DNA of 64,000 bases from Salinivirgaceae bacterium. GTDB lineage: Bacteria; Bacteroidota; Bacteroidia; Bacteroidales; SZUA-534. The notes beneath the pieces were generated by a model. That model was given only the letters and a program-made list of their open reading frames with translations, did no database searches and had not been told where the DNA came from. The position numbers and the translations under genes are program-made. The stretch lies in the NCBI GenBank assembly GCA_017557605.1, contig JAFYYJ010000064.1, forward strand, positions 1 through 64,000. Reading direction: 5' to 3'. The first letter of the stretch is position 1; each line of letters begins with the position of its first letter. Shown here one piece after another: positions 1 through 64,000 of this stretch.

Positions 1-1596
1 TTCGGCCCACGCACCGTTCTTGCCGTCGTAGTACTTGAAATCGTCGAGCGAAGCCACCGCGCCGTGGTCGGTCCAGTTCACCATATCGGTCGATGTATAT
101 AGCAGCCAATCAAACATTTGGAATCCGTTGGCCGTGTCCTCATCGTGAGTTGTGTAAAGATAGATGGTGTCTCCGTGAACGTACGGTGCAGGGTCGGCAG
201 TGTATTTGGTTTGTATAATTGGCTGATTTACACTGACATTGAATTTCCACCAATCGAAATCGAAGAGTTCCTTGTCACCGCCACGGAAGAGCAGATAAAG
301 GTCGTGGATGCCGCTCACCTTGCCAGTGATATTTCCGTGGAAGACAGCATTTTCGGGCCCGACTTTGACTTGTGCCACAGGCCGTCCGCCAATGTTATCG
401 ACATAAAACTCGATTACGCCAGGATTCTGACAGTTAAGCACCTCAACCGTAGCAAGTTGCGGCTGACGGTCGCCAAAATCGACATTGCTCAACTTAATCC
501 AGTCGCCGTTGTGGATTGACGTCACAAAATGGCGCTTCCCAGCCCTTCGGTCAACCTTCACGCCCCACGAGTCCGACATTGTTTCGGCCTGCGTCACGGC
601 ATACGGATTGAGCGTTCCGGTGGGCTTCACGCCCGTTTTGGTGAACGGAATGAACGGTATCGAGCCGTCGGCTTGAAACTCGAATTCCTCAATGCAGGTG
701 GCGCGTTTGAATCCGCCGCCGTTAGGCAGAGCGCCGTTGTGGTAGAACATATAGTTGTGCCCCTTGAACTCGATGTTGCCGCCGTGGATGGTGAAACTGT
801 TTTCGGCCTCGTCCATAATGCGTCCGCGGTAGGTCCACGGGCCGTCAATCGATGTTGCGGTTGAGTAGGCCATATGTTCGGGCACACCGCCGGCGGGGTA
901 CGACAGATAGTAAGTGCCGTTGCGTTTCATAAGCCACGGGCCTTCCTCGTAGCCGGTCATCATTTCTTCCTTGCCCTTGCACCAGTTCATTTTTTTCGAT
1001 TCGGGACCGAAGCAAGCCGGGTCGGTAAAGCCGGGAATCTCTTTGTAACCGTCAGCAAACGAGACCATATCGTCGTTCAGACGGCCATACCAGCAGCCCT
1101 TGTTGCCCCAAATCAGGTAGGCGCTGCCGTCGTCGTCAATGAATACCGATGGGTCGATGAACGAGCACCCGATGGCAAGCGGCTTGCCGATGGCGTCGGT
1201 GTATGGCCCTTGCGGATTGTCGGCCACAGCCACCGCCAGAGCATCCTCGCCCTTGTTGGTGTTGCAGCAGACGTACCAGTACCATTTGCCGTTGCGCTCA
1301 ACCGCTTGCGATGCCCAAGCGCGGTCGCCGTGAGCCGCCCAACTGAATGTTTCAGTCGATACGGGTGTGCCCAGATAGGTCCAGTTCACCATATCGGTGG
1401 TGCTGAACAGCAGCCAGTCCTTCATTTTGAAATATGTGGCGTCGTCTTCGTCGTGGTCCACAAACAGATAGACCGTGTCGCCGTGCACGTAAGGCGCGGG
1501 GTCGGGCGTGAAGACTGTTTTGATAATCGGATTCTGTTGCGCCGATGCGCAAATGGCTGTCGCCAAAAGAGTTGCAGTGGTAAACAAGCGGTTCAT
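1..1596 (-). CDS. Secreted GH43-CBM6-GH43 glycoside hydrolase (partial, 3' end off window)
   Basis: The reading frame is open from an ATG at 1596 to base 1 (532 codons, no stop), so the C-terminus lies outside the window. Residues 1-20 form a signal peptide ending in ASAQ. Residues about 22-300 are a five-bladed GH43 domain. It has the expected acidic triad: Asp32 in TPDPAPYV, Asp148 in IDPSVFID and Glu218 in EEGPW. A beta-rich CBM6-like module follows (about 330-450). At about residue 455 a second GH43 domain begins and repeats the start of the first (NPIIKT.FTPDPAPYVHGDT versus NQPIIQTKYTADPAPYVHGDT). GH43 enzymes cleave arabinan or xylan side chains, but the exact substrate cannot be read here. 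It is transcribed away from pheT. The family call is firm. The duplicated catalytic domain is seen, while its specificity is unknown. Confidence 0.88.
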   Translation of the reverse strand, partial: MNRLFTTATLLATAICASAQQNPIIKTVFTPDPAPYVHGDTVYLFVDHDEDDATYFKMKDWLLFSTTDMVNWTYLGTPVSTETFSWAAHGDRAWASQAVERNGKWYWYVCCNTNKGEDALAVAVADNPQGPYTDAIGKPLAIGCSFIDPSVFIDDDGSAYLIWGNKGCWYGRLNDDMVSFADGYKEIPGFTDPACFGPESKKMNWCKGKEEMMTGYEEGPWLMKRNGTYYLSYPAGGVPEHMAYSTATSIDGPWTYRGRIMDEAENSFTIHGGNIEFKGHNYMFYHNGALPNGGGFKRATCIEEFEFQADGSIPFIPFTKTGVKPTGTLNPYAVTQAETMSDSWGVKVDRRAGKRHFVTSIHNGDWIKLSNVDFGDRQPQLATVEVLNCQNPGVIEFYVDNIGGRPVAQVKVGPENAVFHGNITGKVSGIHDLYLLFRGGDKELFDFDWWKFNVSVNQPIIQTKYTADPAPYVHGDTIYLYTTHDEDTANGFQMFDWLLYTSTDMVNWTDHGAVASLDDFKYYDGKNGAWAE

Positions 1597-1623
1597 ACAG
1601 TCGTGTTTTAAGTTTTTGTTTGC

Positions 1624-1631
1624 CAAATATA
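1624..1631 (-). promoter_or_regulatory. Bacteroidetes-type -7 box for the GH43 gene
   Basis: On the minus strand this reads TATATTTG, an exact match to the TAnnTTTG consensus, 28 bases before the ATG at 1596. The -33 region is only T-rich, so the call rests on the -7 box. Confidence 0.5.
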
Positions 1632-1715
1632 GGAAAATAAAAGTAAAAAATACTTTTTTAGAATGAAAAAGATTAACCGTCACCTATAAAAAAGGGAACC
1701 TTATTGACTGACCGC

Positions 1716-1728
1716 CCAGACAGTCTGG
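1716..1728. repeat. Perfect 6+1+6 palindrome between divergent genes
   Basis: The sequence CCAGAC-A-GTCTGG sits between the two divergent promoters and is followed by eight T on the plus strand. It could be an operator for the GH43 gene or pheT, or a weak hairpin. Nothing here decides which. Confidence 0.35.
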
Positions 1729-1763
1729 ATTTTTTTTCACCGGAACCACCCCAAATTTTCAAA

Positions 1764-1793
1764 TTGCATATAACCCGAAAAAAGGTAACTTTG
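1764..1793 (+). promoter_or_regulatory. Promoter of the pheT operon
   Basis: TTG at 1764-1766 and TAACTTTG at 1786-1793 (exact TAnnTTTG) are 19 bases apart, the usual Bacteroidetes spacing. The -7 box is 23 bases before the pheT ATG. Confidence 0.65.
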
Positions 1794-1816
1794 CGGTTCG
1801 TAAAAAATCTCGACAA

Positions 1817-4267
1817 ATGAACATTTCATACAATTGGCTTAAGCAATACATTGCCACTGACCTGACGGCGCAGGAAGTGGCCGAAAAACTCACAAGCATC
1901 GGTCTTGAAGTTGACAGTATAAGTGAATATCAATCAGTTAAAGGCGGACTCAAAGGTCTTGTGATTGGTGAGGTGAAAACCTGCATCGACCACCCCGATT
2001 CCGACCACTTGCACATCACAACCGTTGACGTTGGCACAGGCGAACTGCTGACAATTGTATGCGGCGCGCCGAATGTTGCCGCAGGACAGAAAGTGATTGT
2101 AGCTACCATTGGCACAGTGCTTTACGACGGTGACAAGGAGTTCGTAATCAAGAAATCGAAGATTCGCGGACAAGAGTCGTTCGGTATGATTTGCGCCGAA
2201 GACGAGATTGGCGTTGGCACATCGCACGACGGCATTATTGTACTGCCCGACAACGTGAAAGTGGGCACACCCGCCGCCGAATACTATAACATTGAAGATG
2301 ATACAATTATCGAAGTCGATATTACACCAAACCGCATCGATGCCGCATCGCACATTGGCGTTGCCCGCGACCTTGCGTTGGCTTTAAGTATCGACAAACC
2401 AACAAAATACACCATTCCTGACGTTAGCGCGTTCAAGGTTGACAACAACAGCCGCCCGTTCAGCATCGAGATTGCCGAGAGCGAAGGCTGCTGCCGCTAC
2501 GCAGGCGTCACGATTACGGGCATCAAGATTGCACCGTCGCCCGAATGGCTGCAAAAACGTCTTAAATCGGTGGGTCTGAACCCGATAAACAATGTTGTCG
2601 ATGTTTCGAACTTCATTCTGCACGAGTTCGGTCAGCCGCTTCACACCTTCGATGCCGACAAAATCGATGGTAACAAAGTGATTGTGAAGACAATGCCTGC
2701 CGGAACCAAATTCACCACGCTCGACGGTGTTGAGCGCTCACTCGACGCCAAAGACCTGATGATTTGCAACGCCAACGAGCCAATGTGCATTGCCGGAGTG
2801 TTCGGCGGACTGAAATCGGGCATCAGCGACAGCACCACATCGGTGTTCATCGAGAGCGCCTGCTTCAACCCAACATACATCCGCAAAACAGCACGCCGCC
2901 ACGACCTTCACACCGAGGCGTCGTTCCTGTTCGAACGCGGCGTAGACCCGAACAACACCATCACGGCACTGAAACGCGCAGCCCTGCTCATTCAGGAAAC
3001 CGCCGGCGGACAAATCAGTTCGGAAATCACCGACATCTACCCCGTTCCTGTGAAACCGTTCGAGATTACGGTGCGTTACTCGCAGATTAACAGACTGATA
3101 GGCGAATCGATTCCGAAAGATTTCGTCAAGAAAGTTATTAAGGGGCTCGAGGCTGAGATTGTTTCGGAAACCGACGAGCAACTGCAGATTCTGATGCCGC
3201 CCTACCGCGTCGATGTTCAGCGCGAAGCCGATGTGATTGAGGACATTCTTCGCATTTACGGATATAACACGGTGAAAATCAGCGACAACGTCAACTCGAC
3301 ATTGTCGTATGAGCCGAAACCCGATGTGAACAAAATGCGCAACCTGATTGCCAACGCCCTGACCGGCGCCGGCTACAACGAGATTATGTGCAACTCGTTG
3401 ACAAAGAGCGCATATTATGCCGAAAACGATGCTTTCAGCGATGCGAATTCGGTTCGCATTCTGAACCCGTTGAGCCAGGAACTGAACGTGATGCGTCAGA
3501 CGCTGCTCTACGGCGCAATGGAAACCGTATCGTTCAACAGTAACCGCCAGAATAGTGATTTACAACTGTTTGAGTTTGGCAACTGCTACTATTTCAACCC
3601 CGAATCGAAGAGCGAAAATCCGCACGACGCCTACAGCGAGACCGAAAAACTCGGCCTTTTGGCTACAGGATTCGCCACAAGCGAGTCGTGGACAGCCAAA
3701 CAGAAACCGGCAAGTTTCTACGGCGTTAAGAGCGCAACCGAACAGATTATCAGCCGTTTGGGCATCGATTTGGCAAAAGTGAGCCAGGAAACATTCTCGA
3801 ACTCAATCTACAGCGAAGGCTTGCGACTCATTTACGCTAACAAGCCAATTGCCACAATCGGAATTGTGTCGAAGAAAATTCGCAAAGAGTTTGATATTAA
3901 GGCAGATGTGTATTTCGCCGAACTTGAGTGGACCGTGCTGATGAAAGCCATCAGAAACCACAAGGTAACGTTCAGCGACATCTCGAAATACCCCGAAGTT
4001 CGCCGCGACTTGTCATTGCTTATCGACAAGGGCGTAACGTTCGACGCCATCAAGAAAGTGGTTGTGAAAACCGAAAAACGACTCATCAAGAGCGTTTCGC
4101 TGTTCGATGTGTATGAGGGCGACAAGATTGCCGACGGCAAAAAATCGTACGCCATCAGCATCATTCTGCAAGACGAAGAGAAAACTCTCAACGACAAACA
4201 GATAGACCGTATTATGGAACAGATTATGAAATCGCTCGATACTGAAATCGGCGCAAAAATCAGATAG
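1817..4267 (+). CDS. pheT: Phenylalanine--tRNA ligase beta subunit
   Basis: Cytosolic subunit of the alpha2-beta2 enzyme that charges tRNA-Phe. The 816 residues match the usual length of the long bacterial form. Order of parts: N-terminal MNISYNWLKQY start typical of PheT; an EMAP-II/OB tRNA-binding fold around residues 47-150 (GLVIGEVKTC, SDHLHITTVDVG); the B3/B4 editing region (NPINNVVDVSNF at about 255, GGLKSGISDSTTSVFIESA at about 330); the B5 domain; the core pseudo-catalytic region (LRIYGYNTV); and a C-terminal ferredoxin-fold anticodon-binding domain starting near SKYPEVRRDLS (about residue 722). pheS is not in the window. It is the first gene of a tight operon (next start 3 bases later). 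Confidence 0.97.
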   Translation: MNISYNWLKQYIATDLTAQEVAEKLTSIGLEVDSISEYQSVKGGLKGLVIGEVKTCIDHPDSDHLHITTVDVGTGELLTIVCGAPNVAAGQKVIVATIGTVLYDGDKEFVIKKSKIRGQESFGMICAEDEIGVGTSHDGIIVLPDNVKVGTPAAEYYNIEDDTIIEVDITPNRIDAASHIGVARDLALALSIDKPTKYTIPDVSAFKVDNNSRPFSIEIAESEGCCRYAGVTITGIKIAPSPEWLQKRLKSVGLNPINNVVDVSNFILHEFGQPLHTFDADKIDGNKVIVKTMPAGTKFTTLDGVERSLDAKDLMICNANEPMCIAGVFGGLKSGISDSTTSVFIESACFNPTYIRKTARRHDLHTEASFLFERGVDPNNTITALKRAALLIQETAGGQISSEITDIYPVPVKPFEITVRYSQINRLIGESIPKDFVKKVIKGLEAEIVSETDEQLQILMPPYRVDVQREADVIEDILRIYGYNTVKISDNVNSTLSYEPKPDVNKMRNLIANALTGAGYNEIMCNSLTKSAYYAENDAFSDANSVRILNPLSQELNVMRQTLLYGAMETVSFNSNRQNSDLQLFEFGNCYYFNPESKSENPHDAYSETEKLGLLATGFATSESWTAKQKPASFYGVKSATEQIISRLGIDLAKVSQETFSNSIYSEGLRLIYANKPIATIGIVSKKIRKEFDIKADVYFAELEWTVLMKAIRNHKVTFSDISKYPEVRRDLSLLIDKGVTFDAIKKVVVKTEKRLIKSVSLFDVYEGDKIADGKKSYAISIILQDEEKTLNDKQIDRIMEQIMKSLDTEIGAKIR

Positions 4268-4270
4268 AAA

Positions 4271-4792
4271 ATGTCTGCAAAAGAGCGGATTAGCGTAATC
4301 GAAGGCGACATCACAAAACTCGATGTAGATGCCATTGTGAACGCGGCCAACAACTCGCTTTTGGGCGGTGGCGGCGTTGACGGTGCAATTCATCGCGCTG
4401 CAGGACCGAAACTGCTCGACGAATGCATTACGCTAAATGGTTGTGAAACAGGCGATGCGAAGATTACCAGCGGCTACAATCTGCCAGCACGACACGTGAT
4501 TCACACCGTCGGCCCCATTTGGCGCGGCGGCAACAACGGCGAGCCAGAAAAACTTGCAAACTGCTATCGGAAATCAATGGAAGTGGCAGTTGCAAATGGT
4601 GTTCAAACTATCGCTTTCCCCGCCATCAGCACAGGCGTTTACGGATATCCGAAAAAAGAAGCCGCACAAATTGCTATAAATCAAGTCGTAGAGTGTCTTA
4701 ACGAAATGCCATCTATAAAAAATGTGACCTTCGTGCTTTTTGGTTTAGAAAATTACGATATTTACACAACGATTTTGTCGAAACTAAAATAA
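4271..4792 (+). CDS. Macrodomain protein, O-acetyl-ADP-ribose deacetylase type
   Basis: A stand-alone macrodomain of 173 residues. The ADP-ribose-binding motifs are plain: [20 protein letters not shown] (about residues 18-37) followed by AIHRAAGP, and [12 protein letters not shown] (about 117-128). This is the MacroD/YmdB arrangement, whose members remove acetyl groups from O-acetyl-ADP-ribose or mono-ADP-ribose from proteins. It starts 3 bases after pheT, so it is cotranscribed, although no functional tie to tRNA charging is known to me. Activity is inferred from the family. Confidence 0.9.
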
Positions 4793-4798
4793 GAACGC

Positions 4799-5173
4799 TT
4801 GAACTACTTGAAATTTGATAGTACAGATGACACTCCTGAGGTGATGATTGACTCTGACTTGTCAATTTTCATCATCAGCGGAAGTTCTACGCCCGAAAAC
4901 GCATTGACAACCTACACTCCTATAATTGAGTGGATTAAGGCGCCCGATTGTGCGTTGAACAACTGCCAGTGCAAGTTCTTCTTCAAGTACTTGAGTTCTG
5001 CGTCGCACCATTTGGTTTTCGAGATTATGACACAACTCGACAAACTCTACAAGTCGGGACGCAATCTGTCGATTGAATGGAGTTACGAGAAAATTGACGA
5101 GGATATGCTTCGTTTAGGGCTCGATTTCGCATCCATTTTGAGCATTCCATTTGAGTTTTGTCCAAAAGGCTGA
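4799..5173 (+). CDS. SiaC-family regulatory phosphoprotein (DUF1987)
   Basis: A protein of 124 residues with the DUF1987/SiaC signature: TPEVMIDSDLSIFIISGSS, PENALTTYTPIIEWI, a central FKYLSSASHH and a C-terminal DEDMLRLGLDFASI. In Pseudomonas SiaC is phosphorylated by SiaB and dephosphorylated by SiaA and controls a diguanylate cyclase. No SiaA or SiaB homologue is in this window, so the partner is unknown. The only plausible start is TTG at 4799. The frame is the same as the macrodomain gene, whose stop is two codons upstream, and the next ATG (residue 16) would remove the conserved N-terminal strand. A rare start could keep expression low. Confidence 0.8.
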   Translation: MNYLKFDSTDDTPEVMIDSDLSIFIISGSSTPENALTTYTPIIEWIKAPDCALNNCQCKFFFKYLSSASHHLVFEIMTQLDKLYKSGRNLSIEWSYEKIDEDMLRLGLDFASILSIPFEFCPKG

Positions 5174-5179
5174 TAACCA

Positions 5180-5782
5180 ATGACTCTGCTAATAATTGCA
5201 GTAACATTTCTTGTATCGTATGTGGCATTCCAAAGGCAGGAACTGCTGTTCAAGTACGATTTCAATCCCTATCAGATTATCCACCGCAACCAGTGGTATA
5301 GGCTTGTGACTCACGCCTTTCTGCACGCCGACTGGATGCATCTGATTGTCAATATGTTGGTTTTCTATTCGTTTGCCGACGTGGCAATCTATTATTTTCA
5401 GATGCTTTTCGCGCAGAACGCCACACTACTGTTTCTTGGACTTTATTTCGGCGGAATAATAGTTTCTTGTCTGTACTCGCTTGTAAAACAACGCGATAAC
5501 TATAATTATAGCGCGATAGGCGCATCGGGCGGCGTGGCTGCTGTGACGTTTGCTTGCATCCTTTTCGACCCGTTGAACAAGATTCTATTTTTCGGTGTGA
5601 TACCCATTCCGGGCGTGCTTTTCGGCGTGCTCTACCTTGCCTACTCTTACTATATGGGCAAGCGCGGAATGGACAACGTGGCACACGACGCGCACTTCTA
5701 CGGCGCTGTTTACGGACTCGTCTATCCGCTGATTTTCAGGCCCGATTTGATTGGCCGGTTCATTGAAAAACTGATTCCTTAA
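5180..5782 (+). CDS. Rhomboid-family intramembrane serine protease
   Basis: A polytopic membrane protein of 200 residues. It carries the rhomboid features: HLIVN at residues 54-58 (HxxxN), the catalytic serine motif GASGG with Ser116, and AHFYGA with the catalytic His172. An extended loop with W/R residues (NQWYRLVTHAFLHADW) precedes the HxxxN motif, as in GlpG-type proteases. Rhomboids cut substrates within or near the membrane; the substrate here is unknown. It follows the SiaC gene by 6 bases. Confidence 0.9.
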   Translation: MTLLIIAVTFLVSYVAFQRQELLFKYDFNPYQIIHRNQWYRLVTHAFLHADWMHLIVNMLVFYSFADVAIYYFQMLFAQNATLLFLGLYFGGIIVSCLYSLVKQRDNYNYSAIGASGGVAAVTFACILFDPLNKILFFGVIPIPGVLFGVLYLAYSYYMGKRGMDNVAHDAHFYGAVYGLVYPLIFRPDLIGRFIEKLIP

Positions 5783-5794
5783 GTATTTTGCAGG

Positions 5795-6640
5795 ATGTAC
5801 ATTTCAGCAAATCAATTCTTTATAAAAGAAGAAGATGCAAAATTGAGTATCAAGCCCTGGGATTTACAAAATCAGGGGTGCATACTGACCGAAGACATCC
5901 GCGCAAACGCCGCCATGCCATTATTGGTAGATGAGCATTATAAATTATTGAAACAGAATGCCGAACTGCTCAAATTTGCTTTGCCGCCCTACTTCACTCC
6001 CGATTTCATCAAATCGCAAGCAAACGGCATCCTGACACGCAACAAACTCTTTCAAGCCGCCAATGTCAGGCTGACAATAATGCGCAACATAGCATCGAAC
6101 CAAACCGAAATAATAATGACCAGCCAATATGCTGGCACTGGTCCATATGAGGATAACACAAAAGGCTTATTCACTGATATATACAACGAGGCATACATCA
6201 CCACGCACCGACCGAACCAACTTGACCAGCACTGCCAACTGATAAATGCAATGGCAAAGGTCTCCGCCATTCAAAAAGGTCTTGATGATATGCTGCTTAT
6301 TACCGACCAAGGTTTTATTGTAAGTGCAACAGATTCAGCGATATTCGCCATACAAAAAGGGAAAATGCTGACTCCTCCGCTTGAACTTGGCGTCCGCAAC
6401 GATGTAATGCGTAAAATTGTTCTTGACGCAGCATCTAGCATCGGCTATAAAATTGATAGCGAAGCTTTTATAATGCCGGAAGATTTAAACGAAATGGATG
6501 AGATTTTTCTGTGCAACACCGCCAAAGGAATCCAATGGATTTCTGGAGTAAAACGACACAGATACATTCATAAAGAATCGAAAAAAATAGTCGGTGCGGT
6601 CAATAACATCATTTTTTCCGAAAGCCAAACGCAAAGCTGA
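5795..6640 (+). CDS. Class-IV aminotransferase-fold protein, probably catalytically degenerate
   Basis: The 281 residues follow the fold of IlvE/aminodeoxychorismate lyase (PLP fold type IV). Recognisable parts are AKVSAIQKGLDDMLLITDQGFIVS, LTPPLELGVRNDVMRK and DEIFLCNTAKGIQWISGV. The key residues appear to be lost: where family members have the PLP-binding lysine (K-x(2)-N-Y-L ahead of the A-K/x-x-E-A helix) I read QLDQHCQLINAM, and the usual E-x(4)-N-[IL]-F is SATDSAIF. It is last in the pheT operon. It may be a pseudoenzyme or a binding protein. The fold call is fair, but the loss of lysine rests on my manual alignment. Confidence 0.65.
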   Translation: MYISANQFFIKEEDAKLSIKPWDLQNQGCILTEDIRANAAMPLLVDEHYKLLKQNAELLKFALPPYFTPDFIKSQANGILTRNKLFQAANVRLTIMRNIASNQTEIIMTSQYAGTGPYEDNTKGLFTDIYNEAYITTHRPNQLDQHCQLINAMAKVSAIQKGLDDMLLITDQGFIVSATDSAIFAIQKGKMLTPPLELGVRNDVMRKIVLDAASSIGYKIDSEAFIMPEDLNEMDEIFLCNTAKGIQWISGVKRHRYIHKESKKIVGAVNNIIFSESQTQS

Positions 6641-6727
6641 CCTCCACCAGCGAAAATAATTGCGCACAATTGCAAAAAAAACAAGCAAATAAGCACGTTT
6701 TAAGTTCATACATAATCGAAAGAAATG

Positions 6728-6735
6728 TATATTTG
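6728..6735 (+). promoter_or_regulatory. -7 box of the polysaccharide export operon
   Basis: TATATTTG, an exact TAnnTTTG match, lies 26 bases before the GTG start of the next gene. The -33 position holds only TTC. The 121-base gap to the previous gene fits an operon boundary. Confidence 0.5.
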
Positions 6736-6761
6736 TAGCTTGACTATAGAATTTTAAAGAC

Positions 6762-7538
6762 GTGCGACGAATAATAATATTTGCGACAATAGTAACAGCA
6801 ACAATCTTTCTATCAGGATGTTGCGTAAAATACAAAAACCTCGTTTACATTCAGGACAAGTACGAGAACACGTCGGACACCATTTCGACATCGAAGAATC
6901 AAGAGATTGTTCTGCGCACCGGCGACAACTTGTATATCAATCTAATAGGCGCCAACATCAGCGATTTGGGCATCTATTACCGCGACGACCGTGTTGGCGG
7001 CTCAACGCGCGAATTTCTTGCACTTCAAGGCTATATGATTGACCCTGAGGGCAATATTAAATTCCCGATGATTGGAGATGTGAAAGTAGCCGGACAGACG
7101 CTGAACGAAGCTAGAGACTTAATTCAAAGTAAGATAGACGAATATATCGCAAATGTTGTGGTTGTAGTCAGATTGCTCAACTACGACATTACAGTGCTTG
7201 GCGAGGTTGCACGTCCAGGAACCTACACGTTCACGCAGCGCGAGGTGAACCTGTTCGATGCCTTGGGCATGGCTGGCGACTGCACCCCCAATGCCGACCG
7301 CCAACATGTGATAATTCTTCGGAAAGAGGCAGAAAACACTAAGGCAGAAACACTTAACCTGTTGCGTTCCGACTTTGTGGCCAACCCGTACTTCTGGCTC
7401 AAACCGAACGATGTCGTCTATGTAAAACCGACTCGTTCGAAAACTGTTGCGGCCAACTCGCCGCTACTTAGCGTGATTCTGTCGTCGCTGTCGGTTACCG
7501 CCACTCTTATTCTGTATATCAGTTATCTGAAAAAATAA
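6762..7538 (+). CDS. Polysaccharide export lipoprotein (Wza/SLBB type)
   Basis: An outer-membrane polysaccharide export protein. The GTG start at 6762 gives a lipoprotein signal (RIIIFATIVTATIFLSGC, lipobox at LSGC). A poly-saccharide export domain follows (LRTGDNLYINLIG, then GYMIDPEGNIKFPMIGDVKVAGQTLNEA), then an SLBB-like domain (VTVLGEVARPGTY-type: ITVLGEVARPGTYTFTQ, with NLFDALGMAGDC). A C-terminal transmembrane segment (LLSVILSSLSVTATLILYISY) is present, a form common in Bacteroidetes. Length is 258 residues. It pairs with the Wzc-like kinase that starts 5 bases later and would form the outer part of a capsule or exopolysaccharide exporter. No glycosyltransferases are adjacent. Confidence 0.92.
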   Translation: MRRIIIFATIVTATIFLSGCCVKYKNLVYIQDKYENTSDTISTSKNQEIVLRTGDNLYINLIGANISDLGIYYRDDRVGGSTREFLALQGYMIDPEGNIKFPMIGDVKVAGQTLNEARDLIQSKIDEYIANVVVVVRLLNYDITVLGEVARPGTYTFTQREVNLFDALGMAGDCTPNADRQHVIILRKEAENTKAETLNLLRSDFVANPYFWLKPNDVVYVKPTRSKTVAANSPLLSVILSSLSVTATLILYISYLKK

Positions 7539-7543
7539 GCACT

Positions 7544-10060
7544 ATGGATAGCAAGCAAAACAACATAAAACAGCAAGAAGACAACAACGCCGACATCAAG
7601 CGATACCTGATGATTGGCCTTGCCAACTGGCATTGGTTTGTCATTTCGTGCTTTTTGAGCCTGTGCGTTGCTTATTTGGTAAACCGCTATACGACACCGG
7701 TTTACAGAGTTAGTTCAACAATATTGGTGAATGAGGAGGATAACAAAAGAAGCATCCGCACCAATTCAACCGATGTTATTCAGACTCTGAACACGCTCAA
7801 CACCGGCGTCAATATTCAAAACCAGATTGGTATCCTGAAATCGTATCTGATTAACGATGTGGTACTTTCGGAGCTGGATTTCGGCGTCAGCTATCACCGC
7901 CACGGGCGCATCCATACATTCCAAAAATACCTGCCCGACCAGTTGAACCTGATTATCGACTCAACACACGCGCAGGGTTATGGTCTCCCGATGAATATCA
8001 GGATTTTATCAGAGGATAAATACCGTTTGAATTTTGAATACATGGTCGAGAAAGAGTTGCATGAAGTTGATACTGTGATGAGCTTCGGTGACACTTTTGA
8101 GAATGATGTTTTCAAATTTAAAGTACTGATTCGCAACCCCGAACGTTTCCACGACGAGACGCCCGGCGAATATGATGTCACAATCAACAGCCACAGCGCG
8201 CTAGTGAACAAATACCGCAACGGAGTGTCGGTTGAACAATCGGACAAGAAAAGCACCATACTGATTATCACCGCCACAGGCTTTATGCCCGACGAGGTAT
8301 GCGACTATCTGAACAAGCTGACCGAGGTTTACATCCGCTACGGACTCGACAACAAAAACAATGTGGTTGCCAGCACCATAGCCTTCATCGACGAGCAAAT
8401 TGAATCGGTTATGGACTCGCTCGACATTACCGGCAGTCACTTGCAGGACTTCCGCTCCAAAAACATGATTATCAACATCACACAAGAAGGCCAACTGCTG
8501 TACAAGCAATATGAGGAGCTGAACACGCAAAAGGCAGAATTGCTTGTTGAACAAAAATACTATGACTATATCACTGATTATCTGAAAGATAAACAAACCA
8601 CACAGACTGTGATTGTGCCGACTGCCGTTGGCATTCGCGACCAACTGCTGATAAACTTCATCATGCAGCTCAACACATTGAATCAAGAGCAAATGGCGCT
8701 GAAATCGCAGTCGGTGAAGTCGAACCCGAAACTTGACCTGATTGAATCGCAGATTGACGCCTTGAAACTGCTGATTTCGGAAAACGTGGTTAATTTGTCG
8801 AAAACCAACAATATAGCCATAAAAGACATTGACGAACGCATTGCCGACATCAGCCTGCAGATTGAAAAACTGCCTTCGAACGAACGTAAGCTGATGAACA
8901 TCAACCGCATGTTCAACGTCAACGACAAGATTTACACCTACTTGCTTGAAAAACGAGCCGAAGCCGGACTGAAACGCGCATCAAACACTCCAGACGCACA
9001 GGTGCTTGACTATGCACGCCCAGACATGGCTGCGAGAATAAAACCAAAAACAAGTTTCAACTATCTGGTTGCATTGATGTTAGGCATGGCTATCCCTATC
9101 GCCATAATAATTCTCGTCAACTTCTTCAACAACAAAATCAGAAGCCGCGAAGACATTGAAAGCCGCAGCAACACGCCGATTATCGGCATCATTGGGCATA
9201 ATCCGGACGACAACGATTTAGTAATCTTCGACAATCCGCGTTCAATCATATCGGAATCGTTCCGCACAATAAAAACCAATGTGCAGTATCTTGTGCCAAA
9301 CAAGGCATCGAAGACGATTGTTGTGACATCAACATTCAGCGGCGAGGGCAAATCGTTCTGCACCAGCAACTTGGCTGCTGTTTTGGCAATGACCAACAAA
9401 AAGACGCTGCTGATTGGTCTCGACTTGCGCAAACCTCAGATTCACAAGATATTCAAAATGGATAACACCATTGGAATGTCAACCTATCTGATTGGCAAAA
9501 ACTCGCTTGACGAAGTAATCACAAAAACCAAATACGACAATTTGTGGATTGCCCTGCCTGGCCCCATTCCGCCAAACCCTGCACAATTGATTGAATCAGA
9601 GGCTTTGGCAACGCTGTTTGAAGAAGTGAAGGAAAAATTCGATTACATTATTGTTGATACTCCGCCTATCGCCTTAGTGGCCGACGCCATGTTGCTGGCA
9701 AAATACGCCGACACAAATATTTTTGTCATGCGCCAAGGCTATACCTACATGAGCTCAATCGACATAATTAATGATTTGAATAAGAATAAGAATGTGCCAG
9801 ACTACAACATACTGCTGAACGATGCCGACATTAGCGGCAGATATGGCTACGGCTATAGCTACGGACACCGTTATGGCTACGGGTACGGCTATGGTTACGG
9901 TTATGGCTACGGATACGGCTATGGTTACGGTTACGGCGACGGATACGGCTATGGTAATGGTTACGGCGACGGCTACTATACCACATCGCACCATTCAAAA
10001 CCGTCTATCATGAAACGCTTGATAGCATTCCTGATTCCAAGAAACATTTTTAAGCCTTAA
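7544..10060 (+). CDS. Wzc-like chain-length regulator and tyrosine kinase with Tyr-Gly tail
   Basis: An inner-membrane co-polymerase/BY-kinase of 838 residues. Parts in order: first transmembrane helix near 30-50 (WFVISCFLSLCVAYLV), Wzz domain, long periplasmic coiled-coil region (about 270-480), GNVR-like SNERKLMNINR and second transmembrane helix near 507-528. The cytoplasmic kinase follows, with Walker A SGEGKS (Lys603), Walker A' LIGLDLRKPQ and Walker B YIIVDTPPIALVAD. BY-kinases autophosphorylate a C-terminal tyrosine cluster. Here that cluster is extreme: residues 767-812 hold 20 tyrosines, mostly as alternating Tyr-Gly. Coupled to the export lipoprotein upstream. Confidence 0.94.
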   Translation: MDSKQNNIKQQEDNNADIKRYLMIGLANWHWFVISCFLSLCVAYLVNRYTTPVYRVSSTILVNEEDNKRSIRTNSTDVIQTLNTLNTGVNIQNQIGILKSYLINDVVLSELDFGVSYHRHGRIHTFQKYLPDQLNLIIDSTHAQGYGLPMNIRILSEDKYRLNFEYMVEKELHEVDTVMSFGDTFENDVFKFKVLIRNPERFHDETPGEYDVTINSHSALVNKYRNGVSVEQSDKKSTILIITATGFMPDEVCDYLNKLTEVYIRYGLDNKNNVVASTIAFIDEQIESVMDSLDITGSHLQDFRSKNMIINITQEGQLLYKQYEELNTQKAELLVEQKYYDYITDYLKDKQTTQTVIVPTAVGIRDQLLINFIMQLNTLNQEQMALKSQSVKSNPKLDLIESQIDALKLLISENVVNLSKTNNIAIKDIDERIADISLQIEKLPSNERKLMNINRMFNVNDKIYTYLLEKRAEAGLKRASNTPDAQVLDYARPDMAARIKPKTSFNYLVALMLGMAIPIAIIILVNFFNNKIRSREDIESRSNTPIIGIIGHNPDDNDLVIFDNPRSIISESFRTIKTNVQYLVPNKASKTIVVTSTFSGEGKSFCTSNLAAVLAMTNKKTLLIGLDLRKPQIHKIFKMDNTIGMSTYLIGKNSLDEVITKTKYDNLWIALPGPIPPNPAQLIESEALATLFEEVKEKFDYIIVDTPPIALVADAMLLAKYADTNIFVMRQGYTYMSSIDIINDLNKNKNVPDYNILLNDADISGRYGYGYSYGHRYGYGYGYGYGYGYGYGYGYGYGDGYGYGNGYGDGYYTTSHHSKPSIMKRLIAFLIPRNIFKP
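9842..9978 (+). repeat. TAY-GGN hexamer repeat coding a Tyr-Gly tail
   Basis: In-frame six-base repeats of the form TAT/TAC-GGN, with small breaks (AGC, CAC CGT, GAC, AAT), encode 20 tyrosines at the end of the kinase gene. Synonymous third bases vary (GGC, GGT, GGA, GGG), so the array has been kept by selection on protein as well as by repeat expansion. Unit gain or loss would stay in frame. Confidence 0.9.
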
Positions 10061-10064
10061 AGTT

Positions 10065-10301
10065 ATGTTTGCCACATTAATATTGACATTGATACTTGTT
10101 GGAATAGCTTTGATTGGGCTTTCCTTCAACTTGATATTCAGGAAGAAACCCTTCCCTGAAACACATATCAGCCATAACAAGGATATGAAAAATCTTGGCA
10201 TTATGTGTGTGAAGGCAATGGATGCCTTGGAGCAAAAGAAAGCGAAAGAAAACTCGAAAAACAAATATGACAATTTGCAAATCATCAAAAACGAAAACTA
10301 A
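10065..10301 (+). CDS. Small single-pass membrane protein, function unknown
   Basis: A 78-residue protein with one N-terminal transmembrane helix (LILTLILVGIALIGLSFNLIF), a basic RKKPFPETHIS stretch and a Lys-rich C-terminus. The FPxTHIxxNKxMxxxGI pattern is one I associate with small conserved Bacteroidetes membrane proteins, but I cannot name a family. It begins 4 bases after the kinase gene and ends 7 bases before the first peptidase, so it belongs to the export operon. Confidence 0.7.
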   Translation: MFATLILTLILVGIALIGLSFNLIFRKKPFPETHISHNKDMKNLGIMCVKAMDALEQKKAKENSKNKYDNLQIIKNEN

Positions 10302-10308
10302 AATTGTT

Positions 10309-11505
10309 ATGTGTAAAAAACTAAAAATAAGCGCAATACTATTGCTTGGTGCTATCCAGGTATTTGCACAGGAAAGCAATAAAATCGATTCGATTTACGG
10401 ATTCAAATCGAAAGTTGATTTGAAAGCGACATCGGTTAAAGACCAATATAAATCAGGCACTTGCTGGTCGTTTTCGGGCATATCGTTTATTGAGTCGGAG
10501 CTCTTGCGAATGGGCAAAGGCGAGTTCGACCTGTCGGAGATGTATATCGTGAACCGCGACTACCATGTCCGCGCCATTGATTATGTGCGCTGGAACGGAG
10601 CCAAAAGTTTCAGCTCAGGCTCAGAAGGCTGCAATGTGTTCAACCGCGTCCGCGAATACGGACTTATGCCGCAAAGCGTTTACGCCGGTCTCAACTATGG
10701 CACCGAGAAACACATGAACAAAGAAATGGACGCTGCCCTGAAAGCCTACATCAACGCCATTATCACCAATCCGAACGGCAAGCTGTCGACAGCATGGTTG
10801 GCAGGGTTTGACGGAATTATGGCGGCCTACCTTGGCGAGATTCCTGAAGAATTTGAATATGACGGCAAAAAATACACTCCGCAGCAATTCCGCGACAAGT
10901 TAGGCATCAATCCCGACGACTATGTTGAATTCTCGTCATTGACCCACCACCCGCTGTACTCAAGATTTGTTATGGAAGTTGAGGACAACTGGGAGCTTGG
11001 AGATGTCTACAATGTGTCGCTTGACGAACTGACCGACCTTGCCTTTTATGCCCTTGACAAAGGCTACACCGTGCTTTGGGGCGGCGATGTCACTGAACTT
11101 GGATTCTCGTGGAAAAACGGCATAGCAATTGTTCCTGCCGACGAAACCGAAGAAGACCTGAAAGGAACCGACCGCGAGCAACTGAATCAGGTCGATTTGA
11201 GCAGCAACCCGCACCCAAATCTTTTCAAGAAACTGGTTCGCGAAGAAAACATAACTCCCGAAAAACGCCAAGCATCGTTCGACAACCGCGAGACAACCGA
11301 TGACCACGGAATGCACATAACCGGTTATCTGACAGACAGAAACGGCACTCGCTACTTCAAAGTGAAAAACTCGTGGAACACCACAAATCCGTACAACGGC
11401 TACATCTACATGTCGGAGAATTTCTACCGCTACAAGACTCTGACAGTGCTTATCCACAAAGACGCCGTTCCGAAAGATTTAAAGAAAAAACTGAATATCA
11501 AGTAA
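10309..11505 (+). CDS. Secreted C1 cysteine peptidase, bleomycin hydrolase/PepC-like (copy 1)
   Basis: Start set at ATG 10309 because it gives a clean signal peptide (KISAILLLGAIQVFAQ); the longer frame from 10222 overlaps the previous gene. The 398 residues show the papain-fold catalytic set of the C1B group: QYKSGTCWSFSG with Cys52, DDHGMHITGY with His333 and VKNSW with Asn354. PepC and bleomycin hydrolase are usually cytosolic hexamers. Here the signal peptide places the enzyme in the periplasm or outside. It lies in the polysaccharide export operon, and its substrate is unknown. Confidence 0.88.
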   Translation: MCKKLKISAILLLGAIQVFAQESNKIDSIYGFKSKVDLKATSVKDQYKSGTCWSFSGISFIESELLRMGKGEFDLSEMYIVNRDYHVRAIDYVRWNGAKSFSSGSEGCNVFNRVREYGLMPQSVYAGLNYGTEKHMNKEMDAALKAYINAIITNPNGKLSTAWLAGFDGIMAAYLGEIPEEFEYDGKKYTPQQFRDKLGINPDDYVEFSSLTHHPLYSRFVMEVEDNWELGDVYNVSLDELTDLAFYALDKGYTVLWGGDVTELGFSWKNGIAIVPADETEEDLKGTDREQLNQVDLSSNPHPNLFKKLVREENITPEKRQASFDNRETTDDHGMHITGYLTDRNGTRYFKVKNSWNTTNPYNGYIYMSENFYRYKTLTVLIHKDAVPKDLKKKLNIK

Positions 11506-11515
11506 TCATCCGAAT

Positions 11516-12694
11516 ATGAGCAACTTATCATTCAGAACTATATTATTAGCATCGGTATTGGCCCACGCTGGAAACGCCTGCGCCCAAGCCGATATTGACT
11601 CAATATATGGTTTTGAGTTGAAAGTTGACCTCAAAGCGACACCCGTCAAAGACCAGTACAAGTCAGAAACATGCTGGGCATATGCCGCCACATCGTATGT
11701 TGAATCGGAACTGATAAGGCTGGGCAAAGGCGAATTCGACCTGTCAGAGAAATTTTTCATCAATCGCGACTACTATTTGCAAGCCATTGATTATGTGCGC
11801 TGGAATGGGAAAAAAGATTTCAGTTCGGGCGCCGAAGCCTTCAATGTCATGAACCGAATAGACGACTGCGGCATTATGCTTGAAGCCGATTATGGATGCG
11901 AACTCCCTGAATACTGGGAACTTGACAAAAACATCAGCACTTACATAAACTCTATTGTATCATCGTCGAACAAACCGCTGACAAACGCATGGGCGGCTGG
12001 AATAGATGCCATTCTGAACAGTCATCTTGGAACGCTGCCAGCCAAATTCGACTACAACGGACAGACCTTCACTCCTATCGAATTCCGCGATTTTTTAGGT
12101 TTCAACCCAAGCGACTACATCAACTTCTCGTCATTCTCACATCATCCTCTATATAAGGATTTTATACTTGAATCACCCGACAATTGGGACTATTGCCATT
12201 ATTACAATGTGACAATCGACGAGTTGACTGAACTCATATTCTACTCGCTTGAAAAAGGCTTCACAGTGCTTTGGAGCGGCGATTTCAGCGAAGACTATAT
12301 TGATGATTATCTGCTTGTTGTACCAGAACCAGACACATTGCAAACCGACCTGTCCGGCACCGACCGCGAACGGCTGAACCAATCGGATAATGATGACGAC
12401 AATGAAGCCAATGACAACGACGGTATAACAAAAGAGATTGCCATAACTCCTGAAATCAGACAAATAGCGTTTGACAACTACGAGACCACCGATGACCATT
12501 GCATGCACATAACCGGCTATCTGACAGACAAAAACGGCTCTCGATATTTGAAAGTGAAAAACTCGTGGGGCGAAGATATGTCGCGCAATGGCTTCATCTA
12601 CATGTCGGAGGCTTTTTTCAGATATAAAACGCTGAATATCACTATTCACAAAGATGCTGTACCGACCGACATCAAAAACAAACTGAATTTATAA
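11516..12694 (+). CDS. Secreted C1 cysteine peptidase, bleomycin hydrolase/PepC-like (copy 2)
   Basis: A paralogue of the gene 10 bases upstream. It shares long stretches (KVDLKAT.VKDQYKS, RLGKGEFDLSE, AIDYVRWNG) over nearly the whole length, with a signal peptide ending near ACAQA. The catalytic set is kept: Cys53 in SETCWAYA, His328 in DDHCMHITGY and Asn349 in VKNSWG. Copy 2 has an acidic Asn/Asp-rich insertion (NDDDNEANDND) near residue 295 and replaces WSFSG by WAYAA after the nucleophile. The tandem arrangement suggests local duplication and divergence in specificity. 392 residues. Confidence 0.87.
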   Translation: MSNLSFRTILLASVLAHAGNACAQADIDSIYGFELKVDLKATPVKDQYKSETCWAYAATSYVESELIRLGKGEFDLSEKFFINRDYYLQAIDYVRWNGKKDFSSGAEAFNVMNRIDDCGIMLEADYGCELPEYWELDKNISTYINSIVSSSNKPLTNAWAAGIDAILNSHLGTLPAKFDYNGQTFTPIEFRDFLGFNPSDYINFSSFSHHPLYKDFILESPDNWDYCHYYNVTIDELTELIFYSLEKGFTVLWSGDFSEDYIDDYLLVVPEPDTLQTDLSGTDRERLNQSDNDDDNEANDNDGITKEIAITPEIRQIAFDNYETTDDHCMHITGYLTDKNGSRYLKVKNSWGEDMSRNGFIYMSEAFFRYKTLNITIHKDAVPTDIKNKLNL

Positions 12695-12695
12695 C

Positions 12696-13556
12696 ATGAA
12701 CTTACTATCAATACTGTGGAATCCTGACCCCGTTTGGTTCACCATTGGAAGCGTCAGTTTCCGCTACTACTCGATTTTATACGTAGCCGGATTGGTGGCT
12801 GCCTACTTCATTATCAACAAGTTGGTAATGCGTGAGGGCAAGCCGCGCGAGTTCATCGACAAGTTCACTTGGTTCATAATCATAGGACTGATTATAGGCG
12901 CGCGGATTGGCCATTGCCTGTTCTACGAGCCAGGTTACTACATCCACCATATTGCCGAAATGCTGTTTCCTATAAAAGAGACCGCCAATGGCTGGAAATT
13001 TATTGGATATCAAGGACTTGCAAGCCACGGTGGAGCTATAGGAATATTGATTGCTCTCTACTTGTTCTGCCGCCACTATAAAGTTGATTACCTTTGGATG
13101 GCCGACCGTTTGGTAATGCCAGTTCCGCTTGTTGGCGTGTTCATCAGGTTCGGCAACTTTATGAATTCCGAAATTGTAGGCCGCCCTACGGGAAGCGACT
13201 GGGGTATTGTATTTCAACGGGTTGACACTCTTCCGCGACATCCGTCGCAACTCTATGAGGCCATTTGCTACCTGATAATATTTGGCATTGTGCTATGGTA
13301 TTACCACAAAAATTACGGCAACCTTGTCAACGGCAAAATATTCGGACTGTTCCTGATACTCATTTTCACGTCTCGGTTCATCATCGAGTTCGGAAAAGAG
13401 GTTCAGGAAGAATTTGAAGAGGCAATGCTCCTCGATATGGGGCAACTATTAAGCCTGCCGTTCATCGCCCTTGGCGTTTGGCTATTCTTTTTCAGGAAAC
13501 CGAAAAGCGATGCAAAACCCGCTGCCGACAATAAAAAAGCACCGACAAAAAAATGA
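12696..13556 (+). CDS. lgt: Prolipoprotein diacylglyceryl transferase
   Basis: An inner-membrane enzyme that moves diacylglyceryl to the lipobox cysteine of prolipoproteins. The family marks are present: PVWFTIGSVSFRYYSILYV at the start, GLIIGARIGHCLFYEP, GLASHGGAIG, the Lgt signature around VFIRFGNFMNSEIVGRPT, and RHPSQLYEA. Several membrane helices are evident; the C-terminus is a short Lys-rich tail. Length 286 fits the family. It starts one base after the second peptidase and overlaps the following GH5 gene by 4 bases. Confidence 0.96.
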   Translation: MNLLSILWNPDPVWFTIGSVSFRYYSILYVAGLVAAYFIINKLVMREGKPREFIDKFTWFIIIGLIIGARIGHCLFYEPGYYIHHIAEMLFPIKETANGWKFIGYQGLASHGGAIGILIALYLFCRHYKVDYLWMADRLVMPVPLVGVFIRFGNFMNSEIVGRPTGSDWGIVFQRVDTLPRHPSQLYEAICYLIIFGIVLWYYHKNYGNLVNGKIFGLFLILIFTSRFIIEFGKEVQEEFEEAMLLDMGQLLSLPFIALGVWLFFFRKPKSDAKPAADNKKAPTKK

Positions 13557-14512
13557 AAGTATCGGCCAAAATATTGACAATCATCGGCATGTCCGCCATG
13601 TTGGCAAGTTGTAGCAACCAATCACAGATACCTGATTGCCAGCCGCTTACCGTTAAAGGCAAATATCTGACAAATGCCAACGGTGACACTGTGGTGCTGC
13701 GAGGCGTGAGTTACGGCTGGTCGAACTGGTGGCCGCAATACTACAACGCCGAAAGTGTTAAGTGGCTCAAAAAAGACTGGCACATATCGGTGGTGCGCGC
13801 CGCTATGGGCGTTGAGCCACGGAATGGCTACCTAAATAACCCCGACGAATCGGTTCGCCTGACTGAAAACGTGATTGAAGGTGCCATAAAATCAGGCATA
13901 TACGTGATTGTTGATTGGCACAGCCACGGCATTCATACAGCCGAAGCGAAAAAATTCTTCGGTACAATGGCAAAAAAATACACTGACTGCCCAAACATTA
14001 TTTGGGAAATATACAACGAACCTGTCTTCCAACCCTGGGAAGCCGTACGCGACTATGCGATTCAGGTTATCGACACCATTCGGACCCACAGTCCCAATAT
14101 GATTCTGGTGGGCAGTCCGCACTGGGACCAAGACCTTAACATTGTGGCTACAAAGCCATTAGAAGGTGTTGAAAACATAATGTACACTATGCACTTCTAC
14201 GCCGCCAGCCACAAAGACAGCCTGCGCAACTGCTACAACGACGCACTGGCAACAGGTCTGCCAATATTCGTTTCGGAATCAGCCTGCTGCGAGGCCAATG
14301 GCAACGGCGCAATCGACCTTGACGAGTGGAACACATGGATTAACTGGTGCGAAACCAATAAGATAAGTTGGGTTACATGGTCGATTTCGTCGAAAAACGA
14401 GACATGCTCAATGTTGCTGCCTCAGGCATCTAAAACTGGCAACTGGCAACTATCGGACCTTAAAGAAAGTGGAAAAATAACACGAGATAAAATTATTGAA
14501 TTAAATAAATGA
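13553..14512 (+). CDS. GH5 family cellulase-like lipoprotein
   Basis: A glycoside hydrolase of 319 residues with a lipoprotein signal (lipobox near MLASC). The GH5 pattern is clear: LRGVSYGWSNWW at the start of the barrel, VRAAMGVEP, VIVDWHSHG, the acid/base Glu156 in IYNEPVFQP, YTMHFYAASH and the nucleophile Glu242 in IFVSESACC. GH5_2 endoglucanases cut beta-1,4-glucan. Sitting next to polysaccharide export genes and overlapping lgt (ATGA), it could trim an exported glucan the way BcsZ does in cellulose systems, but that is inference. It could equally be a dietary glucanase. Confidence 0.9.
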   Translation: MKVSAKILTIIGMSAMLASCSNQSQIPDCQPLTVKGKYLTNANGDTVVLRGVSYGWSNWWPQYYNAESVKWLKKDWHISVVRAAMGVEPRNGYLNNPDESVRLTENVIEGAIKSGIYVIVDWHSHGIHTAEAKKFFGTMAKKYTDCPNIIWEIYNEPVFQPWEAVRDYAIQVIDTIRTHSPNMILVGSPHWDQDLNIVATKPLEGVENIMYTMHFYAASHKDSLRNCYNDALATGLPIFVSESACCEANGNGAIDLDEWNTWINWCETNKISWVTWSISSKNETCSMLLPQASKTGNWQLSDLKESGKITRDKIIELNK

Positions 14513-14529
14513 CATAAAATCAATTAATT

Positions 14530-15006
14530 ATGGCAAAAGAAATTATCAAGGTAGATTTAAACTACATCCATAGCAGTTTATCACCACGAACACGCACAAC
14601 CACACTGGTCATCGGCATTGCACTGATTGCCGCCGGCTCGTGGGGCGTGTATGAAAACCACACCGACCTGTTGAGTTCGGGATTCGTAAACAGCGTTATC
14701 AGTATCGTCATCGGCATTGGCGGTTTGCTATTCTCGATGCGCCATCTGCCCGATTTCGCAAAGAAATACATCCGCCTGTCGGAAAACTCAATCAAATTCA
14801 AAAAACACTGGTTCTTTCCACGCCGGAAATTTGTTTGGGACGACATCGACAAAATAGAAATAACACGCGAACATATAAGAATTACAACCGACTACTCAAA
14901 CAAAGTGAAGGTCTTCGAACTGTCGTCGGTTTCGTACGAAGACTACAACTTGCTTCACAAATCGATTGTCGATACTTGCCTCGAACGCAATATTGATATG
15001 ATTTAA
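14530..15006 (+). CDS. Two-helix membrane protein with possible PH-like domain
   Basis: A protein of 158 residues, not assigned to a named family. Two transmembrane helices are seen (TTLVIGIALIAAGSWGVY and SVISIVIGIGGLLFSM). A cytosolic beta-rich half follows, with the pattern IRLSENSIKFKKHWFFP...FVWDDIDKIEITREHIRI, which resembles bacterial PH/YdbT-like domains. It is 17 bases after the GH5 gene, in the same direction. Confidence 0.6.
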   Translation: MAKEIIKVDLNYIHSSLSPRTRTTTLVIGIALIAAGSWGVYENHTDLLSSGFVNSVISIVIGIGGLLFSMRHLPDFAKKYIRLSENSIKFKKHWFFPRRKFVWDDIDKIEITREHIRITTDYSNKVKVFELSSVSYEDYNLLHKSIVDTCLERNIDMI

Positions 15007-15046
15007 GCGATTCCGCGAACACGCAAACCATTCATTATCAAGCAAG

Positions 15047-15832
15047 ATGATTTGCTATTTTTCGGGAACGGGTAACTCTATGTGGGTTGCCCAAACAATT
15101 TCGGCTCGCTTTGCCGATGTTCGCCTTGTGGATATGGCCGATGCCGTAGTCAGCGGTAACAGTCTGACTTTCAACCTTGCGGAAGACGAGCGTCTGGGCT
15201 TTGTTTTTCCCGTTCACTCGTGGGGCATTCCGTGGATTGTGCGGAAATTCATCAGTCTGATGAAAATCGACAACTATCGCAACCAACTGACTTACTGCAT
15301 TCTGACTTGCGGCGACGACTGTGGTTTGACAAACAAAATGTTGCTGAAACTGTTCCACCGCAAGGACTGGCAGTGCCGCCACATCTATTCGGTGCAGATG
15401 CCTAACACCTACGTGGTTTTCCCTGGTTTCGACGCCGACCCCGAGGAACTTGCGCAGAAAAAAACAACCGAAGCCGTGCCCACACTAGAAAAAATAATGG
15501 CGGCTATCGAGGCTGACTCGCCCATCGAATGCTATCTGCAAAAAGGACAACAATTCCTGAAATCGCACATCATCTATCCTCTTTTCTGCAAGTTTAAGAT
15601 GAGTAGCAAGCCGTTCCACTATACAGACAAATGCATCGGTTGCGGCATCTGCGTCAAAAACTGCCCCACTCACAACATCAGGCTGGAAAACGACCGCCCT
15701 GTTTGGGGCGACTGCTGCACACAATGCTTAAGCTGCCTTCATCGCTGTCCGCAAACGGCAATCGAGTACGGGAAAGAGTCGGTTGGCAAAGGGCGGTATT
15801 ATTATGGGAAAAAGGGCGATATTGCTGAATAA
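15047..15832 (+). CDS. EFR1-type flavodoxin-ferredoxin fusion protein
   Basis: A flavodoxin-like N-terminus (CYFSGTGNSMWVAQ, FMN phosphate loop) is joined to a C-terminal double 4Fe-4S domain. The iron-sulphur ligands are CIGCGICVKNCP (about residues 196-207) and CTQCLSCLHRCP (about 224-235). This EFR1 architecture is common in anaerobic gut bacteria, where it is taken to be an electron carrier of unknown partner. 261 residues. It is the last plus-strand gene before the convergent fucP gene, and no clear terminator is visible between the two stops. Confidence 0.88.
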   Translation: MICYFSGTGNSMWVAQTISARFADVRLVDMADAVVSGNSLTFNLAEDERLGFVFPVHSWGIPWIVRKFISLMKIDNYRNQLTYCILTCGDDCGLTNKMLLKLFHRKDWQCRHIYSVQMPNTYVVFPGFDADPEELAQKKTTEAVPTLEKIMAAIEADSPIECYLQKGQQFLKSHIIYPLFCKFKMSSKPFHYTDKCIGCGICVKNCPTHNIRLENDRPVWGDCCTQCLSCLHRCPQTAIEYGKESVGKGRYYYGKKGDIAE

Positions 15833-15868
15833 CAATCACCCTTCTTGCCATAAGTTAGAATAATGCGC

Positions 15869-17188
15869 CTACCCTTTCTGTTGCGCTCGCTTGAACGTTT
15901 TGAATCCGTATAACGATATGATTACAAAGCATATAAGTGGCAAAACAAACGACAAGTTCACTGCCGGTTGTCCCGCAATTGTTTGCTGGTCTATGATTAA
16001 AGCCTGAAGCGGCGGCAAAACACTTCCTCCCAAAATTGCCATTATCAGTCCGGCTGCACCAAATTTGGCATCATCGCCCAAACCGTCGAGAGCTATGCCA
16101 TAAATGGTGGGGAACATAAGCGACATGCAAGCCGAAATTGCAACCAAACAGTACAGACCTCCTATCCCATCGATGAAAATGACGCCGGCCACAAGACCAC
16201 AAGCCACAGTCGCCAGAATACCAAGAAGTTTGCCCGCGTTGATGTATTTGAGGAAGAAAGTGCAGATAAAACGACTGCAACAGAAAATCGCCATTGCCAC
16301 AATATTGTATCTTTGCGAAAGCACTTCGCTTGCCTTTTCGGTCATGCCTTGTTCCATGAAAATCCTTGTGCCATACTGAATTATGAATGTCCAGCACATT
16401 ATCTGCGCTCCAACATAGAAGAATTGTGCAATCACGCCTTCGCGATAATAGTCAATTGAGAAAATGCGACGTAAAGTCTTGAAAAAGTGAATGTCATGCG
16501 ATTTGTCGCCGTCATGTGGCATTTTAACAAAGAAAATAAGCGCGAAAATAGCCGCAATCACCAGTCCGATAATAAGATACGGACCGATTAGTATTGACAG
16601 GTCGCTATCGCGGACGGCTTCAAATTCGACATCCGACAAAGTTGCACGAGCTTCAGTATCAAGCGGATTGAGTTTCGCCTGAATGAAATTCATCGCCACG
16701 AACATTCCCACAAGCGAGCCCATCGGATTGAACGATTGAGCAAGGTTAAGACGACGTGTGGCCGACTCCTCCGGTCCCATCGACAAAATGTAAGGATTAC
16801 AACTTGTTTCGAGGAACGAAAGCCCGCAAGTGAGTATAAAATAAGCTATTAGGAACGGATAGTAGTACCCTGTCATCTTTGCCGGGAAAAAGAGCAATGC
16901 ACCTATGGCATAGAGCCCCAAACCCATAAGCACACCTGCCTTGTACGAGAATTTGCGAATAAACATTGCTGCCGGAAAGGCCATAGCAAAATACCCTCCG
17001 TAGAACGCAACTTGCACCAGTGCTCCATCGGTTACACTCATGCGGAAAATTTTCGAAAAGGCTTTCACCATCGGATTTGTGATGTCGTTGGCAAAGCCCC
17101 AAAGTGCGAAACATGAGGTAATCAGTATGAATGGTATCAAGTAACTGACTCCATTTTTCGTCAAAATTGATTGCTTGTCATTTTTCAT
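15869..17188 (-). CDS. fucP: L-fucose:H+ symporter (major facilitator superfamily)
   Basis: A protein of 439 residues with twelve membrane spans, close to E. coli FucP (438). It has the FucP-like start FILITSCFALWGFANDITNPMVKAF and typical FGP-family stretches: SYKAGVLMGLGLYAIGALLF, SFLETSCNPYIL and ESATRRLNLAQSFNP. It imports L-fucose or a related hexose by proton symport. It is the last gene of an eight-gene minus-strand run, 33 bases after the aldo/keto reductase. The placement suggests that the run handles fucose or a fucose-like sugar, although FucP relatives also carry other hexoses. Confidence 0.88.
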   Translation of the reverse strand: MKNDKQSILTKNGVSYLIPFILITSCFALWGFANDITNPMVKAFSKIFRMSVTDGALVQVAFYGGYFAMAFPAAMFIRKFSYKAGVLMGLGLYAIGALLFFPAKMTGYYYPFLIAYFILTCGLSFLETSCNPYILSMGPEESATRRLNLAQSFNPMGSLVGMFVAMNFIQAKLNPLDTEARATLSDVEFEAVRDSDLSILIGPYLIIGLVIAAIFALIFFVKMPHDGDKSHDIHFFKTLRRIFSIDYYREGVIAQFFYVGAQIMCWTFIIQYGTRIFMEQGMTEKASEVLSQRYNIVAMAIFCCSRFICTFFLKYINAGKLLGILATVACGLVAGVIFIDGIGGLYCLVAISACMSLMFPTIYGIALDGLGDDAKFGAAGLIMAILGGSVLPPLQALIIDQQTIAGQPAVNLSFVLPLICFVIISLYGFKTFKRAQQKG

Positions 17189-17221
17189 TTTTTTGTGGTA
17201 TTAGTGGTAAAAATTTTGTGT

Positions 17222-18169
17222 TTATGAGTTTTTCCAGCTTACGCGGAATTGGTCGCCGATGATTTCACGGACCTTTGCAACAACTTCAGCATCAGCCTGT
17301 TCGTTAACAAAATCGATATTTTTCAGAACGTTCTGCGGATTGGTTGTCGAGAACAGGTTCGAAGCTATCCGATTGTTGCCAAGGCTGTACTGCATTGCGA
17401 GCTTTTCGATAGGATAACCGATTGAATCGCAATATTTTGCCGCTTCAGCACAAGCGTCGCGTAACGCTTTAGGTGCAGGGTGCCAGTCGGGGGCGCCGCG
17501 CATTGTCAAAAGGCCCATCGACAGCGGACTCGCATTGATGACACCTATGCCGCGGCTTTCGAAAAAGTTAAGAAAATCAACAAGTTTGTCATCGCAAAGG
17601 CAATAGTGGCAGAAGTTAAGAACGCTCTCAACTGTGCCTTCGGGCGAGTGCTCGACAACCCATTTCAAGTTCTCGAGTTGCAGGTCGGTAATGCCAACGT
17701 GCCCCACAACGCCCTTCTCTCGAAGTTCGACAAGCGCAGGAAGTGTCTCGTCCACAATCTTTTGCAGACCACCCGGCAGAGCAGCCTGAAACTCAATATC
17801 GTGGACGTTAATCAGGTCGATATAATCGACACCGAGCCGTTCCATACTCTCAAAAACGCTGTCGTGGGCGCGTTTGGCGGAATAATCCCACGTGTTCACG
17901 CCGTCTTTGCCGTAGCGTCCGACCTTCGTCGAAAGAATATAGCGGTCGCGGGGAATTTCGCGCAAAGCCTTGCCCAGAACGGTTTCGGCCTTCAGGTGCC
18001 CGTAGTACGGCGACACATCGATAAAGTTGATTCCGTTCTCAACCGCGGTGTGCACCGCCTGTATGCCGTCGGCCTCTTTGAGCGAGTGGAAAACGCCGCC
18101 TAAACTCGACGCGCCAAAGCCCAAAGCCGACAACTTCAAGCCCGTTTTTCCAAGATTTCTCAATTCCAT
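17222..18169 (-). CDS. Aldo/keto reductase, aldose (L-fucose/L-galactose) dehydrogenase-like
   Basis: An NAD(P)-dependent AKR of 315 residues. It shows the AKR pattern RNLGKTGLKLSALGFGASSLGG, NFIDVSPYYGH with the catalytic Tyr, LSTKVGRYG with the Lys, and DLINVHDIEF with the His. The whole resembles D-threo-aldose 1-dehydrogenase and L-galactose dehydrogenase, which oxidise the sugar to its lactone. Next to fucP and an amidohydrolase of the lactonase type, it would be step one of a non-phosphorylating deoxysugar route. Substrate is inferred. Overlaps the dehydrogenase gene upstream by 10 bases. Confidence 0.82.
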   Translation of the reverse strand: MELRNLGKTGLKLSALGFGASSLGGVFHSLKEADGIQAVHTAVENGINFIDVSPYYGHLKAETVLGKALREIPRDRYILSTKVGRYGKDGVNTWDYSAKRAHDSVFESMERLGVDYIDLINVHDIEFQAALPGGLQKIVDETLPALVELREKGVVGHVGITDLQLENLKWVVEHSPEGTVESVLNFCHYCLCDDKLVDFLNFFESRGIGVINASPLSMGLLTMRGAPDWHPAPKALRDACAEAAKYCDSIGYPIEKLAMQYSLGNNRIASNLFSTTNPQNVLKNIDFVNEQADAEVVAKVREIIGDQFRVSWKNS

Positions 18170-19152
18170 TTCACAAGTATTCTAAAGATTTTACCAGGGG
18201 CTTCGCTCCACTGTTTCAGTGCGTTAGCGGCATCGTTCGGCTCAATTACGCGACTAATGAACGACTCGATTGGCACTCCCGGTTTCGAAAGATATTTTAT
18301 AACAGCCTCAAAATCTGACGGATTGGCGTTGCGCGACCCCATTATGTCGAGTTCTTTTTTCACAAACAGGCTCGTTGTCAGGGCGATATCGGTTTTGGCA
18401 TAGCCTATGCAGACAATGCGCCCCGTGAAGGCCACGCGGTTGACAGCCAACTGATAGGTTGGTGCGGCGCCAACGGCCTCAATCACAACGTCGGGCGACG
18501 GCAGATTCCATTCGGTAGCGGTGTTGTAGGTGTAAGTGGCGCCAAGTTGACGGGCCAATGCAAGTTTCTCGTCGTCAAGGTCGGCGGCAATGACGGTCGC
18601 GCCGCGCAGCACGGCACGCACCACAGCACCCAGCCCCACCATTCCGCAGCCGATTACCATAACTATATCAGTATCAGTCACTCGGCCACGGTCAACGGCG
18701 TGGAAACCAACACTCATCGGCTCAATCAAAGCCGCATCGCGCAGCGAAACCGAGCCGCAAGGAATGATTTTCTGCCACGGAAGGCTGATAAACTCCTGCA
18801 TTGCACCATTGCGCTGAACGCCGAGCGTTTCGTTGTTTTCGCAGGCATTGACACGACCACGGCGACACGACGCACAATGTCCGCAGTTGGTGTATGGATT
18901 GACGGTAACAGTCTGTCCTACAGTAAGTCCCGACGGAACATCGCTGCCAATTTCAACAACAGTCGCGCCGATTTCGTGTCCGGGAATGCGCGGAAAAGTT
19001 ACCATAGTGTTGCCACCGCGATAAGTGTTAAGGTCAGAGCCACAGAAGCCCACGTAGCCAAGTTTCAGCAGCACCTCGTCGGGTTTCACCGCCGGTTTTT
19101 CCACATCGACAACCGCAACGTTGCCAGGTGATTGAATTTGAATTGCTTTCAT
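18160..19152 (-). CDS. Zinc-dependent alcohol/polyol dehydrogenase
   Basis: A medium-chain dehydrogenase of 330 residues. Catalytic zinc ligands lie in GYVGFCGSDLNTYRGG (Cys) and PGHEIGATVVEIG (His-Glu). The structural zinc site is NCGHCASCRRGRVNAC with four cysteines. The nucleotide-binding loop is VIGCGMVGLGAVVRAV. Relatives oxidise sorbitol, threonine, galactitol or 2-keto-3-deoxy sugar acids. In this operon it most likely oxidises a deoxy-keto acid or the sugar itself, but the substrate cannot be read from sequence. Confidence 0.82.
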   Translation of the reverse strand: MKAIQIQSPGNVAVVDVEKPAVKPDEVLLKLGYVGFCGSDLNTYRGGNTMVTFPRIPGHEIGATVVEIGSDVPSGLTVGQTVTVNPYTNCGHCASCRRGRVNACENNETLGVQRNGAMQEFISLPWQKIIPCGSVSLRDAALIEPMSVGFHAVDRGRVTDTDIVMVIGCGMVGLGAVVRAVLRGATVIAADLDDEKLALARQLGATYTYNTATEWNLPSPDVVIEAVGAAPTYQLAVNRVAFTGRIVCIGYAKTDIALTTSLFVKKELDIMGSRNANPSDFEAVIKYLSKPGVPIESFISRVIEPNDAANALKQWSEAPGKIFRILVKWN

Positions 19153-19202
19153 TGTTATTAAATTTTATTTATTGCAAAGATAGTAACCTGTTTTATAGTT
19201 CT

Positions 19203-20633
19203 TTACGGCACCACCGTCACCACCACCCTCTTGTAACTCGTCAGCCTCGGAGTGCCTTTGTCGGTGACTTTGAGGATGTAATGGATTGTGCAGGGTGCGG
19301 AAACTTTTGGTGCGTGGACGTTGACGTGACGGATGTTTTCTGCGCCTTCAACATCGTGATTCTTGCCGTAAGTGCCCGCTTCGGGATAACAAAACCAAAG
19401 ATACGAAAGGTTGTCGCCGTCGGGGTCGTAACTGCCTGTGGCATCAAGACGGAACCATTCGCCGCTCTTGACAGTCAGTTTTTCGCTGTGGGTGAGTTTT
19501 ACCACGGGATTGTGGTTGGCGTGGGCGTAATCATTTGTGCTCCAATTGATTCGTGCTGCAAAATCGTTCTGAAAATCAGCCCTCCAACGCCAAACCGTAG
19601 CCTTGTAGCCGCCCGTCTTTTGGGTGCGTACTATCGCCCTGCCATACTCGCCCGGAGCATAACAATAAAAGGAATCCACGGCGTTACTCCAAATGTCGTG
19701 CGGCTCGTGCTCAATCGGAATGCCGCCGTTAAAGCCGTGCAAATCAAGCGTTTCGTATTCGGGAGTATAATATTTGTAACGTCCGCCCCAACCGCCAAAA
19801 TCAGGGTGCTCCATATCGTTGAGACCATTTGGAATCAAACCCAACCAAGACGGAGTGTCGCCCTCCATACCGTAAGCCACGTCGGGATAAATCTCGCCCA
19901 TAGGTCCGTGGTTTTGCTGAATGTTTTCCGCAAGCCACTGATTAGAAATATATTGCGGCTCAGATGCGGGGTCGTCGTCCATAATGCCGCTCCAAGTGGC
20001 GTTGCCGTATCCGCCCGGACTCACGATGTAAAAAAGTTCGGGGAAATTTTTGCGAATCCAAATGCCCGAATCGTCTTGGTCGGAGATTGTATAGACACGG
20101 AGTTTGGAGATAAGTTTCTGAACCTCAGCGGGTTTGTAGTTATCCTTGATTTTCCACAATGCCTGCGCCAACGTATTAACTCCGCCCCAAACTGAAATCC
20201 ACAACGGACGACTGTCGTCTTTTTTCAAAGCATTGATAATGAGTTCCGATCCTTCTGAATCACAACCCTTTCCAACGGCAGTCATACCGTATTTTGGCAG
20301 ACCTTTCGTAACAATCGAGCGCAAATAATCCGCCTCGGGCCAACCCTCCTGATGCAGCAAAAGGTTCGGTCGCACCTTTTCGTAAGCGTCCACCGCCTTC
20401 AAAATCGACTCCGGCGCAACGATATTTTTCATATGCACGGACGTAGTTGCTATAATTCCCTCTATGTCAATAACATTTGAGTACAGCAACAGCCTGACGA
20501 TACTCTCGCCGTCATCAGGTTCGTTCTCAATATCGGTGAGGACGATAAGTCGGTGTTTTTCAACGCCTTGCTGCGCAAACATCGGCACAGAGAAAAGCGA
20601 CAAGGCGATTAGGATGATGAAGTGTTTTAGCAT
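19203..20633 (-). CDS. Secreted DUF1593 protein (nucleoside-hydrolase-like plus Ig-like domain)
   Basis: A secreted protein of 476 residues with signal peptide FIILIALSLFSVPMFAQ. The N-terminal domain keeps the nucleoside hydrolase-like calcium motif LIVLTDIENEPDDGES, then WISVWGGVNTLAQAL and YTISDQDDSGIWIRKNFPEL. The C-terminal part (after about residue 370) is an Ig-like fold (GEWFRLDATGSYDPDGDNLSYLW) as in Sde182-type cellulose-associated proteins. Enzymes of this group are thought to act on glycosides, though the activity is not established. It lies between the amidohydrolase and the Zn-dehydrogenase, so it is probably the secreted, sugar-releasing member of the operon. Confidence 0.82.
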   Translation of the reverse strand: MLKHFIILIALSLFSVPMFAQQGVEKHRLIVLTDIENEPDDGESIVRLLLYSNVIDIEGIIATTSVHMKNIVAPESILKAVDAYEKVRPNLLLHQEGWPEADYLRSIVTKGLPKYGMTAVGKGCDSEGSELIINALKKDDSRPLWISVWGGVNTLAQALWKIKDNYKPAEVQKLISKLRVYTISDQDDSGIWIRKNFPELFYIVSPGGYGNATWSGIMDDDPASEPQYISNQWLAENIQQNHGPMGEIYPDVAYGMEGDTPSWLGLIPNGLNDMEHPDFGGWGGRYKYYTPEYETLDLHGFNGGIPIEHEPHDIWSNAVDSFYCYAPGEYGRAIVRTQKTGGYKATVWRWRADFQNDFAARINWSTNDYAHANHNPVVKLTHSEKLTVKSGEWFRLDATGSYDPDGDNLSYLWFCYPEAGTYGKNHDVEGAENIRHVNVHAPKVSAPCTIHYILKVTDKGTPRLTSYKRVVVTVVP

Positions 20634-20653
20634 ATAATTAAGGTTTTAAGTGC

Positions 20654-21583
20654 CTATTCCGACATATTTTTCACATACTCCAACACCGACAACTCCTTGA
20701 AACCATAGAACTTAACTGCATTTTCACCAAGAAACGCAGCCTTTTCTGCATCGGTCAGTACATCGCTTTTGATTACAAAATCGTACGACATTTTGTAGGT
20801 TATTGCGCATATGGTACGCGGATAATCACTGCCCCACATCAGTTTGTCAATGCCGACCAAGTCAGCCGCCTCACGAATGGCCCTCACTGCCGACGGGAAC
20901 GGGTAGAACTCGCTATTATATAGCCAGGTAATTCCGCCCGACTCAATGAAGACATTGCTGTTTCTTGCCAGAAGAATCTGATTTTTCCAATTATTGGTTG
21001 TCGCAAGTCCAAAGTGGCCAATGGCTATTCTCAAGTTCGGACATTCCGTTATAAGTTGCTGAAATTCTGCAATCTGCCTTTCGTTATCGGCAAGGCACAT
21101 CGAGAAAATCATTTTGTTGGCTTCCATAAACTTCATTGCCGGCAGAAGGTCGGTCATTGGGCGGCGCACACGGTGTCCGGGTATCGCAATCCCTTTAAAA
21201 CCACGCGAATACAAAGTCTTGACATCGTTCAAAATATCATCGGCGGAAATCAGTTTTTCGGCTTCAGCCGATTCCAAACCTAGCCGTGGCATTCCGCAAA
21301 CGAAAAATCTGTCGGGGTATTTTTGCGCCACTTCGGCAAGATAATCGTTTTGGTAACCGTCGATAACTTCTTGAACTACAACGGCTCCGCCAACTTGCGC
21401 ATAGTCCATATTGGCAAGGAAAATTTCGGCGGTGTTGCGTCCGTCGGCCATAAACGGCGGCAGCATCTGACGTTCGCCGTCGAAAAACATCGAGCGGCCG
21501 CGGGTGGTGGTGTAAATCCGCTGCCCGTCGACTACTGTGTCCTGTTTCAGCCAAAGGTGGCTATGTGCGTCTATTATTGTCAT
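20654..21583 (-). CDS. Amidohydrolase (L-fuconolactonase-like, PF04909 type)
   Basis: A TIM-barrel metal-dependent hydrolase of 309 residues. It opens with the metal-binding IIDAHSHLW motif. Further marks are a KFYGF-like C-terminus, RIAIGHFG (third metal/proton His) and LMWGSDYPRTI (the Asp of the barrel's last strand). Relatives in this family are L-fuconolactonase, L-rhamnono-lactonase and 4-sulfomuconolactonase. With an aldose dehydrogenase and fucP downstream, lactone opening is the simplest role. Its ATG overlaps the stop of the helicase gene upstream by 4 bases (ATGA), so the two are translationally coupled. Confidence 0.82.
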   Translation of the reverse strand: MTIIDAHSHLWLKQDTVVDGQRIYTTTRGRSMFFDGERQMLPPFMADGRNTAEIFLANMDYAQVGGAVVVQEVIDGYQNDYLAEVAQKYPDRFFVCGMPRLGLESAEAEKLISADDILNDVKTLYSRGFKGIAIPGHRVRRPMTDLLPAMKFMEANKMIFSMCLADNERQIAEFQQLITECPNLRIAIGHFGLATTNNWKNQILLARNSNVFIESGGITWLYNSEFYPFPSAVRAIREAADLVGIDKLMWGSDYPRTICAITYKMSYDFVIKSDVLTDAEKAAFLGENAVKFYGFKELSVLEYVKNMSE

Positions 21584-24354
21584 TTTCTTATAATTTGCTC
21601 TGTATAATTACAATATGGATAATTTGTGCAACCGACAAACCAGTGTCCATTTTTACCACTCCGTTTTACAAGGAATCCACCACAAGATGGGCATTTTTTA
21701 GGATTAAGCAGAATCGTGGCATCACGCAATGTGTACGTGCATTTTGGAAAATTCGTACAACCGATAAAATACTTCCCATCGTGCTGCACTTTCAACAAAT
21801 TTCCAGTCTTGCAAACCGGACATTTAGTTTGATTTATATTCGATTCTTTTTCGATTGAAGCAAAACATACTGACTCTGATTCTGTAAATTCTTTGAAAAA
21901 TACTGACGGATTTTTGTTGTCCGTTAGAATATAAGTGCGGTTTTTAGTGCGTGTTATCGCAACATAAAATAGGCGTCGTTCTTCAGCAAAACGATAACTT
22001 TCAGAATTAGTCAAAACAAGATTCAAAACATCATCATCGGCTATTTGATTCGGGAATCCAAGTTTGTCATTTTTAAAATTCAAGATAATCACATTGTCGG
22101 CTTCCAGTCCTTTAGACTTGTGAACTGAGAGAAAATCAATTTTCAAATCAGGAAAAGGAATGTATTTCAATTGCTCCTTTTGATTTTCACGCGAAATGCG
22201 GAATAACCCCGTTTTTTTTGCAATTTCAATATCATAGTTGGTGCGTCCTAAAAGCAATATTGATGAATTATTGCCGAATTCTGAAGCAATCTTATTGATT
22301 GACAATTGCAATGCCTGTGTGGGGTCATCATTGAACCCCCAAAAAACAAGCGGATAATTCAATTTTTTATCAGACCGCAAATTCTTACGTAATTGAAGCG
22401 GATTTCGCAAAACAAAACGAGCCGCTTCATCTATCAGTTGCTGCGAGTTGCGGTAAGTTTTTTCGATTTTTAAAATTTTTGTGCTGCCGAAATACCTTTC
22501 AAAATCGGTAAACAAAGAAATGTCACTACCCGCAAAACGATAAATTGACTGCCAATCATCACCAACACAAAATAATTTTGCCCCGGTTCTGTCTGCAATT
22601 GCTTTCAGGAAATTAAACCGCGACTTTGAAATATCCTGATACTCATCAACTATAACATATTTATAGGGTATGACTTCACAGCCCGAATTAATTTTATCGG
22701 CAGCATTGTTTATCATATCAGAAAAATCGATGGCATTGTTTGATTCAAGATGTTTCTGATACTCCACCAAAATGAATTTGATAATATCCAAAAACATATT
22801 TGTCCTTTCACACAGGAACTCATCGGCCTCATTTTTCATATATTCCTGACGAAGGTTTTCTATATGTTCTACTTTATAATTATCAGATTTAAAAAGTGTT
22901 ATAAATGTGCAACACAGTTTTATAAACTCCGAAAAATATTTATTGCTTTTGCTTGCATAAACAGTATTGAACACATCCACAAAATCACGTGATTTAAATT
23001 CAACACCATTTGCAATCAAAATCTCTTCAAGTTTCTTCAAGAGCACACCTTCCGAGTTATAGTAAGAATATGTCTCTATAAGTTTGGTATTATGTTCACT
23101 ATGGAATTCTCTTTTCCATTTAATTCCATCCAAATATTTTCTCTCCTCAACTTTGGAAAGCCACGGAACCCTAAAATCTTTTGTGATACCAAAATGCTCC
23201 AAATAAATATCGTAGTCAGTAAGGTAAAAATCAGGGCGGTATGATTTACTCAACGGGTCATCGCTTTCAAAAGGATAAAGCCTCTCATATTCGTATTTTA
23301 TGCCGTGCATAAAAAGGAAATTTGCAATTTTAGTTTCTTCAAGGCTCTTAACATTTTCGTTGTTCAACGTCTGATGCAATTTTGCTTTATCGGCACTTGT
23401 TTCGGCTAAATATTTTTCGCGGTCATATTTTGATTTTAGGGTTTCAAGGTCGGCCGTTTTCTCTTGCTCGTATAACTCGCCCAGAGAAGAATATTTCTCC
23501 AAATCATCAGGGATTTCAAGAAAATAAGCAAAATATTCCGTTAGACTTTTAATTAGAGATGGGAATTCTAAAAGCCTTGTCTCGAAAAAGTTATGAACGA
23601 ACTGATTAAATTCGTTCTCATCCGAAATGTCTGGACGGAATCCATCGGCTTGCTTTATTATATCAAGCCCCAATTTATGGAAGGTTGTAGCCTCAACAGG
23701 TATTCCAAGTTTATTTTGAATCCGTTCCGTCATTTCTTGAGCGGACTTTTTTGTAAACGATATTAGAAGTATTTCCTGTGGATTAATATTCTTTATATCA
23801 ACTAAATACTTTACTTTGGCGGCAATTGTCAATGTTTTACCACTCCCCGCACCAGCCAATACAAGAATTCTTTCATCATCAGCAATAACAGCGGTGCGTT
23901 GCTGTATATCTAACGATTTGCCGTCAATGTTAGATAACAAATCATCGTATTTTGCTGATTCTGAACAAATACATTTCTCATTTGAGATATTGATAGTATT
24001 ATGCAGTGATTTGTATTCGTTCTTAAAATGCACTAATTCAATTGTAGCCTTATGGTTTTGTGGTATTCGGAATTTTGATAGTTCTGAATACAGATTTTGC
24101 CATTTCGATATAAAGGCATTTTCTTCAAAATAAGTTACATAGTGCTCTTGCAATACCGATAATTCCTCAAAAAAATTATTTATTGATTCCTTGAAATAAA
24201 TAATTCTTTGTTCTCTTTTCTTATAGGATTTTATCTTTATAATCAACAAAATAAATAATACGGCTACTATGGCAACAACAATAATATATAGCCGATTTCC
24301 AGCATATTGTATAATGTCCAATGCCATATTTAACGCATTCATTATCAACACCAT
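21580..24354 (-). CDS. HelD-like UvrD helicase with membrane anchor, nuclease-like insert and two zinc fingers
   Basis: A superfamily 1 DNA helicase of 924 residues built like E. coli helicase IV (HelD). Parts in order: transmembrane helix at about 20-42 (LYIIVVAIVAVLFILLIIKI); Walker A LVLAGAGSGKT at about 165-175; FTKKSAQEMTERI; an insertion with YRPDFYLTDYDIYLEHFG at about 371-388 that looks like a PD-(D/E)xK-type motif; Walker B YVIVDEYQDIS; VGDDWQSIYRFAGS; VHKSKGLEADNVI; and RRLFYVAITRTKNR. Two topoisomerase-type C4 zinc ribbons form the end (CPVC...CTNFPKC, CPSC...CTNYPYC). The gene is much more AT-rich than its neighbours and is wedged with a 2-base gap and a 4-base overlap in a sugar operon. 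Confidence 0.9.
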   Translation of the reverse strand: MVLIMNALNMALDIIQYAGNRLYIIVVAIVAVLFILLIIKIKSYKKREQRIIYFKESINNFFEELSVLQEHYVTYFEENAFISKWQNLYSELSKFRIPQNHKATIELVHFKNEYKSLHNTINISNEKCICSESAKYDDLLSNIDGKSLDIQQRTAVIADDERILVLAGAGSGKTLTIAAKVKYLVDIKNINPQEILLISFTKKSAQEMTERIQNKLGIPVEATTFHKLGLDIIKQADGFRPDISDENEFNQFVHNFFETRLLEFPSLIKSLTEYFAYFLEIPDDLEKYSSLGELYEQEKTADLETLKSKYDREKYLAETSADKAKLHQTLNNENVKSLEETKIANFLFMHGIKYEYERLYPFESDDPLSKSYRPDFYLTDYDIYLEHFGITKDFRVPWLSKVEERKYLDGIKWKREFHSEHNTKLIETYSYYNSEGVLLKKLEEILIANGVEFKSRDFVDVFNTVYASKSNKYFSEFIKLCCTFITLFKSDNYKVEHIENLRQEYMKNEADEFLCERTNMFLDIIKFILVEYQKHLESNNAIDFSDMINNAADKINSGCEVIPYKYVIVDEYQDISKSRFNFLKAIADRTGAKLFCVGDDWQSIYRFAGSDISLFTDFERYFGSTKILKIEKTYRNSQQLIDEAARFVLRNPLQLRKNLRSDKKLNYPLVFWGFNDDPTQALQLSINKIASEFGNNSSILLLGRTNYDIEIAKKTGLFRISRENQKEQLKYIPFPDLKIDFLSVHKSKGLEADNVIILNFKNDKLGFPNQIADDDVLNLVLTNSESYRFAEERRLFYVAITRTKNRTYILTDNKNPSVFFKEFTESESVCFASIEKESNINQTKCPVCKTGNLLKVQHDGKYFIGCTNFPKCTYTLRDATILLNPKKCPSCGGFLVKRSGKNGHWFVGCTNYPYCNYTEQIIRK

Positions 24355-24356
24355 TA

Positions 24357-25850
24357 TTATAAAGTTACTCCCGTTTTAAAAATTGCAGTTTCCCTATAGT
24401 TATTCTTCTCGCTGTTCACTTGATTGCCGTTCAAAACGCCAGTCACAAATTCGATAAATCGTTGCAAAACTTTTTCAATTGGCTCATTTTCAGCAATTAC
24501 TCCGGCGTTAAAGTCAATCCAATTCGGTTTTGCGGCAAAGAGCGGTGTGTTAGTCGATATTTTCAATGTCGGCACAAATGTCCCGAATGGCGTTCCGCGT
24601 CCAGTGGTGAAAAGCACTATCTGACAACCACTTGCGGCCAGTGCGGTGGCAGCCACAAGGTCGTTGCCAGGTGCGCTCAAAAGGTTAAGGCCGCGGCGCT
24701 CAATGCGGTCGCCGTATGCAAGCACATCGCGAACAATGCTTTTGCCGCATTTCTGTGTGCAGCCGAGCGATTTTTCCTCGAGCGTCGAAATGCCGCCGGC
24801 TTTGTTCCCCGGCGACGGATTCTCGTAAACCGGCTGATTGTTGGCAATGAAATATTCCTTGAAATTGTTTATCAATGAGACTGTTTTGTCGAAAATCTCG
24901 CGACTCTCGCAGCGGTTCATCAGAATGGTTTCGGCGCCAAACATTTCTGGCACTTCGGTCAAGACGGTTGTTCCGCCCTGCGCCACCAACCAATCGCTGA
25001 ACAAGCCGAGCAACGGATTGGCCGTTATGCCCGATAGTCCGTCGGACCCGCCGCATTTCAAACCGACGCGCAATTCTGACATCGGCACAGGCGTGCGCTC
25101 ATCGCGTGAGCAAACCGCAAAAATCGACCGCAAAAGTTCAAGTCCATACTCAACTTCGTCGCCATCAACTTTCTGTGCTTCAAACATTTTTATACGCGAC
25201 TCATCAACATTGCCAACAAGTTCGCTGAAGGCTGAAAGTTGGTTGTTCTCGCAGCCCAGGCCCACAACCAGCACACCGCCGGCATTGGGGTGCAGCACCA
25301 TATCGCGCAGGATTTTGCGTGTGTTCTCGTGGTCGCAGCCTAGTTGCGAACAGCCGTAATTATGTGGAAATGCGACAATTGCGTCAACGTTACCCATCCG
25401 ATTAGCCACTTCGGCCGAGAAGCGTTCGGCAAGTTTCTGCGCGATTCCGTTCACGCAGCCAACAGTCGGAATTATCCAAATCTGATTGCGAATGCCCGCC
25501 AGCCCCGATTTCCGTCGGAAACCATTGAAAGTCAGTTTTTCAGCCGACTCTGCAATTTCTTCAAGTTTTGGCGAATAAGTGTATTCCGAGACTCCTTTGA
25601 GATTGGTTTTCAAAATATTATGGTCGATATGGCAGCCAACACCAACGGCTCGCGTCACGTGACCGATAGGGAAGCCATATTTTATCACGTTTTCGCCTTG
25701 AGCGAGATTTTTGAGCGAGAATTTGTGACCAGCCGGGATGTCGTCGGCAAGGGTGATTCCACCGCAAAGCGGAACAGTGGTTCCTGCCGCCATCGGCTGC
25801 AGCGCAACCGCCACATTATCAGCCTGATTTATTTGAATATATTGTGCCAT
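24357..25850 (-). CDS. uxaA: Altronate dehydratase (UxaA family)
   Basis: A hydro-lyase of 497 residues. The N-terminal SAF domain (residues about 1-95, with GHKFSLKNLAQGENVIKYGFPIG) is joined to the main D-galactarate/altronate dehydratase domain. The iron-binding and active-site cysteines are visible in PTVGCVNGIAQ, NYGCSQLGCDHENT, GLGCENNQ, KCGGSDGLSG and SLGCTQKCGKS. It converts D-altronate to 2-keto-3-deoxy-D-gluconate in galacturonate breakdown; relatives dehydrate other sugar acids such as L-fuconate. Located 3 bases downstream of uxaB. No kduK/kdgA gene is in the window. Confidence 0.88.
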   Translation of the reverse strand: MAQYIQINQADNVAVALQPMAAGTTVPLCGGITLADDIPAGHKFSLKNLAQGENVIKYGFPIGHVTRAVGVGCHIDHNILKTNLKGVSEYTYSPKLEEIAESAEKLTFNGFRRKSGLAGIRNQIWIIPTVGCVNGIAQKLAERFSAEVANRMGNVDAIVAFPHNYGCSQLGCDHENTRKILRDMVLHPNAGGVLVVGLGCENNQLSAFSELVGNVDESRIKMFEAQKVDGDEVEYGLELLRSIFAVCSRDERTPVPMSELRVGLKCGGSDGLSGITANPLLGLFSDWLVAQGGTTVLTEVPEMFGAETILMNRCESREIFDKTVSLINNFKEYFIANNQPVYENPSPGNKAGGISTLEEKSLGCTQKCGKSIVRDVLAYGDRIERRGLNLLSAPGNDLVAATALAASGCQIVLFTTGRGTPFGTFVPTLKISTNTPLFAAKPNWIDFNAGVIAENEPIEKVLQRFIEFVTGVLNGNQVNSEKNNYRETAIFKTGVTL

Positions 25851-25853
25851 AGC

Positions 25854-27293
25854 CTACAAAACTGATTTTACAGCCTCTCGCATACCCGACTTCTGAATCA
25901 TCTCCAAATCGTCGGTTAGCAAGTCGGTAAGTCCAGGAATAAGATTCAGGTCCTCGCCCCAAATCAACTCTTTAGCACCAAGCACGCCTTTTGCAACTTC
26001 GGCACAACTGCCTGTCGCCCAAAGCGTTTTGAGCAAATTCAATATTTCGGGGGCATCGTTCGGCACAATGTCGTCAGTGCCGCGGCGGCCACCTTTATAA
26101 TAGGTGCAAATGGCCGCAAGCCCAAGCACAATGCACTTCGGAAGTTGTCCTTTGCGCTCCAGATAAGTCTTCAAGCCAGGCAGGTCGCGCGTCTTGAATT
26201 TCGGGAACGAGTTGAGCATAATGCTTGTAACATAGTGTTTTACAAACGGATTATTGAAGCGGTCTTTTACATCAAGAGCAAATTTTCGCAGTTCGCCTTC
26301 AGGCAGATTAAGTGTTGGCAGAAGTTCCTCAAACATCACTTTATCAACAAATTGGCCCACAAGTTCATCGCTGCAACACTCGCGTACAGTATTGAGTCCA
26401 CTCAAATAGCCCACAGGCGAAAGCACCGTGTGCGGTCCGTTCAAGAGCGTCACTTTGCGCTCGTGGTACGGCGCCTCCGACGGCACAAAATGTACGTGCA
26501 GACCAGCCTTGTCGGCAGGGAACTCGTCAGAAAGCGATTCGGGCGCCTCAATCACCCATAGGTGGAAAACTTCGCCAACAACCAACTGCTTGTCATCGAA
26601 GCCGATACGCTCCAAAATTGCGTCAGCGTTGTCCTTCGGATAGCCAGGCACAATGCGGTCGACCAGCGTGTTATAAACCGCGCACGCCTCATCGAACCAC
26701 TTTTTAAACTCACTGCCAAGATGCCAGTGGTCGATATACTGATTGATACATTCGGTTAAATGTTTGCCGTTGTGAAAGATAAGTTCGCACGGCAGAATGA
26801 TAAAGCCTTTCGAGACATCGCCCTTGAAAAACTCAAAGCGGTGGTATAGCAACTGCACAAGTTTGCCTGGAAACGAAAGCGCGGGCTTGTCGGTGAACTT
26901 GCACGCAGGGTCGAAGGCGATTCCGGCCTCGGTGGTGTTCGAAATGATGAACCGCATTTCGGGCTGTTCGGCCAGTTTCAGGTAGGCATCGAAATCTTTG
27001 TATGGGTCAATGCCGCGGCTCACAACGTCAATCAAATCAATGGTGTCAACCGTTTTGCCGCCGTCAAGTCCTTGAAGGTTAAGGTGATAGAGCCCGTCTT
27101 GAGCGTTGAGCATCTCAACTTTTCCGCCCGCCCTCGGCTGAACCACCACAACCGATGCATTGAAATCGGTCTTTTGATTGGTTTTCCAGATAATCCAATC
27201 CGCGAAAGCGCGCAAAAAATTTCCCTCACCAAACTGAATCACCTTTTCGGTGTAGGTTTTGGCGCTCGCGGTCTCTCTATTAAGTTGTTTCAT
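25854..27293 (-). CDS. uxaB: Tagaturonate reductase
   Basis: A mannitol-dehydrogenase-superfamily enzyme of 479 residues. It has the Rossmann start EKVIQFGEGNFLRAFADWII, the conserved FIISNTTEAGIAF and ILPCELIFHNGKHL, and the substrate-binding KVTLLNGPHTVLSP and KHYVTSIMLNSFPKF. These match UxaB, which reduces D-tagaturonate to D-altronate with NADH. It is the first gene of the minus-strand run, with a promoter box 26 bases upstream. uxaC (uronate isomerase) and a regulator are not seen here. Confidence 0.9.
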   Translation of the reverse strand: MKQLNRETASAKTYTEKVIQFGEGNFLRAFADWIIWKTNQKTDFNASVVVVQPRAGGKVEMLNAQDGLYHLNLQGLDGGKTVDTIDLIDVVSRGIDPYKDFDAYLKLAEQPEMRFIISNTTEAGIAFDPACKFTDKPALSFPGKLVQLLYHRFEFFKGDVSKGFIILPCELIFHNGKHLTECINQYIDHWHLGSEFKKWFDEACAVYNTLVDRIVPGYPKDNADAILERIGFDDKQLVVGEVFHLWVIEAPESLSDEFPADKAGLHVHFVPSEAPYHERKVTLLNGPHTVLSPVGYLSGLNTVRECCSDELVGQFVDKVMFEELLPTLNLPEGELRKFALDVKDRFNNPFVKHYVTSIMLNSFPKFKTRDLPGLKTYLERKGQLPKCIVLGLAAICTYYKGGRRGTDDIVPNDAPEILNLLKTLWATGSCAEVAKGVLGAKELIWGEDLNLIPGLTDLLTDDLEMIQKSGMREAVKSVL

Positions 27294-27318
27294 TCCGTTT
27301 CCCGATTAAGTGTTTTCC

Positions 27319-27326
27319 CAAAATTA
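27319..27326 (-). promoter_or_regulatory. -7 box for the uxaB operon
   Basis: Minus strand TAATTTTG, an exact TAnnTTTG match, 26 bases ahead of the uxaB ATG. A TTTC 17 bases further upstream may be the -33 element. The rest of the gap 27327-27538 (212 bases) holds nothing I recognise. Confidence 0.5.
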
Positions 27327-27538
27327 CACAAATATCGCTAACGGAAACGGAATTAAAAAGTATTTTGTACTTTTTATTTTAAAACAACCGTAGATTTATC
27401 ATTTACAAATATTTACCTCGCAGCATCACGCTTACAAAAACGCAGGTTAGCACTAATCTGCCGTCCTCAGAAAAGACATCGGAAATAATAGGAAAAATGT
27501 AAGGAATCTGCCGTAATACCACACTTCCACCCCGCCTA

Positions 27539-28462
27539 TCACTTGCGCCCCATCATAGCCGCAACCGAGTGTACAAGCTCCACCGAGGCTTCAATCTCCT
27601 CCTTGCGAACAGCCACGCTTTCGATATTAAATCCGACAGGTATCGATTTATCTTTGCAGAAGGCGTAGATTGTGTTTGCCGTGCGGAGGCACGATTCAAC
27701 CGACATTGAGAGAATATCAGCGGTGTGTTTCAATTCGTTAGACAGCCAATGCGGGACATCGATACCGAGCCAATCGAGAAATTCGAGCGATTTGATTGAG
27801 CCACACGGCGTCAGCGTGAAGATTACTGGAACCATGCAGCGGTTCTGCTCCTTGGCCGCGAAATAATAGTCGGACAGGAAATCGAGGCTGTGATTGACGC
27901 TATAGACGCACTGCGACACAAAGAAACGGCAGCCGCTGTCAATCTTGCTGAACAGCCGAAGATGCTCGTCGCCTTTAAGCGAGTGCCGCTCGGGAATGAC
28001 AACTCCGCCAACAATCATATCCGCATTATTCTCATTCTTAATACGATAGGCATCGCGGAGCGACATGTTTACCTGCTGCTTGACCGAAGGCGACCCAACA
28101 AAAACAGAGATATCGTTATCGGCATTAGCCACCCAGTCTGCAAATTCCGACTGCTGATACTTGCCGACGCTCTTATAGATAATTTTCGGTATATCCAACT
28201 GCGAAAGATAGTTACGGCTGTAAACATCGGGCGGCAGCGTCTGTATGAACGGGAACGGACGGGGCTGGCTGTTGCGCGACGACTCGTCTTGCAAGTCATA
28301 CAAAATGAGCGCATCAACATTCAAACGGCTTATACGCTCCATTTGCTTGCCGGCAATGGCGCGCACACGCTCCTCTTCAGTGAGAAGTTTGGGCGGAGTG
28401 ATGCCATAGAACAGGAAATCGCTCTCTGCGCCAAGTAGCCGTTCTCGTAATGTTGTTGTCAT
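27539..28462 (-). CDS. Methylenetetrahydrofolate reductase-like protein
   Basis: A TIM-barrel protein of 307 residues related to MetF. Matching stretches are ISRLNVDALILYDLQDE, GGVVIPERHSLKGDEHLRLFSKIDSGCRFFVSQCVYS (the region where MTHFR holds KGDE and ITQ) and VPVIFTLTPCGSIKSLEFLDWLG. It is clearly divergent from the housekeeping MetF of Bacteroides, whose N-terminus differs, so the methyl-folate activity is inferred only. ATG at 28462 is preferred over an upstream TTG. It reads in the same direction as the DUF3127 gene but a terminator lies between them. Confidence 0.65.
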   Translation of the reverse strand: MTTTLRERLLGAESDFLFYGITPPKLLTEEERVRAIAGKQMERISRLNVDALILYDLQDESSRNSQPRPFPFIQTLPPDVYSRNYLSQLDIPKIIYKSVGKYQQSEFADWVANADNDISVFVGSPSVKQQVNMSLRDAYRIKNENNADMIVGGVVIPERHSLKGDEHLRLFSKIDSGCRFFVSQCVYSVNHSLDFLSDYYFAAKEQNRCMVPVIFTLTPCGSIKSLEFLDWLGIDVPHWLSNELKHTADILSMSVESCLRTANTIYAFCKDKSIPVGFNIESVAVRKEEIEASVELVHSVAAMMGRK

Positions 28463-28499
28463 ATCGGTGTGTCTCAATAATTATTCAGTTTGCATAAGA

Positions 28500-28529
28500 A
28501 AAGCCACCCGCAAAACCGAATGGCTTTTA
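28500..28529 (-). terminator. Intrinsic terminator of the DUF3127 gene
   Basis: On the minus strand AAAAGCCA and TGGCTTTT flank a 14-base loop, and the second arm runs into TTTTC. It lies 20 bases after the DUF3127 stop. Confidence 0.65.
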
Positions 28530-28548
28530 TGGTTCAAGTACCCGAAGG

Positions 28549-28980
28549 TTAGAACGGAAGGTCGTCGACCGGAGCGTTAGTCTGGCCACCAGCGGCGGAT
28601 TCCGATGCCTGCGACACCGGCTGTTGCGGTGCGGCCTGATATGGCTGCGATGCGGCTGGCTGTTGCGCTGCGGCCTGCGTTGTTGTTTGTGCATCGGCTA
28701 CAGCCTCAATGCGCCAAGCCGAGAGTGTGTTGAACACGCGCTCGGTGCCGTCGTTGCCTTTCCAGCGGCGTCCACGGATATCGAACTGCACCTTAACTGC
28801 CTGACCGACAGAGAAATTATCAAGCAAAGCGCAATTATTGTTTGTAGTCTGCATCAATATATGCTCGTTCCACTGCGAATTATTCTGATTCTCAACCTCA
28901 AGCACAAATTCACGAACAGAGAATGTTGCTGTACGCTGTGATAATTCGCGTATTTCCTCGATTTTTCCTATTAATTCCAT
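28549..28980 (-). CDS. DUF3127 OB-fold protein with SSB-like acidic tip
   Basis: A protein of 143 residues starting at ATG 28980 (MELIGKIEEIRELSQRTATF), the usual DUF3127 opening; a TTG-started extension is not needed. Residues 1-85 form an OB-like domain (FSVREFVLEVENQ, VKVQFDIRGRRWKG). The rest is a Gln/Ala/Pro-rich low-complexity linker ending in PVDDLPF. That last motif is like the DDDIPF tip by which single-strand DNA-binding protein recruits partners, so the overall plan (OB fold, disordered linker, acidic-aromatic tip) mimics SSB. DNA binding is inferred and not established for this family to my knowledge. Confidence 0.82.
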   Translation of the reverse strand: MELIGKIEEIRELSQRTATFSVREFVLEVENQNNSQWNEHILMQTTNNNCALLDNFSVGQAVKVQFDIRGRRWKGNDGTERVFNTLSAWRIEAVADAQTTTQAAAQQPAASQPYQAAPQQPVSQASESAAGGQTNAPVDDLPF

Positions 28981-29044
28981 ATCAAAAAGTTTAATTGTCT
29001 TATTTACTTTCCTGACAGACAACTATGCCGGCCTAAAAAGCAGC

Positions 29045-29073
29045 CAAATGTAAAAAATCTATTCGACAGGCAA
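29045..29073 (-). promoter_or_regulatory. Promoter of the DUF3127 gene
   Basis: Minus strand TACATTTG at 29045-29052 (exact TAnnTTTG) with TTG at 29071-29073, an 18-base spacer. The box lies 65 bases ahead of the ATG at 28980. Confidence 0.55.
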
Positions 29074-29250
29074 CGTTTGAGAGGAAATCCTAACTCACAT
29101 TTTTTCAACATTGATGCACAATGCATAGCTATTGAACGAAAAAAATGACGCGATAAAGATGCAACCAAATAAGTTGCATTTCCTTTTAGGACTTGCTCTT
29201 TTGCCGGTCAGATTTTCAAAACTTTTTTACGCTACAACAACGATACTATT

Positions 29251-30699
29251 TCAATAAAACAACATCGAAAGCAGATAAGCCACTATGGTTGAGACCGATA
29301 CGCAGATTAGTCCTGGCATCATAAACGAGTGGTTTAGCAGATACTTGCCGATGACGGTTGTGCCGGAGCGGTCGAAGTTGACGGTGGCGATATCCGACGG
29401 ATAATTCGGAATGAAGAAATAGCCGTAAACCGACGGCAGCACGCCCAACAGCACCCAGCCCGGAATGCCCAAAGAGTAGGCCAGCGGAAGCATAGCAACC
29501 ACCACGGCGCCCTGTGAGTTTATCAGCACCGACACGCAGAAGAACACCAGCGCAATCGACCACGGATATTCCGCCACAATGCCCGAAAGCATCGCCTTCA
29601 TTTCGGTCATATAGTTCGAGAAGAAAGTATCGGCAAGCCAGGCAATGCCGTAGATAGCCACCACAGCCACCATTCCCGACTGCCAAACTGGTCCGGCCAC
29701 AGCCTTTTTGGGCGATGCCTTGCAGAAGATTATCATCAGCGCGGCGGCGGCAATCATAACTATCTGAATCACAAGGTTCATTGCCAGCGGCTTTTGATAC
29801 AATTCGGTCATTCCGAACGACTGTATGCCCGATTTAATCAGTTGTTCGGGTGTGATAACAGTGCCGTCGGCAAGAGTTGCCGGAGCTGCGCCTTTAACGG
29901 CACGCAGCGTGCTGTACGATGGCAGAGCGTTCTGGAAAATGGCAAAGAAGACTATCACGCACAGAGCTCCAAGGAAGATGAACACGGCGTTTTTTGCCGA
30001 TTGCGGGATTTCCTTGTCGAGCGTTGTGGCCGAGTTGCCGTAGATGTACTTATATTGTTCAGGGTCTTTCAGTTTTTCCTGGAACTGTGGGTCTTTGTCA
30101 AGGTCGAGTCCGCGGTGGTACGAAGCGGCCGCAGCAGCCATCAGTCCACAAAGACACGACGGAATGCTGACCATCAGCACGCCTGGAATCGAGACATCGA
30201 ACCCGTTGGCATTCGAAATCGATACAAAAGCCACCACGGCAGCTGCAATGGGCGAGCAGGTAATGCCCACTTGTGACGCAATGCTGGCCACGCCGCACGG
30301 ACGCTCGGGGCGGATGCCTTTTTTCAAGGCGATGTCGCAGATAATCGGCATCAGCGTGTAAACAACGTGCCCTGTACCCACCAGCACGGTCAGGAAGAAT
30401 GTGCAGAGAGGTGCCAGGAAAGTGATGCGGTCGGGGTGCTTGCGCAGAAGTTTCTCAGCCAATTGAATGAGCCAGTCCATACCGCCCGACGCCTGCATTA
30501 TTCCAGCGCAGGTCACAGCGGCTATGATTATGTAGATGACATCGGTTGGCGGCGTGCCGGGCTTGAGTCCGAACCCAAAAACAAGAATTGCAAGGCCGAT
30601 GCCCGAAATGGCACCAAGCGCCAGCGAACCGTAACGCGAACCAACCCACAATGCGCCAAGCACAATGCAGAGTTGCAGAATGATTGATAGTGTTGCCAT
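29251..30699 (-). CDS. dcuB: Anaerobic C4-dicarboxylate transporter (Dcu family)
   Basis: An inner-membrane transporter of 482 residues with about ten to twelve helices. DcuA/DcuB signatures are present: GAISGIGLAILVFGFGLKPG, AAVTCAGIMQASGGMDWLI, RHPDRITFLAPLCTFFLTVLVGTGHVVY, GVASIASQVGITCSPIAAAVVAF and the closing FIPNYPSDIATVNFDRSGTT. These carriers exchange fumarate, malate, aspartate and succinate during fumarate respiration, which suits a succinate-producing gut anaerobe. The dcuB name (over dcuA) is a best guess. The gene stands alone, and the 200 bases after its stop hold no clear terminator. Confidence 0.9.
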   Translation of the reverse strand: MATLSIILQLCIVLGALWVGSRYGSLALGAISGIGLAILVFGFGLKPGTPPTDVIYIIIAAVTCAGIMQASGGMDWLIQLAEKLLRKHPDRITFLAPLCTFFLTVLVGTGHVVYTLMPIICDIALKKGIRPERPCGVASIASQVGITCSPIAAAVVAFVSISNANGFDVSIPGVLMVSIPSCLCGLMAAAAASYHRGLDLDKDPQFQEKLKDPEQYKYIYGNSATTLDKEIPQSAKNAVFIFLGALCVIVFFAIFQNALPSYSTLRAVKGAAPATLADGTVITPEQLIKSGIQSFGMTELYQKPLAMNLVIQIVMIAAAALMIIFCKASPKKAVAGPVWQSGMVAVVAIYGIAWLADTFFSNYMTEMKAMLSGIVAEYPWSIALVFFCVSVLINSQGAVVVAMLPLAYSLGIPGWVLLGVLPSVYGYFFIPNYPSDIATVNFDRSGTTVIGKYLLNHSFMMPGLICVSVSTIVAYLLSMLFY

Positions 30700-30859
30700 A
30701 TTAGTTATTTATTGATTGCAAACTTTTTTCTTGTAAATATACAAAAATCACATTACGAAAAGAGCAAGATGTACCGCTTTCATCGGCGCTTTCAGTTAAG
30801 CCATGCTCACAAGGCGAACATCGATTACAAAATCGGCAAATAATAATTACAGAAATCGT

Positions 30860-30867
30860 TAAATTTG
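30860..30867 (+). promoter_or_regulatory. -7 box before the GlcG/HbpS-like gene
   Basis: TAAATTTG, an exact TAnnTTTG match 51 bases before the ATG at 30919. No clear -33 element is seen. Confidence 0.4.
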
Positions 30868-30918
30868 AATGTAATAACAATTATCACGATTGATATTTTA
30901 CCACTAAACCGTAATAAT

Positions 30919-31326
30919 ATGACAAACAAGCAATTAAAAGAACAACTCGAAAAGGCTTTGGAAGATATGAAAGCCAAGGCTATTGAAATGGGAATGCAAG
31001 GTGTGGCAACCGCATCGGTGCTCAACAGCGGCGAAACCTTCGACTGGATAGGCGAAATGAAGGTTGTGGAAACTCCGTGCAACCCGAAGGAAGGCTGGAA
31101 TCTGGTTGCAATTGCGTGGTCGAAATGCGGCGAAGTGATAGCCACCGAAGCCGACAGCGGCAACCCCAACCACAAGAAAATCTTAGGCGAACTTGGCTTT
31201 ACCGGCGGCGCCTACGACGAGTACAAAGGCTGCAAATTGGCTTTCGCTTTCAGCGGCGCAACCTCGGAAGAAGACCTCGTTGTCGCAAAATATGGCATTG
31301 AGAAGTTGAAGGAGTATATTGGGTAA
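30919..31326 (+). CDS. Small GlcG/HbpS-like protein
   Basis: A protein of 135 residues from ATG 30919; the longer frame starts with TTG inside the promoter region. It looks like a compact alpha/beta protein: a helix KQLKEQLEKALEDMKAKAIEMGMQGVATASVL, then GWNLVAIAWSKCGEVIATEADSG, then GCKLAFAFSGATSEEDLVVAKYGIEKLKEYI. This layout resembles the GlcG/HbpS haem-binding or chaperone-like family, but the match is weak and I could be wrong. It is a single gene facing the dnd cassette, sharing its terminator. Confidence 0.55.
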   Translation: MTNKQLKEQLEKALEDMKAKAIEMGMQGVATASVLNSGETFDWIGEMKVVETPCNPKEGWNLVAIAWSKCGEVIATEADSGNPNHKKILGELGFTGGAYDEYKGCKLAFAFSGATSEEDLVVAKYGIEKLKEYIG

Positions 31327-31418
31327 AAGACAGACTGAAATTATCGTGTGTCGCCTAATATTAACACTTTTAGGGCGATAAAGAATTCATTCGGGTTGTA
31401 AGTCTGGCTGAATAATAC

Positions 31419-31449
31419 AAAAAGCGGAGCCTAAGCGGTTCCGCTTTTT
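31419..31449. terminator. Bidirectional terminator between the GlcG-like gene and the dnd cassette
   Basis: AAAAAGCGGAGCC and GGTTCCGCTTTTT form a stem with one G-T pair around a TAAGC loop. A-runs and T-runs on both sides let it act for both convergent genes. Confidence 0.8.
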
Positions 31450-31467
31450 GTATTTATGTTGGATTAT

Positions 31468-33051
31468 TTAGTCTTTATAAAACTGCTTAATTTCAAACAA
31501 TTCGCCTTTTGTAAATTCCTTGATATTAGAAATAGCTTGTCCTTTTTGTATTTTTTCAAGGCTGCGATAAGCTTTTGCTCCATCTGATTCACTGATACCC
31601 AAGAATTTATTTATAGCTTTCGTGTTGTTTTTGTCTTTAACGTCAAGCATAAACGAGATTTCACACATTGTCGAGAAATCAAACGCGGATTGGTTAAATT
31701 CCTCAACACCTTGTGAAAGAAGAACTACTGAAACTCCTTTTGACCGTATTTCACGAAGTATTTTTTCCAAAATATCGTGGTACTTCTTTTCCTTGAATAT
31801 AACGTGTGCCTCATCTATCAAAAGAACATAACGCATTGCTCTACAACCATTTTCAACGGATGTATTCTCCATATTCATAAATACATTGTAGATGTAATTT
31901 ATTATTAGAAACAATGATGTAAATCTCAATGACACAGACAAATCACCTGACAATGACAAATAAATGTTTTGGTTGATGAAATTGTTGGCATTCTTTTCTT
32001 CTGAAAAAACATTGTAACGGCTTAAATCATCAATTATCTCGGTAAGCAAATCCCTTTTATTGCCAACAATATCAAGCAATTTCTCATATATTTCTTTGAA
32101 ATTAGGATATTCTCCTGGTTTCTTCTCTTCAAAACATTCTTTAATCGCTGTCCGCAGACTACCTTTTTGTTTCTGTCCCAAATTAGAATAGTTGCATATA
32201 ATATCAGTAAATTTGTCTATCCCCATTGACTTATTTGTGTCATTATAGCAATCGATAAACGACAAGGGATTGATTGGAAATGGCTTATTTGGAACATCAA
32301 TGAAACTTGTTCTTGTCCTTTCAAAGAATGGTTTCATCTGTTTAACATCGTCATCCTTCAAGCCTTTGAAATCCAAATAGATAAAATTTACAAGATGATT
32401 TGACAAATCGCTTATCTCCCGTAACAAATAAAGTGCGAATTGTGTTTTTCCGGTTCCCGAATTACCGGCGATTGCCATATGATTATTATTGTATAACTCG
32501 GTGTTGTTAAATCCTAATACGATTTCATCTTTAGTACCTAATTTATTACCCAACGGAATTTTAATTGGCTCGCCAAATACCGTCTTGTCAATGTTTTGGC
32601 TATTATTTTTTACAGAGCCAAACTCTGAATGGCTTTCCAAATGAGCGATGCCTGCATCCAAATTATCAATCAAGAAATCAATTATTGTGTAGTTATTGCT
32701 GCCCTCAAAAAGTTTGTCCATCAACTCAAGACCGTGGTCAATATGCAGTTTCACATATTTTGGAATGTTCTCATCCGTTTTATAAATGCCATAATGCTGA
32801 CAAATCAAGGCTATGTATAAATCCCTGTATTTGGGGTCGAAAAGGATATGGTCTTTATACTCTTTTCCCTTTGAATCATAGCAGTTGAACTCTGATGACG
32901 AAAACTTTTTACCACTTTCCAAAGAGTATGCTAATGCGATTCTTGCAATCACGTTTTCACTCGTTCCATTTGGAAGTTTTGCCGTTAGTTTGCGAACGAC
33001 ATCCTTATTCTGTTCCGATGTTTTAATATTAATCTGCTGCATAGCGCTCAT
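31468..33051 (-). CDS. DndE fused to a HerA/FtsK-like ATPase (DNA phosphorothioation)
   Basis: A protein of 527 residues with two parts. Residues about 1-115 are DndE-like: VIARIALAYSLESGKKF, LFDPKYRDLYIALICQHYGI and YVKLHIDHGLELM. These are the features of the small DndE protein, which alone is normally about 110-130 residues. Residues about 150-527 are a HerA/VirB4-type P-loop ATPase: IPLGNKLGTKDEIVLGFN, NNHMAIAGNSGTGKT (Walker A, about 195-202), YVLLIDEAH (Walker B, about 411-417) and GVSVVLLSQGVEEF after it. The gene overlaps dndD by 23 bases and is AT-rich. The fusion would tie DndE to a DNA-translocating motor. The domains are seen, while the role is inferred. Confidence 0.85.
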   Translation of the reverse strand: MSAMQQINIKTSEQNKDVVRKLTAKLPNGTSENVIARIALAYSLESGKKFSSSEFNCYDSKGKEYKDHILFDPKYRDLYIALICQHYGIYKTDENIPKYVKLHIDHGLELMDKLFEGSNNYTIIDFLIDNLDAGIAHLESHSEFGSVKNNSQNIDKTVFGEPIKIPLGNKLGTKDEIVLGFNNTELYNNNHMAIAGNSGTGKTQFALYLLREISDLSNHLVNFIYLDFKGLKDDDVKQMKPFFERTRTSFIDVPNKPFPINPLSFIDCYNDTNKSMGIDKFTDIICNYSNLGQKQKGSLRTAIKECFEEKKPGEYPNFKEIYEKLLDIVGNKRDLLTEIIDDLSRYNVFSEEKNANNFINQNIYLSLSGDLSVSLRFTSLFLIINYIYNVFMNMENTSVENGCRAMRYVLLIDEAHVIFKEKKYHDILEKILREIRSKGVSVVLLSQGVEEFNQSAFDFSTMCEISFMLDVKDKNNTKAINKFLGISESDGAKAYRSLEKIQKGQAISNIKEFTKGELFEIKQFYKD

Positions 33052-35146
33052 TGTATTCTTTGATTAAACAATTTGGTTCAACTTCAACGAATTTCGACTC
33101 ATATATGCCAACATTGTCGATAATATATGCCTTGCTTACGTTTGGTTTTAACAATTCATATTCTGCTTCAGTTAATTCTTTATGTATCAATGGGAATATC
33201 ACAACTTGATTTGATACATTCGGATAGAACTCCTTGATGACATTCTCGGCGTGCTCTTTGTCAAACTTTTGCATTGGGCTATCAATGAAAACAGGGAAAT
33301 CAATGTCTGATTCATCAACCAATGATTTGAGCAAAGCTGAAGCATACATTTGGCTTTCTCCTTTCGACAAACCGCTTTTATCTATTTTTTGACCATTACT
33401 GTCTAATAGGTTTATATCCACATCGTTGCCTTCCTGGTTAATGTCCACAACAACCTTTTTGATGAAACCTTTTTTGTGCATAAGAGCGTTCAATTCGTTC
33501 AAAATATTCTCTGATAGTTTTTCTTTGGTTTCATTTCTGTATTTGTTGATGAAATCCTTAAGGTTTTCAACAAGTTCTCTCGTTTTTTTGTCTTTTTCCG
33601 AATAACTTCTCGAATCGTCCAATTTCTTCCGCAAATCTTCTTGTCGCTTTTTTGCTGCGGTTATTTCATCATTGATATTTCTTATTTGTTCCTCCAATTT
33701 GCCTGTTTCATTGTCAATGGCTGAAACTCTATTGTCAAGCATTGATTTCTTTTGCCTTAACTCTGCCGTATAATCATCATCGGCATCTTTCTCCGCTTTC
33801 TTTATGTCTCTACGAATTTTGTCAATGTCGTTCCTTGCGCGGTTATACGTATCTGTTATTTTATTGAACTCTGTACTAAAACTGCCTTTCAAATTGCCAA
33901 TAAGCGCCCCAGTTTCGTTTATCTGTGTATCAGTAAAATCGTGCAATACTTGGAAATCTGTCGGAACATCCACTGCATTTGTGAAGAAATACTTGCGTAT
34001 CAGTTTTTTTATCTGCAACTCGTAAAAATCACGAGCATCAGTCGGAATAACATTCTTATAGTTTTTCTTCTCGATTTCAATGTCATTCAATATTGATTTT
34101 GTTTTGGCCTCAACATCGTCTTGTTTAAACCTATTGTCGTTGAAGGCTTTCTCTGCTTTTATCTGTTCGTAAACGTCGTTTAAAATTTCTCCTGACAAAC
34201 CAAAAGGAATCAAATCAAACAGTTCCTTCATTTGAGATTGCAAATCGGCAATTTTTTGTTCTTGCTCTGCCTCTTTTTCTTTAAGCTTTGCGAGTTGTTC
34301 GGGTGTTATAACACTACCATCTTGAATTAGACGGATTTGTATTTCATCAGATTCCTTTTTCTTTTCAACTTTTTCTTCGTGCAATTTTATGATTTGTTCT
34401 TCATTGGTTTCAATCTCAATCAATTTGTTCTTTATGTCGGTTTCTATTTGATTGAAAGATTGCTGGTCTTCTTTCGATGCAGATTTCTTGCGGTAATCAT
34501 CTTGCAAACTCTCTAATTGGTCTTTCAAATCCTCATATTTTTTTATTCCCAAAACTTCAGTGTAAGCCTTGCTCAATATTTTGCGTTGTTCGGGTGAGTT
34601 GTTCTCTGCAATAGAAACAATCTTTTCTGCATCAAAAAAGAAGAACTTGGCAACCTCAATAGGCAATATGAAATCTCGAATAAAAATCTCTTCTCCGTCT
34701 TGCTTCCCTTCTGTAGTTAATTCTCTAATCAATTCATTTGGGTAGCCATCAATCAAAACCTCAACACGGTCTTGGCTTGTGAAGTCATCGTAAGTTCTTG
34801 TAATTCTAACCTCATTACACGTTATATCTGGTATTTTCACATCTTGGAATACCACCGACACCGAAAATTTCGTTTCATTTTCCTGTTTGGCCTGATTGTT
34901 CAATGTTTTCGTTATGTACTTTGTATAACCGCCACTTTCTTCGATGACTTTCTTATACATTTCATCGACGTGTTCCATTTGCTTACCATACAAGCACCAA
35001 ACCAACGACATCAAAAATGTTGTTTTGCCAAATCCATTTTTGCCGCTCACTACTACTATATTTTTGTCGTTTGACGGCAAAAGGTTTATCGTATTCGACC
35101 CCTTGTAAATACGGAAGTTATCGAGTGTTATTTCTTTAATCTGCAT
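33029..35146 (-). CDS. dndD: DNA sulfur modification ATPase DndD
   Basis: An SMC/Rad50-like ATPase of 705 residues. N-terminal head: ITLDNFRIYKGSNTINL, Walker A VVSGKNGFGKTTFL at about 33-45, LPIEVAKFFFFDAEKIVSI. Long coiled-coil arms run from about 190 to 540 without a zinc hook. C-terminal head: signature LSKGESQMYASALLKSL, Walker B FPVFIDSPMQKFD. The FFFFDAEKI motif is typical of DndD. In Dnd systems DndD works with DndC and DndE in putting sulfur into the DNA backbone, probably by nicking or opening DNA. It overlaps dndC by 11 bases and is strongly AT-rich. Confidence 0.93.
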   Translation of the reverse strand: MQIKEITLDNFRIYKGSNTINLLPSNDKNIVVVSGKNGFGKTTFLMSLVWCLYGKQMEHVDEMYKKVIEESGGYTKYITKTLNNQAKQENETKFSVSVVFQDVKIPDITCNEVRITRTYDDFTSQDRVEVLIDGYPNELIRELTTEGKQDGEEIFIRDFILPIEVAKFFFFDAEKIVSIAENNSPEQRKILSKAYTEVLGIKKYEDLKDQLESLQDDYRKKSASKEDQQSFNQIETDIKNKLIEIETNEEQIIKLHEEKVEKKKESDEIQIRLIQDGSVITPEQLAKLKEKEAEQEQKIADLQSQMKELFDLIPFGLSGEILNDVYEQIKAEKAFNDNRFKQDDVEAKTKSILNDIEIEKKNYKNVIPTDARDFYELQIKKLIRKYFFTNAVDVPTDFQVLHDFTDTQINETGALIGNLKGSFSTEFNKITDTYNRARNDIDKIRRDIKKAEKDADDDYTAELRQKKSMLDNRVSAIDNETGKLEEQIRNINDEITAAKKRQEDLRKKLDDSRSYSEKDKKTRELVENLKDFINKYRNETKEKLSENILNELNALMHKKGFIKKVVVDINQEGNDVDINLLDSNGQKIDKSGLSKGESQMYASALLKSLVDESDIDFPVFIDSPMQKFDKEHAENVIKEFYPNVSNQVVIFPLIHKELTEAEYELLKPNVSKAYIIDNVGIYESKFVEVEPNCLIKEYNERYAAD

Positions 35147-36506
35147 TGTTTTCCTTGTTTATATAGTTCTCGATACGCGTTTCAATGTCGGTTTTTAACC
35201 CACGTTTACGGTTCAATAACGATTTGCTTTTTTGAAGAGTCAGCAACTCTTGTATCAAATCGTAGTTGTTGGGGCTGTCTTTGCAGACTTCTTTCAGCAA
35301 GTCAACCTCTTTTTTAAGTTTCTCGTTATTCTCCTTCATATCGAAATCAGTTTTATAAATCTTGTGATATATGTCAGATACTTTATAGTCAAAAATAAAA
35401 TCGCGATACCAAATCGTCTGTATTGCAATAAGTTCTTGATTGGTTATTAATTGTGCATTGGGGTGCCTTTGTTGGATTTCCTTTTGTGTTTCCATCAGTT
35501 TCTCCAACATTAAGGCTCTATAGACTGGGGTGTAACTGCCCATATCGTTTACGGCTTTTGTCCCGTTCCGTCTTGTTGTCATTCGGTTGTTAATATTGTT
35601 GCGTTCTGCAACTATCCAATCTCTATACGTCAGTAAAGGTTTCAACCATTCAAAGCCATTGTTAATCAGAGCCGCCATCGATTTATCCTCTTTCACAACA
35701 GTACACAACCAACAACCAAAACGGCTTTGTCCGCACGATTTATGAGTTGTGTCTGTGACAACAACTGGGCATTCATAGTCATCGGCCGATGCATCCGCAT
35801 ATATCTGAAACAATTGCTTATTGTCAGCTCCCCACGGCGAAGGCATTTTGTTTATTATATACCAAACTTGTTCCAACAGCAAGTGCCTTATTGGGGCATA
35901 CATCCACGCATTGGGTTGAATAGGATGTTTCGTAAGTCTTTTACCTTTTATCGAGTGGCTTTTCATTGTCCTGGCACGAGTAGCACTTTCTGCGTAACGT
36001 GTACCAATTAGAATGATAGCCTCTCCAAAAGTGTCAACTTGTTCGGTAATGAAACGAACGGTAGGTTTTATTTTCAAACGCTCCGTGCACCAACGAAACG
36101 CGTTGTTTGGTGCAGGATAGCCTTTACCAATCATATTCACCCAAAGAGAATCTTCCAATCGTGGAATAGTTCTTACAACACGTATTGGCATATCTTGTTC
36201 TACAGCAGCCTGTTCTATTTTGTCCAACACACCATTCACATATTCAACAATGATTGGGTTTTCAATCATTGTATCGTTACTTACAACATAGACATCGCGC
36301 CCAACAAAACCGTGAAAATGCTTGGCTTTTTCCAATGCCTTCCACACTAATTGAAGCATTACTGTAGAATCCTTGCCTCCGCTAAATCCTATTATCCACG
36401 GGCGTTTGGTAGAATCAGCGAACATATATTGGTCGAGAATCTCATCTATTATGTTTTGAACAAATTCCAAATCGTCAACAACAATCTTTCCTCGTCCGTC
36501 AAACAC
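35136..36506 (-). CDS. dndC: DNA phosphorothioation sulfurtransferase DndC
   Basis: A PAPS-reductase-like protein of 456 residues. The ATP-pyrophosphatase loop is IIGFSGGKDSTVMLQLVW. The family's IGTRYAESATRARTM follows. Likely iron-sulphur ligands are the cysteine in AFRWCTERLK and those in SCGQSRFGCWLC. DndC takes sulfur from a cysteine desulfurase (DndA or IscS) and activates it for transfer to DNA; no desulfurase gene is in the window. Start is GTG at 36506: an in-frame TAG lies nine codons upstream and the next Met is residue 28, too close to the P-loop. First gene of the dndC-dndD-dndE unit. Confidence 0.93.
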   Translation of the reverse strand: MFDGRGKIVVDDLEFVQNIIDEILDQYMFADSTKRPWIIGFSGGKDSTVMLQLVWKALEKAKHFHGFVGRDVYVVSNDTMIENPIIVEYVNGVLDKIEQAAVEQDMPIRVVRTIPRLEDSLWVNMIGKGYPAPNNAFRWCTERLKIKPTVRFITEQVDTFGEAIILIGTRYAESATRARTMKSHSIKGKRLTKHPIQPNAWMYAPIRHLLLEQVWYIINKMPSPWGADNKQLFQIYADASADDYECPVVVTDTTHKSCGQSRFGCWLCTVVKEDKSMAALINNGFEWLKPLLTYRDWIVAERNNINNRMTTRRNGTKAVNDMGSYTPVYRALMLEKLMETQKEIQQRHPNAQLITNQELIAIQTIWYRDFIFDYKVSDIYHKIYKTDFDMKENNEKLKKEVDLLKEVCKDSPNNYDLIQELLTLQKSKSLLNRKRGLKTDIETRIENYINKENNAD

Positions 36507-36860
36507 CCCGAATCGGACTTTGTTACCAATCTATTATTATACAGCCACATACAAAAACGTGGGTATCTGAACCTTCACTAGTCTGTCGTTTGTGGTTGTA
36601 GGAAAAACCATTGAGTATAGACAAGCAAAGAGATACCCACGTTGCGTGTATATAGCCCGAGAAAGCGTGCTGGGACAAAACGCCCCAAGGCACACCCCCG
36701 GAATGTATACCACATCCGTAGCATCGTCTTTAGCACTGTTTTTGATACTCGATATTTGAAGTTTCCTACATTTCAAACGACCAAAAACAAGCATCAGGTG
36801 ACGCTTTATGTATGTAACGCCGTAAATGCTAAAATGGCACAAACGGCAAAGGACAAATGT
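36507..36860 (-). ncRNA. Structured 350-base leader upstream of dndC, possible RNA
   Basis: No convincing gene lies in the 586 bases between dndC and the symporter. Read on the minus strand, the stretch contains a 13-base perfect inverted repeat (36556-36568 with 36631-36643), an inner TGGTT/AACCA hairpin in its loop, and a second hairpin where GTGC-TGGG pairs with CCCA-AG-GCAC (about 36668-36694). A TAnnTTTG box at 36854-36861 points into it. This could be a regulatory leader of the dnd operon or an independent RNA. Function unknown. 36862-37036 shows nothing further. Confidence 0.4.
36556..36643. repeat. 13-base perfect inverted repeat with 62-base spacer
   Basis: AACGTGGGTATCT at 36556-36568 and its exact complement AGATACCCACGTT at 36631-36643. 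The arms are too far apart and too exact for a simple terminator, and no T-run follows. It may be a long-range RNA stem or a recombination/operator site. Confidence 0.75.
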
Positions 36861-36861
36861 A
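36854..36861 (-). promoter_or_regulatory. Possible -7 box driving the dnd leader
   Basis: Minus strand TACATTTG, an exact TAnnTTTG match; no good -33 box. The distance to the dndC GTG is about 348 bases, so a long untranslated leader would result. A TATAAT-like string just before dndC is a second, weaker option. Confidence 0.35.
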
Positions 36862-37036
36862 GGGAAATTTGGAAAAGATTGTAGTGTCCGCGTTTTAATT
36901 CTATTCGCATATCAGTTCTCATATTTTATATCAAACTTTTCCCGCACTTGTCCTAAACTTATCTTGTCGTGTTGCCAAATTATGCAGTTGCCAACTGTAC
37001 AAATAATTCGGTTTTTCAAAGAAAAGAGTCGACAAC

Positions 37037-37066
37037 AAAAAAGGCTATCCTCAGCGGATAGCCTTT
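37037..37066 (-). terminator. Intrinsic terminator after the alanine symporter
   Basis: AAAGGCTATCC and GGATAGCCTTT around a five-base loop; on the minus strand the second arm runs into a six-T tract. It sits 27 bases after the symporter stop and closely resembles the terminator after dnaK. Confidence 0.85.
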
Positions 37067-37092
37067 CTACTTGCTTATTGAATATCACCAAC

Positions 37093-38652
37093 TTATTTTT
37101 CCTCCCAAAAATCAGCATTGCTTATGCCGAACTCCTGCGGGTGGAAAACAGGTTCGCAGCCTTCTTTTTGCTGCCGTTCGTAATCGTTGAGCGCGCGTAA
37201 TGCCTGCGACGACAACAGCAGTATGGCAAGAATATTTATCCAGGCCATCAGCCCCACACCAATATCGCCCAACGTCCACACCGAGCCGCTTCCCGACAAG
37301 GAGCCGGCAAACACCGTCAGAACGGTAACGCCGCGCAGTATCCAGATAATCACACGCTCGCCTTTGTCGTTGACACGTCCCTCTTCCGATAATTCGGGGT
37401 GATTTTTGCGGCGACGCCAACGGCTGAACAGATAGACAAGGTTGGTCTCGGCGTAATAGTAATAGGCCATAATGGTTGTGAAGACAAAAAAGAAGAGCGC
37501 CACCGATACAATAATGTCACCCGCTTGCGGCCCGACAACGGTGCCCAATGCCGATGATGTGTAAAACACTCCCGGCTCGCCTGTTGGGGCATTGGCGTTT
37601 TGTTGAAGATAGGTTACAATGGTTTCGCCTGTGGGCGCAGTCTGCACATTGTCGATGATGTTATACGTTTTGCAGGCCAGAATCATCAATGCCGTGGCGG
37701 TGCATACAAGCAGCGTATCGATATAAACCGAAAACGCCTGCACAAGTCCTTGTTTGACAGGGTGATTCACCGTTGCGGCCGCAGCAATTATCGGCCCAGT
37801 ACCCTGCCCAGCCTCATTGCTGAAAATTCCACGTTTCACACCCATTGCTATTGTTGTGCCCAAAATGGCGCCACCAACCTCGTCAACGCCCACAGCGCCT
37901 CGCAACATCTGAATAAACATATCGGGGACAACATCGTAATTGACAGCAAGAACCACAATGGAAAGGACTATATAAATAAAAGCCATAAACGGCGCAACTA
38001 TCTGTGCCACTTGGGCAATCCGCTTCACACCTCCAATAATAACCAACGCTATCAGCAGAGCCACCACCGCACCTATCATCCACGGCTCGATGCCAAACGT
38101 GCGCGCGCAGGAAATGGCCACACCATTGCACTGAAGCGGTGGCAGGCACACGCCACAAGCCAATGCTGTGAACACGGCAAACAGGCAGGCGAAAAACGTG
38201 CCGTGCAATCCCTTTTCGATATAATATGCCGGACCGCCGCGGAACTGTCCGTTGTGTTTCTCCTTGTAGATTTGCGCCAGTGTGGCCTCAGCAAAAGCCG
38301 TGCCCGCGCCGAAAAAGGCGATAATCCACATCCAGACAATGGCCCCGGGACCGCCAAAACCTATGGCCGTGGCAACACCGACAATATTGCCTGTTCCCAC
38401 GCGTCCTGACAACGCCAAAGCGAAAGCCTGAAACGAAGAAATGCCCACTCGCTTCTTGCCATTGTTGGCTGCGCCGAAAAGCAGACGGAACATCTCGCCA
38501 AACCGCCGCACCTGTACAAAGCGCGTGCGCAAACTGAAATAGAGTCCTGCAGCCAGACATAAGACCACCAGCGCAGGACACCAAACCAAACCATTTATAA
38601 AAGATACCGCAGAAGCGAACCAATCACCTATTTGGTAGAAAAAACTGCTCAA
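37093..38652 (-). CDS. Sodium:alanine symporter (AGCS family)
   Basis: An inner-membrane carrier of 519 residues. AGCS signatures are plain: GLYFSLRTRFVQVRRF, SSFQAFALALSGRVGTGNIVGVATAI (the family pattern), WMWIIAFFGAGTAFAEATLAQIYKEK, RGGPAYYIEKGL and GVKRGIFSNEAGQGTGPIIAAAA. It takes up alanine or glycine with sodium. The gene is longer than the usual 450-490 residues because of the C-terminal tail. It stands alone between two terminators. A TATCTTGC string upstream on the minus strand at about 38740 resembles, but does not match, the promoter consensus. Confidence 0.93.
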   Translation of the reverse strand: MSSFFYQIGDWFASAVSFINGLVWCPALVVLCLAAGLYFSLRTRFVQVRRFGEMFRLLFGAANNGKKRVGISSFQAFALALSGRVGTGNIVGVATAIGFGGPGAIVWMWIIAFFGAGTAFAEATLAQIYKEKHNGQFRGGPAYYIEKGLHGTFFACLFAVFTALACGVCLPPLQCNGVAISCARTFGIEPWMIGAVVALLIALVIIGGVKRIAQVAQIVAPFMAFIYIVLSIVVLAVNYDVVPDMFIQMLRGAVGVDEVGGAILGTTIAMGVKRGIFSNEAGQGTGPIIAAAATVNHPVKQGLVQAFSVYIDTLLVCTATALMILACKTYNIIDNVQTAPTGETIVTYLQQNANAPTGEPGVFYTSSALGTVVGPQAGDIIVSVALFFFVFTTIMAYYYYAETNLVYLFSRWRRRKNHPELSEEGRVNDKGERVIIWILRGVTVLTVFAGSLSGSGSVWTLGDIGVGLMAWINILAILLLSSQALRALNDYERQQKEGCEPVFHPQEFGISNADFWEEK

Positions 38653-38843
38653 AACGCAATCTGATTTTTAGATTCTACATTATGTGCGTCAACTAAACCC
38701 ATTGTTAAACACACACTTACATTCTAGATTTCGCGGCGCAAGATAGTTTTTTTCTGTTTTTCAGCAGAACAAATTGAACATTGATTTTCGACAGAAGCTT
38801 CTGCGTGGATGATTTAATAGTCCTTCATAAAAAACGCCCAACA

Positions 38844-38875
38844 AAAAAAGGCCATCCTCATCGGATAGCCTTTTT
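38844..38875 (-). terminator. Intrinsic terminator after dnaK
   Basis: AAAGGCCATCC and GGATAGCCTTT around a TCATC loop, followed on the minus strand by a seven-T tract, 25 bases past the dnaK stop. Confidence 0.85.
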
Positions 38876-38899
38876 GCTAGCATATTGAATATCAATATT

Positions 38900-40813
38900 T
38901 TACTTAACTTCTTCGAAGTCGACATCTGTAACTTCGTCACCGCCGTTCTTGCCACCATTGTTAGCCTGCTGTTGTTGGCCAGCGTTTGGGTGAGCCTGTT
39001 GGGCTTGAGCCTGTGCGTTGTACATCTCCTGCGAAGCGGCTTGGAATGCGGTGTTCACCTCGTTCATAGCTGCGTCGATAGCGGCAATGTCTTGAGCCTT
39101 GTGAGCGTCTTTCAGTTTGTTCAGAGCGGTCTCGATGGCCGATTTCTTGTCGGCAGGCAGTTTGTCGCCGTACTCCTTCAGGTTCTTCTCGGTTTGGAAA
39201 ATCACCGAGTCAGCCTGATTGATTTTGTCGATGCGCTCTTTCTCCTTCTTGTCGGCTTCGGCGTTGGCCTCGGCTTCAGCTTTCATACGCTTGATTTCGT
39301 CGTCAGACAGACCTGACGATGCCTCGATGCGGATTTTCTGCTCCTTGCCGGTGGCCTTGTCTTTGGCCGAAACGTTCAGAATACCGTTGGCGTCGATATC
39401 GAAAGTAACCTCAATCTGCGGCTCACCACGACGGGCAGGCATAATGCCGTCCAAGTGGAAGCGGCCGATAGTTTTGTTGTCCTTCGCCATTGAGCGTTCG
39501 CCTTGCAGCACGTGAATCTCAACCGAAGGTTGGTTGTCGACAGCTGTTGTGAACACTTCCGATTTCTTTGTCGGGATGGTGGTGTTGGCCTCGATGAGTT
39601 TAGTCATCACGCCGCCCATTGTCTCAATACCCAGCGAAAGCGGGGTAACGTCGAGCAACAGCACGTCTTTCACATCACCAGTCAGGACGCCGCCTTGGAT
39701 GGCAGCACCAATGGCCACAACCTCGTCAGGGTTGACACCTTTTGAAGGTGCTTTTCCGAAGAATTTCTCAACAGCCTGCTGAATGGCCGGGATACGTGTT
39801 GAACCGCCCACCAGAATAACCTCGTTGATATCGTTAACTGTCAAACCAGCGTTTTGCAGAGCCGATTTGCAAGGTGCGATTGTTCGTTGGATAAGGTCGT
39901 CAATCAACTGCTCGAATTTTGCACGTGTCAGAGTGCGAACCAAGTGACGTGGAACGCCGTCGACAGGCATAATGTAAGGCAGGTTGATTTCAGTCGAAGT
40001 GGTGTTCGAAAGCTCGATTTTTGCCTTCTCGGCAGCCTCTTTCAAACGTTGAAGCGCCATTGGGTCTTTGCTCAAGTCAACACCGCCGTTCTCGTCTTTG
40101 AACTCTTGAACCAGCCACTCAATAATACGATGGTCGAAGTCGTCACCGCCAAGGTGGGTATCGCCGTCGGTCGATTTAACCTCGAACACGCCATCGCCAA
40201 GTTCAAGCACTGATACATCGTGGGTACCACCACCGCAGTCGAACACAACAATCTTCATATCCTTGTTGGTCTTGTCCAAGCCGTAGGCAAGGGCAGCCGC
40301 GGTAGGCTCGTTCACAATACGGCGGACATTCAAGCCTGCAATCTCGCCGGCCTCTTTAGTATCCTGACGCTGCGAGTCGTTGAAGTAAGCCGGCACAGTG
40401 ATTACGGCGTCCGTAACTTCCTGTCCCAGATAGTCTTCGGCGGTTTTCTTCATCTTCTGAAGAATGATGGCCGAAATCTCTTGCGGTGTGTAGAGACGTC
40501 CGTCGATGTCGACACGCGGGGTGTTGTTGTCGCCGCGCACTACTTTATAAGGCACGCGCGAAATCTCGTTCGAAAGGTTGTCGTAGCGTTCGCCCATAAA
40601 CCTCTTGATAGAGAACACCGTCTTCTGCGGATTGGTTATGGCCTGACGTTTGGCAGGGTCGCCAACTTTGCGCTCGCCACCGTCAATAAAGCCGATTACC
40701 GAAGGCGTTGTACGTTTGCCTTCGCTGTTTGCAATAACTACAGGTTCGTTGCCTTCCATCACGGCAACGCAAGAGTTTGTAGTTCCTAAATCGATTCCAA
40801 TTATCTTTCCCAT
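38900..40813 (-). CDS. dnaK: Chaperone DnaK (Hsp70)
   Basis: A cytosolic ATP-dependent chaperone of 637 residues. The nucleotide-binding domain opens with [18 protein letters not shown], followed by [19 protein letters not shown] and [15 protein letters not shown]. The substrate-binding domain holds [17 protein letters not shown] and the lid follows after about residue 500. A Gln/Ala/Asn-rich tail ends in [11 protein letters not shown], the usual acidic tip. dnaJ and grpE are not adjacent. The upstream region lacks a TAnnTTTG box but has a sigma-54-like element. Confidence 0.98.
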
Positions 40814-40866
40814 AATATTTAAATTTTAAATTGTTGTTCAATTTCAAAAATTGATGCCTTGCAACT

Positions 40867-40882
40867 GACAATCTCTGTGCCA
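40867..40882 (-). promoter_or_regulatory. Possible sigma-54 (-24/-12) promoter for dnaK
   Basis: Minus strand TGGCAC-AGAGA-TTGT, one base from TGGCAC-N5-TTGC, with the correct spacing and about 54 bases ahead of the dnaK ATG. The match is good but a single site can arise by chance. Confidence 0.45.
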
Positions 40883-40952
40883 GACGGTTTTTGACCGATT
40901 TTCGGCGGCAACGTCCGAATTTTTGTCAGTCAGGGTGGTGCGCTTCCGCGAT

Positions 40953-40976
40953 TTCTGTCAGTCCGCACTGACAGAA
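40953..40976. repeat. Perfect 10-4-10 palindrome upstream of dnaK
   Basis: TTCTGTCAGT-CCGC-ACTGACAGAA. Further half-sites TGTCAGT and ACTGACA occur at about 40924 and 40863. It lies about 70 bases upstream of the sigma-54-like element. It could be an enhancer/operator site or an RNA hairpin; it has no adjoining T-run. Confidence 0.6.
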
Positions 40977-41056
40977 TGACGGATTGAAAGATTAAAGACA
41001 TAAGGCAGATGGCATAAGAACATACAGCCTGTGCGGTTTGCGTTTTCCGTTTCAGT

Positions 41057-41064
41057 TATTTTTG
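41057..41064 (+). promoter_or_regulatory. Possible -7 box of the envelope-biogenesis operon
   Basis: TATTTTTG (exact TAnnTTTG), with TTTG at 41037-41040 only 16 bases upstream. The box is 127 bases ahead of the start at 41191, leaving a long leader in which I see nothing else. Confidence 0.4.
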
Positions 41065-41190
41065 TATTTTGCCGCGATTATTGCGCAGCGGTTTTTTGTT
41101 CGCAATATCTTGATTTACAATTATTAAGACAATGTTTAACAAGGATTGTCTCCGTTATTGGAAGGCGGTTCGTTTTTAGAAATGATATAT

Positions 41191-43242
41191 ATGAGAAAGT
41201 TTTTGCTTGCGCTGGCCATGGTTTCCGCTCTGCCCACTGTTGCGCAATATTCCGATGATGCAGTCTTCATGACTGTTGGAAACAAGGAAGTTACGTGCGG
41301 TGAGTTTGTGCGTATCTACACAAAAAACAACACTGACGCAAAATTCGATTCGGCCTCTATTGCCGAATACTTGCCCATGTTTATCGACTACAAGCTGAAA
41401 GTGGTTGAGGCTGAGGCGCAAAAATTGGACACTGCGTCGGATTTCAGAAAAGAATTGCAAAGCTACCGCAGCCAACTCGAGAAGCCGTATCTGACCGACG
41501 AGCAAGTTGACGAAGCATTGTACCAAGAGGCCTACAAGCGCCTGCAAACCGATGTACATGCAGCGCATATATTGATAATGTGCTCGGAAGACGCAACGCC
41601 GGCCGATACTGCCAAAGCTTACAAAAAGATACAAGCTATCTACAAAAGAGCCGCTAAAGGCGAGGATTTCAGCAAGCTTGCCCGCGAGAATTCCGAAGAC
41701 CCGTCAGCCAAACGCAACAATGGCGATTTGGGCTTTTTCACTGCATTCTCAATGATTAACGACTTTGAAGAAGTGGCCTATAACACTCCTGTCGGTAACG
41801 TTTCAAAACCATTCCGCACCCGTTTCGGCTACCATATAATAAAAGTTTACGATGTCAGACCAAACCCGGGACAGGTAAAAGTGGCGCACATAATGGTCAA
41901 AGCCGCGCAGAACGTGAGCGAAGCCGAGGAACAGGCCGCCAAAGCCAAGATTGATATGATTGCCGACTCGATTGCCAATGGTGCCGACTGGATTACAATG
42001 GTCGAGCGCTATTCCGACGACCGCGGCTCGCGCCAGCGTGGAGGCGAACAGCAATGGTTCTCGACTGGCATGATGGTTTCCGAGTTCGAAGACGCCTCTT
42101 TTGCCCTGAAAAACAATGGCGACATATCGGCTCCTATCCGCACGGCCTACGGTTGGCATATCATCAAACTGATTGACAAACGACCGATTGACACTTACGA
42201 GGAGTTGCGCGAACAGATAAAACGCAGAATGTCAGGCGATGTGCGCAGCCGTAAAGCGTTAAAAGTCCTTTGCGACCGTCTGAAAAAAGAATACAATTTC
42301 AAGGAAGATAAAGCCGCATACAACGAGATTGCTGCACTTGCCGACTCCACCATTCTGCAAAAAAAATGGAGCATCGACAAGGCCACCGGCCTCAACAAAG
42401 TGCTTTTCACTTTTGCCGACTCCGTCAAACGCACACAGCAGGATTTTGCAAAAAAACTGTCGCAATCGGGTCTCGGCAGCGAGCGTAACATGTCGGTTCA
42501 CCGCCTTGTGACTACCGAGTACGAGAATCTGGTGCAGAACGCAATTATCGGATTTGAGCGCACACAACTTGAGCGCAAATACCCCGATTTCCGCTATCTG
42601 CTTCAAGAATATCACGACGGAATACTGCTCTTTGCACTGACCGACAAAGAGGTATGGACAAAAGCATCAACCAACACAGCTGGTCTTGAGCAATTCTTCG
42701 AAGCCAACAAACAGAAATACATGTGGGGCGAGCGCGCCGAAATCGCTTCTTGTACCTACAAAGGCAACGCATTTTCCGACGCCGCCAAGAAAAATGCCGA
42801 CACCAAGCTGGCTGCGGCGCTGAAGGCTGGTGTTAAAAATGCTGATTACGAGGAAAAAGCCAAAGCCGCAATGCGGAAAATCGGCACAGAGCCCGACAGT
42901 ATCGGGTTGCTTGTCAAAGTGATAAAATTCGGCATTGTTGACGGTCAGGAAACCGACGCCAATGGCAACACCGTAAATGTAAAATACTGTGACTTTTACG
43001 GGACAAAGATTAACCAAGACGCCTGGGGCAAAAACAAAACGAAGATTTGCAATATCGACGGGCGCTCATACGTCTTATATTTGGTTAAAAATGTGCCGCC
43101 AATGCCAAAAACTCTTGACGAATGCCGCGGTGCAGTTGTGTCTGAATATCAGAACGTCTTGGAAAAGAGCTGGATAGAAGGCCTGAGAGCAAAATATCCG
43201 GTCAAACTGAATAACGACATCTTTAAAACAATGATTAAATGA
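41191..43242 (+). CDS. Periplasmic peptidyl-prolyl isomerase with two parvulin domains
   Basis: 683 residues from ATG 41191, chosen because it begins directly with a signal peptide (RKFLLALAMVSALPTVAQ). A SurA-like N-terminal helical region is followed by two parvulin/PpiC domains in tandem: the first around AAHILIMCSEDATP...GFFTAF...FGYHIIKV, the second around VAHIMVKAAQNVSEA...QQWFSTGMM...YGWHIIKL. A long C-terminal part follows. It should fold or escort outer-membrane proteins. It is the first of three SurA-related genes in a row and overlaps the next by 4 bases. Confidence 0.88.
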   Translation: MRKFLLALAMVSALPTVAQYSDDAVFMTVGNKEVTCGEFVRIYTKNNTDAKFDSASIAEYLPMFIDYKLKVVEAEAQKLDTASDFRKELQSYRSQLEKPYLTDEQVDEALYQEAYKRLQTDVHAAHILIMCSEDATPADTAKAYKKIQAIYKRAAKGEDFSKLARENSEDPSAKRNNGDLGFFTAFSMINDFEEVAYNTPVGNVSKPFRTRFGYHIIKVYDVRPNPGQVKVAHIMVKAAQNVSEAEEQAAKAKIDMIADSIANGADWITMVERYSDDRGSRQRGGEQQWFSTGMMVSEFEDASFALKNNGDISAPIRTAYGWHIIKLIDKRPIDTYEELREQIKRRMSGDVRSRKALKVLCDRLKKEYNFKEDKAAYNEIAALADSTILQKKWSIDKATGLNKVLFTFADSVKRTQQDFAKKLSQSGLGSERNMSVHRLVTTEYENLVQNAIIGFERTQLERKYPDFRYLLQEYHDGILLFALTDKEVWTKASTNTAGLEQFFEANKQKYMWGERAEIASCTYKGNAFSDAAKKNADTKLAAALKAGVKNADYEEKAKAAMRKIGTEPDSIGLLVKVIKFGIVDGQETDANGNTVNVKYCDFYGTKINQDAWGKNKTKICNIDGRSYVLYLVKNVPPMPKTLDECRGAVVSEYQNVLEKSWIEGLRAKYPVKLNNDIFKTMIK

Positions 43243-44126
43243 TGCGTCGGATACTGAAAAAAGCGACCTATGCGGGACTTAAAACTTTGATAGTCTGCGC
43301 CATTTTGTCAAGCCAAAGCTGCAGCCTTCTGCACAAACCCAACGACGCCGACCCCATTATGGCCCGGACTGAACTGGGTGTGCTGACACTTTCGCAAGTC
43401 AGAGCCGTGGTGCCAAACAATATCCACGACCTCGACAGCGTACAATTTGTGCAGAGCTATGTCGACCGTTGGATTCACAACCAGCTGCTTCTGGAAAACG
43501 CCATGGAGTATGTCGACAAGGAGACGCAACGCTCGGTAAACCAAATGGTTGCCGACTATCACACCACATTGCTGGTGCACAAATACAAACAGATGTATAT
43601 TGAGGAGAAATTGGACACGGTGATACCCGACTCGAAGATTGAGGAGCACTACTCGCAGTACGGCAACAACTTCCTACTCGACAGCGCCGCCGTGCGCACA
43701 GTTTTTGTCAAAGTGGCACCTGACTTCAAAGAGAAAAACAAGCTCCGCCGCCTTGTGCGCAGCACTAACCCCGACGACACTGAGCAGCTTGCCGCCCTCT
43801 GCGCCAATGCTCTCTATTTCGATAACGGTAACAACTGGCATTATCTCAGCACTATAACATCGATGCTGCCGCAAAACGCGATGAGCAACACGATGTCTAT
43901 GGCGCGCAACGGCCGATTCTTCGAGACACAAGACGACTCAACCCTCTACATGCTTATGTTTTGCGAGTTCCGCGATGTCAACGAGCAAGCTCCGCTTGTG
44001 TTTGCGAAGAATAAAATCCGCGAGATTCTGATAAACCACAGGAAAAACGATTTGATTAAAAATTTGGAGATTCAGGTATATATAGATGCTGTCAACAAAC
44101 AGAGATTTACGAATTATGTCAATTAA
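43239..44126 (+). CDS. PpiC/SurA-like lipoprotein without isomerase domain
   Basis: A protein of 295 residues with a lipoprotein signal (lipobox at SSQSC). It resembles the chaperone part of SurA: YVDRWIHNQLLLENAMEYVDKETQRSVNQMV, PDSKIEEHYSQYGNNFLL and a C-terminal IREILINHRKNDLIKNLEIQVYIDA helix. The parvulin domain between is missing or unrecognisable. Its ATG overlaps the stop of the previous gene and its end overlaps the start of surA, so the three are coupled. It probably anchors a chaperone function at a membrane; this is inferred. Confidence 0.75.
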   Translation: MMRRILKKATYAGLKTLIVCAILSSQSCSLLHKPNDADPIMARTELGVLTLSQVRAVVPNNIHDLDSVQFVQSYVDRWIHNQLLLENAMEYVDKETQRSVNQMVADYHTTLLVHKYKQMYIEEKLDTVIPDSKIEEHYSQYGNNFLLDSAAVRTVFVKVAPDFKEKNKLRRLVRSTNPDDTEQLAALCANALYFDNGNNWHYLSTITSMLPQNAMSNTMSMARNGRFFETQDDSTLYMLMFCEFRDVNEQAPLVFAKNKIREILINHRKNDLIKNLEIQVYIDAVNKQRFTNYVN

Positions 44127-45482
44127 TATCAAAAAAATAGGTATCGCCGTTTCAGCCTCAGCCATGCTTTTGGCATCGGCATTGACGGCCAACGCACAAG
44201 GAAAAGGAACGATTATTGATAAAATAGTGGCTGTAGTAGGCCGTCAGGCTGTCATGTTCAGCGATGTTGAGGCGCAACGGGTGCAGCTGCAAACACAAGG
44301 CTACCGCCCCACCGACGATTTGCGCTGCCAGATTCTGGAAACCATGCTCTATCAGAAACTACTTGTAAACCAAGCCATTCTCGACACTGTCGAAGTCGCC
44401 GACCGCCAAGTTGAATCCGAGCTCGACCGCCGGATAAACTACTACGTTGAACAGATAGGCAGCGAGGAGAAACTTGAGGAGTACTACAAAAAACCAATGG
44501 ACCAAATCAGAGCCGATTTCCACGATGTTATCAAGGAGCAGCTTGTGGCGCAGACCATGGAACAAACGGTTACAAGCAATGTGTCGGTTACACCGCAGGA
44601 AGTCCGCAACTACTTCAAATCAATACCTCGCGACAGCCTGCCGACCATAAACACAGAGTTCGAAATTGAGCAGCTGTCACTGCTACCGAAAATTGAGGAG
44701 ACTGAGATACTGCGCATCAAAGACCGCTTGCGCGAATTCAAAACCCGCGTGGCCAATGGCGAGAGCTTTGCAACACTGGCCGTGCTTTATTCGGAAGACC
44801 CCGGGTCGGCAATGAAGGGCGGCGAGCTTGGCTTTATGAGCCGCAGCGACCTTGTGCCGGAATTTTCGGCTGTGGCCTTCAACCTTGAGCCCAACGAGGT
44901 GTCGAAAGTGGTGAAAACCGACTACGGCTACCATATCATCCAAATGATTGAGAAGAAGGGCGAACGCATGAACTGCCGACACATTCTGCTGAAACCGGCC
45001 GTATCGTACACCGAGAAGAAAAACGCCATGGCGCGTCTCGATTCTATCCGCCAAAAAATTGTTAATGAAGAAATCACATTCAAACAAGCCTGCTGGATGT
45101 TTTCCGACGACGAGAACACCCGCATGAACGGCGGCGTTATGGTGAACCCATACACCGGCACATCGCTGTTTGAAGCCGAACACCTCGACCCCAAAATAGC
45201 AAACGCTATCCGCGGCCTGGAAGTTGGCGAGATTTCCAAACCCTTCGAGACCGAAGACGACCAAGGCCGCACCGTCTGCAAGATTGTGCTTCTCCGCTCA
45301 AAATCGAAACCGCACAAAGCTAATCTGTCGCAAGACTATCAGCACATACAGAATATGGCCACCGAAAAGAAGCGCGACAAGGTAATGGAGGAATGGGTGG
45401 AGAAAACCATAGGCTCAACCTACATCCGTATCGACGATGAGTATAAGAGCTGCAAATTCAAAAAAGATTGGATTAAGACTGA

Positions 45483-45486
<4 letters not shown>
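44116..45486 (+). CDS. surA: SurA-type periplasmic chaperone/peptidyl-prolyl isomerase
   Basis: 456 residues from ATG 44116, which gives a signal peptide ending in ANAQ; an upstream in-frame ATG at 44086 would add ten residues. The SurA layout is seen: N-terminal IIDKIVAVVGRQAVMFSDVEAQ, the helical arm with LDRRINYYVEQIGSEEKLEEYY, then two parvulin domains (FKTRVANGESFATLAVLYSEDPG...GYHIIQMIEKKGE, and CRHILLKPAVSYTEKKNAMARL...GGVMV). It brings beta-barrel proteins to the outer-membrane assembly machine. Its stop overlaps the start of the MoxR gene. Confidence 0.92.
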
Positions 45487-46466
<980 letters not shown>

Positions 46467-46475
46467 TTATCAGCA

Positions 46476-48110
46476 ATGCGGCGTCTCCTAAAAATATTGT
46501 TGCTAATAGCGGCTGTGGTTACCGCCAGTCAGAGTTTTGCGCAGCGCAAGACAAAAGTGGAGCTTGTCCGCGCAAGAGCGATAAAATCCGACGCACACTT
46601 GTTCAACGGCGCCCGCCGCCTGATTGGCGACGTCTGCTTCAAACAGGACAGCGCCATAATGGAGTGCGACAGCGCGCATTTCTACTCCGACAAGAACCGT
46701 TTCGACGCCTTCGGGCACGTGCACCTCTACAAACTGAACGACACCACCATTGATGTCCGCGCCGACTTCCTGCGCCACGACGGCGACCAGAAAATGGCCC
46801 GTTTCCGACACAATGTCGTGCTTCGCGACAGCTCAATTGTGCTGACAACCGACTCTCTTGACTATAATCTGCACGAAGATATCGGCTCATACGAGCACAA
46901 CGGCAAAATAGTCGACAGCCTTACGGTGCTGACAAGCCTTAAAGGTTTCTACTTCCACCGCCAGCATGAGGTTTACTTTTGGAAAGATGTAGTTATCGAC
47001 CATAACAACAAAGAATATCAAATGTTTACCGACACTCTCAGGTACGGCACCGTCAGCAAGATAATCCACTTTTTCGGCCCGACCGAGTTCTACAACGACA
47101 CCAACTATATGTATGCGCGCTATGGCTGGTACAACACCGTCACCGAAAAATCGATGTTCAAATACGACGCCTTGTTCCGCAACCCGAAGCAGACAATCAC
47201 CTGCGACAGCATGTCGTTCAGCCGGCTTAGCGAGAGCGGCGCGGCCTACTCCAACGTGGTGGCCGTCGATACAACGCAGGATATTATGGCCACAGGCGAT
47301 TATGTCGAGATACACAAAGAGCCTGAGTTGCTGACAATTACCAAGAAAGCGCGGCTCATCTACATCTTCAACGGCGACTCGCTATATCTGCATGCCGACA
47401 CGCTCAAAGTCTGCCGCGACACATCGGGGCTGTTCCGCACATTCCGCGCCTATTGGCATGTGCGCGCCTATCGGAAAGATTTGCAACTGCAAACCGACTC
47501 TATCTACTTTTCGATGCAAGACAGCATAGCCCGATTCTACGGCAATCCCGTATTCTGGGTGCAGGGCAACCAAATCACATCAGAATACATCGAGGCCTTT
47601 ATAAAGAACAAAACTCTCAGCAAATTCATTCTTTACGACAACGGAATGATTGTCTCGCCGTTAGACAGCATCCATTTCAACCAGGTAAAGGGTATGCAAA
47701 TGGTTGGTTATATGAGAAATAACGATTTATACAAAGTCGATGTTTTTAAACGCAGCCAGACGCTCTATTTCCCAGTCGACGGCGATGAAATAATCGGCAT
47801 GAACAAAGGCGAGAGCACCGACATGACCATATATGTGAAAAACCGGCAAGTAAAGCATATTGTATACCGCTCGTCGCCCAAGTCAAATATCTATCCACTT
47901 GACAATGTTACCATTAGTGACTCTCGGCTGCATGGCTTTTCGTGGCTCGAATCGGTGCGGCCCAAAAGCCCCGATGAGATTTTTATTTGGAAAGATGTGG
48001 AAAAGACCAGCAAACACAGCAACAGAATTGTCGCGCCTGCTGAAACCGAAAGCGATAAAACCGCCAAAAAGCCTCTGCCACCGATGCAAAACCCCAATCG
48101 GCGCAAGTAA
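46476..48110 (+). CDS. OstA/LptA-like periplasmic lipopolysaccharide transport protein
   Basis: A protein of 544 residues with signal peptide LLKILLLIAAVVTASQSFAQ. The body is a run of OstA-like beta-jellyroll repeats: SDAHLFNGARRLIGDVCFKQD, CDSAHFYSDKNRFDAFGHVHLY, FRHNVVLRDSSIVLTTDSLDY and MFTDTLRYGTVSKIIHFFGPT. It is much longer than E. coli LptA (about 185) and matches the long Bacteroidetes form. It would bridge inner and outer membranes for lipopolysaccharide. C-terminus is Pro/Lys-rich. Last gene of the operon. Confidence 0.85.
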   Translation: MRRLLKILLLIAAVVTASQSFAQRKTKVELVRARAIKSDAHLFNGARRLIGDVCFKQDSAIMECDSAHFYSDKNRFDAFGHVHLYKLNDTTIDVRADFLRHDGDQKMARFRHNVVLRDSSIVLTTDSLDYNLHEDIGSYEHNGKIVDSLTVLTSLKGFYFHRQHEVYFWKDVVIDHNNKEYQMFTDTLRYGTVSKIIHFFGPTEFYNDTNYMYARYGWYNTVTEKSMFKYDALFRNPKQTITCDSMSFSRLSESGAAYSNVVAVDTTQDIMATGDYVEIHKEPELLTITKKARLIYIFNGDSLYLHADTLKVCRDTSGLFRTFRAYWHVRAYRKDLQLQTDSIYFSMQDSIARFYGNPVFWVQGNQITSEYIEAFIKNKTLSKFILYDNGMIVSPLDSIHFNQVKGMQMVGYMRNNDLYKVDVFKRSQTLYFPVDGDEIIGMNKGESTDMTIYVKNRQVKHIVYRSSPKSNIYPLDNVTISDSRLHGFSWLESVRPKSPDEIFIWKDVEKTSKHSNRIVAPAETESDKTAKKPLPPMQNPNRRK

Positions 48111-48249
48111 AACCAATGGTGTTTTCGACAGCCCAATGCTGATTAATGCGAACTGAAAACATATACAAGAGGCTTCAAACCGCTTCTTTTTCACCACAAC
48201 ACACTGATTAGCAATTAACTACAAAAGCAAACTTTTTTATTAGGCCATG

Positions 48250-48279
48250 TTGTGCAGAATGAACTTTTTTCTACTTTTG
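48250..48279 (+). promoter_or_regulatory. Promoter of tRNA-Ser
   Basis: TTG at 48250-48252 and TACTTTTG at 48272-48279 (exact TAnnTTTG) with a 19-base spacer. The transcript would start almost at the tRNA 5' end. Confidence 0.65.
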
Positions 48280-48284
48280 TCGCC

Positions 48285-48373
<89 letters not shown>

Positions 48374-48393
48374 AGAGAGAATCTAAAAAGACA

Positions 48394-48427
48394 AAAGCCT
48401 TGACTTATAACAAGTTGAGGCTTTTTA
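48394..48427 (+). terminator. Terminator after tRNA-Ser
   Basis: AAAGCCTTGACTT and AAGTTGAGGCTTT form a 13-pair stem with an ATAAC loop, followed by TT-AGTTTTT. Confidence 0.8.
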
Positions 48428-48530
48428 GTTTTTGGGGATTGAGGGAAATTTGGACATTTTTTGTTCCAAATTTGCGACTGAACAGTTTTTAAAAGTGCGA
48501 CTGCTACAATCAGTTACTATCTTTCCACAA

Positions 48531-48570
48531 AAAAATCGGTTTTACACCAATATGTGTAAAACCGATTTTT
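48531..48570. terminator. Strong bidirectional terminator
   Basis: A perfect 17-pair stem (AAAAATCGGTTTTACAC and its complement) around a six-base loop, A-run before and T-run after. It ends the minus-strand glmM-ruvX-def unit, 47 bases past the def stop. The bases 48428-48530 hold nothing else I recognise. Confidence 0.88.
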
Positions 48571-48616
48571 AATCCGAATCTTCAATCCTTTGTCAATGCG
48601 AGGAACAAAGAACTGA

Positions 48617-49174
48617 CTATTTATTATTCAAAATCTTATAGCGTGCCGATGCTTTACCCTTAACCATTGCGTTCAGCTTGCCACCAAGCAGACGACGACG
48701 AATGGGCGAAATGTGGTCAGTGAAGACCTTTCCATCAAGATGGTCCAATTCGTGCTGTGAGATGCGAGCGCGCATACCGTCCCACACTTCATGATGCTCA
48801 ACAAAATCCTCGTCAAGATAGCGGATTTCGACCTTGTCGGGGCGCCAAACATCCTCGCTGATGCCAGGCAGACTCAAGCACCCTTCGTTGAACTTAACTT
48901 CCTCATCTGTCGGAAAATCCAAGATTTCGGGGTTGATGAGAGTGCGTTTGAAATCCTTGCAGGCTGGCTCGTCCTCGGCAAACGGCGTAGCGTCGATAAT
49001 CACAAGCCGCAGGCTCTGCCCCACTTGCGGGGCGGCCAAACCAACACCCTCTGCTGCGGCCAATGTGTCGTACATATTGGCAATCAACTCTTTAAGACCA
49101 GGAGTCTCTTTTGTTACCAACTGCGCCTTCTTGCGCAGAATCGGGTTGCCGTAAACTGTTATCGGTAGTATCAT
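48617..49174 (-). CDS. def: Peptide deformylase
   Basis: A metalloenzyme of 185 residues that removes formyl from new proteins. All three family motifs are present: GVGLAAPQVG (motif 1), EGCLSLPG with the metal-binding Cys (motif 2) and QHELDHLDG with HExxH (motif 3). Its ATG lies inside the end of ruvX (4-base overlap), so the two are translationally coupled. The length is usual. Confidence 0.97.
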   Translation of the reverse strand: MILPITVYGNPILRKKAQLVTKETPGLKELIANMYDTLAAAEGVGLAAPQVGQSLRLVIIDATPFAEDEPACKDFKRTLINPEILDFPTDEEVKFNEGCLSLPGISEDVWRPDKVEIRYLDEDFVEHHEVWDGMRARISQHELDHLDGKVFTDHISPIRRRLLGGKLNAMVKGKASARYKILNNK

Positions 49175-49590
49175 TTTCGTTGTTTTTGTTCCATATACGA
49201 TTGCAGGATAATTGTAGCGCTCACGGTGTCAATCAATGCTTTATCCTGCCTTTGTTTCTTTTTCAGACCGCCGTCAATCATTGCCTGAAAGGCGATTTTC
49301 GACGTGAATCGCTCATCAATCATCTCGACCGGAGTGTTGGTGAATTCTTTCTTCAATTTTTCAACAAACGGTTTAATATATTGCATTGATTCCGAATCCG
49401 TTGCATCCATTTGTTTGGCGTGGCCGACCACGAAAGTGTCAACCTGCTCCTTTTGCACGTACTGCTTCAGAAAATTCATCAATTCGGCTGTGGGCACGGT
49501 TTGCAGACCTGTGGCAATAATTTGCATCACATCGGTGACGGCAACTCCGCAGCGCTTGCGGCCATAATCGATAGCAAGTATGCGTCCCAA
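49171..49590 (-). CDS. ruvX: Putative pre-16S rRNA nuclease / Holliday junction resolvase RuvX
   Basis: A YqgF/RuvX RNase H-fold protein of 139 residues. It shows GRILAIDYGRKRCGVAVTD (first acidic residue), FVVGHAKQMDATDS, EMIDERFTSKIA (second) and DKALIDTVSATIILQSYM (third). In E. coli YqgF trims the 5' end of pre-16S rRNA. It starts directly after the glmM stop with no gap and overlaps def. Confidence 0.95.
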   Translation of the reverse strand: MGRILAIDYGRKRCGVAVTDVMQIIATGLQTVPTAELMNFLKQYVQKEQVDTFVVGHAKQMDATDSESMQYIKPFVEKLKKEFTNTPVEMIDERFTSKIAFQAMIDGGLKKKQRQDKALIDTVSATIILQSYMEQKQRK

Positions 49591-50985
49591 TCAGATTCCA
49601 GCTATTTGCTTGATTTCCGACATTATACGTTGCGCCAGCGCATCGGCGGCCTGCTCACTCTTGCTTTCAGCGTAGATGCGGATAATAGGCTCGGTGTTCG
49701 ATTTGCGCAGGTGAACCCACTCCGTTGGGAAGTCGATTTTAACACCATCTATATCGTTAACACGCTCATTTGCATAACGTTTCTTCATCTCGGCCAACAC
49801 TGCATCGACATTGACTGCCGGTGTAAGCTGAATCTTGTTTTTCGAGATGTAATATGCCGGATATTTAGCGCGCAGTTCTGATGTTTTGCATTGGCTTTTA
49901 GCAAGATGTGTCAGGAACAAGGCAATGCCCACCAGTGCGTCGCGGCCATAATGCAATTCGGGATAAATAACTCCGCCATTGCCCTCGCCACCGATTATCG
50001 CATTGGTTTCCTTCATTTTGGCAACCACATTCACTTCACCCACTGCGGCAGGCGAATACGAGCCTCCATGTTGCTCAGTAACAACACTCAATGCTCTTGT
50101 ACTCGACAAGTTAGACACCGTGTTGCCCGATTTTACACTCAGAATATAATCGGCCACCGACACCAGCGTGTACTCCTCGCCAAACATCGAGCCGTCCTCG
50201 CAGACAATGGCCAGGCGGTCGACATCGGGGTCAACAACAAAGCCCACATCGGCCTTGTACTCGCGCATGGCAGCCGAAATCTGTCCCAGATTCTCAGGCA
50301 GCGGCTCCGGTGTATGGGCAAAATCGCCATGAGGCTCAGTGTTCAAGCCGACAATGTGCTTCACGCCAAGCGCGCGCAGCAAATCGGGGATTATCAGTCC
50401 GCCGACAGAGTTTATCGAGTCGAACACAACCTTGAAATTAGCTTTCTTTATCAGTGCCACATCGACTAAACGCAAAGCCAAAATCTGCTGTATATGCTTG
50501 TAAGCGAAATTGTTATCTTGCGTTATGGTTCCCAGAAACTCGACAGGTGCAAATGTGTATTGTCCTTTTTCAGCTATCTCGAGGACACGGTTTCCTTCGG
50601 CGGCGCTCAAAAATTCGCCGTTCATATTCAGCAATTTAAGCGCGTTCCATTGCTTCGGGTTGTGGCTTGCCGTCAGAATCAGACCGCCGTTGGCCTCATA
50701 GTCGATAACCGCAAGCTCTGTCGACGGCGTGGTTGCCAGCCCCAAGTCGATGACATCGGCGCCCATGCTCATCAGCGTTCCAAGCACAAGGTGCGACACC
50801 ATTGCGCCCGAAATGCGCGCATCGCGCCCAACAACAATGCGGAGACGCGTCCCCGGCTCATTCTGTTCCTTGACCCACTGTGTGTAGGCCGCTGTAAATT
50901 TCACAATATCAATAGGACTCAGGCCTTCGCCCTCCTTGTCGCCTATTGTTCCACGTATTCCTGATATCGATTTAATTAGGCTCAT
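49591..50985 (-). CDS. glmM: Phosphoglucosamine mutase (phosphohexomutase family)
   Basis: An alpha-D-phosphohexomutase of 464 residues. The opening SISGIRGTIGDKEGEGLSP, the phosphoserine loop LILTASHNPKQWNALKLL, the metal loop VGFVVDPDVDRLAIV, the sugar loop IGGEGNGGVIYP and the phosphate-binding RKSNTEPIIRIYAE are all seen. It converts glucosamine-6-phosphate to the 1-phosphate for cell-wall precursors. The match could also cover a phosphomannomutase, but length and motifs fit the Bacteroidetes GlmM. First gene of the unit with ruvX and def. Confidence 0.9.
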   Translation of the reverse strand: MSLIKSISGIRGTIGDKEGEGLSPIDIVKFTAAYTQWVKEQNEPGTRLRIVVGRDARISGAMVSHLVLGTLMSMGADVIDLGLATTPSTELAVIDYEANGGLILTASHNPKQWNALKLLNMNGEFLSAAEGNRVLEIAEKGQYTFAPVEFLGTITQDNNFAYKHIQQILALRLVDVALIKKANFKVVFDSINSVGGLIIPDLLRALGVKHIVGLNTEPHGDFAHTPEPLPENLGQISAAMREYKADVGFVVDPDVDRLAIVCEDGSMFGEEYTLVSVADYILSVKSGNTVSNLSSTRALSVVTEQHGGSYSPAAVGEVNVVAKMKETNAIIGGEGNGGVIYPELHYGRDALVGIALFLTHLAKSQCKTSELRAKYPAYYISKNKIQLTPAVNVDAVLAEMKKRYANERVNDIDGVKIDFPTEWVHLRKSNTEPIIRIYAESKSEQAADALAQRIMSEIKQIAGI

Positions 50986-51005
50986 ATACCTTATATTTTA
51001 TTGTG

Positions 51006-51013
51006 CAAAAATA
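51006..51013 (-). promoter_or_regulatory. -7 box for the glmM operon
   Basis: Minus strand TATTTTTG, exact TAnnTTTG, 21 bases before the glmM start. No clear -33 box. Confidence 0.5.
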
Positions 51014-51121
51014 GTTTTTTCGACTGACATTATTATCAACCCCGAAAACAATACGAAAAGTTCGGAGACAAGAACGGCCACAAGCGCAAGTTCTGTTCCG
51101 CCTCAAACCGATATCTTGCTG

Positions 51122-51598
51122 TCAGTTAATAAGTTCGACAACAAAATAATAAGACATCAAACCAGAAACCATAAGTTTGACAACAACGCCCGTCAGAATG
51201 CCAATGAAGGAGCCCAATGCGGCATACAACGCCTTGTCAGTCGTCTGATTGCCTGTGTACTCGCCGATGAATGCGCCGATAAGCGGAAACAGAATGATGC
51301 ACACCGGCCCGAAAAACATCCCGACAACAACACCAATAGTTGCGCCCCAAGTGCCGCGTTTGGTGCCTCCGAATTTTTTAGTGCCCCACGCCGGCACCAC
51401 ATAGTCGAGAGCCGTGACTGCTGCGGCAAGCACCGCCATCACCACCAAGAATGTGGTTGAAAAATAGCCCCAACGTGTGAATTGCAGCATCAGCAAGGCA
51501 AGAAAGCTAATGGGAGGGCCTGGCAACACCGGCAGAAAACAGCCTATAATGCCTATCAAAACCAACGCTATTCCGAGTGTGAGAAGAATGTAATCCAT
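51122..51598 (-). CDS. DUF456 membrane protein
   Basis: A membrane protein of 158 residues with about four helices and the DUF456 pattern: IGCFLPVLPGPPISFLALL near the N-terminus, the central VPAWGTKKFGGTKRGTWGATIG and a Gly-rich IGAFIGEYTGN glycine-zipper region. Function is unknown. It stands alone between the tRNA-Lys terminator and glmM. Confidence 0.88.
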   Translation of the reverse strand: MDYILLTLGIALVLIGIIGCFLPVLPGPPISFLALLMLQFTRWGYFSTTFLVVMAVLAAAVTALDYVVPAWGTKKFGGTKRGTWGATIGVVVGMFFGPVCIILFPLIGAFIGEYTGNQTTDKALYAALGSFIGILTGVVVKLMVSGLMSYYFVVELIN

Positions 51599-51673
51599 AT
51601 CAAGTTTTCTAAAACGACCTTAAAAATACACTTTGGATTGGTATTGTTGACAATGATTTCGGAAATTATAGGC

Positions 51674-51703
51674 AAAAAAAATCCTCCAACTTCTGATTGG
51701 AGG
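51674..51703 (-). terminator. Terminator after tRNA-Lys
   Basis: On the minus strand CCTCCAA and TTGGAGG around a seven-base loop, followed by an eight-T run. Confidence 0.85.
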
Positions 51704-51717
51704 ACTCTTGAATCTTG

Positions 51718-51790
51718 TGAACCAGCTGGGGCTCGAACCCAGGACCCCATCCTTAAAAGGGATGTGCTCTACCTGCTGAGCTACTGATTC
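51718..51790 (-). tRNA. tRNA-Lys (TTT anticodon)
   Basis: A 73-base cloverleaf on the minus strand. Acceptor GAATCAG pairs with CTGGTTC, anticodon loop CT-TTT-AA sits in an ATCC/GGAT stem, and the T arm has GGTTCGAGCCC. CCA is not encoded. Confidence 0.96.
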
Positions 51791-51813
51791 AGTGCCTTTC
51801 TGAAAAAGCGTTG

Positions 51814-51844
51814 CAAAAGTATACCTAATATTTGTTTTTTGCAA
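51814..51844 (-). promoter_or_regulatory. Promoter of tRNA-Lys
   Basis: Minus strand TACTTTTG at 51814-51821 (exact TAnnTTTG) and TTG at 51842-51844, 20-base spacer. Confidence 0.6.
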
Positions 51845-51953
51845 GCAGACATATTTTTTTTTCAGAAAAATCGTTCCAAACGGCTCTTCAACTTGATTTT
51901 CACACACTAAAACCACGACCCGAAAAAATCTTTTGTTTTTTTTCACACCACTC

Positions 51954-51983
51954 TTGCACGAAAGAAAAATTGCCGTACATTTG
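51954..51983 (+). promoter_or_regulatory. Promoter of tRNA-Val
   Basis: TTG at 51954-51956 and TACATTTG at 51976-51983 (exact TAnnTTTG) with a 19-base spacer, 42 bases before the tRNA. Confidence 0.6.
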
Positions 51984-52025
51984 CATCGCTTTTGAAAAAC
52001 AAAGCAACACGTTCTTAAAAGAATC

Positions 52026-52103
52026 GGGCGCTTAGCTCAGTTGGTTCAGAGCGTCTGCCTTACAAGCAGAGGGTCGGGGGTTCGAATCCCTCAGCGCCCA
52101 CCA
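52026..52103 (+). tRNA. tRNA-Val (TAC anticodon)
   Basis: A 78-base cloverleaf including CCA. Acceptor GGGCGCT pairs with AGCGCCC, anticodon loop CT-TAC-AA in a TCTGC/GCAGA stem, T arm GGTTCGAATCC. Confidence 0.97.
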
Positions 52104-52108
52104 CAAAA

Positions 52109-52138
52109 AGCCTTACAATTGAATTGTGAGGCTTTTTT
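52109..52138 (+). terminator. Terminator after tRNA-Val
   Basis: AGCCTTACAATT and AATTGTGAGGCT pair around a very short loop and are followed by a six-T run. Confidence 0.85.
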
Positions 52139-52208
52139 GTTTTTGACTATCTTGCAATGCATTTAAACCAATAATATTGATAAGTAAAACATTAAAATAC
52201 AAGATAAT

Positions 52209-53105
52209 ATGAAACCAACACTATTGATATTGGCAGCCGGAATGGGCAGCCGTTACGGTGGTTTGAAACAACTGGACCACCTTGGAACTTCGGGCGAGAC
52301 AATTATGGACTACTCTGTTTTCGACGCTGTGCGCGCCGGATTTGGCAAGGTGGTTTTCGTCATACGCAAGAGTTTTGAGAACGAGTTCCGCGAGATGTTT
52401 GTCAGCAAACTTGAAGGCAAAATTGACGTTGAACTGGCTTTTCAGGAGATTGACAAGATTCCTGCCGGATTCACTGTTCCGGCCGACCGTGTTAAACCTT
52501 GGGGCACCGGCCACGCCATTCTTATGGCTAAAGATGTTATAAATGAGCCGTTTGCGGTTATCAACGCTGATGACTTCTATGGCGCAGGCGCTTTTGAGGT
52601 TATGGCTAAGTTCCTCACCAACGGCATCAGCGACACCGAATACGCCATGTGCGGCTACCAGCTGAACAAAACCTTGTCGGACTTTGGCACCGTGGCGCGC
52701 GGCATCTGCTCGGTTGACGCCAACGGCTTCCTGACCGACATTAAGGAGCGCACCAGCATTGAGCGCAAAAACGGCAAAATCATCTTCACAGAGAACGACA
52801 AGGAGACGGAGCTTGACGAGAACGTGCCCGTATCGATAAATTTCTGGGGCTTCGCTCCCAACCTTTTCAAACATCTTGAGGAGAAATTCACCGCTTTCCT
52901 GAAAACCGGCACCCAAAACCCGAAATCGGAATTCTACATTCCGTTTGTGGTTGACGACCTGATGAAAGAAGGCAAGGTGAAGACCAAAGTGCTTCCGGCC
53001 AACGCCACATGGTTTGGCGTAACCTACAAGGAAGACCGCCCAGCAACCGTGGCTAAGATTGCCGAACTGGTTGAGAAAGGGCTCTATCCGAAGAAACTTT
53101 GGTAG
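52209..53105 (+). CDS. Sugar nucleotidyltransferase (NTP-transferase fold)
   Basis: A protein of 298 residues with the nucleotidyl transferase start LLILAAGMGSRYGGLKQLD (glycine-rich NTP loop and Lys). It continues with GTGHAILMAKDVI, the metal-binding VINADDFYG and VSINFWGFAPNLFKHLEE. This form is common in Bacteroidetes and resembles glucose-1-phosphate or choline-phosphate nucleotidyltransferases; the sugar or alcohol is unknown. It stands alone after tRNA-Val. A TATCTTGC string at about 52148-52155 may be a degenerate promoter. Confidence 0.82.
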   Translation: MKPTLLILAAGMGSRYGGLKQLDHLGTSGETIMDYSVFDAVRAGFGKVVFVIRKSFENEFREMFVSKLEGKIDVELAFQEIDKIPAGFTVPADRVKPWGTGHAILMAKDVINEPFAVINADDFYGAGAFEVMAKFLTNGISDTEYAMCGYQLNKTLSDFGTVARGICSVDANGFLTDIKERTSIERKNGKIIFTENDKETELDENVPVSINFWGFAPNLFKHLEEKFTAFLKTGTQNPKSEFYIPFVVDDLMKEGKVKTKVLPANATWFGVTYKEDRPATVAKIAELVEKGLYPKKLW

Positions 53106-53116
53106 AGAACGGTGCG

Positions 53117-53322
53117 ATTGTCATTCCGATTAATATCGGAATCTTTACCTTAATGCGAAGATGCTGAAACTAGTTCAGCATGACAAAACCCAATTGTCAT
53201 TCCGACGAATATCGGAATCTTTACCTTAATGCGAAGATGCTGAAACTAGTTCAGCATGACAAAACCTAATTGTCGTTCCGATGAATCCCGATAATTATCG
53301 GGACAAGTTCAGCATGACAAAA
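53117..53322. repeat. Tandem 76-base palindromic repeat, two full copies and one altered copy
   Basis: Copies begin at 53117, 53193 and 53269. Each full unit opens with ATTGTCATTCCG, holds a small ATTAATATCGGAAT-type palindrome and closes with TTCAGCATGACAAAAC, so the ends (TGTCAT...ATGACA) are complementary. The third copy keeps both ends but its middle is replaced by CCCGATAATTATCGGG. It looks like a REP/MITE-like intergenic element. The rest of 53106-53428 contains no gene. Confidence 0.88.
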
Positions 53323-53428
53323 GAGGCGATTGACGAATTGCCGAGAATGGCTATTCCGTAAAACCTCAACGAAACGTGTGACCGCAGGCGCGGAGGCCGG
53401 CACTCCTACTCCTCCACCAAAAAACACA

Positions 53429-53459
53429 AAAACAGCAACCCCGACAAGGTTGCTGTTTT
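53429..53459. terminator. Terminator between the nucleotidyltransferase and the giant gene
   Basis: AACAGCAACC and GGTTGCTGTT around a seven-base loop, with an A-run before and TTTTG after, so it can act on both convergent genes. It is 33 bases past the giant gene's stop. Confidence 0.8.
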
Positions 53460-53491
53460 GTTTATGATGCTTTGCGTTACTGATATAGAAA

Positions 53492-56400
53492 CTATGGGTT
53501 TCTAATAACCGGACGAACTGTCAATCCATAGCAACGAGCATTCATAGTTTCTATGACATGTGCTTGCTGTGGTTCCAAACAAAATGCAGACCTACCATCA
53601 AGATTTTCCGAATACCAATATTCGCCTATCAAACGGGATTCTGTGTCGTTTGTTATTTTATCAACACCGTCGAAGTAACCGGCTGCAGGAAGGAATATAT
53701 GCGGGTCTGACAATCCGTAAGAAGCTTCTCCATCAGCAATCTTTCCCTTGTCATTTGAGGATTTAGCCCTATACACAATACGACCGGGCACCCCTGTATC
53801 ATTATAGTCATTTACCCATGGACAATAACAATTAGACATTAGTTCAGTTCCATCAGCACTAGTTGGCATCACCCAATTGCCGCCCCAATTAACAGATGCA
53901 GCATCGTCCTGAATATCAAGAGATGTCACATAATCGGGACTATCGCCATAGTTAGTATGGGAATAATATCTTGTTAACTTAGTAGTATCAGTTCCATCGG
54001 TATATTTATAGTTTTTCCAATAATAGCCTTTTTTCCCATCGTTCCATGTGCCTGTTGCGGATAAGTAGTACGGCTCCGTCTCACCCCATGCGAAATAATC
54101 ACCAAAATCTTGGGGATTTTCTGCGCCAATATTAGTGGTTGCCCACAGTGTGTTGGTACCAAGGTCGACATAATAGTGTCCTTGTCCGTCAGATATCATC
54201 CAATCAGGAGTGGTTTGGCTGGTGGAGCCGCCGCCTGTGCTAAAATCGCGGATAGCACAAATTCTTAACACGTTACTTCCGTCTTTCTTAAAGCTGGTGG
54301 CTACAAAGCCTACAGATGCATTATATACAAAGCCAATGGCATTTACGACTTCAGCTTTGCTTTGCGACGATGTCCAATAATTTTTACCAGTTTCAAACTT
54401 CGTACCGCCACAAGCGTCCATAGCGGCATTCACCATTGTTACTTGCGACGACAGACTGTAAAACTCTGCTGCCGAAGGGAAATACCATCCTGTGGCATAC
54501 TCCGAACCTGCCACAATTGTATCAGTTGTATAGTTCTTTGCCCAATAGAAGGCCGGATAATCAGCCTCAATCTCGGTAACATCTTTGCCGAAGAAATCGG
54601 CAATCTGTTTAAGGTTGTCGCTACCGTTTTTATCATAACTGGCTTCGAATGTATATGCACCAGCCGAACCTGATGGCTCGCATTTTATTGAGGTAATATC
54701 AACCGAGCTGGCTTCCGCACCTGCAACGCACCAAGCCAAACCACTGGCATCCTGTTTCAAACCCACGCCAAGCGTACGCTCTCCCCCGTTGTTCGAGCAA
54801 TCGGTTCCCTTGTAGAATATCACCGCAATAGCCGCTGATTTCTGTTCTTCTGCAATATTGGTGTAATATTCCGCACTACCATCGTTAAAGACGATATCGC
54901 CAACGGCTAGTTGCGAACCCGGGGCTTTGGAGCCAATGTAGCTTGTGCCTTCCTCAATTATACGGTCGGCCAGACTGCCGCTGTAGCCGTATGAGTTGCC
55001 ATCATAGCATGCATTCGCACTGGAATAAAACCCGTTGTCACTAGTAGCATTCAAATATGCATTCCTGCTACCCGCTGGAACATAAAACTTAAGGTTCGAA
55101 TTGCATCCATAGAATTCCACCGGATAATCACCATACTCGCCGAGATAAGAAGGAGGCGTAGCGCTAGTAAAATGAATCTGTTCCAATTTCGGACAATCCG
55201 CAAATACAGCCCATAGCATACCGGCTTTCCCCCAAGTCACTGACTCCAATGCTTGGCAATTTCTAAATAGGTTATAACCCGACATGGTAACACCAGAAAG
55301 ATTGGCAGACTGCAACTTCTGACATTCAACAAAAACAAATGTCTGCAAATAAACAATCCGCTCCAAGCCATTGATAGTCACAAGGTTCTTGTTATACATA
55401 AAACCACAATCTTCTATTCGGGTTACAAATGAGGGTATTTCATATGTTGAACCAGATTTTGCAGGCGGATAGAACAATAGGTTAGAAATACCTGTTCCCC
55501 ACGTATCTTTTTCTCCAAACAACACACCATCAATTGTCTTATAATGAGCATTTCCGTCGGCGATGGTAACAGAAGTCGCCTCACCTCTAAAGGCAATATT
55601 AGCAAATGCATCTGAACTGATACTTTCAACATTAGGTGGTAAAACTACAGTTATCAGATATGCTGGCAATCTATTAACATTTGCAATTAATGTCGCCTGC
55701 GACATGTCTAAAGTGGATGACCTATTTATGTCATAATTGTAGCAAAAATACTCCAAATCACTATCGGTTACTGTGTTATCAAATATGAATTCGTATGATT
55801 TTTCTTCATCAGGTGTGAATTCTTGGATATTGCTATGCGTCAAGGTTACTACTACTGGAGATATTTTTATCAAAATTCCTTCCCCATTGACTTCCCATTC
55901 ACTAGGCATGCTTGGGTTGTCCGAATTTCCCTGCGGTGTTACAGCAAACCTGCTATATTCTGTTGCCACATACTCACCGCTAAGCACTTGCACCTGACTT
56001 GTGGTCGATGGATAGTTCTGCGGGGTGATGGTGGCGACTGTGTTTTCGCCTTCGGCAAGGTTGCCAACAGTGACAGTATTTCCTGATGCAAGAGAGACAT
56101 CGTTGTCAGCAGCCACAACGGCGCCACCACTCATTATCATTGTGCCTTGTACGTACACGCCACTACCGACCATTGATGTGGTGTTACCACTGATTTCGCC
56201 GCCTTTCATATCAAGAGTTCCATTCTCATAGATAGCCACTCCGCCACCCGAACCGCCACTAATAGCATGGTTGCCTGAAATCTTACTGCCGGCAAGCATT
56301 GTCAGCTTGCCTTGTAAGATATCGACACCGCCGCCACCGTCATTAGATGCACTATTTTCAGTTATGAGTGCACCATCGTCCAGCGTAACATCGGCATTCG

Positions 56401-59400
56401 CGGCGTTTACATTGATTCCGCCACCCAACATGCTGTTTCCATCTGTGATTTTCAGATTCTTGATTGTTATAGGCACTGTGGTTTGAATGCTTAATACAGG
56501 ATTACTGCTGCTGCCTGTAATTACATCCTCCGGTTCCTTGCCTTGGACTGGCTTGGTTGCACCTTCGAAGGTGATTCGTCCGGCTTTACTATTCAAATCA
56601 TTGGTAATCGAAATATTGCCAAGGGTCGTGCCCATTACTTTAATGGTGTACTCGGTTTCTGTGTTGCCGTCACCATTTTTTATCTTGTTAAGCGCTGTAC
56701 CAAGCGAGGCAATCGCTGTAGCCGGTGTCAAACCATTTTTACTATCATCACCGCCTTCTGACTGTGGTTTAACATAGAATGTGTGCGGGTCAGGAGCATT
56801 CACCTCAAGCGCGCCTGCTAGCGGCTCGGCTCCGTAGGTCTGCACTTTAACTGTGCGAGTGCCGGCGGTTGCCGGAGCAGGGAATGTGGCTGTGATTTCG
56901 GTTGCGCTCTCGAGTGTAAATGTCGCATTCACCATGGTGTCGTTCAGGCAGATGCTGGTGAAGTTGAGCATCTGATTAGTGAAGTTTTCACCGGTGATTG
57001 TTGCGGTTACAACATCGCCACCGAAAACATTATCCGACAGGGTGATTTGGGTGAATTGCGGGATGTTTTGGGCAGAGCCATTAGCTGTGGCTTTTATTCC
57101 ATATCCATTAACATAAGTGTATTGATAATAAGTTATTGTGTTTGGCGCTGTTTCGCTAATTACAAATGGTGTTATGGTAAACTTTCCATATTGATTGTTC
57201 TTGTCATCCAACGAACCATAGTCAGAATATTTGTTATCGTAACCGAGGCTGGTGCTTGTCGTAGTCTTGGTTGGCATAATCTGAGCAACCTTTTCGTGTG
57301 TAAGTGTGCCATCGATTGTGACATTAGCATAACCATTTTCCAAATATACATCGTGCTTGAAATCGGCTCCAGCAGGAATATATGCATCGCCACTCAAAAT
57401 GAATCCTCTAGCAGCAGCGTTACGAACAGCGCCACCGTTTTTTAGGGCACTGTTGTTGGCAATTACTCCACTGTTCATATAAACTTTAGCATAACTGCCG
57501 CTGCTATAAACACCGCCGCCATCGTAATTTGAACGATTGCCAAATACACCACCAGTCAGTTCCTTATAATTGTACTCATATACGGCCTGCTCGTTTACCA
57601 CGCTCATAGTGCAACTATTGCAGCCCATATAGAAGCTACCACCGGCAACATAAACACCGCCGCCATATTGTGAAGCATAGTTGGCACAATCGCTCTCGCC
57701 AACAGGTGCTTTTGTGGCGTTGGCATCGCCAATAACAGCTGAGCCGTACATATACATAATTCCTTTGACATACGCACCGCCGCCAGCATAAGCTTTATTC
57801 CCGTCAATCACTACGCCGTCGGTCAACGAGACTTTTGCACCGGAAGCCACATGGAGACCACCTCCACATATTTCCTGGTCTGTCCATATATCCGTAGTAT
57901 TGTTTCCTCCGGTAATCTTAAGATTTTTGATTATTACCGGATTGGTGGCGAAGATATTCAGAACGGCGCTGTCGGTTGGCTCGGTAAAGTTGCCGTTGAG
58001 CATATCCCTCGGCACACCATTGGCATCCAAATCGCGTGCGCCAATAAGTATTATTGTGTCGGCTGCAATGGTGCCGCTAATAACCTGCTTGCCGTTGAGC
58101 TGGCCGTTAATCTTGATTGTCCAATCGAGGTCGGGCGCATCTTTGCTGTTGATTAGCTCAACCGCTTTGGCTAACGATGCGGCTGTCATGGCTCCGGCTG
58201 CACCGCTTGGAGCGCTCGGCACATAAACCTCAGGGTCGCCCCAGCCGGCATAGAGGGTTGTTGTGGTGCTACCCACTTCGTTGTTGAAGTTGAATGGTAT
58301 TGTACCCTCAGCATCGGTGTACCAACCCGTGAATACTTTGTCTGTGCTTGTCGGCTTGGTAGCAGGCTCGGCCACTTTACCATTGTTGCCAACAGGCATT
58401 TTTGCAAATTCAGTTCCGTTATTCATAAAGGTAACCACCGTGCGCTGGGCGAGTTTGCCTTCGCTATCAACTTTCCAGTAAGTGGTAGTAGTGCCAACAA
58501 CTTGGTCGGTAACGGCGAATTTGTCGTTTTGCATTCCTGCGCCGTCTGCGGTTGTAAGAACTTGAAGACCTGACTGATGTTGGTTATTTTGCGTGTAATA
58601 CGGTGTTATGGCAACCAAAGCTTCGTCGGCCAGTGTGCCGGCAACGGTGATTTTAGCCGACTGATAGGTGTCGTCGCTCATTTTTTTCATTTGCAAAGCT
58701 ACATCGTTATCAGCTGCTATGTTTCCTCCTTTCAACATGAATGTAGATTCAAAGAATGGATGCGAGCTATTGTTTTCATAATAGGAAGAAGCAACAAACA
58801 CACCACGTCCGTAAATTGCTGGAGTTGCCTCTGTTGCTGTGTTACCATAGATGCTCCCCCCCCTCATCTCAAACACACTCGTCCATGCCTCAGTCGCATT
58901 TTTGCCATTTGTCTCAACATAAACACCGCATCCTTGTGCTCCTGCGGAATATTGTCCTTCGGCTTTAGCAATATTATAGGCAATGGTACCGCCTGTCATC
59001 ATAAAAGAACCGCCGCCACCAACACGCACACCAGCACCGTTAGCTACACCTGTATTGTAGCTTATTGAGGCATTCTCATTCATTATCGCCTCGCCACCAT
59101 AAATAGACAAGCCGCCTGTGCAACCCTTGCCTTCGCTACCGCCAATGGCAGAATTACCAAACATATTAAATGTGCCACCGTTGGAAACTTCAACGCCACG
59201 GTCTGAGCAGGTTTCTATTCTTGTGCTGCCGTACATATTGAATGTTGCATTGGAACCAACTTCCACGCCTATGCCTGTACAACCTTCTATTTTAGCGTTG
59301 TCTTCCATTGTGAATGTGCTTTGGTATCCCTCATAACCGCCCACATTCACACCTGCGCCATTACCGCCATTGCAGTTTTGAATAACGGCATCGCCCTTCA

Positions 59401-62400
59401 TTGTAAACGTGCCCTGTTTGTATTCGGTGGAGCTGTTTCCAGTATTAGCATCATAGAGATAGCTTTCTTTATAAGTAACATACACGCCACCACCGTTTTT
59501 CACTTTAAAGTTTCGGATAACAGCGTCGCTTTCCATTACAAGCGTTCCACCCTCGACATACACACCGCCGCCATAACAACTATTATTTGACTGATATTCA
59601 CCAGCGTTAGCACCGTCAAGAATAGTACCTTCCGAAAGAGTTACTTTGGCATTTACGCAAACATAAATGGCCTTGCCTTTATTGTCGTATATTTCACCAA
59701 CAGGATTGAATTTGAAATTGTTAATCACGACCTCATTGTTTGGCCCAACCTTCAGCATTGTATAATAATTTTTACTGTTGTTGGTTAATCCGCTGTTTTC
59801 ACCCGTGCCTTGCAGCGTTATCGTTTTTGCAATGGCATACGGATATTGGTCTGCATCACCAATCCTAACTTTTTCATCGCTTGAGCCAGATACATTGATT
59901 GTATAATCCTTGTCAGTTACATTCCAGTATTTTACGATGTCGATAGCTTTTTGAATAGTTTCGAATGCTTTATTCGAAGCAATTCCACTGTTGTTGTCGC
60001 TACCATTATTTACATCGACATACAGTTCGTTAGCAACCCAATTGGCGATAAGGGTAACATTGGCTGTAATAGGTTGTTCGAAATCGAACGGCACCAAACG
60101 TTGGTCAATTATACGTTTATGGCTTGAATCCCATAAATCTTCCTCAACACACCACCCTGCAAAGGTGTAGCCGTCTTTCTTGAAGTCCTGATTGCTTTGC
60201 AGATTTTGTAAAGTTTGCAACCACTGTTCCGAAAGTTTTGCTCCATAAGCCACTTCCTGTGGAGCCAGTTCAATACCATCCACTTTTGTGTCGAAAGAAA
60301 CATAGCATTTTGTTGGCACCACTATGCCCTTAAACTCAATATATGGTTCATCGGCTGTTATTTTTGCATTTTCATCGAAAATGTATTCGGTAGTTTCCTG
60401 GCCATTTTCTCCCATCTTATACCATAAATACATATAGTCGCCTTCAGGGTCGGCAGGTTTTTCGGTTATTTGGCTGCCAAAGTCAAGGTTATACTCTAAA
60501 AGTGGTACATATTCATACTGTGTTCCCCATGGGGAAGTGATTTCTTGTTCCGCCACGAAAACAACATGGCCCACTTGCTCCAATTTGCCCGAAATGCCGA
60601 CTTTCCAATATGATATAGGATTATTCCATGAATCAGTATACGGCGCCACAGCAAATTTGTCGCAGATAGCCTTTTTCTGGTCATCGGAAAGGCCGTCTGG
60701 CAATGTCAGCACTTGTGTTTCATTGTTATAATACCCATACAAACCAGCAAACGTTCCCACTATGTCGGCTGTAGCATCAAAATGACTGCCAATGGTTATT
60801 GTTTTGAATGTGCTACTGCTATATTCATAATACACAACCACATTACCTACCTCGACATCGCCATCAATTGTAAATTCGCCATAATTGTAAATGTCCATTG
60901 GGGCATATTCGTCGCCAATGTTATTGCCTATAAATCCGCCTTTCATCACAGTTGTTCCGCTATTAACAATGGCAGCACCATTACCGCTCACATAATTGTT
61001 TTCAATTACGGTTCCTTGGCCAATGGTAAGCGTAGAACCTTCAACCACGAGAACACCAGCACAACAGATTGTTTCCGTATTACCATTAACACCGTTTTCT
61101 GTAATCAAAACATTGTCTAACAGTACATTGGCATTAATATTTTCGCCACCAACATACAACGGTGAGGCATAGCCGCCATACTGTCTTCCACCGGTTATTT
61201 TCAGATTTTTAAGAGTAACTTTTGTTGTAGAGTTGGCAACGCATAGTACTGATTTGTTTTCGGCATCCAAATTACCTTCCGCATTAATCTTAAAGCCGTC
61301 GGTTTGCTTGTCGGTGCCGGCAATGGTAAGCGATTTGGCCGCGCAAGCGCCAATGGTTACCGTAGTACCGTTTACAAACAATCCACTAATATTTATAGTG
61401 AAACTTGCATCCGCCTTGCCAAGTCCGTTAATCTTCTCAAGAGCCTTTGAAAGTGATGCAAGAGGCGTTTGGGCGCTCAAACCGTCAAAATCGTCGTTGC
61501 TGTTTTTATTTGATACATAATAGGTTGCAGGTTGGAAGTTGGCCGTATAGTTTATTGGGCCGGTAATGCCTATCCGGCGCACTGAGTCGATGCAACCATC
61601 ATTCCATCCCAAAAAGATGCAGCCTTCAGCGGCAACAGGCACCAAATTGATTGAGTCGCCATAATTGACTTTGGTTGCGGGTTTCTCAACCGAGCCCCAA
61701 GCGGCATTGTTAGGCTGTGCGTTAATGTCGAAGCCTTCTTTAAGGCCGGCAAACATCGTCTCAATTTCGGTCAGGTTTCTGCGTTGGTAGTCGCCACGCA
61801 TAGTGAAGTCCTGATAGTTTTCGGTTATTTTGATATTCTCGTCGGTTATGTCGCCATCATAAAGAGTGTAGTAGTAATCCGACAAATCGATATTGTAAAA
61901 ATCGCTGACAGTGCCGTAGTTCCATTGCAGGCTCGTCAGATAAGACATTCCAACCGTTTGTGTGACACGCACGGCTGTGTCGAGCAGGCTGTAGAAGACA
62001 TTTAAATTTCCGGAGAACAAGCTGCGCGCGCTGTCGTTCATCATTGCCACAATGTTGCGCTCCGACTCCATCACCTTGCCATGGTCGCCGTTTGGCGAGT
62101 AGAATGCGGTTCGTCCGTCTTCGGCTAAGGCTGAATAAGCCGAATCGCGCATGGTGCTTTCAAGAATGACAAGCAAATCGTTGTCGCTCTTCAAGTTAAG
62201 CTTGAGTTTTTCTTTGAAATCGGGGTTCACTTCCGAATACGGCATAATTGTAGGCTCTCCTGCCTCAATATATTTTACATAATAGGTGTTATCGCCATAT
62301 ACCTGTCCATCAACAATATAATAGTTACGGACAGTATTGATGAGGTCGCTGCCACTCTTAAATTGGGTTTTCAGATAGAGATACTCGCCATTATCGCTAT

Positions 62401-64000
62401 GATAATAAGTATAATTTATCAAGAATTTCTTTCTTGTTGTCATGACACCTTCGCTCTTAACAAGTGGCAGATACAACGCGCCGCTTGAGTACGATTTGTC
62501 GGCTTTCGAGTCATCGATAATCTTGCTAACCTCACCCGACACGCTCTGCACCTCCTCGGCCACGTAAGTGTCGATTTTAATAATGGTGCTGTCTTTGCTA
62601 ACGGCAAGCAAATCAGACTTTTGTACCATGCCGACAACTGCAAATCCCGAAGCCAGACTCGGAACTACAATCTCGCCTGTGGTGGTGTCGGCCACTGGCG
62701 CGTCGTTAATGTAGATGCGGGTGCTGTCGCGGTTGATTGTGAAATAGTTATCGCTGCCCTTGCCGCTGCGTCCGGCCACTGCAAACCTGCTCTTGGCCGC
62801 CTTGCTGTCAGCCTCGTCGATGTAGATTACAGAGCCGAACTGGTCGATTATGAAATAAGGCTCAGCATCGCCTTTGCCCGGACGGCCTGCCACCGCAAAC
62901 CGGCTTTTAGCCGCCTTATCGTTATCGTCAACATCAATATAGAAAGTTGCTTGGTCGCCATCGATGCTCATCACATTTTCCGAGGCGTCTTTACGGCCCG
63001 GTCGGCCAGCCACGGCGAATCTGCTTTTAGCCGCCTTGTCGCTCGAGTTGAAATCGACATAGATGGTTGAGCCGTCGCCATCGATGGTAAACTTGTTTTC
63101 CGACTGACTGTCGGCACCCTTGCGCCCCGGACGGCCTGCCACGGCGAATTTGCTCTTGGCAGCTTTGCTTCCGTTCTCGTCAACATAAATTGTTGAACCA
63201 GAGCCGTCGATGGTCAGCATGTTGTTCTGTTGGCCACCCTTACGCCCCGGACGACCAGCCACAGCGAATTTGCTTTTAGCGGCTTTGTTAGCGCTAGCGT
63301 CATCAACATAAACCAATGTTCCGTTCTCGTCGATAGTGAAATAGGTATCAGAAGCGCCCTTGCGTCCCGGACGCCCTGCCACGGCGAACTTGCTTTTGGC
63401 AGCTTTGTTTTCATTATTGTCAACATAAATTGTTGAGCCGCTGCCGTCGATAGCCAGCAGGTTGTTTTGTTGGTCGCCTTTGCGTCCCGGACGGCCTGCC
63501 ACTGCAAATTTACTTTTGGCTGCCTTGTTTTCGTTATCGTCATCAACATAAACCAATGTTCCGCTCTCGTCGATGGTCAGCAAGTCGATGTCTGCCTCTT
63601 TGCCGGCGCTGCGCCCTGCCACAGCGAATCTGCTTTTTGCAGCTTTCTCGCTTTCGTCGTATTCGACAAACACCTTCACGCCAGTCTCATAAACGGCGAA
63701 CATAGGATTGCCGTTGCTGTCGTTTATCTCGAAGATTGGCTCCTCCGATGCCTCAGCCGGCTGAATGACAGTGGTTGTGCGGTGTGCATACATGGCATAC
63801 GGCACAGGCATAATCTGCATCGAACCCAAATCGGTAAAATCTGCGCCGCCGTTAACATCGGCCTCAATGCGCATCATCACCCGCATCGACTCCCACGGCA
63901 CAGCATCGAAACTGCCTTTAAGTGGCTCACCCTCTCCCACGCTCACATTAACGTTGCCATAGGCGTTTGTTGTAACCGCATGTTGCTCCTGATAGCAGAT
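53492..64000 (-). CDS. Giant repeat-rich surface protein (partial, 5' end off window)
   Basis: The frame is open from the stop at 53492 to base 64000, over 3,500 residues; a GTG at 63946 is not the true start because coding continues upstream (QEQHAVTTNAYGNVNV). Parts from N to C: a Bacteroidetes SMQIMPVPYAMYA segment (about 63790); FAVAGR repeats (63655-62566); an InlB-like GWNDG region (61700-61540); four beta-helix modules (61530-60600, 60030-58480, 58230-57080, 56780-55870) separated by Listeria-Bacteroides-type GWY repeats and an IPT/TIG-like domain (57070-56790). A BspA-type leucine-rich stretch (55850-55050) and two Fib_succ_major/DUF1566-like domains close it, ending GLTVRPVIRNP. Probably an adhesin or glycan-binding surface protein; no catalytic residues or sorting tail recognised. 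Confidence 0.88.
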   Translation of the reverse strand: MCYQEQHAVTTNAYGNVNVSVGEGEPLKGSFDAVPWESMRVMMRIEADVNGGADFTDLGSMQIMPVPYAMYAHRTTTVIQPAEASEEPIFEINDSNGNPMFAVYETGVKVFVEYDESEKAAKSRFAVAGRSAGKEADIDLLTIDESGTLVYVDDDNENKAAKSKFAVAGRPGRKGDQQNNLLAIDGSGSTIYVDNNENKAAKSKFAVAGRPGRKGASDTYFTIDENGTLVYVDDASANKAAKSKFAVAGRPGRKGGQQNNMLTIDGSGSTIYVDENGSKAAKSKFAVAGRPGRKGADSQSENKFTIDGDGSTIYVDFNSSDKAAKSRFAVAGRPGRKDASENVMSIDGDQATFYIDVDDNDKAAKSRFAVAGRPGKGDAEPYFIIDQFGSVIYIDEADSKAAKSRFAVAGRSGKGSDNYFTINRDSTRIYINDAPVADTTTGEIVVPSLASGFAVVGMVQKSDLLAVSKDSTIIKIDTYVAEEVQSVSGEVSKIIDDSKADKSYSSGALYLPLVKSEGVMTTRKKFLINYTYYHSDNGEYLYLKTQFKSGSDLINTVRNYYIVDGQVYGDNTYYVKYIEAGEPTIMPYSEVNPDFKEKLKLNLKSDNDLLVILESTMRDSAYSALAEDGRTAFYSPNGDHGKVMESERNIVAMMNDSARSLFSGNLNVFYSLLDTAVRVTQTVGMSYLTSLQWNYGTVSDFYNIDLSDYYYTLYDGDITDENIKITENYQDFTMRGDYQRRNLTEIETMFAGLKEGFDINAQPNNAAWGSVEKPATKVNYGDSINLVPVAAEGCIFLGWNDGCIDSVRRIGITGPINYTANFQPATYYVSNKNSNDDFDGLSAQTPLASLSKALEKINGLGKADASFTINISGLFVNGTTVTIGACAAKSLTIAGTDKQTDGFKINAEGNLDAENKSVLCVANSTTKVTLKNLKITGGRQYGGYASPLYVGGENINANVLLDNVLITENGVNGNTETICCAGVLVVEGSTLTIGQGTVIENNYVSGNGAAIVNSGTTVMKGGFIGNNIGDEYAPMDIYNYGEFTIDGDVEVGNVVVYYEYSSSTFKTITIGSHFDATADIVGTFAGLYGYYNNETQVLTLPDGLSDDQKKAICDKFAVAPYTDSWNNPISYWKVGISGKLEQVGHVVFVAEQEITSPWGTQYEYVPLLEYNLDFGSQITEKPADPEGDYMYLWYKMGENGQETTEYIFDENAKITADEPYIEFKGIVVPTKCYVSFDTKVDGIELAPQEVAYGAKLSEQWLQTLQNLQSNQDFKKDGYTFAGWCVEEDLWDSSHKRIIDQRLVPFDFEQPITANVTLIANWVANELYVDVNNGSDNNSGIASNKAFETIQKAIDIVKYWNVTDKDYTINVSGSSDEKVRIGDADQYPYAIAKTITLQGTGENSGLTNNSKNYYTMLKVGPNNEVVINNFKFNPVGEIYDNKGKAIYVCVNAKVTLSEGTILDGANAGEYQSNNSCYGGGVYVEGGTLVMESDAVIRNFKVKNGGGVYVTYKESYLYDANTGNSSTEYKQGTFTMKGDAVIQNCNGGNGAGVNVGGYEGYQSTFTMEDNAKIEGCTGIGVEVGSNATFNMYGSTRIETCSDRGVEVSNGGTFNMFGNSAIGGSEGKGCTGGLSIYGGEAIMNENASISYNTGVANGAGVRVGGGGSFMMTGGTIAYNIAKAEGQYSAGAQGCGVYVETNGKNATEAWTSVFEMRGGSIYGNTATEATPAIYGRGVFVASSYYENNSSHPFFESTFMLKGGNIAADNDVALQMKKMSDDTYQSAKITVAGTLADEALVAITPYYTQNNQHQSGLQVLTTADGAGMQNDKFAVTDQVVGTTTTYWKVDSEGKLAQRTVVTFMNNGTEFAKMPVGNNGKVAEPATKPTSTDKVFTGWYTDAEGTIPFNFNNEVGSTTTTLYAGWGDPEVYVPSAPSGAAGAMTAASLAKAVELINSKDAPDLDWTIKINGQLNGKQVISGTIAADTIILIGARDLDANGVPRDMLNGNFTEPTDSAVLNIFATNPVIIKNLKITGGNNTTDIWTDQEICGGGLHVASGAKVSLTDGVVIDGNKAYAGGGAYVKGIMYMYGSAVIGDANATKAPVGESDCANYASQYGGGVYVAGGSFYMGCNSCTMSVVNEQAVYEYNYKELTGGVFGNRSNYDGGGVYSSGSYAKVYMNSGVIANNSALKNGGAVRNAAARGFILSGDAYIPAGADFKHDVYLENGYANVTIDGTLTHEKVAQIMPTKTTTSTSLGYDNKYSDYGSLDDKNNQYGKFTITPFVISETAPNTITYYQYTYVNGYGIKATANGSAQNIPQFTQITLSDNVFGGDVVTATITGENFTNQMLNFTSICLNDTMVNATFTLESATEITATFPAPATAGTRTVKVQTYGAEPLAGALEVNAPDPHTFYVKPQSEGGDDSKNGLTPATAIASLGTALNKIKNGDGNTETEYTIKVMGTTLGNISITNDLNSKAGRITFEGATKPVQGKEPEDVITGSSSNPVLSIQTTVPITIKNLKITDGNSMLGGGINVNAANADVTLDDGALITENSASNDGGGGVDILQGKLTMLAGSKISGNHAISGGSGGGVAIYENGTLDMKGGEISGNTTSMVGSGVYVQGTMIMSGGAVVAADNDVSLASGNTVTVGNLAEGENTVATITPQNYPSTTSQVQVLSGEYVATEYSRFAVTPQGNSDNPSMPSEWEVNGEGILIKISPVVVTLTHSNIQEFTPDEEKSYEFIFDNTVTDSDLEYFCYNYDINRSSTLDMSQATLIANVNRLPAYLITVVLPPNVESISSDAFANIAFRGEATSVTIADGNAHYKTIDGVLFGEKDTWGTGISNLLFYPPAKSGSTYEIPSFVTRIEDCGFMYNKNLVTINGLERIVYLQTFVFVECQKLQSANLSGVTMSGYNLFRNCQALESVTWGKAGMLWAVFADCPKLEQIHFTSATPPSYLGEYGDYPVEFYGCNSNLKFYVPAGSRNAYLNATSDNGFYSSANACYDGNSYGYSGSLADRIIEEGTSYIGSKAPGSQLAVGDIVFNDGSAEYYTNIAEEQKSAAIAVIFYKGTDCSNNGGERTLGVGLKQDASGLAWCVAGAEASSVDITSIKCEPSGSAGAYTFEASYDKNGSDNLKQIADFFGKDVTEIEADYPAFYWAKNYTTDTIVAGSEYATGWYFPSAAEFYSLSSQVTMVNAAMDACGGTKFETGKNYWTSSQSKAEVVNAIGFVYNASVGFVATSFKKDGSNVLRICAIRDFSTGGGSTSQTTPDWMISDGQGHYYVDLGTNTLWATTNIGAENPQDFGDYFAWGETEPYYLSATGTWNDGKKGYYWKNYKYTDGTDTTKLTRYYSHTNYGDSPDYVTSLDIQDDAASVNWGGNWVMPTSADGTELMSNCYCPWVNDYNDTGVPGRIVYRAKSSNDKGKIADGEASYGLSDPHIFLPAAGYFDGVDKITNDTESRLIGEYWYSENLDGRSAFCLEPQQAHVIETMNARCYGLTVRPVIRNP
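62566..63655 (-). repeat. Eight-copy FAVAGR protein repeat array plus one decayed copy
   Basis: Units of about 37-43 residues (about 115-130 bases) each begin KAAKS[RK]FAVAGR, then a basic PGRKG-like segment and an I-D-x-x-G-[ST]-x-[IV]-Y-[VI]-D strand. The unit nearest the C-terminus is degenerate (ASGFAVVGMVQKSD). Close similarity at the DNA level between inner copies suggests recent expansion and a potential for copy-number change. Confidence 0.9.

Follow-up and report, generated by a model that had tools for sequence, protein, structure and literature searches.

Three genes, dndC, dndD and a dndE-motor gene (here dndEi), lie in this order on the minus strand at positions 31468-36506 of the window, the whole 64,000-nucleotide stretch of Salinivirgaceae DNA that was analysed. 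Their frames overlap, as the original prediction had described. The dndC gene (35136-36506) has a GTG start and encodes a PP-loop sulfurtransferase of 456 amino acids with an SGGKDST motif and the loop GYPAPNNAFRW. The dndD gene (33029-35146) encodes an SMC/Rad50-like ABC ATPase of 705 amino acids with a coiled coil and the motif SGKNGFGKTT. The product of dndEi (31468-33051) is 527 amino acids long and consists of a DndE domain joined to a HerA/FtsK motor. The overlap of dndC with dndD is 11 bases, and that of dndD with dndEi is 23 bases, or 14 if dndEi starts at Met4, as its homologues suggest it may. An inverted repeat directly past the dndEi stop (AATACAAAAAGCGGAGCC/GGTTCCGCTTTTTGTATT; 31414-31454, assigned to neither strand) is a possible terminator, perhaps acting in both directions. 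A small gene at 30913-31326 is convergent with dndEi; no protein family matched it significantly, nor did it have a match in any of the ten further genomes from the genus. Elsewhere in the window, one open frame of 3484 codons occupies 53492-63946 on the minus strand.

The two parts of the DndEi protein were separately supported by profile searches. Residues 9-113 (32713-33027, minus strand) matched the DndE family PF08870 with 71.4 bits against a cut-off of 25 (E = 9.7e-20). The protein scored 37.5 bits with the NCBI DndE equivalog TIGR03184, below the cut-off of 71.85, and is a fused rather than a stand-alone DndE. In the C-terminal part, the AAA_10 and HerA_C profiles were above cut-off and residues 147-512 matched residues 1323-1701 (of 1715) of the PADLOC DndH profile (E = 3e-28). 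A search with TIGR04095 gave only weak helicase-like matches, all below cut-off. The motor carries a Walker A motif (GNSGTGKT, 196-203), a Walker B motif (LLIDEAH, 410-416) and SQG at 446-448, and most of the Walker residues and the SQG are invariant across 29 DndEi homologues. Described as stretches, the AG..GTGKT P-loop, IDEAH, LREIRSKG and SQG are invariant or almost so.

An AlphaFold2 model of DndEi was built from the 29 homologues (mean pLDDT 82, pTM 0.69). Its motor, about residues 161-527 (31471-32571, minus strand), has the same fold as the C-terminal domain of DndH, its nearest solved relative (crystal structure 7es4; Z 38.7, rmsd 2.5, 354 aligned residues), followed by VirB4 (Z 27.8) and then HerA proteins near 23. 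The whole-model fold search returned, among the matches listed, the motor only; the DndE half was modelled with lower confidence, and its support comes from sequence and not from the fold search. The predicted kinship of the motor with that of DndH was thus borne out by both profile and fold. The motor is 25% identical to one Bacteroidota DndH and differs from DndH in having no TRD, methylase-like or nuclease domains.

The fusion had been presented as a departure from known Dnd loci. This part of the prediction failed, as the same architecture was described in 2016 as DndEi, and the window locus is a further example of that known type. The 2016 protein is reportedly from Riemerella anatipestifer. 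An N-terminal DndE, a C-terminal motor with Walker A and B motifs, and an operon with dndC and dndD are all present here. The title of the 2016 report calls the helicase activity of DndEi essential for phosphorothioation (Zheng et al. 2016 JBC 291:1492), in agreement with the proposal that the motor acts in the modification step. Several Prevotella and Bacteroides strains have also been reported to carry a dndEi whose product has a helicase domain added (PMC7464106); the likeness of the window protein to published DndEi is one of architecture and description, in a Bacteroidota host. HerA/FtsK-DndE fusions beside a DndD-related ABC ATPase were assigned to clade 3 of the HerA/FtsK proteins, which also holds some DndH motors (Rakesh, Aravind, Krishnan 2024; PMC10853773); the window cassette has the same arrangement, and no mechanism for the fusion is given in the portion of that study cited here. 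With these reports the fusion architecture must be regarded as already described. Compared with the canonical DndABCDE system, the cassette shares the DndC, DndD and DndE domains and the overlapping genes, but its DndE is fused to a motor, whereas the canonical DndE is stand-alone, and it has neither dndA nor dndB.

DndC and DndD each passed the cut-off of their equivalog, with 428 bits for TIGR03183 (cut-off 290) and 269 bits for TIGR03185 (cut-off 246), respectively. The best PADLOC match of DndD was the PbeC model, of the zinc-hook (Pbe) system with its CxC motif. This assignment was rejected because no CxC hook motif is seen in the window DndD, and the passing of the NCBI DndD cut-off further rules it out. 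In an alignment of 36 DndC rows, including that of the window, Cys140, 246, 258, 265 and 268 were invariant.

Three residues of a DndC loop have been tied to the phosphorothioate motif, with TRS specifying GAAC/GTTC, RxK/R specifying GGCC, and TQN or NQT specifying GATC (PMC12193691). The window triplet is NNA, within the loop that lies just ahead of Cys140, and fits none of these, so that the published code offers no prediction of the cassette's motif. It also differs from the TRS linked to GAAC/GTTC, the motif published for DndEi. NNA was found in 28 of the 36 rows, the others being NNS, NNT, NNV, NNQ, NSV or NST, and the unfused sister cassettes described below carry NNT, NNA or NNS. The NN triplet thus occurs in both fused and unfused DndC, and tracks lineage rather than fusion. 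A triplet outside the published codes counts against reading the locus as a phosphorothioation cassette.

None of dndA, dndB, dndF, dndG or dndH was found within the 64-kb window, as had been noted for the surroundings of the cassette. The search was extended to the whole genome, which is about 95% complete in 124 contigs, so that a partner gene could sit in an assembly gap. It holds a single DndE; DndB had no match anywhere, and the sole match to the DndH profile was the dndEi motor itself, with no full-length DndH. DndF also had no match in the genome, although the control likewise gave no match anywhere. The genome thus offers no dndB or dndH accompanied by a separate dndE, a finding that would have spoken against the prediction.

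No cysteine desulfurase is encoded in the cassette operon. A SufS-like gene with the motif RTGTHC, followed by sufE, lies elsewhere in the genome and is the only strong Aminotran_5 match (504 bits, with the next at 48.6). IscS was therefore rejected as the donor, there being no second strong Aminotran_5 match and no IscS-type match in the genome. In two other loci, sufE lies directly 5' of dndC (L073:6144-6548 and L074:6145-6567), hinting at a dedicated sulfur-transfer partner, and the host SufE is 45% identical to that of L073. Taken together, the host SufS with its adjacent SufE and the sufE genes ahead of dndC make the Suf pathway the likely sulfur source, and SufS-SufE the more likely donor than IscS. 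The proposal of a housekeeping donor accordingly stands as regards a desulfurase, probably of the Suf type, and not as regards IscS.

On this evidence, we read the locus as a DndC-DndD-DndEi phosphorothioation cassette, fed by the Suf pathway, in which the motor acts in the modification step, and which is most likely modification-only or served by an unlinked or unrecognised restriction partner (probability about 0.8). DndC would receive sulfur from the host SufS-SufE, carry it on an Fe-S cluster and read the site. The DNA would be held by the SMC-like ATPase DndD and the DndE domain. Powered by ATP, the fused HerA/FtsK motor, which probably forms a ring, would open the duplex or move it for the placement of sulfur in the backbone. 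In the window genome, such a cassette would most likely modify DNA only, or else work with a restriction partner that is unlinked or unrecognised. The fusion, the DndH-like motor, the absence of dndB and dndFGH from the cassette and the role in modification were retained from the earlier interpretation; its novelty and the IscS donor were not.

The frequency of the fusion and its neighbours were surveyed by scanning 84,980 species genomes once for DndEi relatives, which gave 43 named loci, almost all labelled Bacteroidota. Two of them belong to cultured carriers, Parabacteroides faecis JCM 18682 (L053), in whose record the frame of dndD looked interrupted, and Flavobacterium macrobrachii an-8 (L037). 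In 40 of the 43 loci, dndD was directly upstream, and 36 also yielded dndC; the remaining loci lack these genes because their contigs end too early. Downstream of dndEi, a co-directional pair encoding a ParB-like (PD-Lambda-5_A-like) protein and a protein of unknown function was present in 13 fused loci (for example, L050:11594-13677, after dndCDEi). A GHKL ATPase (HATPase_c_3) with Methyltransf_35 was present in five (L071:11598-13882, after dndCDEi), and DndB in four, accompanied by another small protein or by one that appeared GIY-YIG-like by eye (L053:11579-13335, GIY-YIG-like and DndB after dndCDEi). A membrane protein with a DndB-like protein was found in one locus, and an Mrr/HARE nuclease (REase) in three. 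Loci with no such partner were common, and include the window, L066 and L032. The same modules were also found after unfused dndCDE, and the two-gene modules are exchanged freely among relatives.

The cassette might then be only the modification half of a system, the restriction half lying elsewhere in the genome or having been lost. The swappable co-directional modules of the relatives (ParB-like, HATPase_c_3 with Methyltransf_35, DndB and Mrr/HARE), which also follow unfused dndCDE, speak for this explanation; no such module stands beside the window cassette or its closest relatives, L066 and L032, and we regard it as possible rather than probable.

Other fusions were also seen. Distant DndE-motor fusions in L103, L104 and L105, which are 31-34% identical and adjoin DndD, make up a second lineage. 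The gene preceding dndD is not dndC in either L104 or L105, and that of L104 encodes a protein with sigma-70 region 4 and helicase-associated domains; the contig of L103 stops within dndD. At L109:615-5682, a DndE-motor fusion has no upstream dndD; the genes that precede it encode an HNH protein and others whose wHTH-like and AAA-like matches are weak.

For comparison with the fused loci, ten unfused cassettes were collected from genomes of the order Flavobacteriales and one genome of the window's own order. They encode DndC proteins that are 53-60% identical, together with DndD and a stand-alone DndE 124-143 residues long. The dndFGH genes lie within about 15 kb of four of the ten; none were found in the available flanks of the 43 named fused loci (26 of which have at least 15 kb) or beside 11 fetched fused loci, which partly overlap the 43. 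Fisher's test gave p = 0.004 with the 26 longer-flanked loci, 0.013 with near-copies merged, and 0.017 or 0.04 with the 15 longest fused loci only, values that are optimistic since the loci are related and flank lengths are unequal between the sets. The comparison is suggestive of a tendency of fused DndEi to stand without dndFGH nearby. All ten unfused rows fall into a single group (100/100) of the DndD tree, in which the label switches two times. The second switch is at L135:3621-4142, where a 173-residue DndE matches DndEi through residue 172 and stops short of the motor, which was probably lost secondarily.

A fusion acting as self-contained defence, with dndFGH unneeded because the motor drives modification and also acts on unmodified invader DNA by blocking or translocating it, would account for the absence of dndFGH beside the 43 named and 11 fetched fused loci compared with its presence at four of ten unfused ones, and the motor does share the fold of DndH. 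However, no nuclease domain is present in the three cassette proteins, many fused loci carry added downstream modules, and flank lengths differ between the two sets. Moreover, with the exception of a single row, the DndD tree separates fused from unfused loci into two groups, so that the loci are not independent. We consider self-contained defence unlikely. A part in defence for the motor, which had also been suggested, is unproven, and no nuclease accompanies the cassette.

The G+C content of the cassette is 34-40%, compared with 50-54% in the neighbouring genes, and its 85% similarity at the DNA level to L066, the closest relative, is confined to the three genes (31474-36469). In the congener G010, ssb adjoins a symporter gene; the window has 7.9 kb at that position, absent from G010, in which a transporter gene and a small gene are present besides the cassette. 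In a second congener, G004, genes for a C-5 DNA methylase, an HATPase_c_3 protein and a Z1-domain protein lie beside the symporter gene (L096:705-6164, compared with window 29113-37028), which makes this site look like a defence hotspot, and it is likely to be one. By these signs of mobility, the cassette is a compact, mobile, low-G+C three-gene insert, and would have arrived in that form. A transposon marked by flanking repeats was discounted, as none around the cassette were convincing. Carriage by a phage was also discounted, as viral contigs held no relative and phage and plasmid records held distant motors only. That the cassette is a decayed remnant without function, as its solitary position, low G+C and patchy occurrence in the genus might suggest, is highly improbable, since all three frames are intact, the overlaps are preserved and the catalytic residues are conserved.

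The phosphorothioation cassette with its motor in the modification step is therefore the reading we carry forward. A wider proposal, that fused DndEi is a stable branch with a motor of the DndH kind in its modification complex, no dndFGH, rotating two-gene partners and an undescribed recognition rule signified by NNA, is more doubtful and is put forward tentatively. Beyond the clade-3 listing of PMC10853773, the present survey adds the neighbour modules and the unfused sister group. The NN triplet, common to fused and unfused Bacteroidota DndC, provides a test of the published specificity code. Dnd systems modify only 12-14% of their motifs (PMC7464106), and site occupancy could be compared directly between natural fused sisters, which have the motor, and unfused ones, which lack it, their DndC being similar. 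The survey thus makes it testable whether the motor explains site choice.
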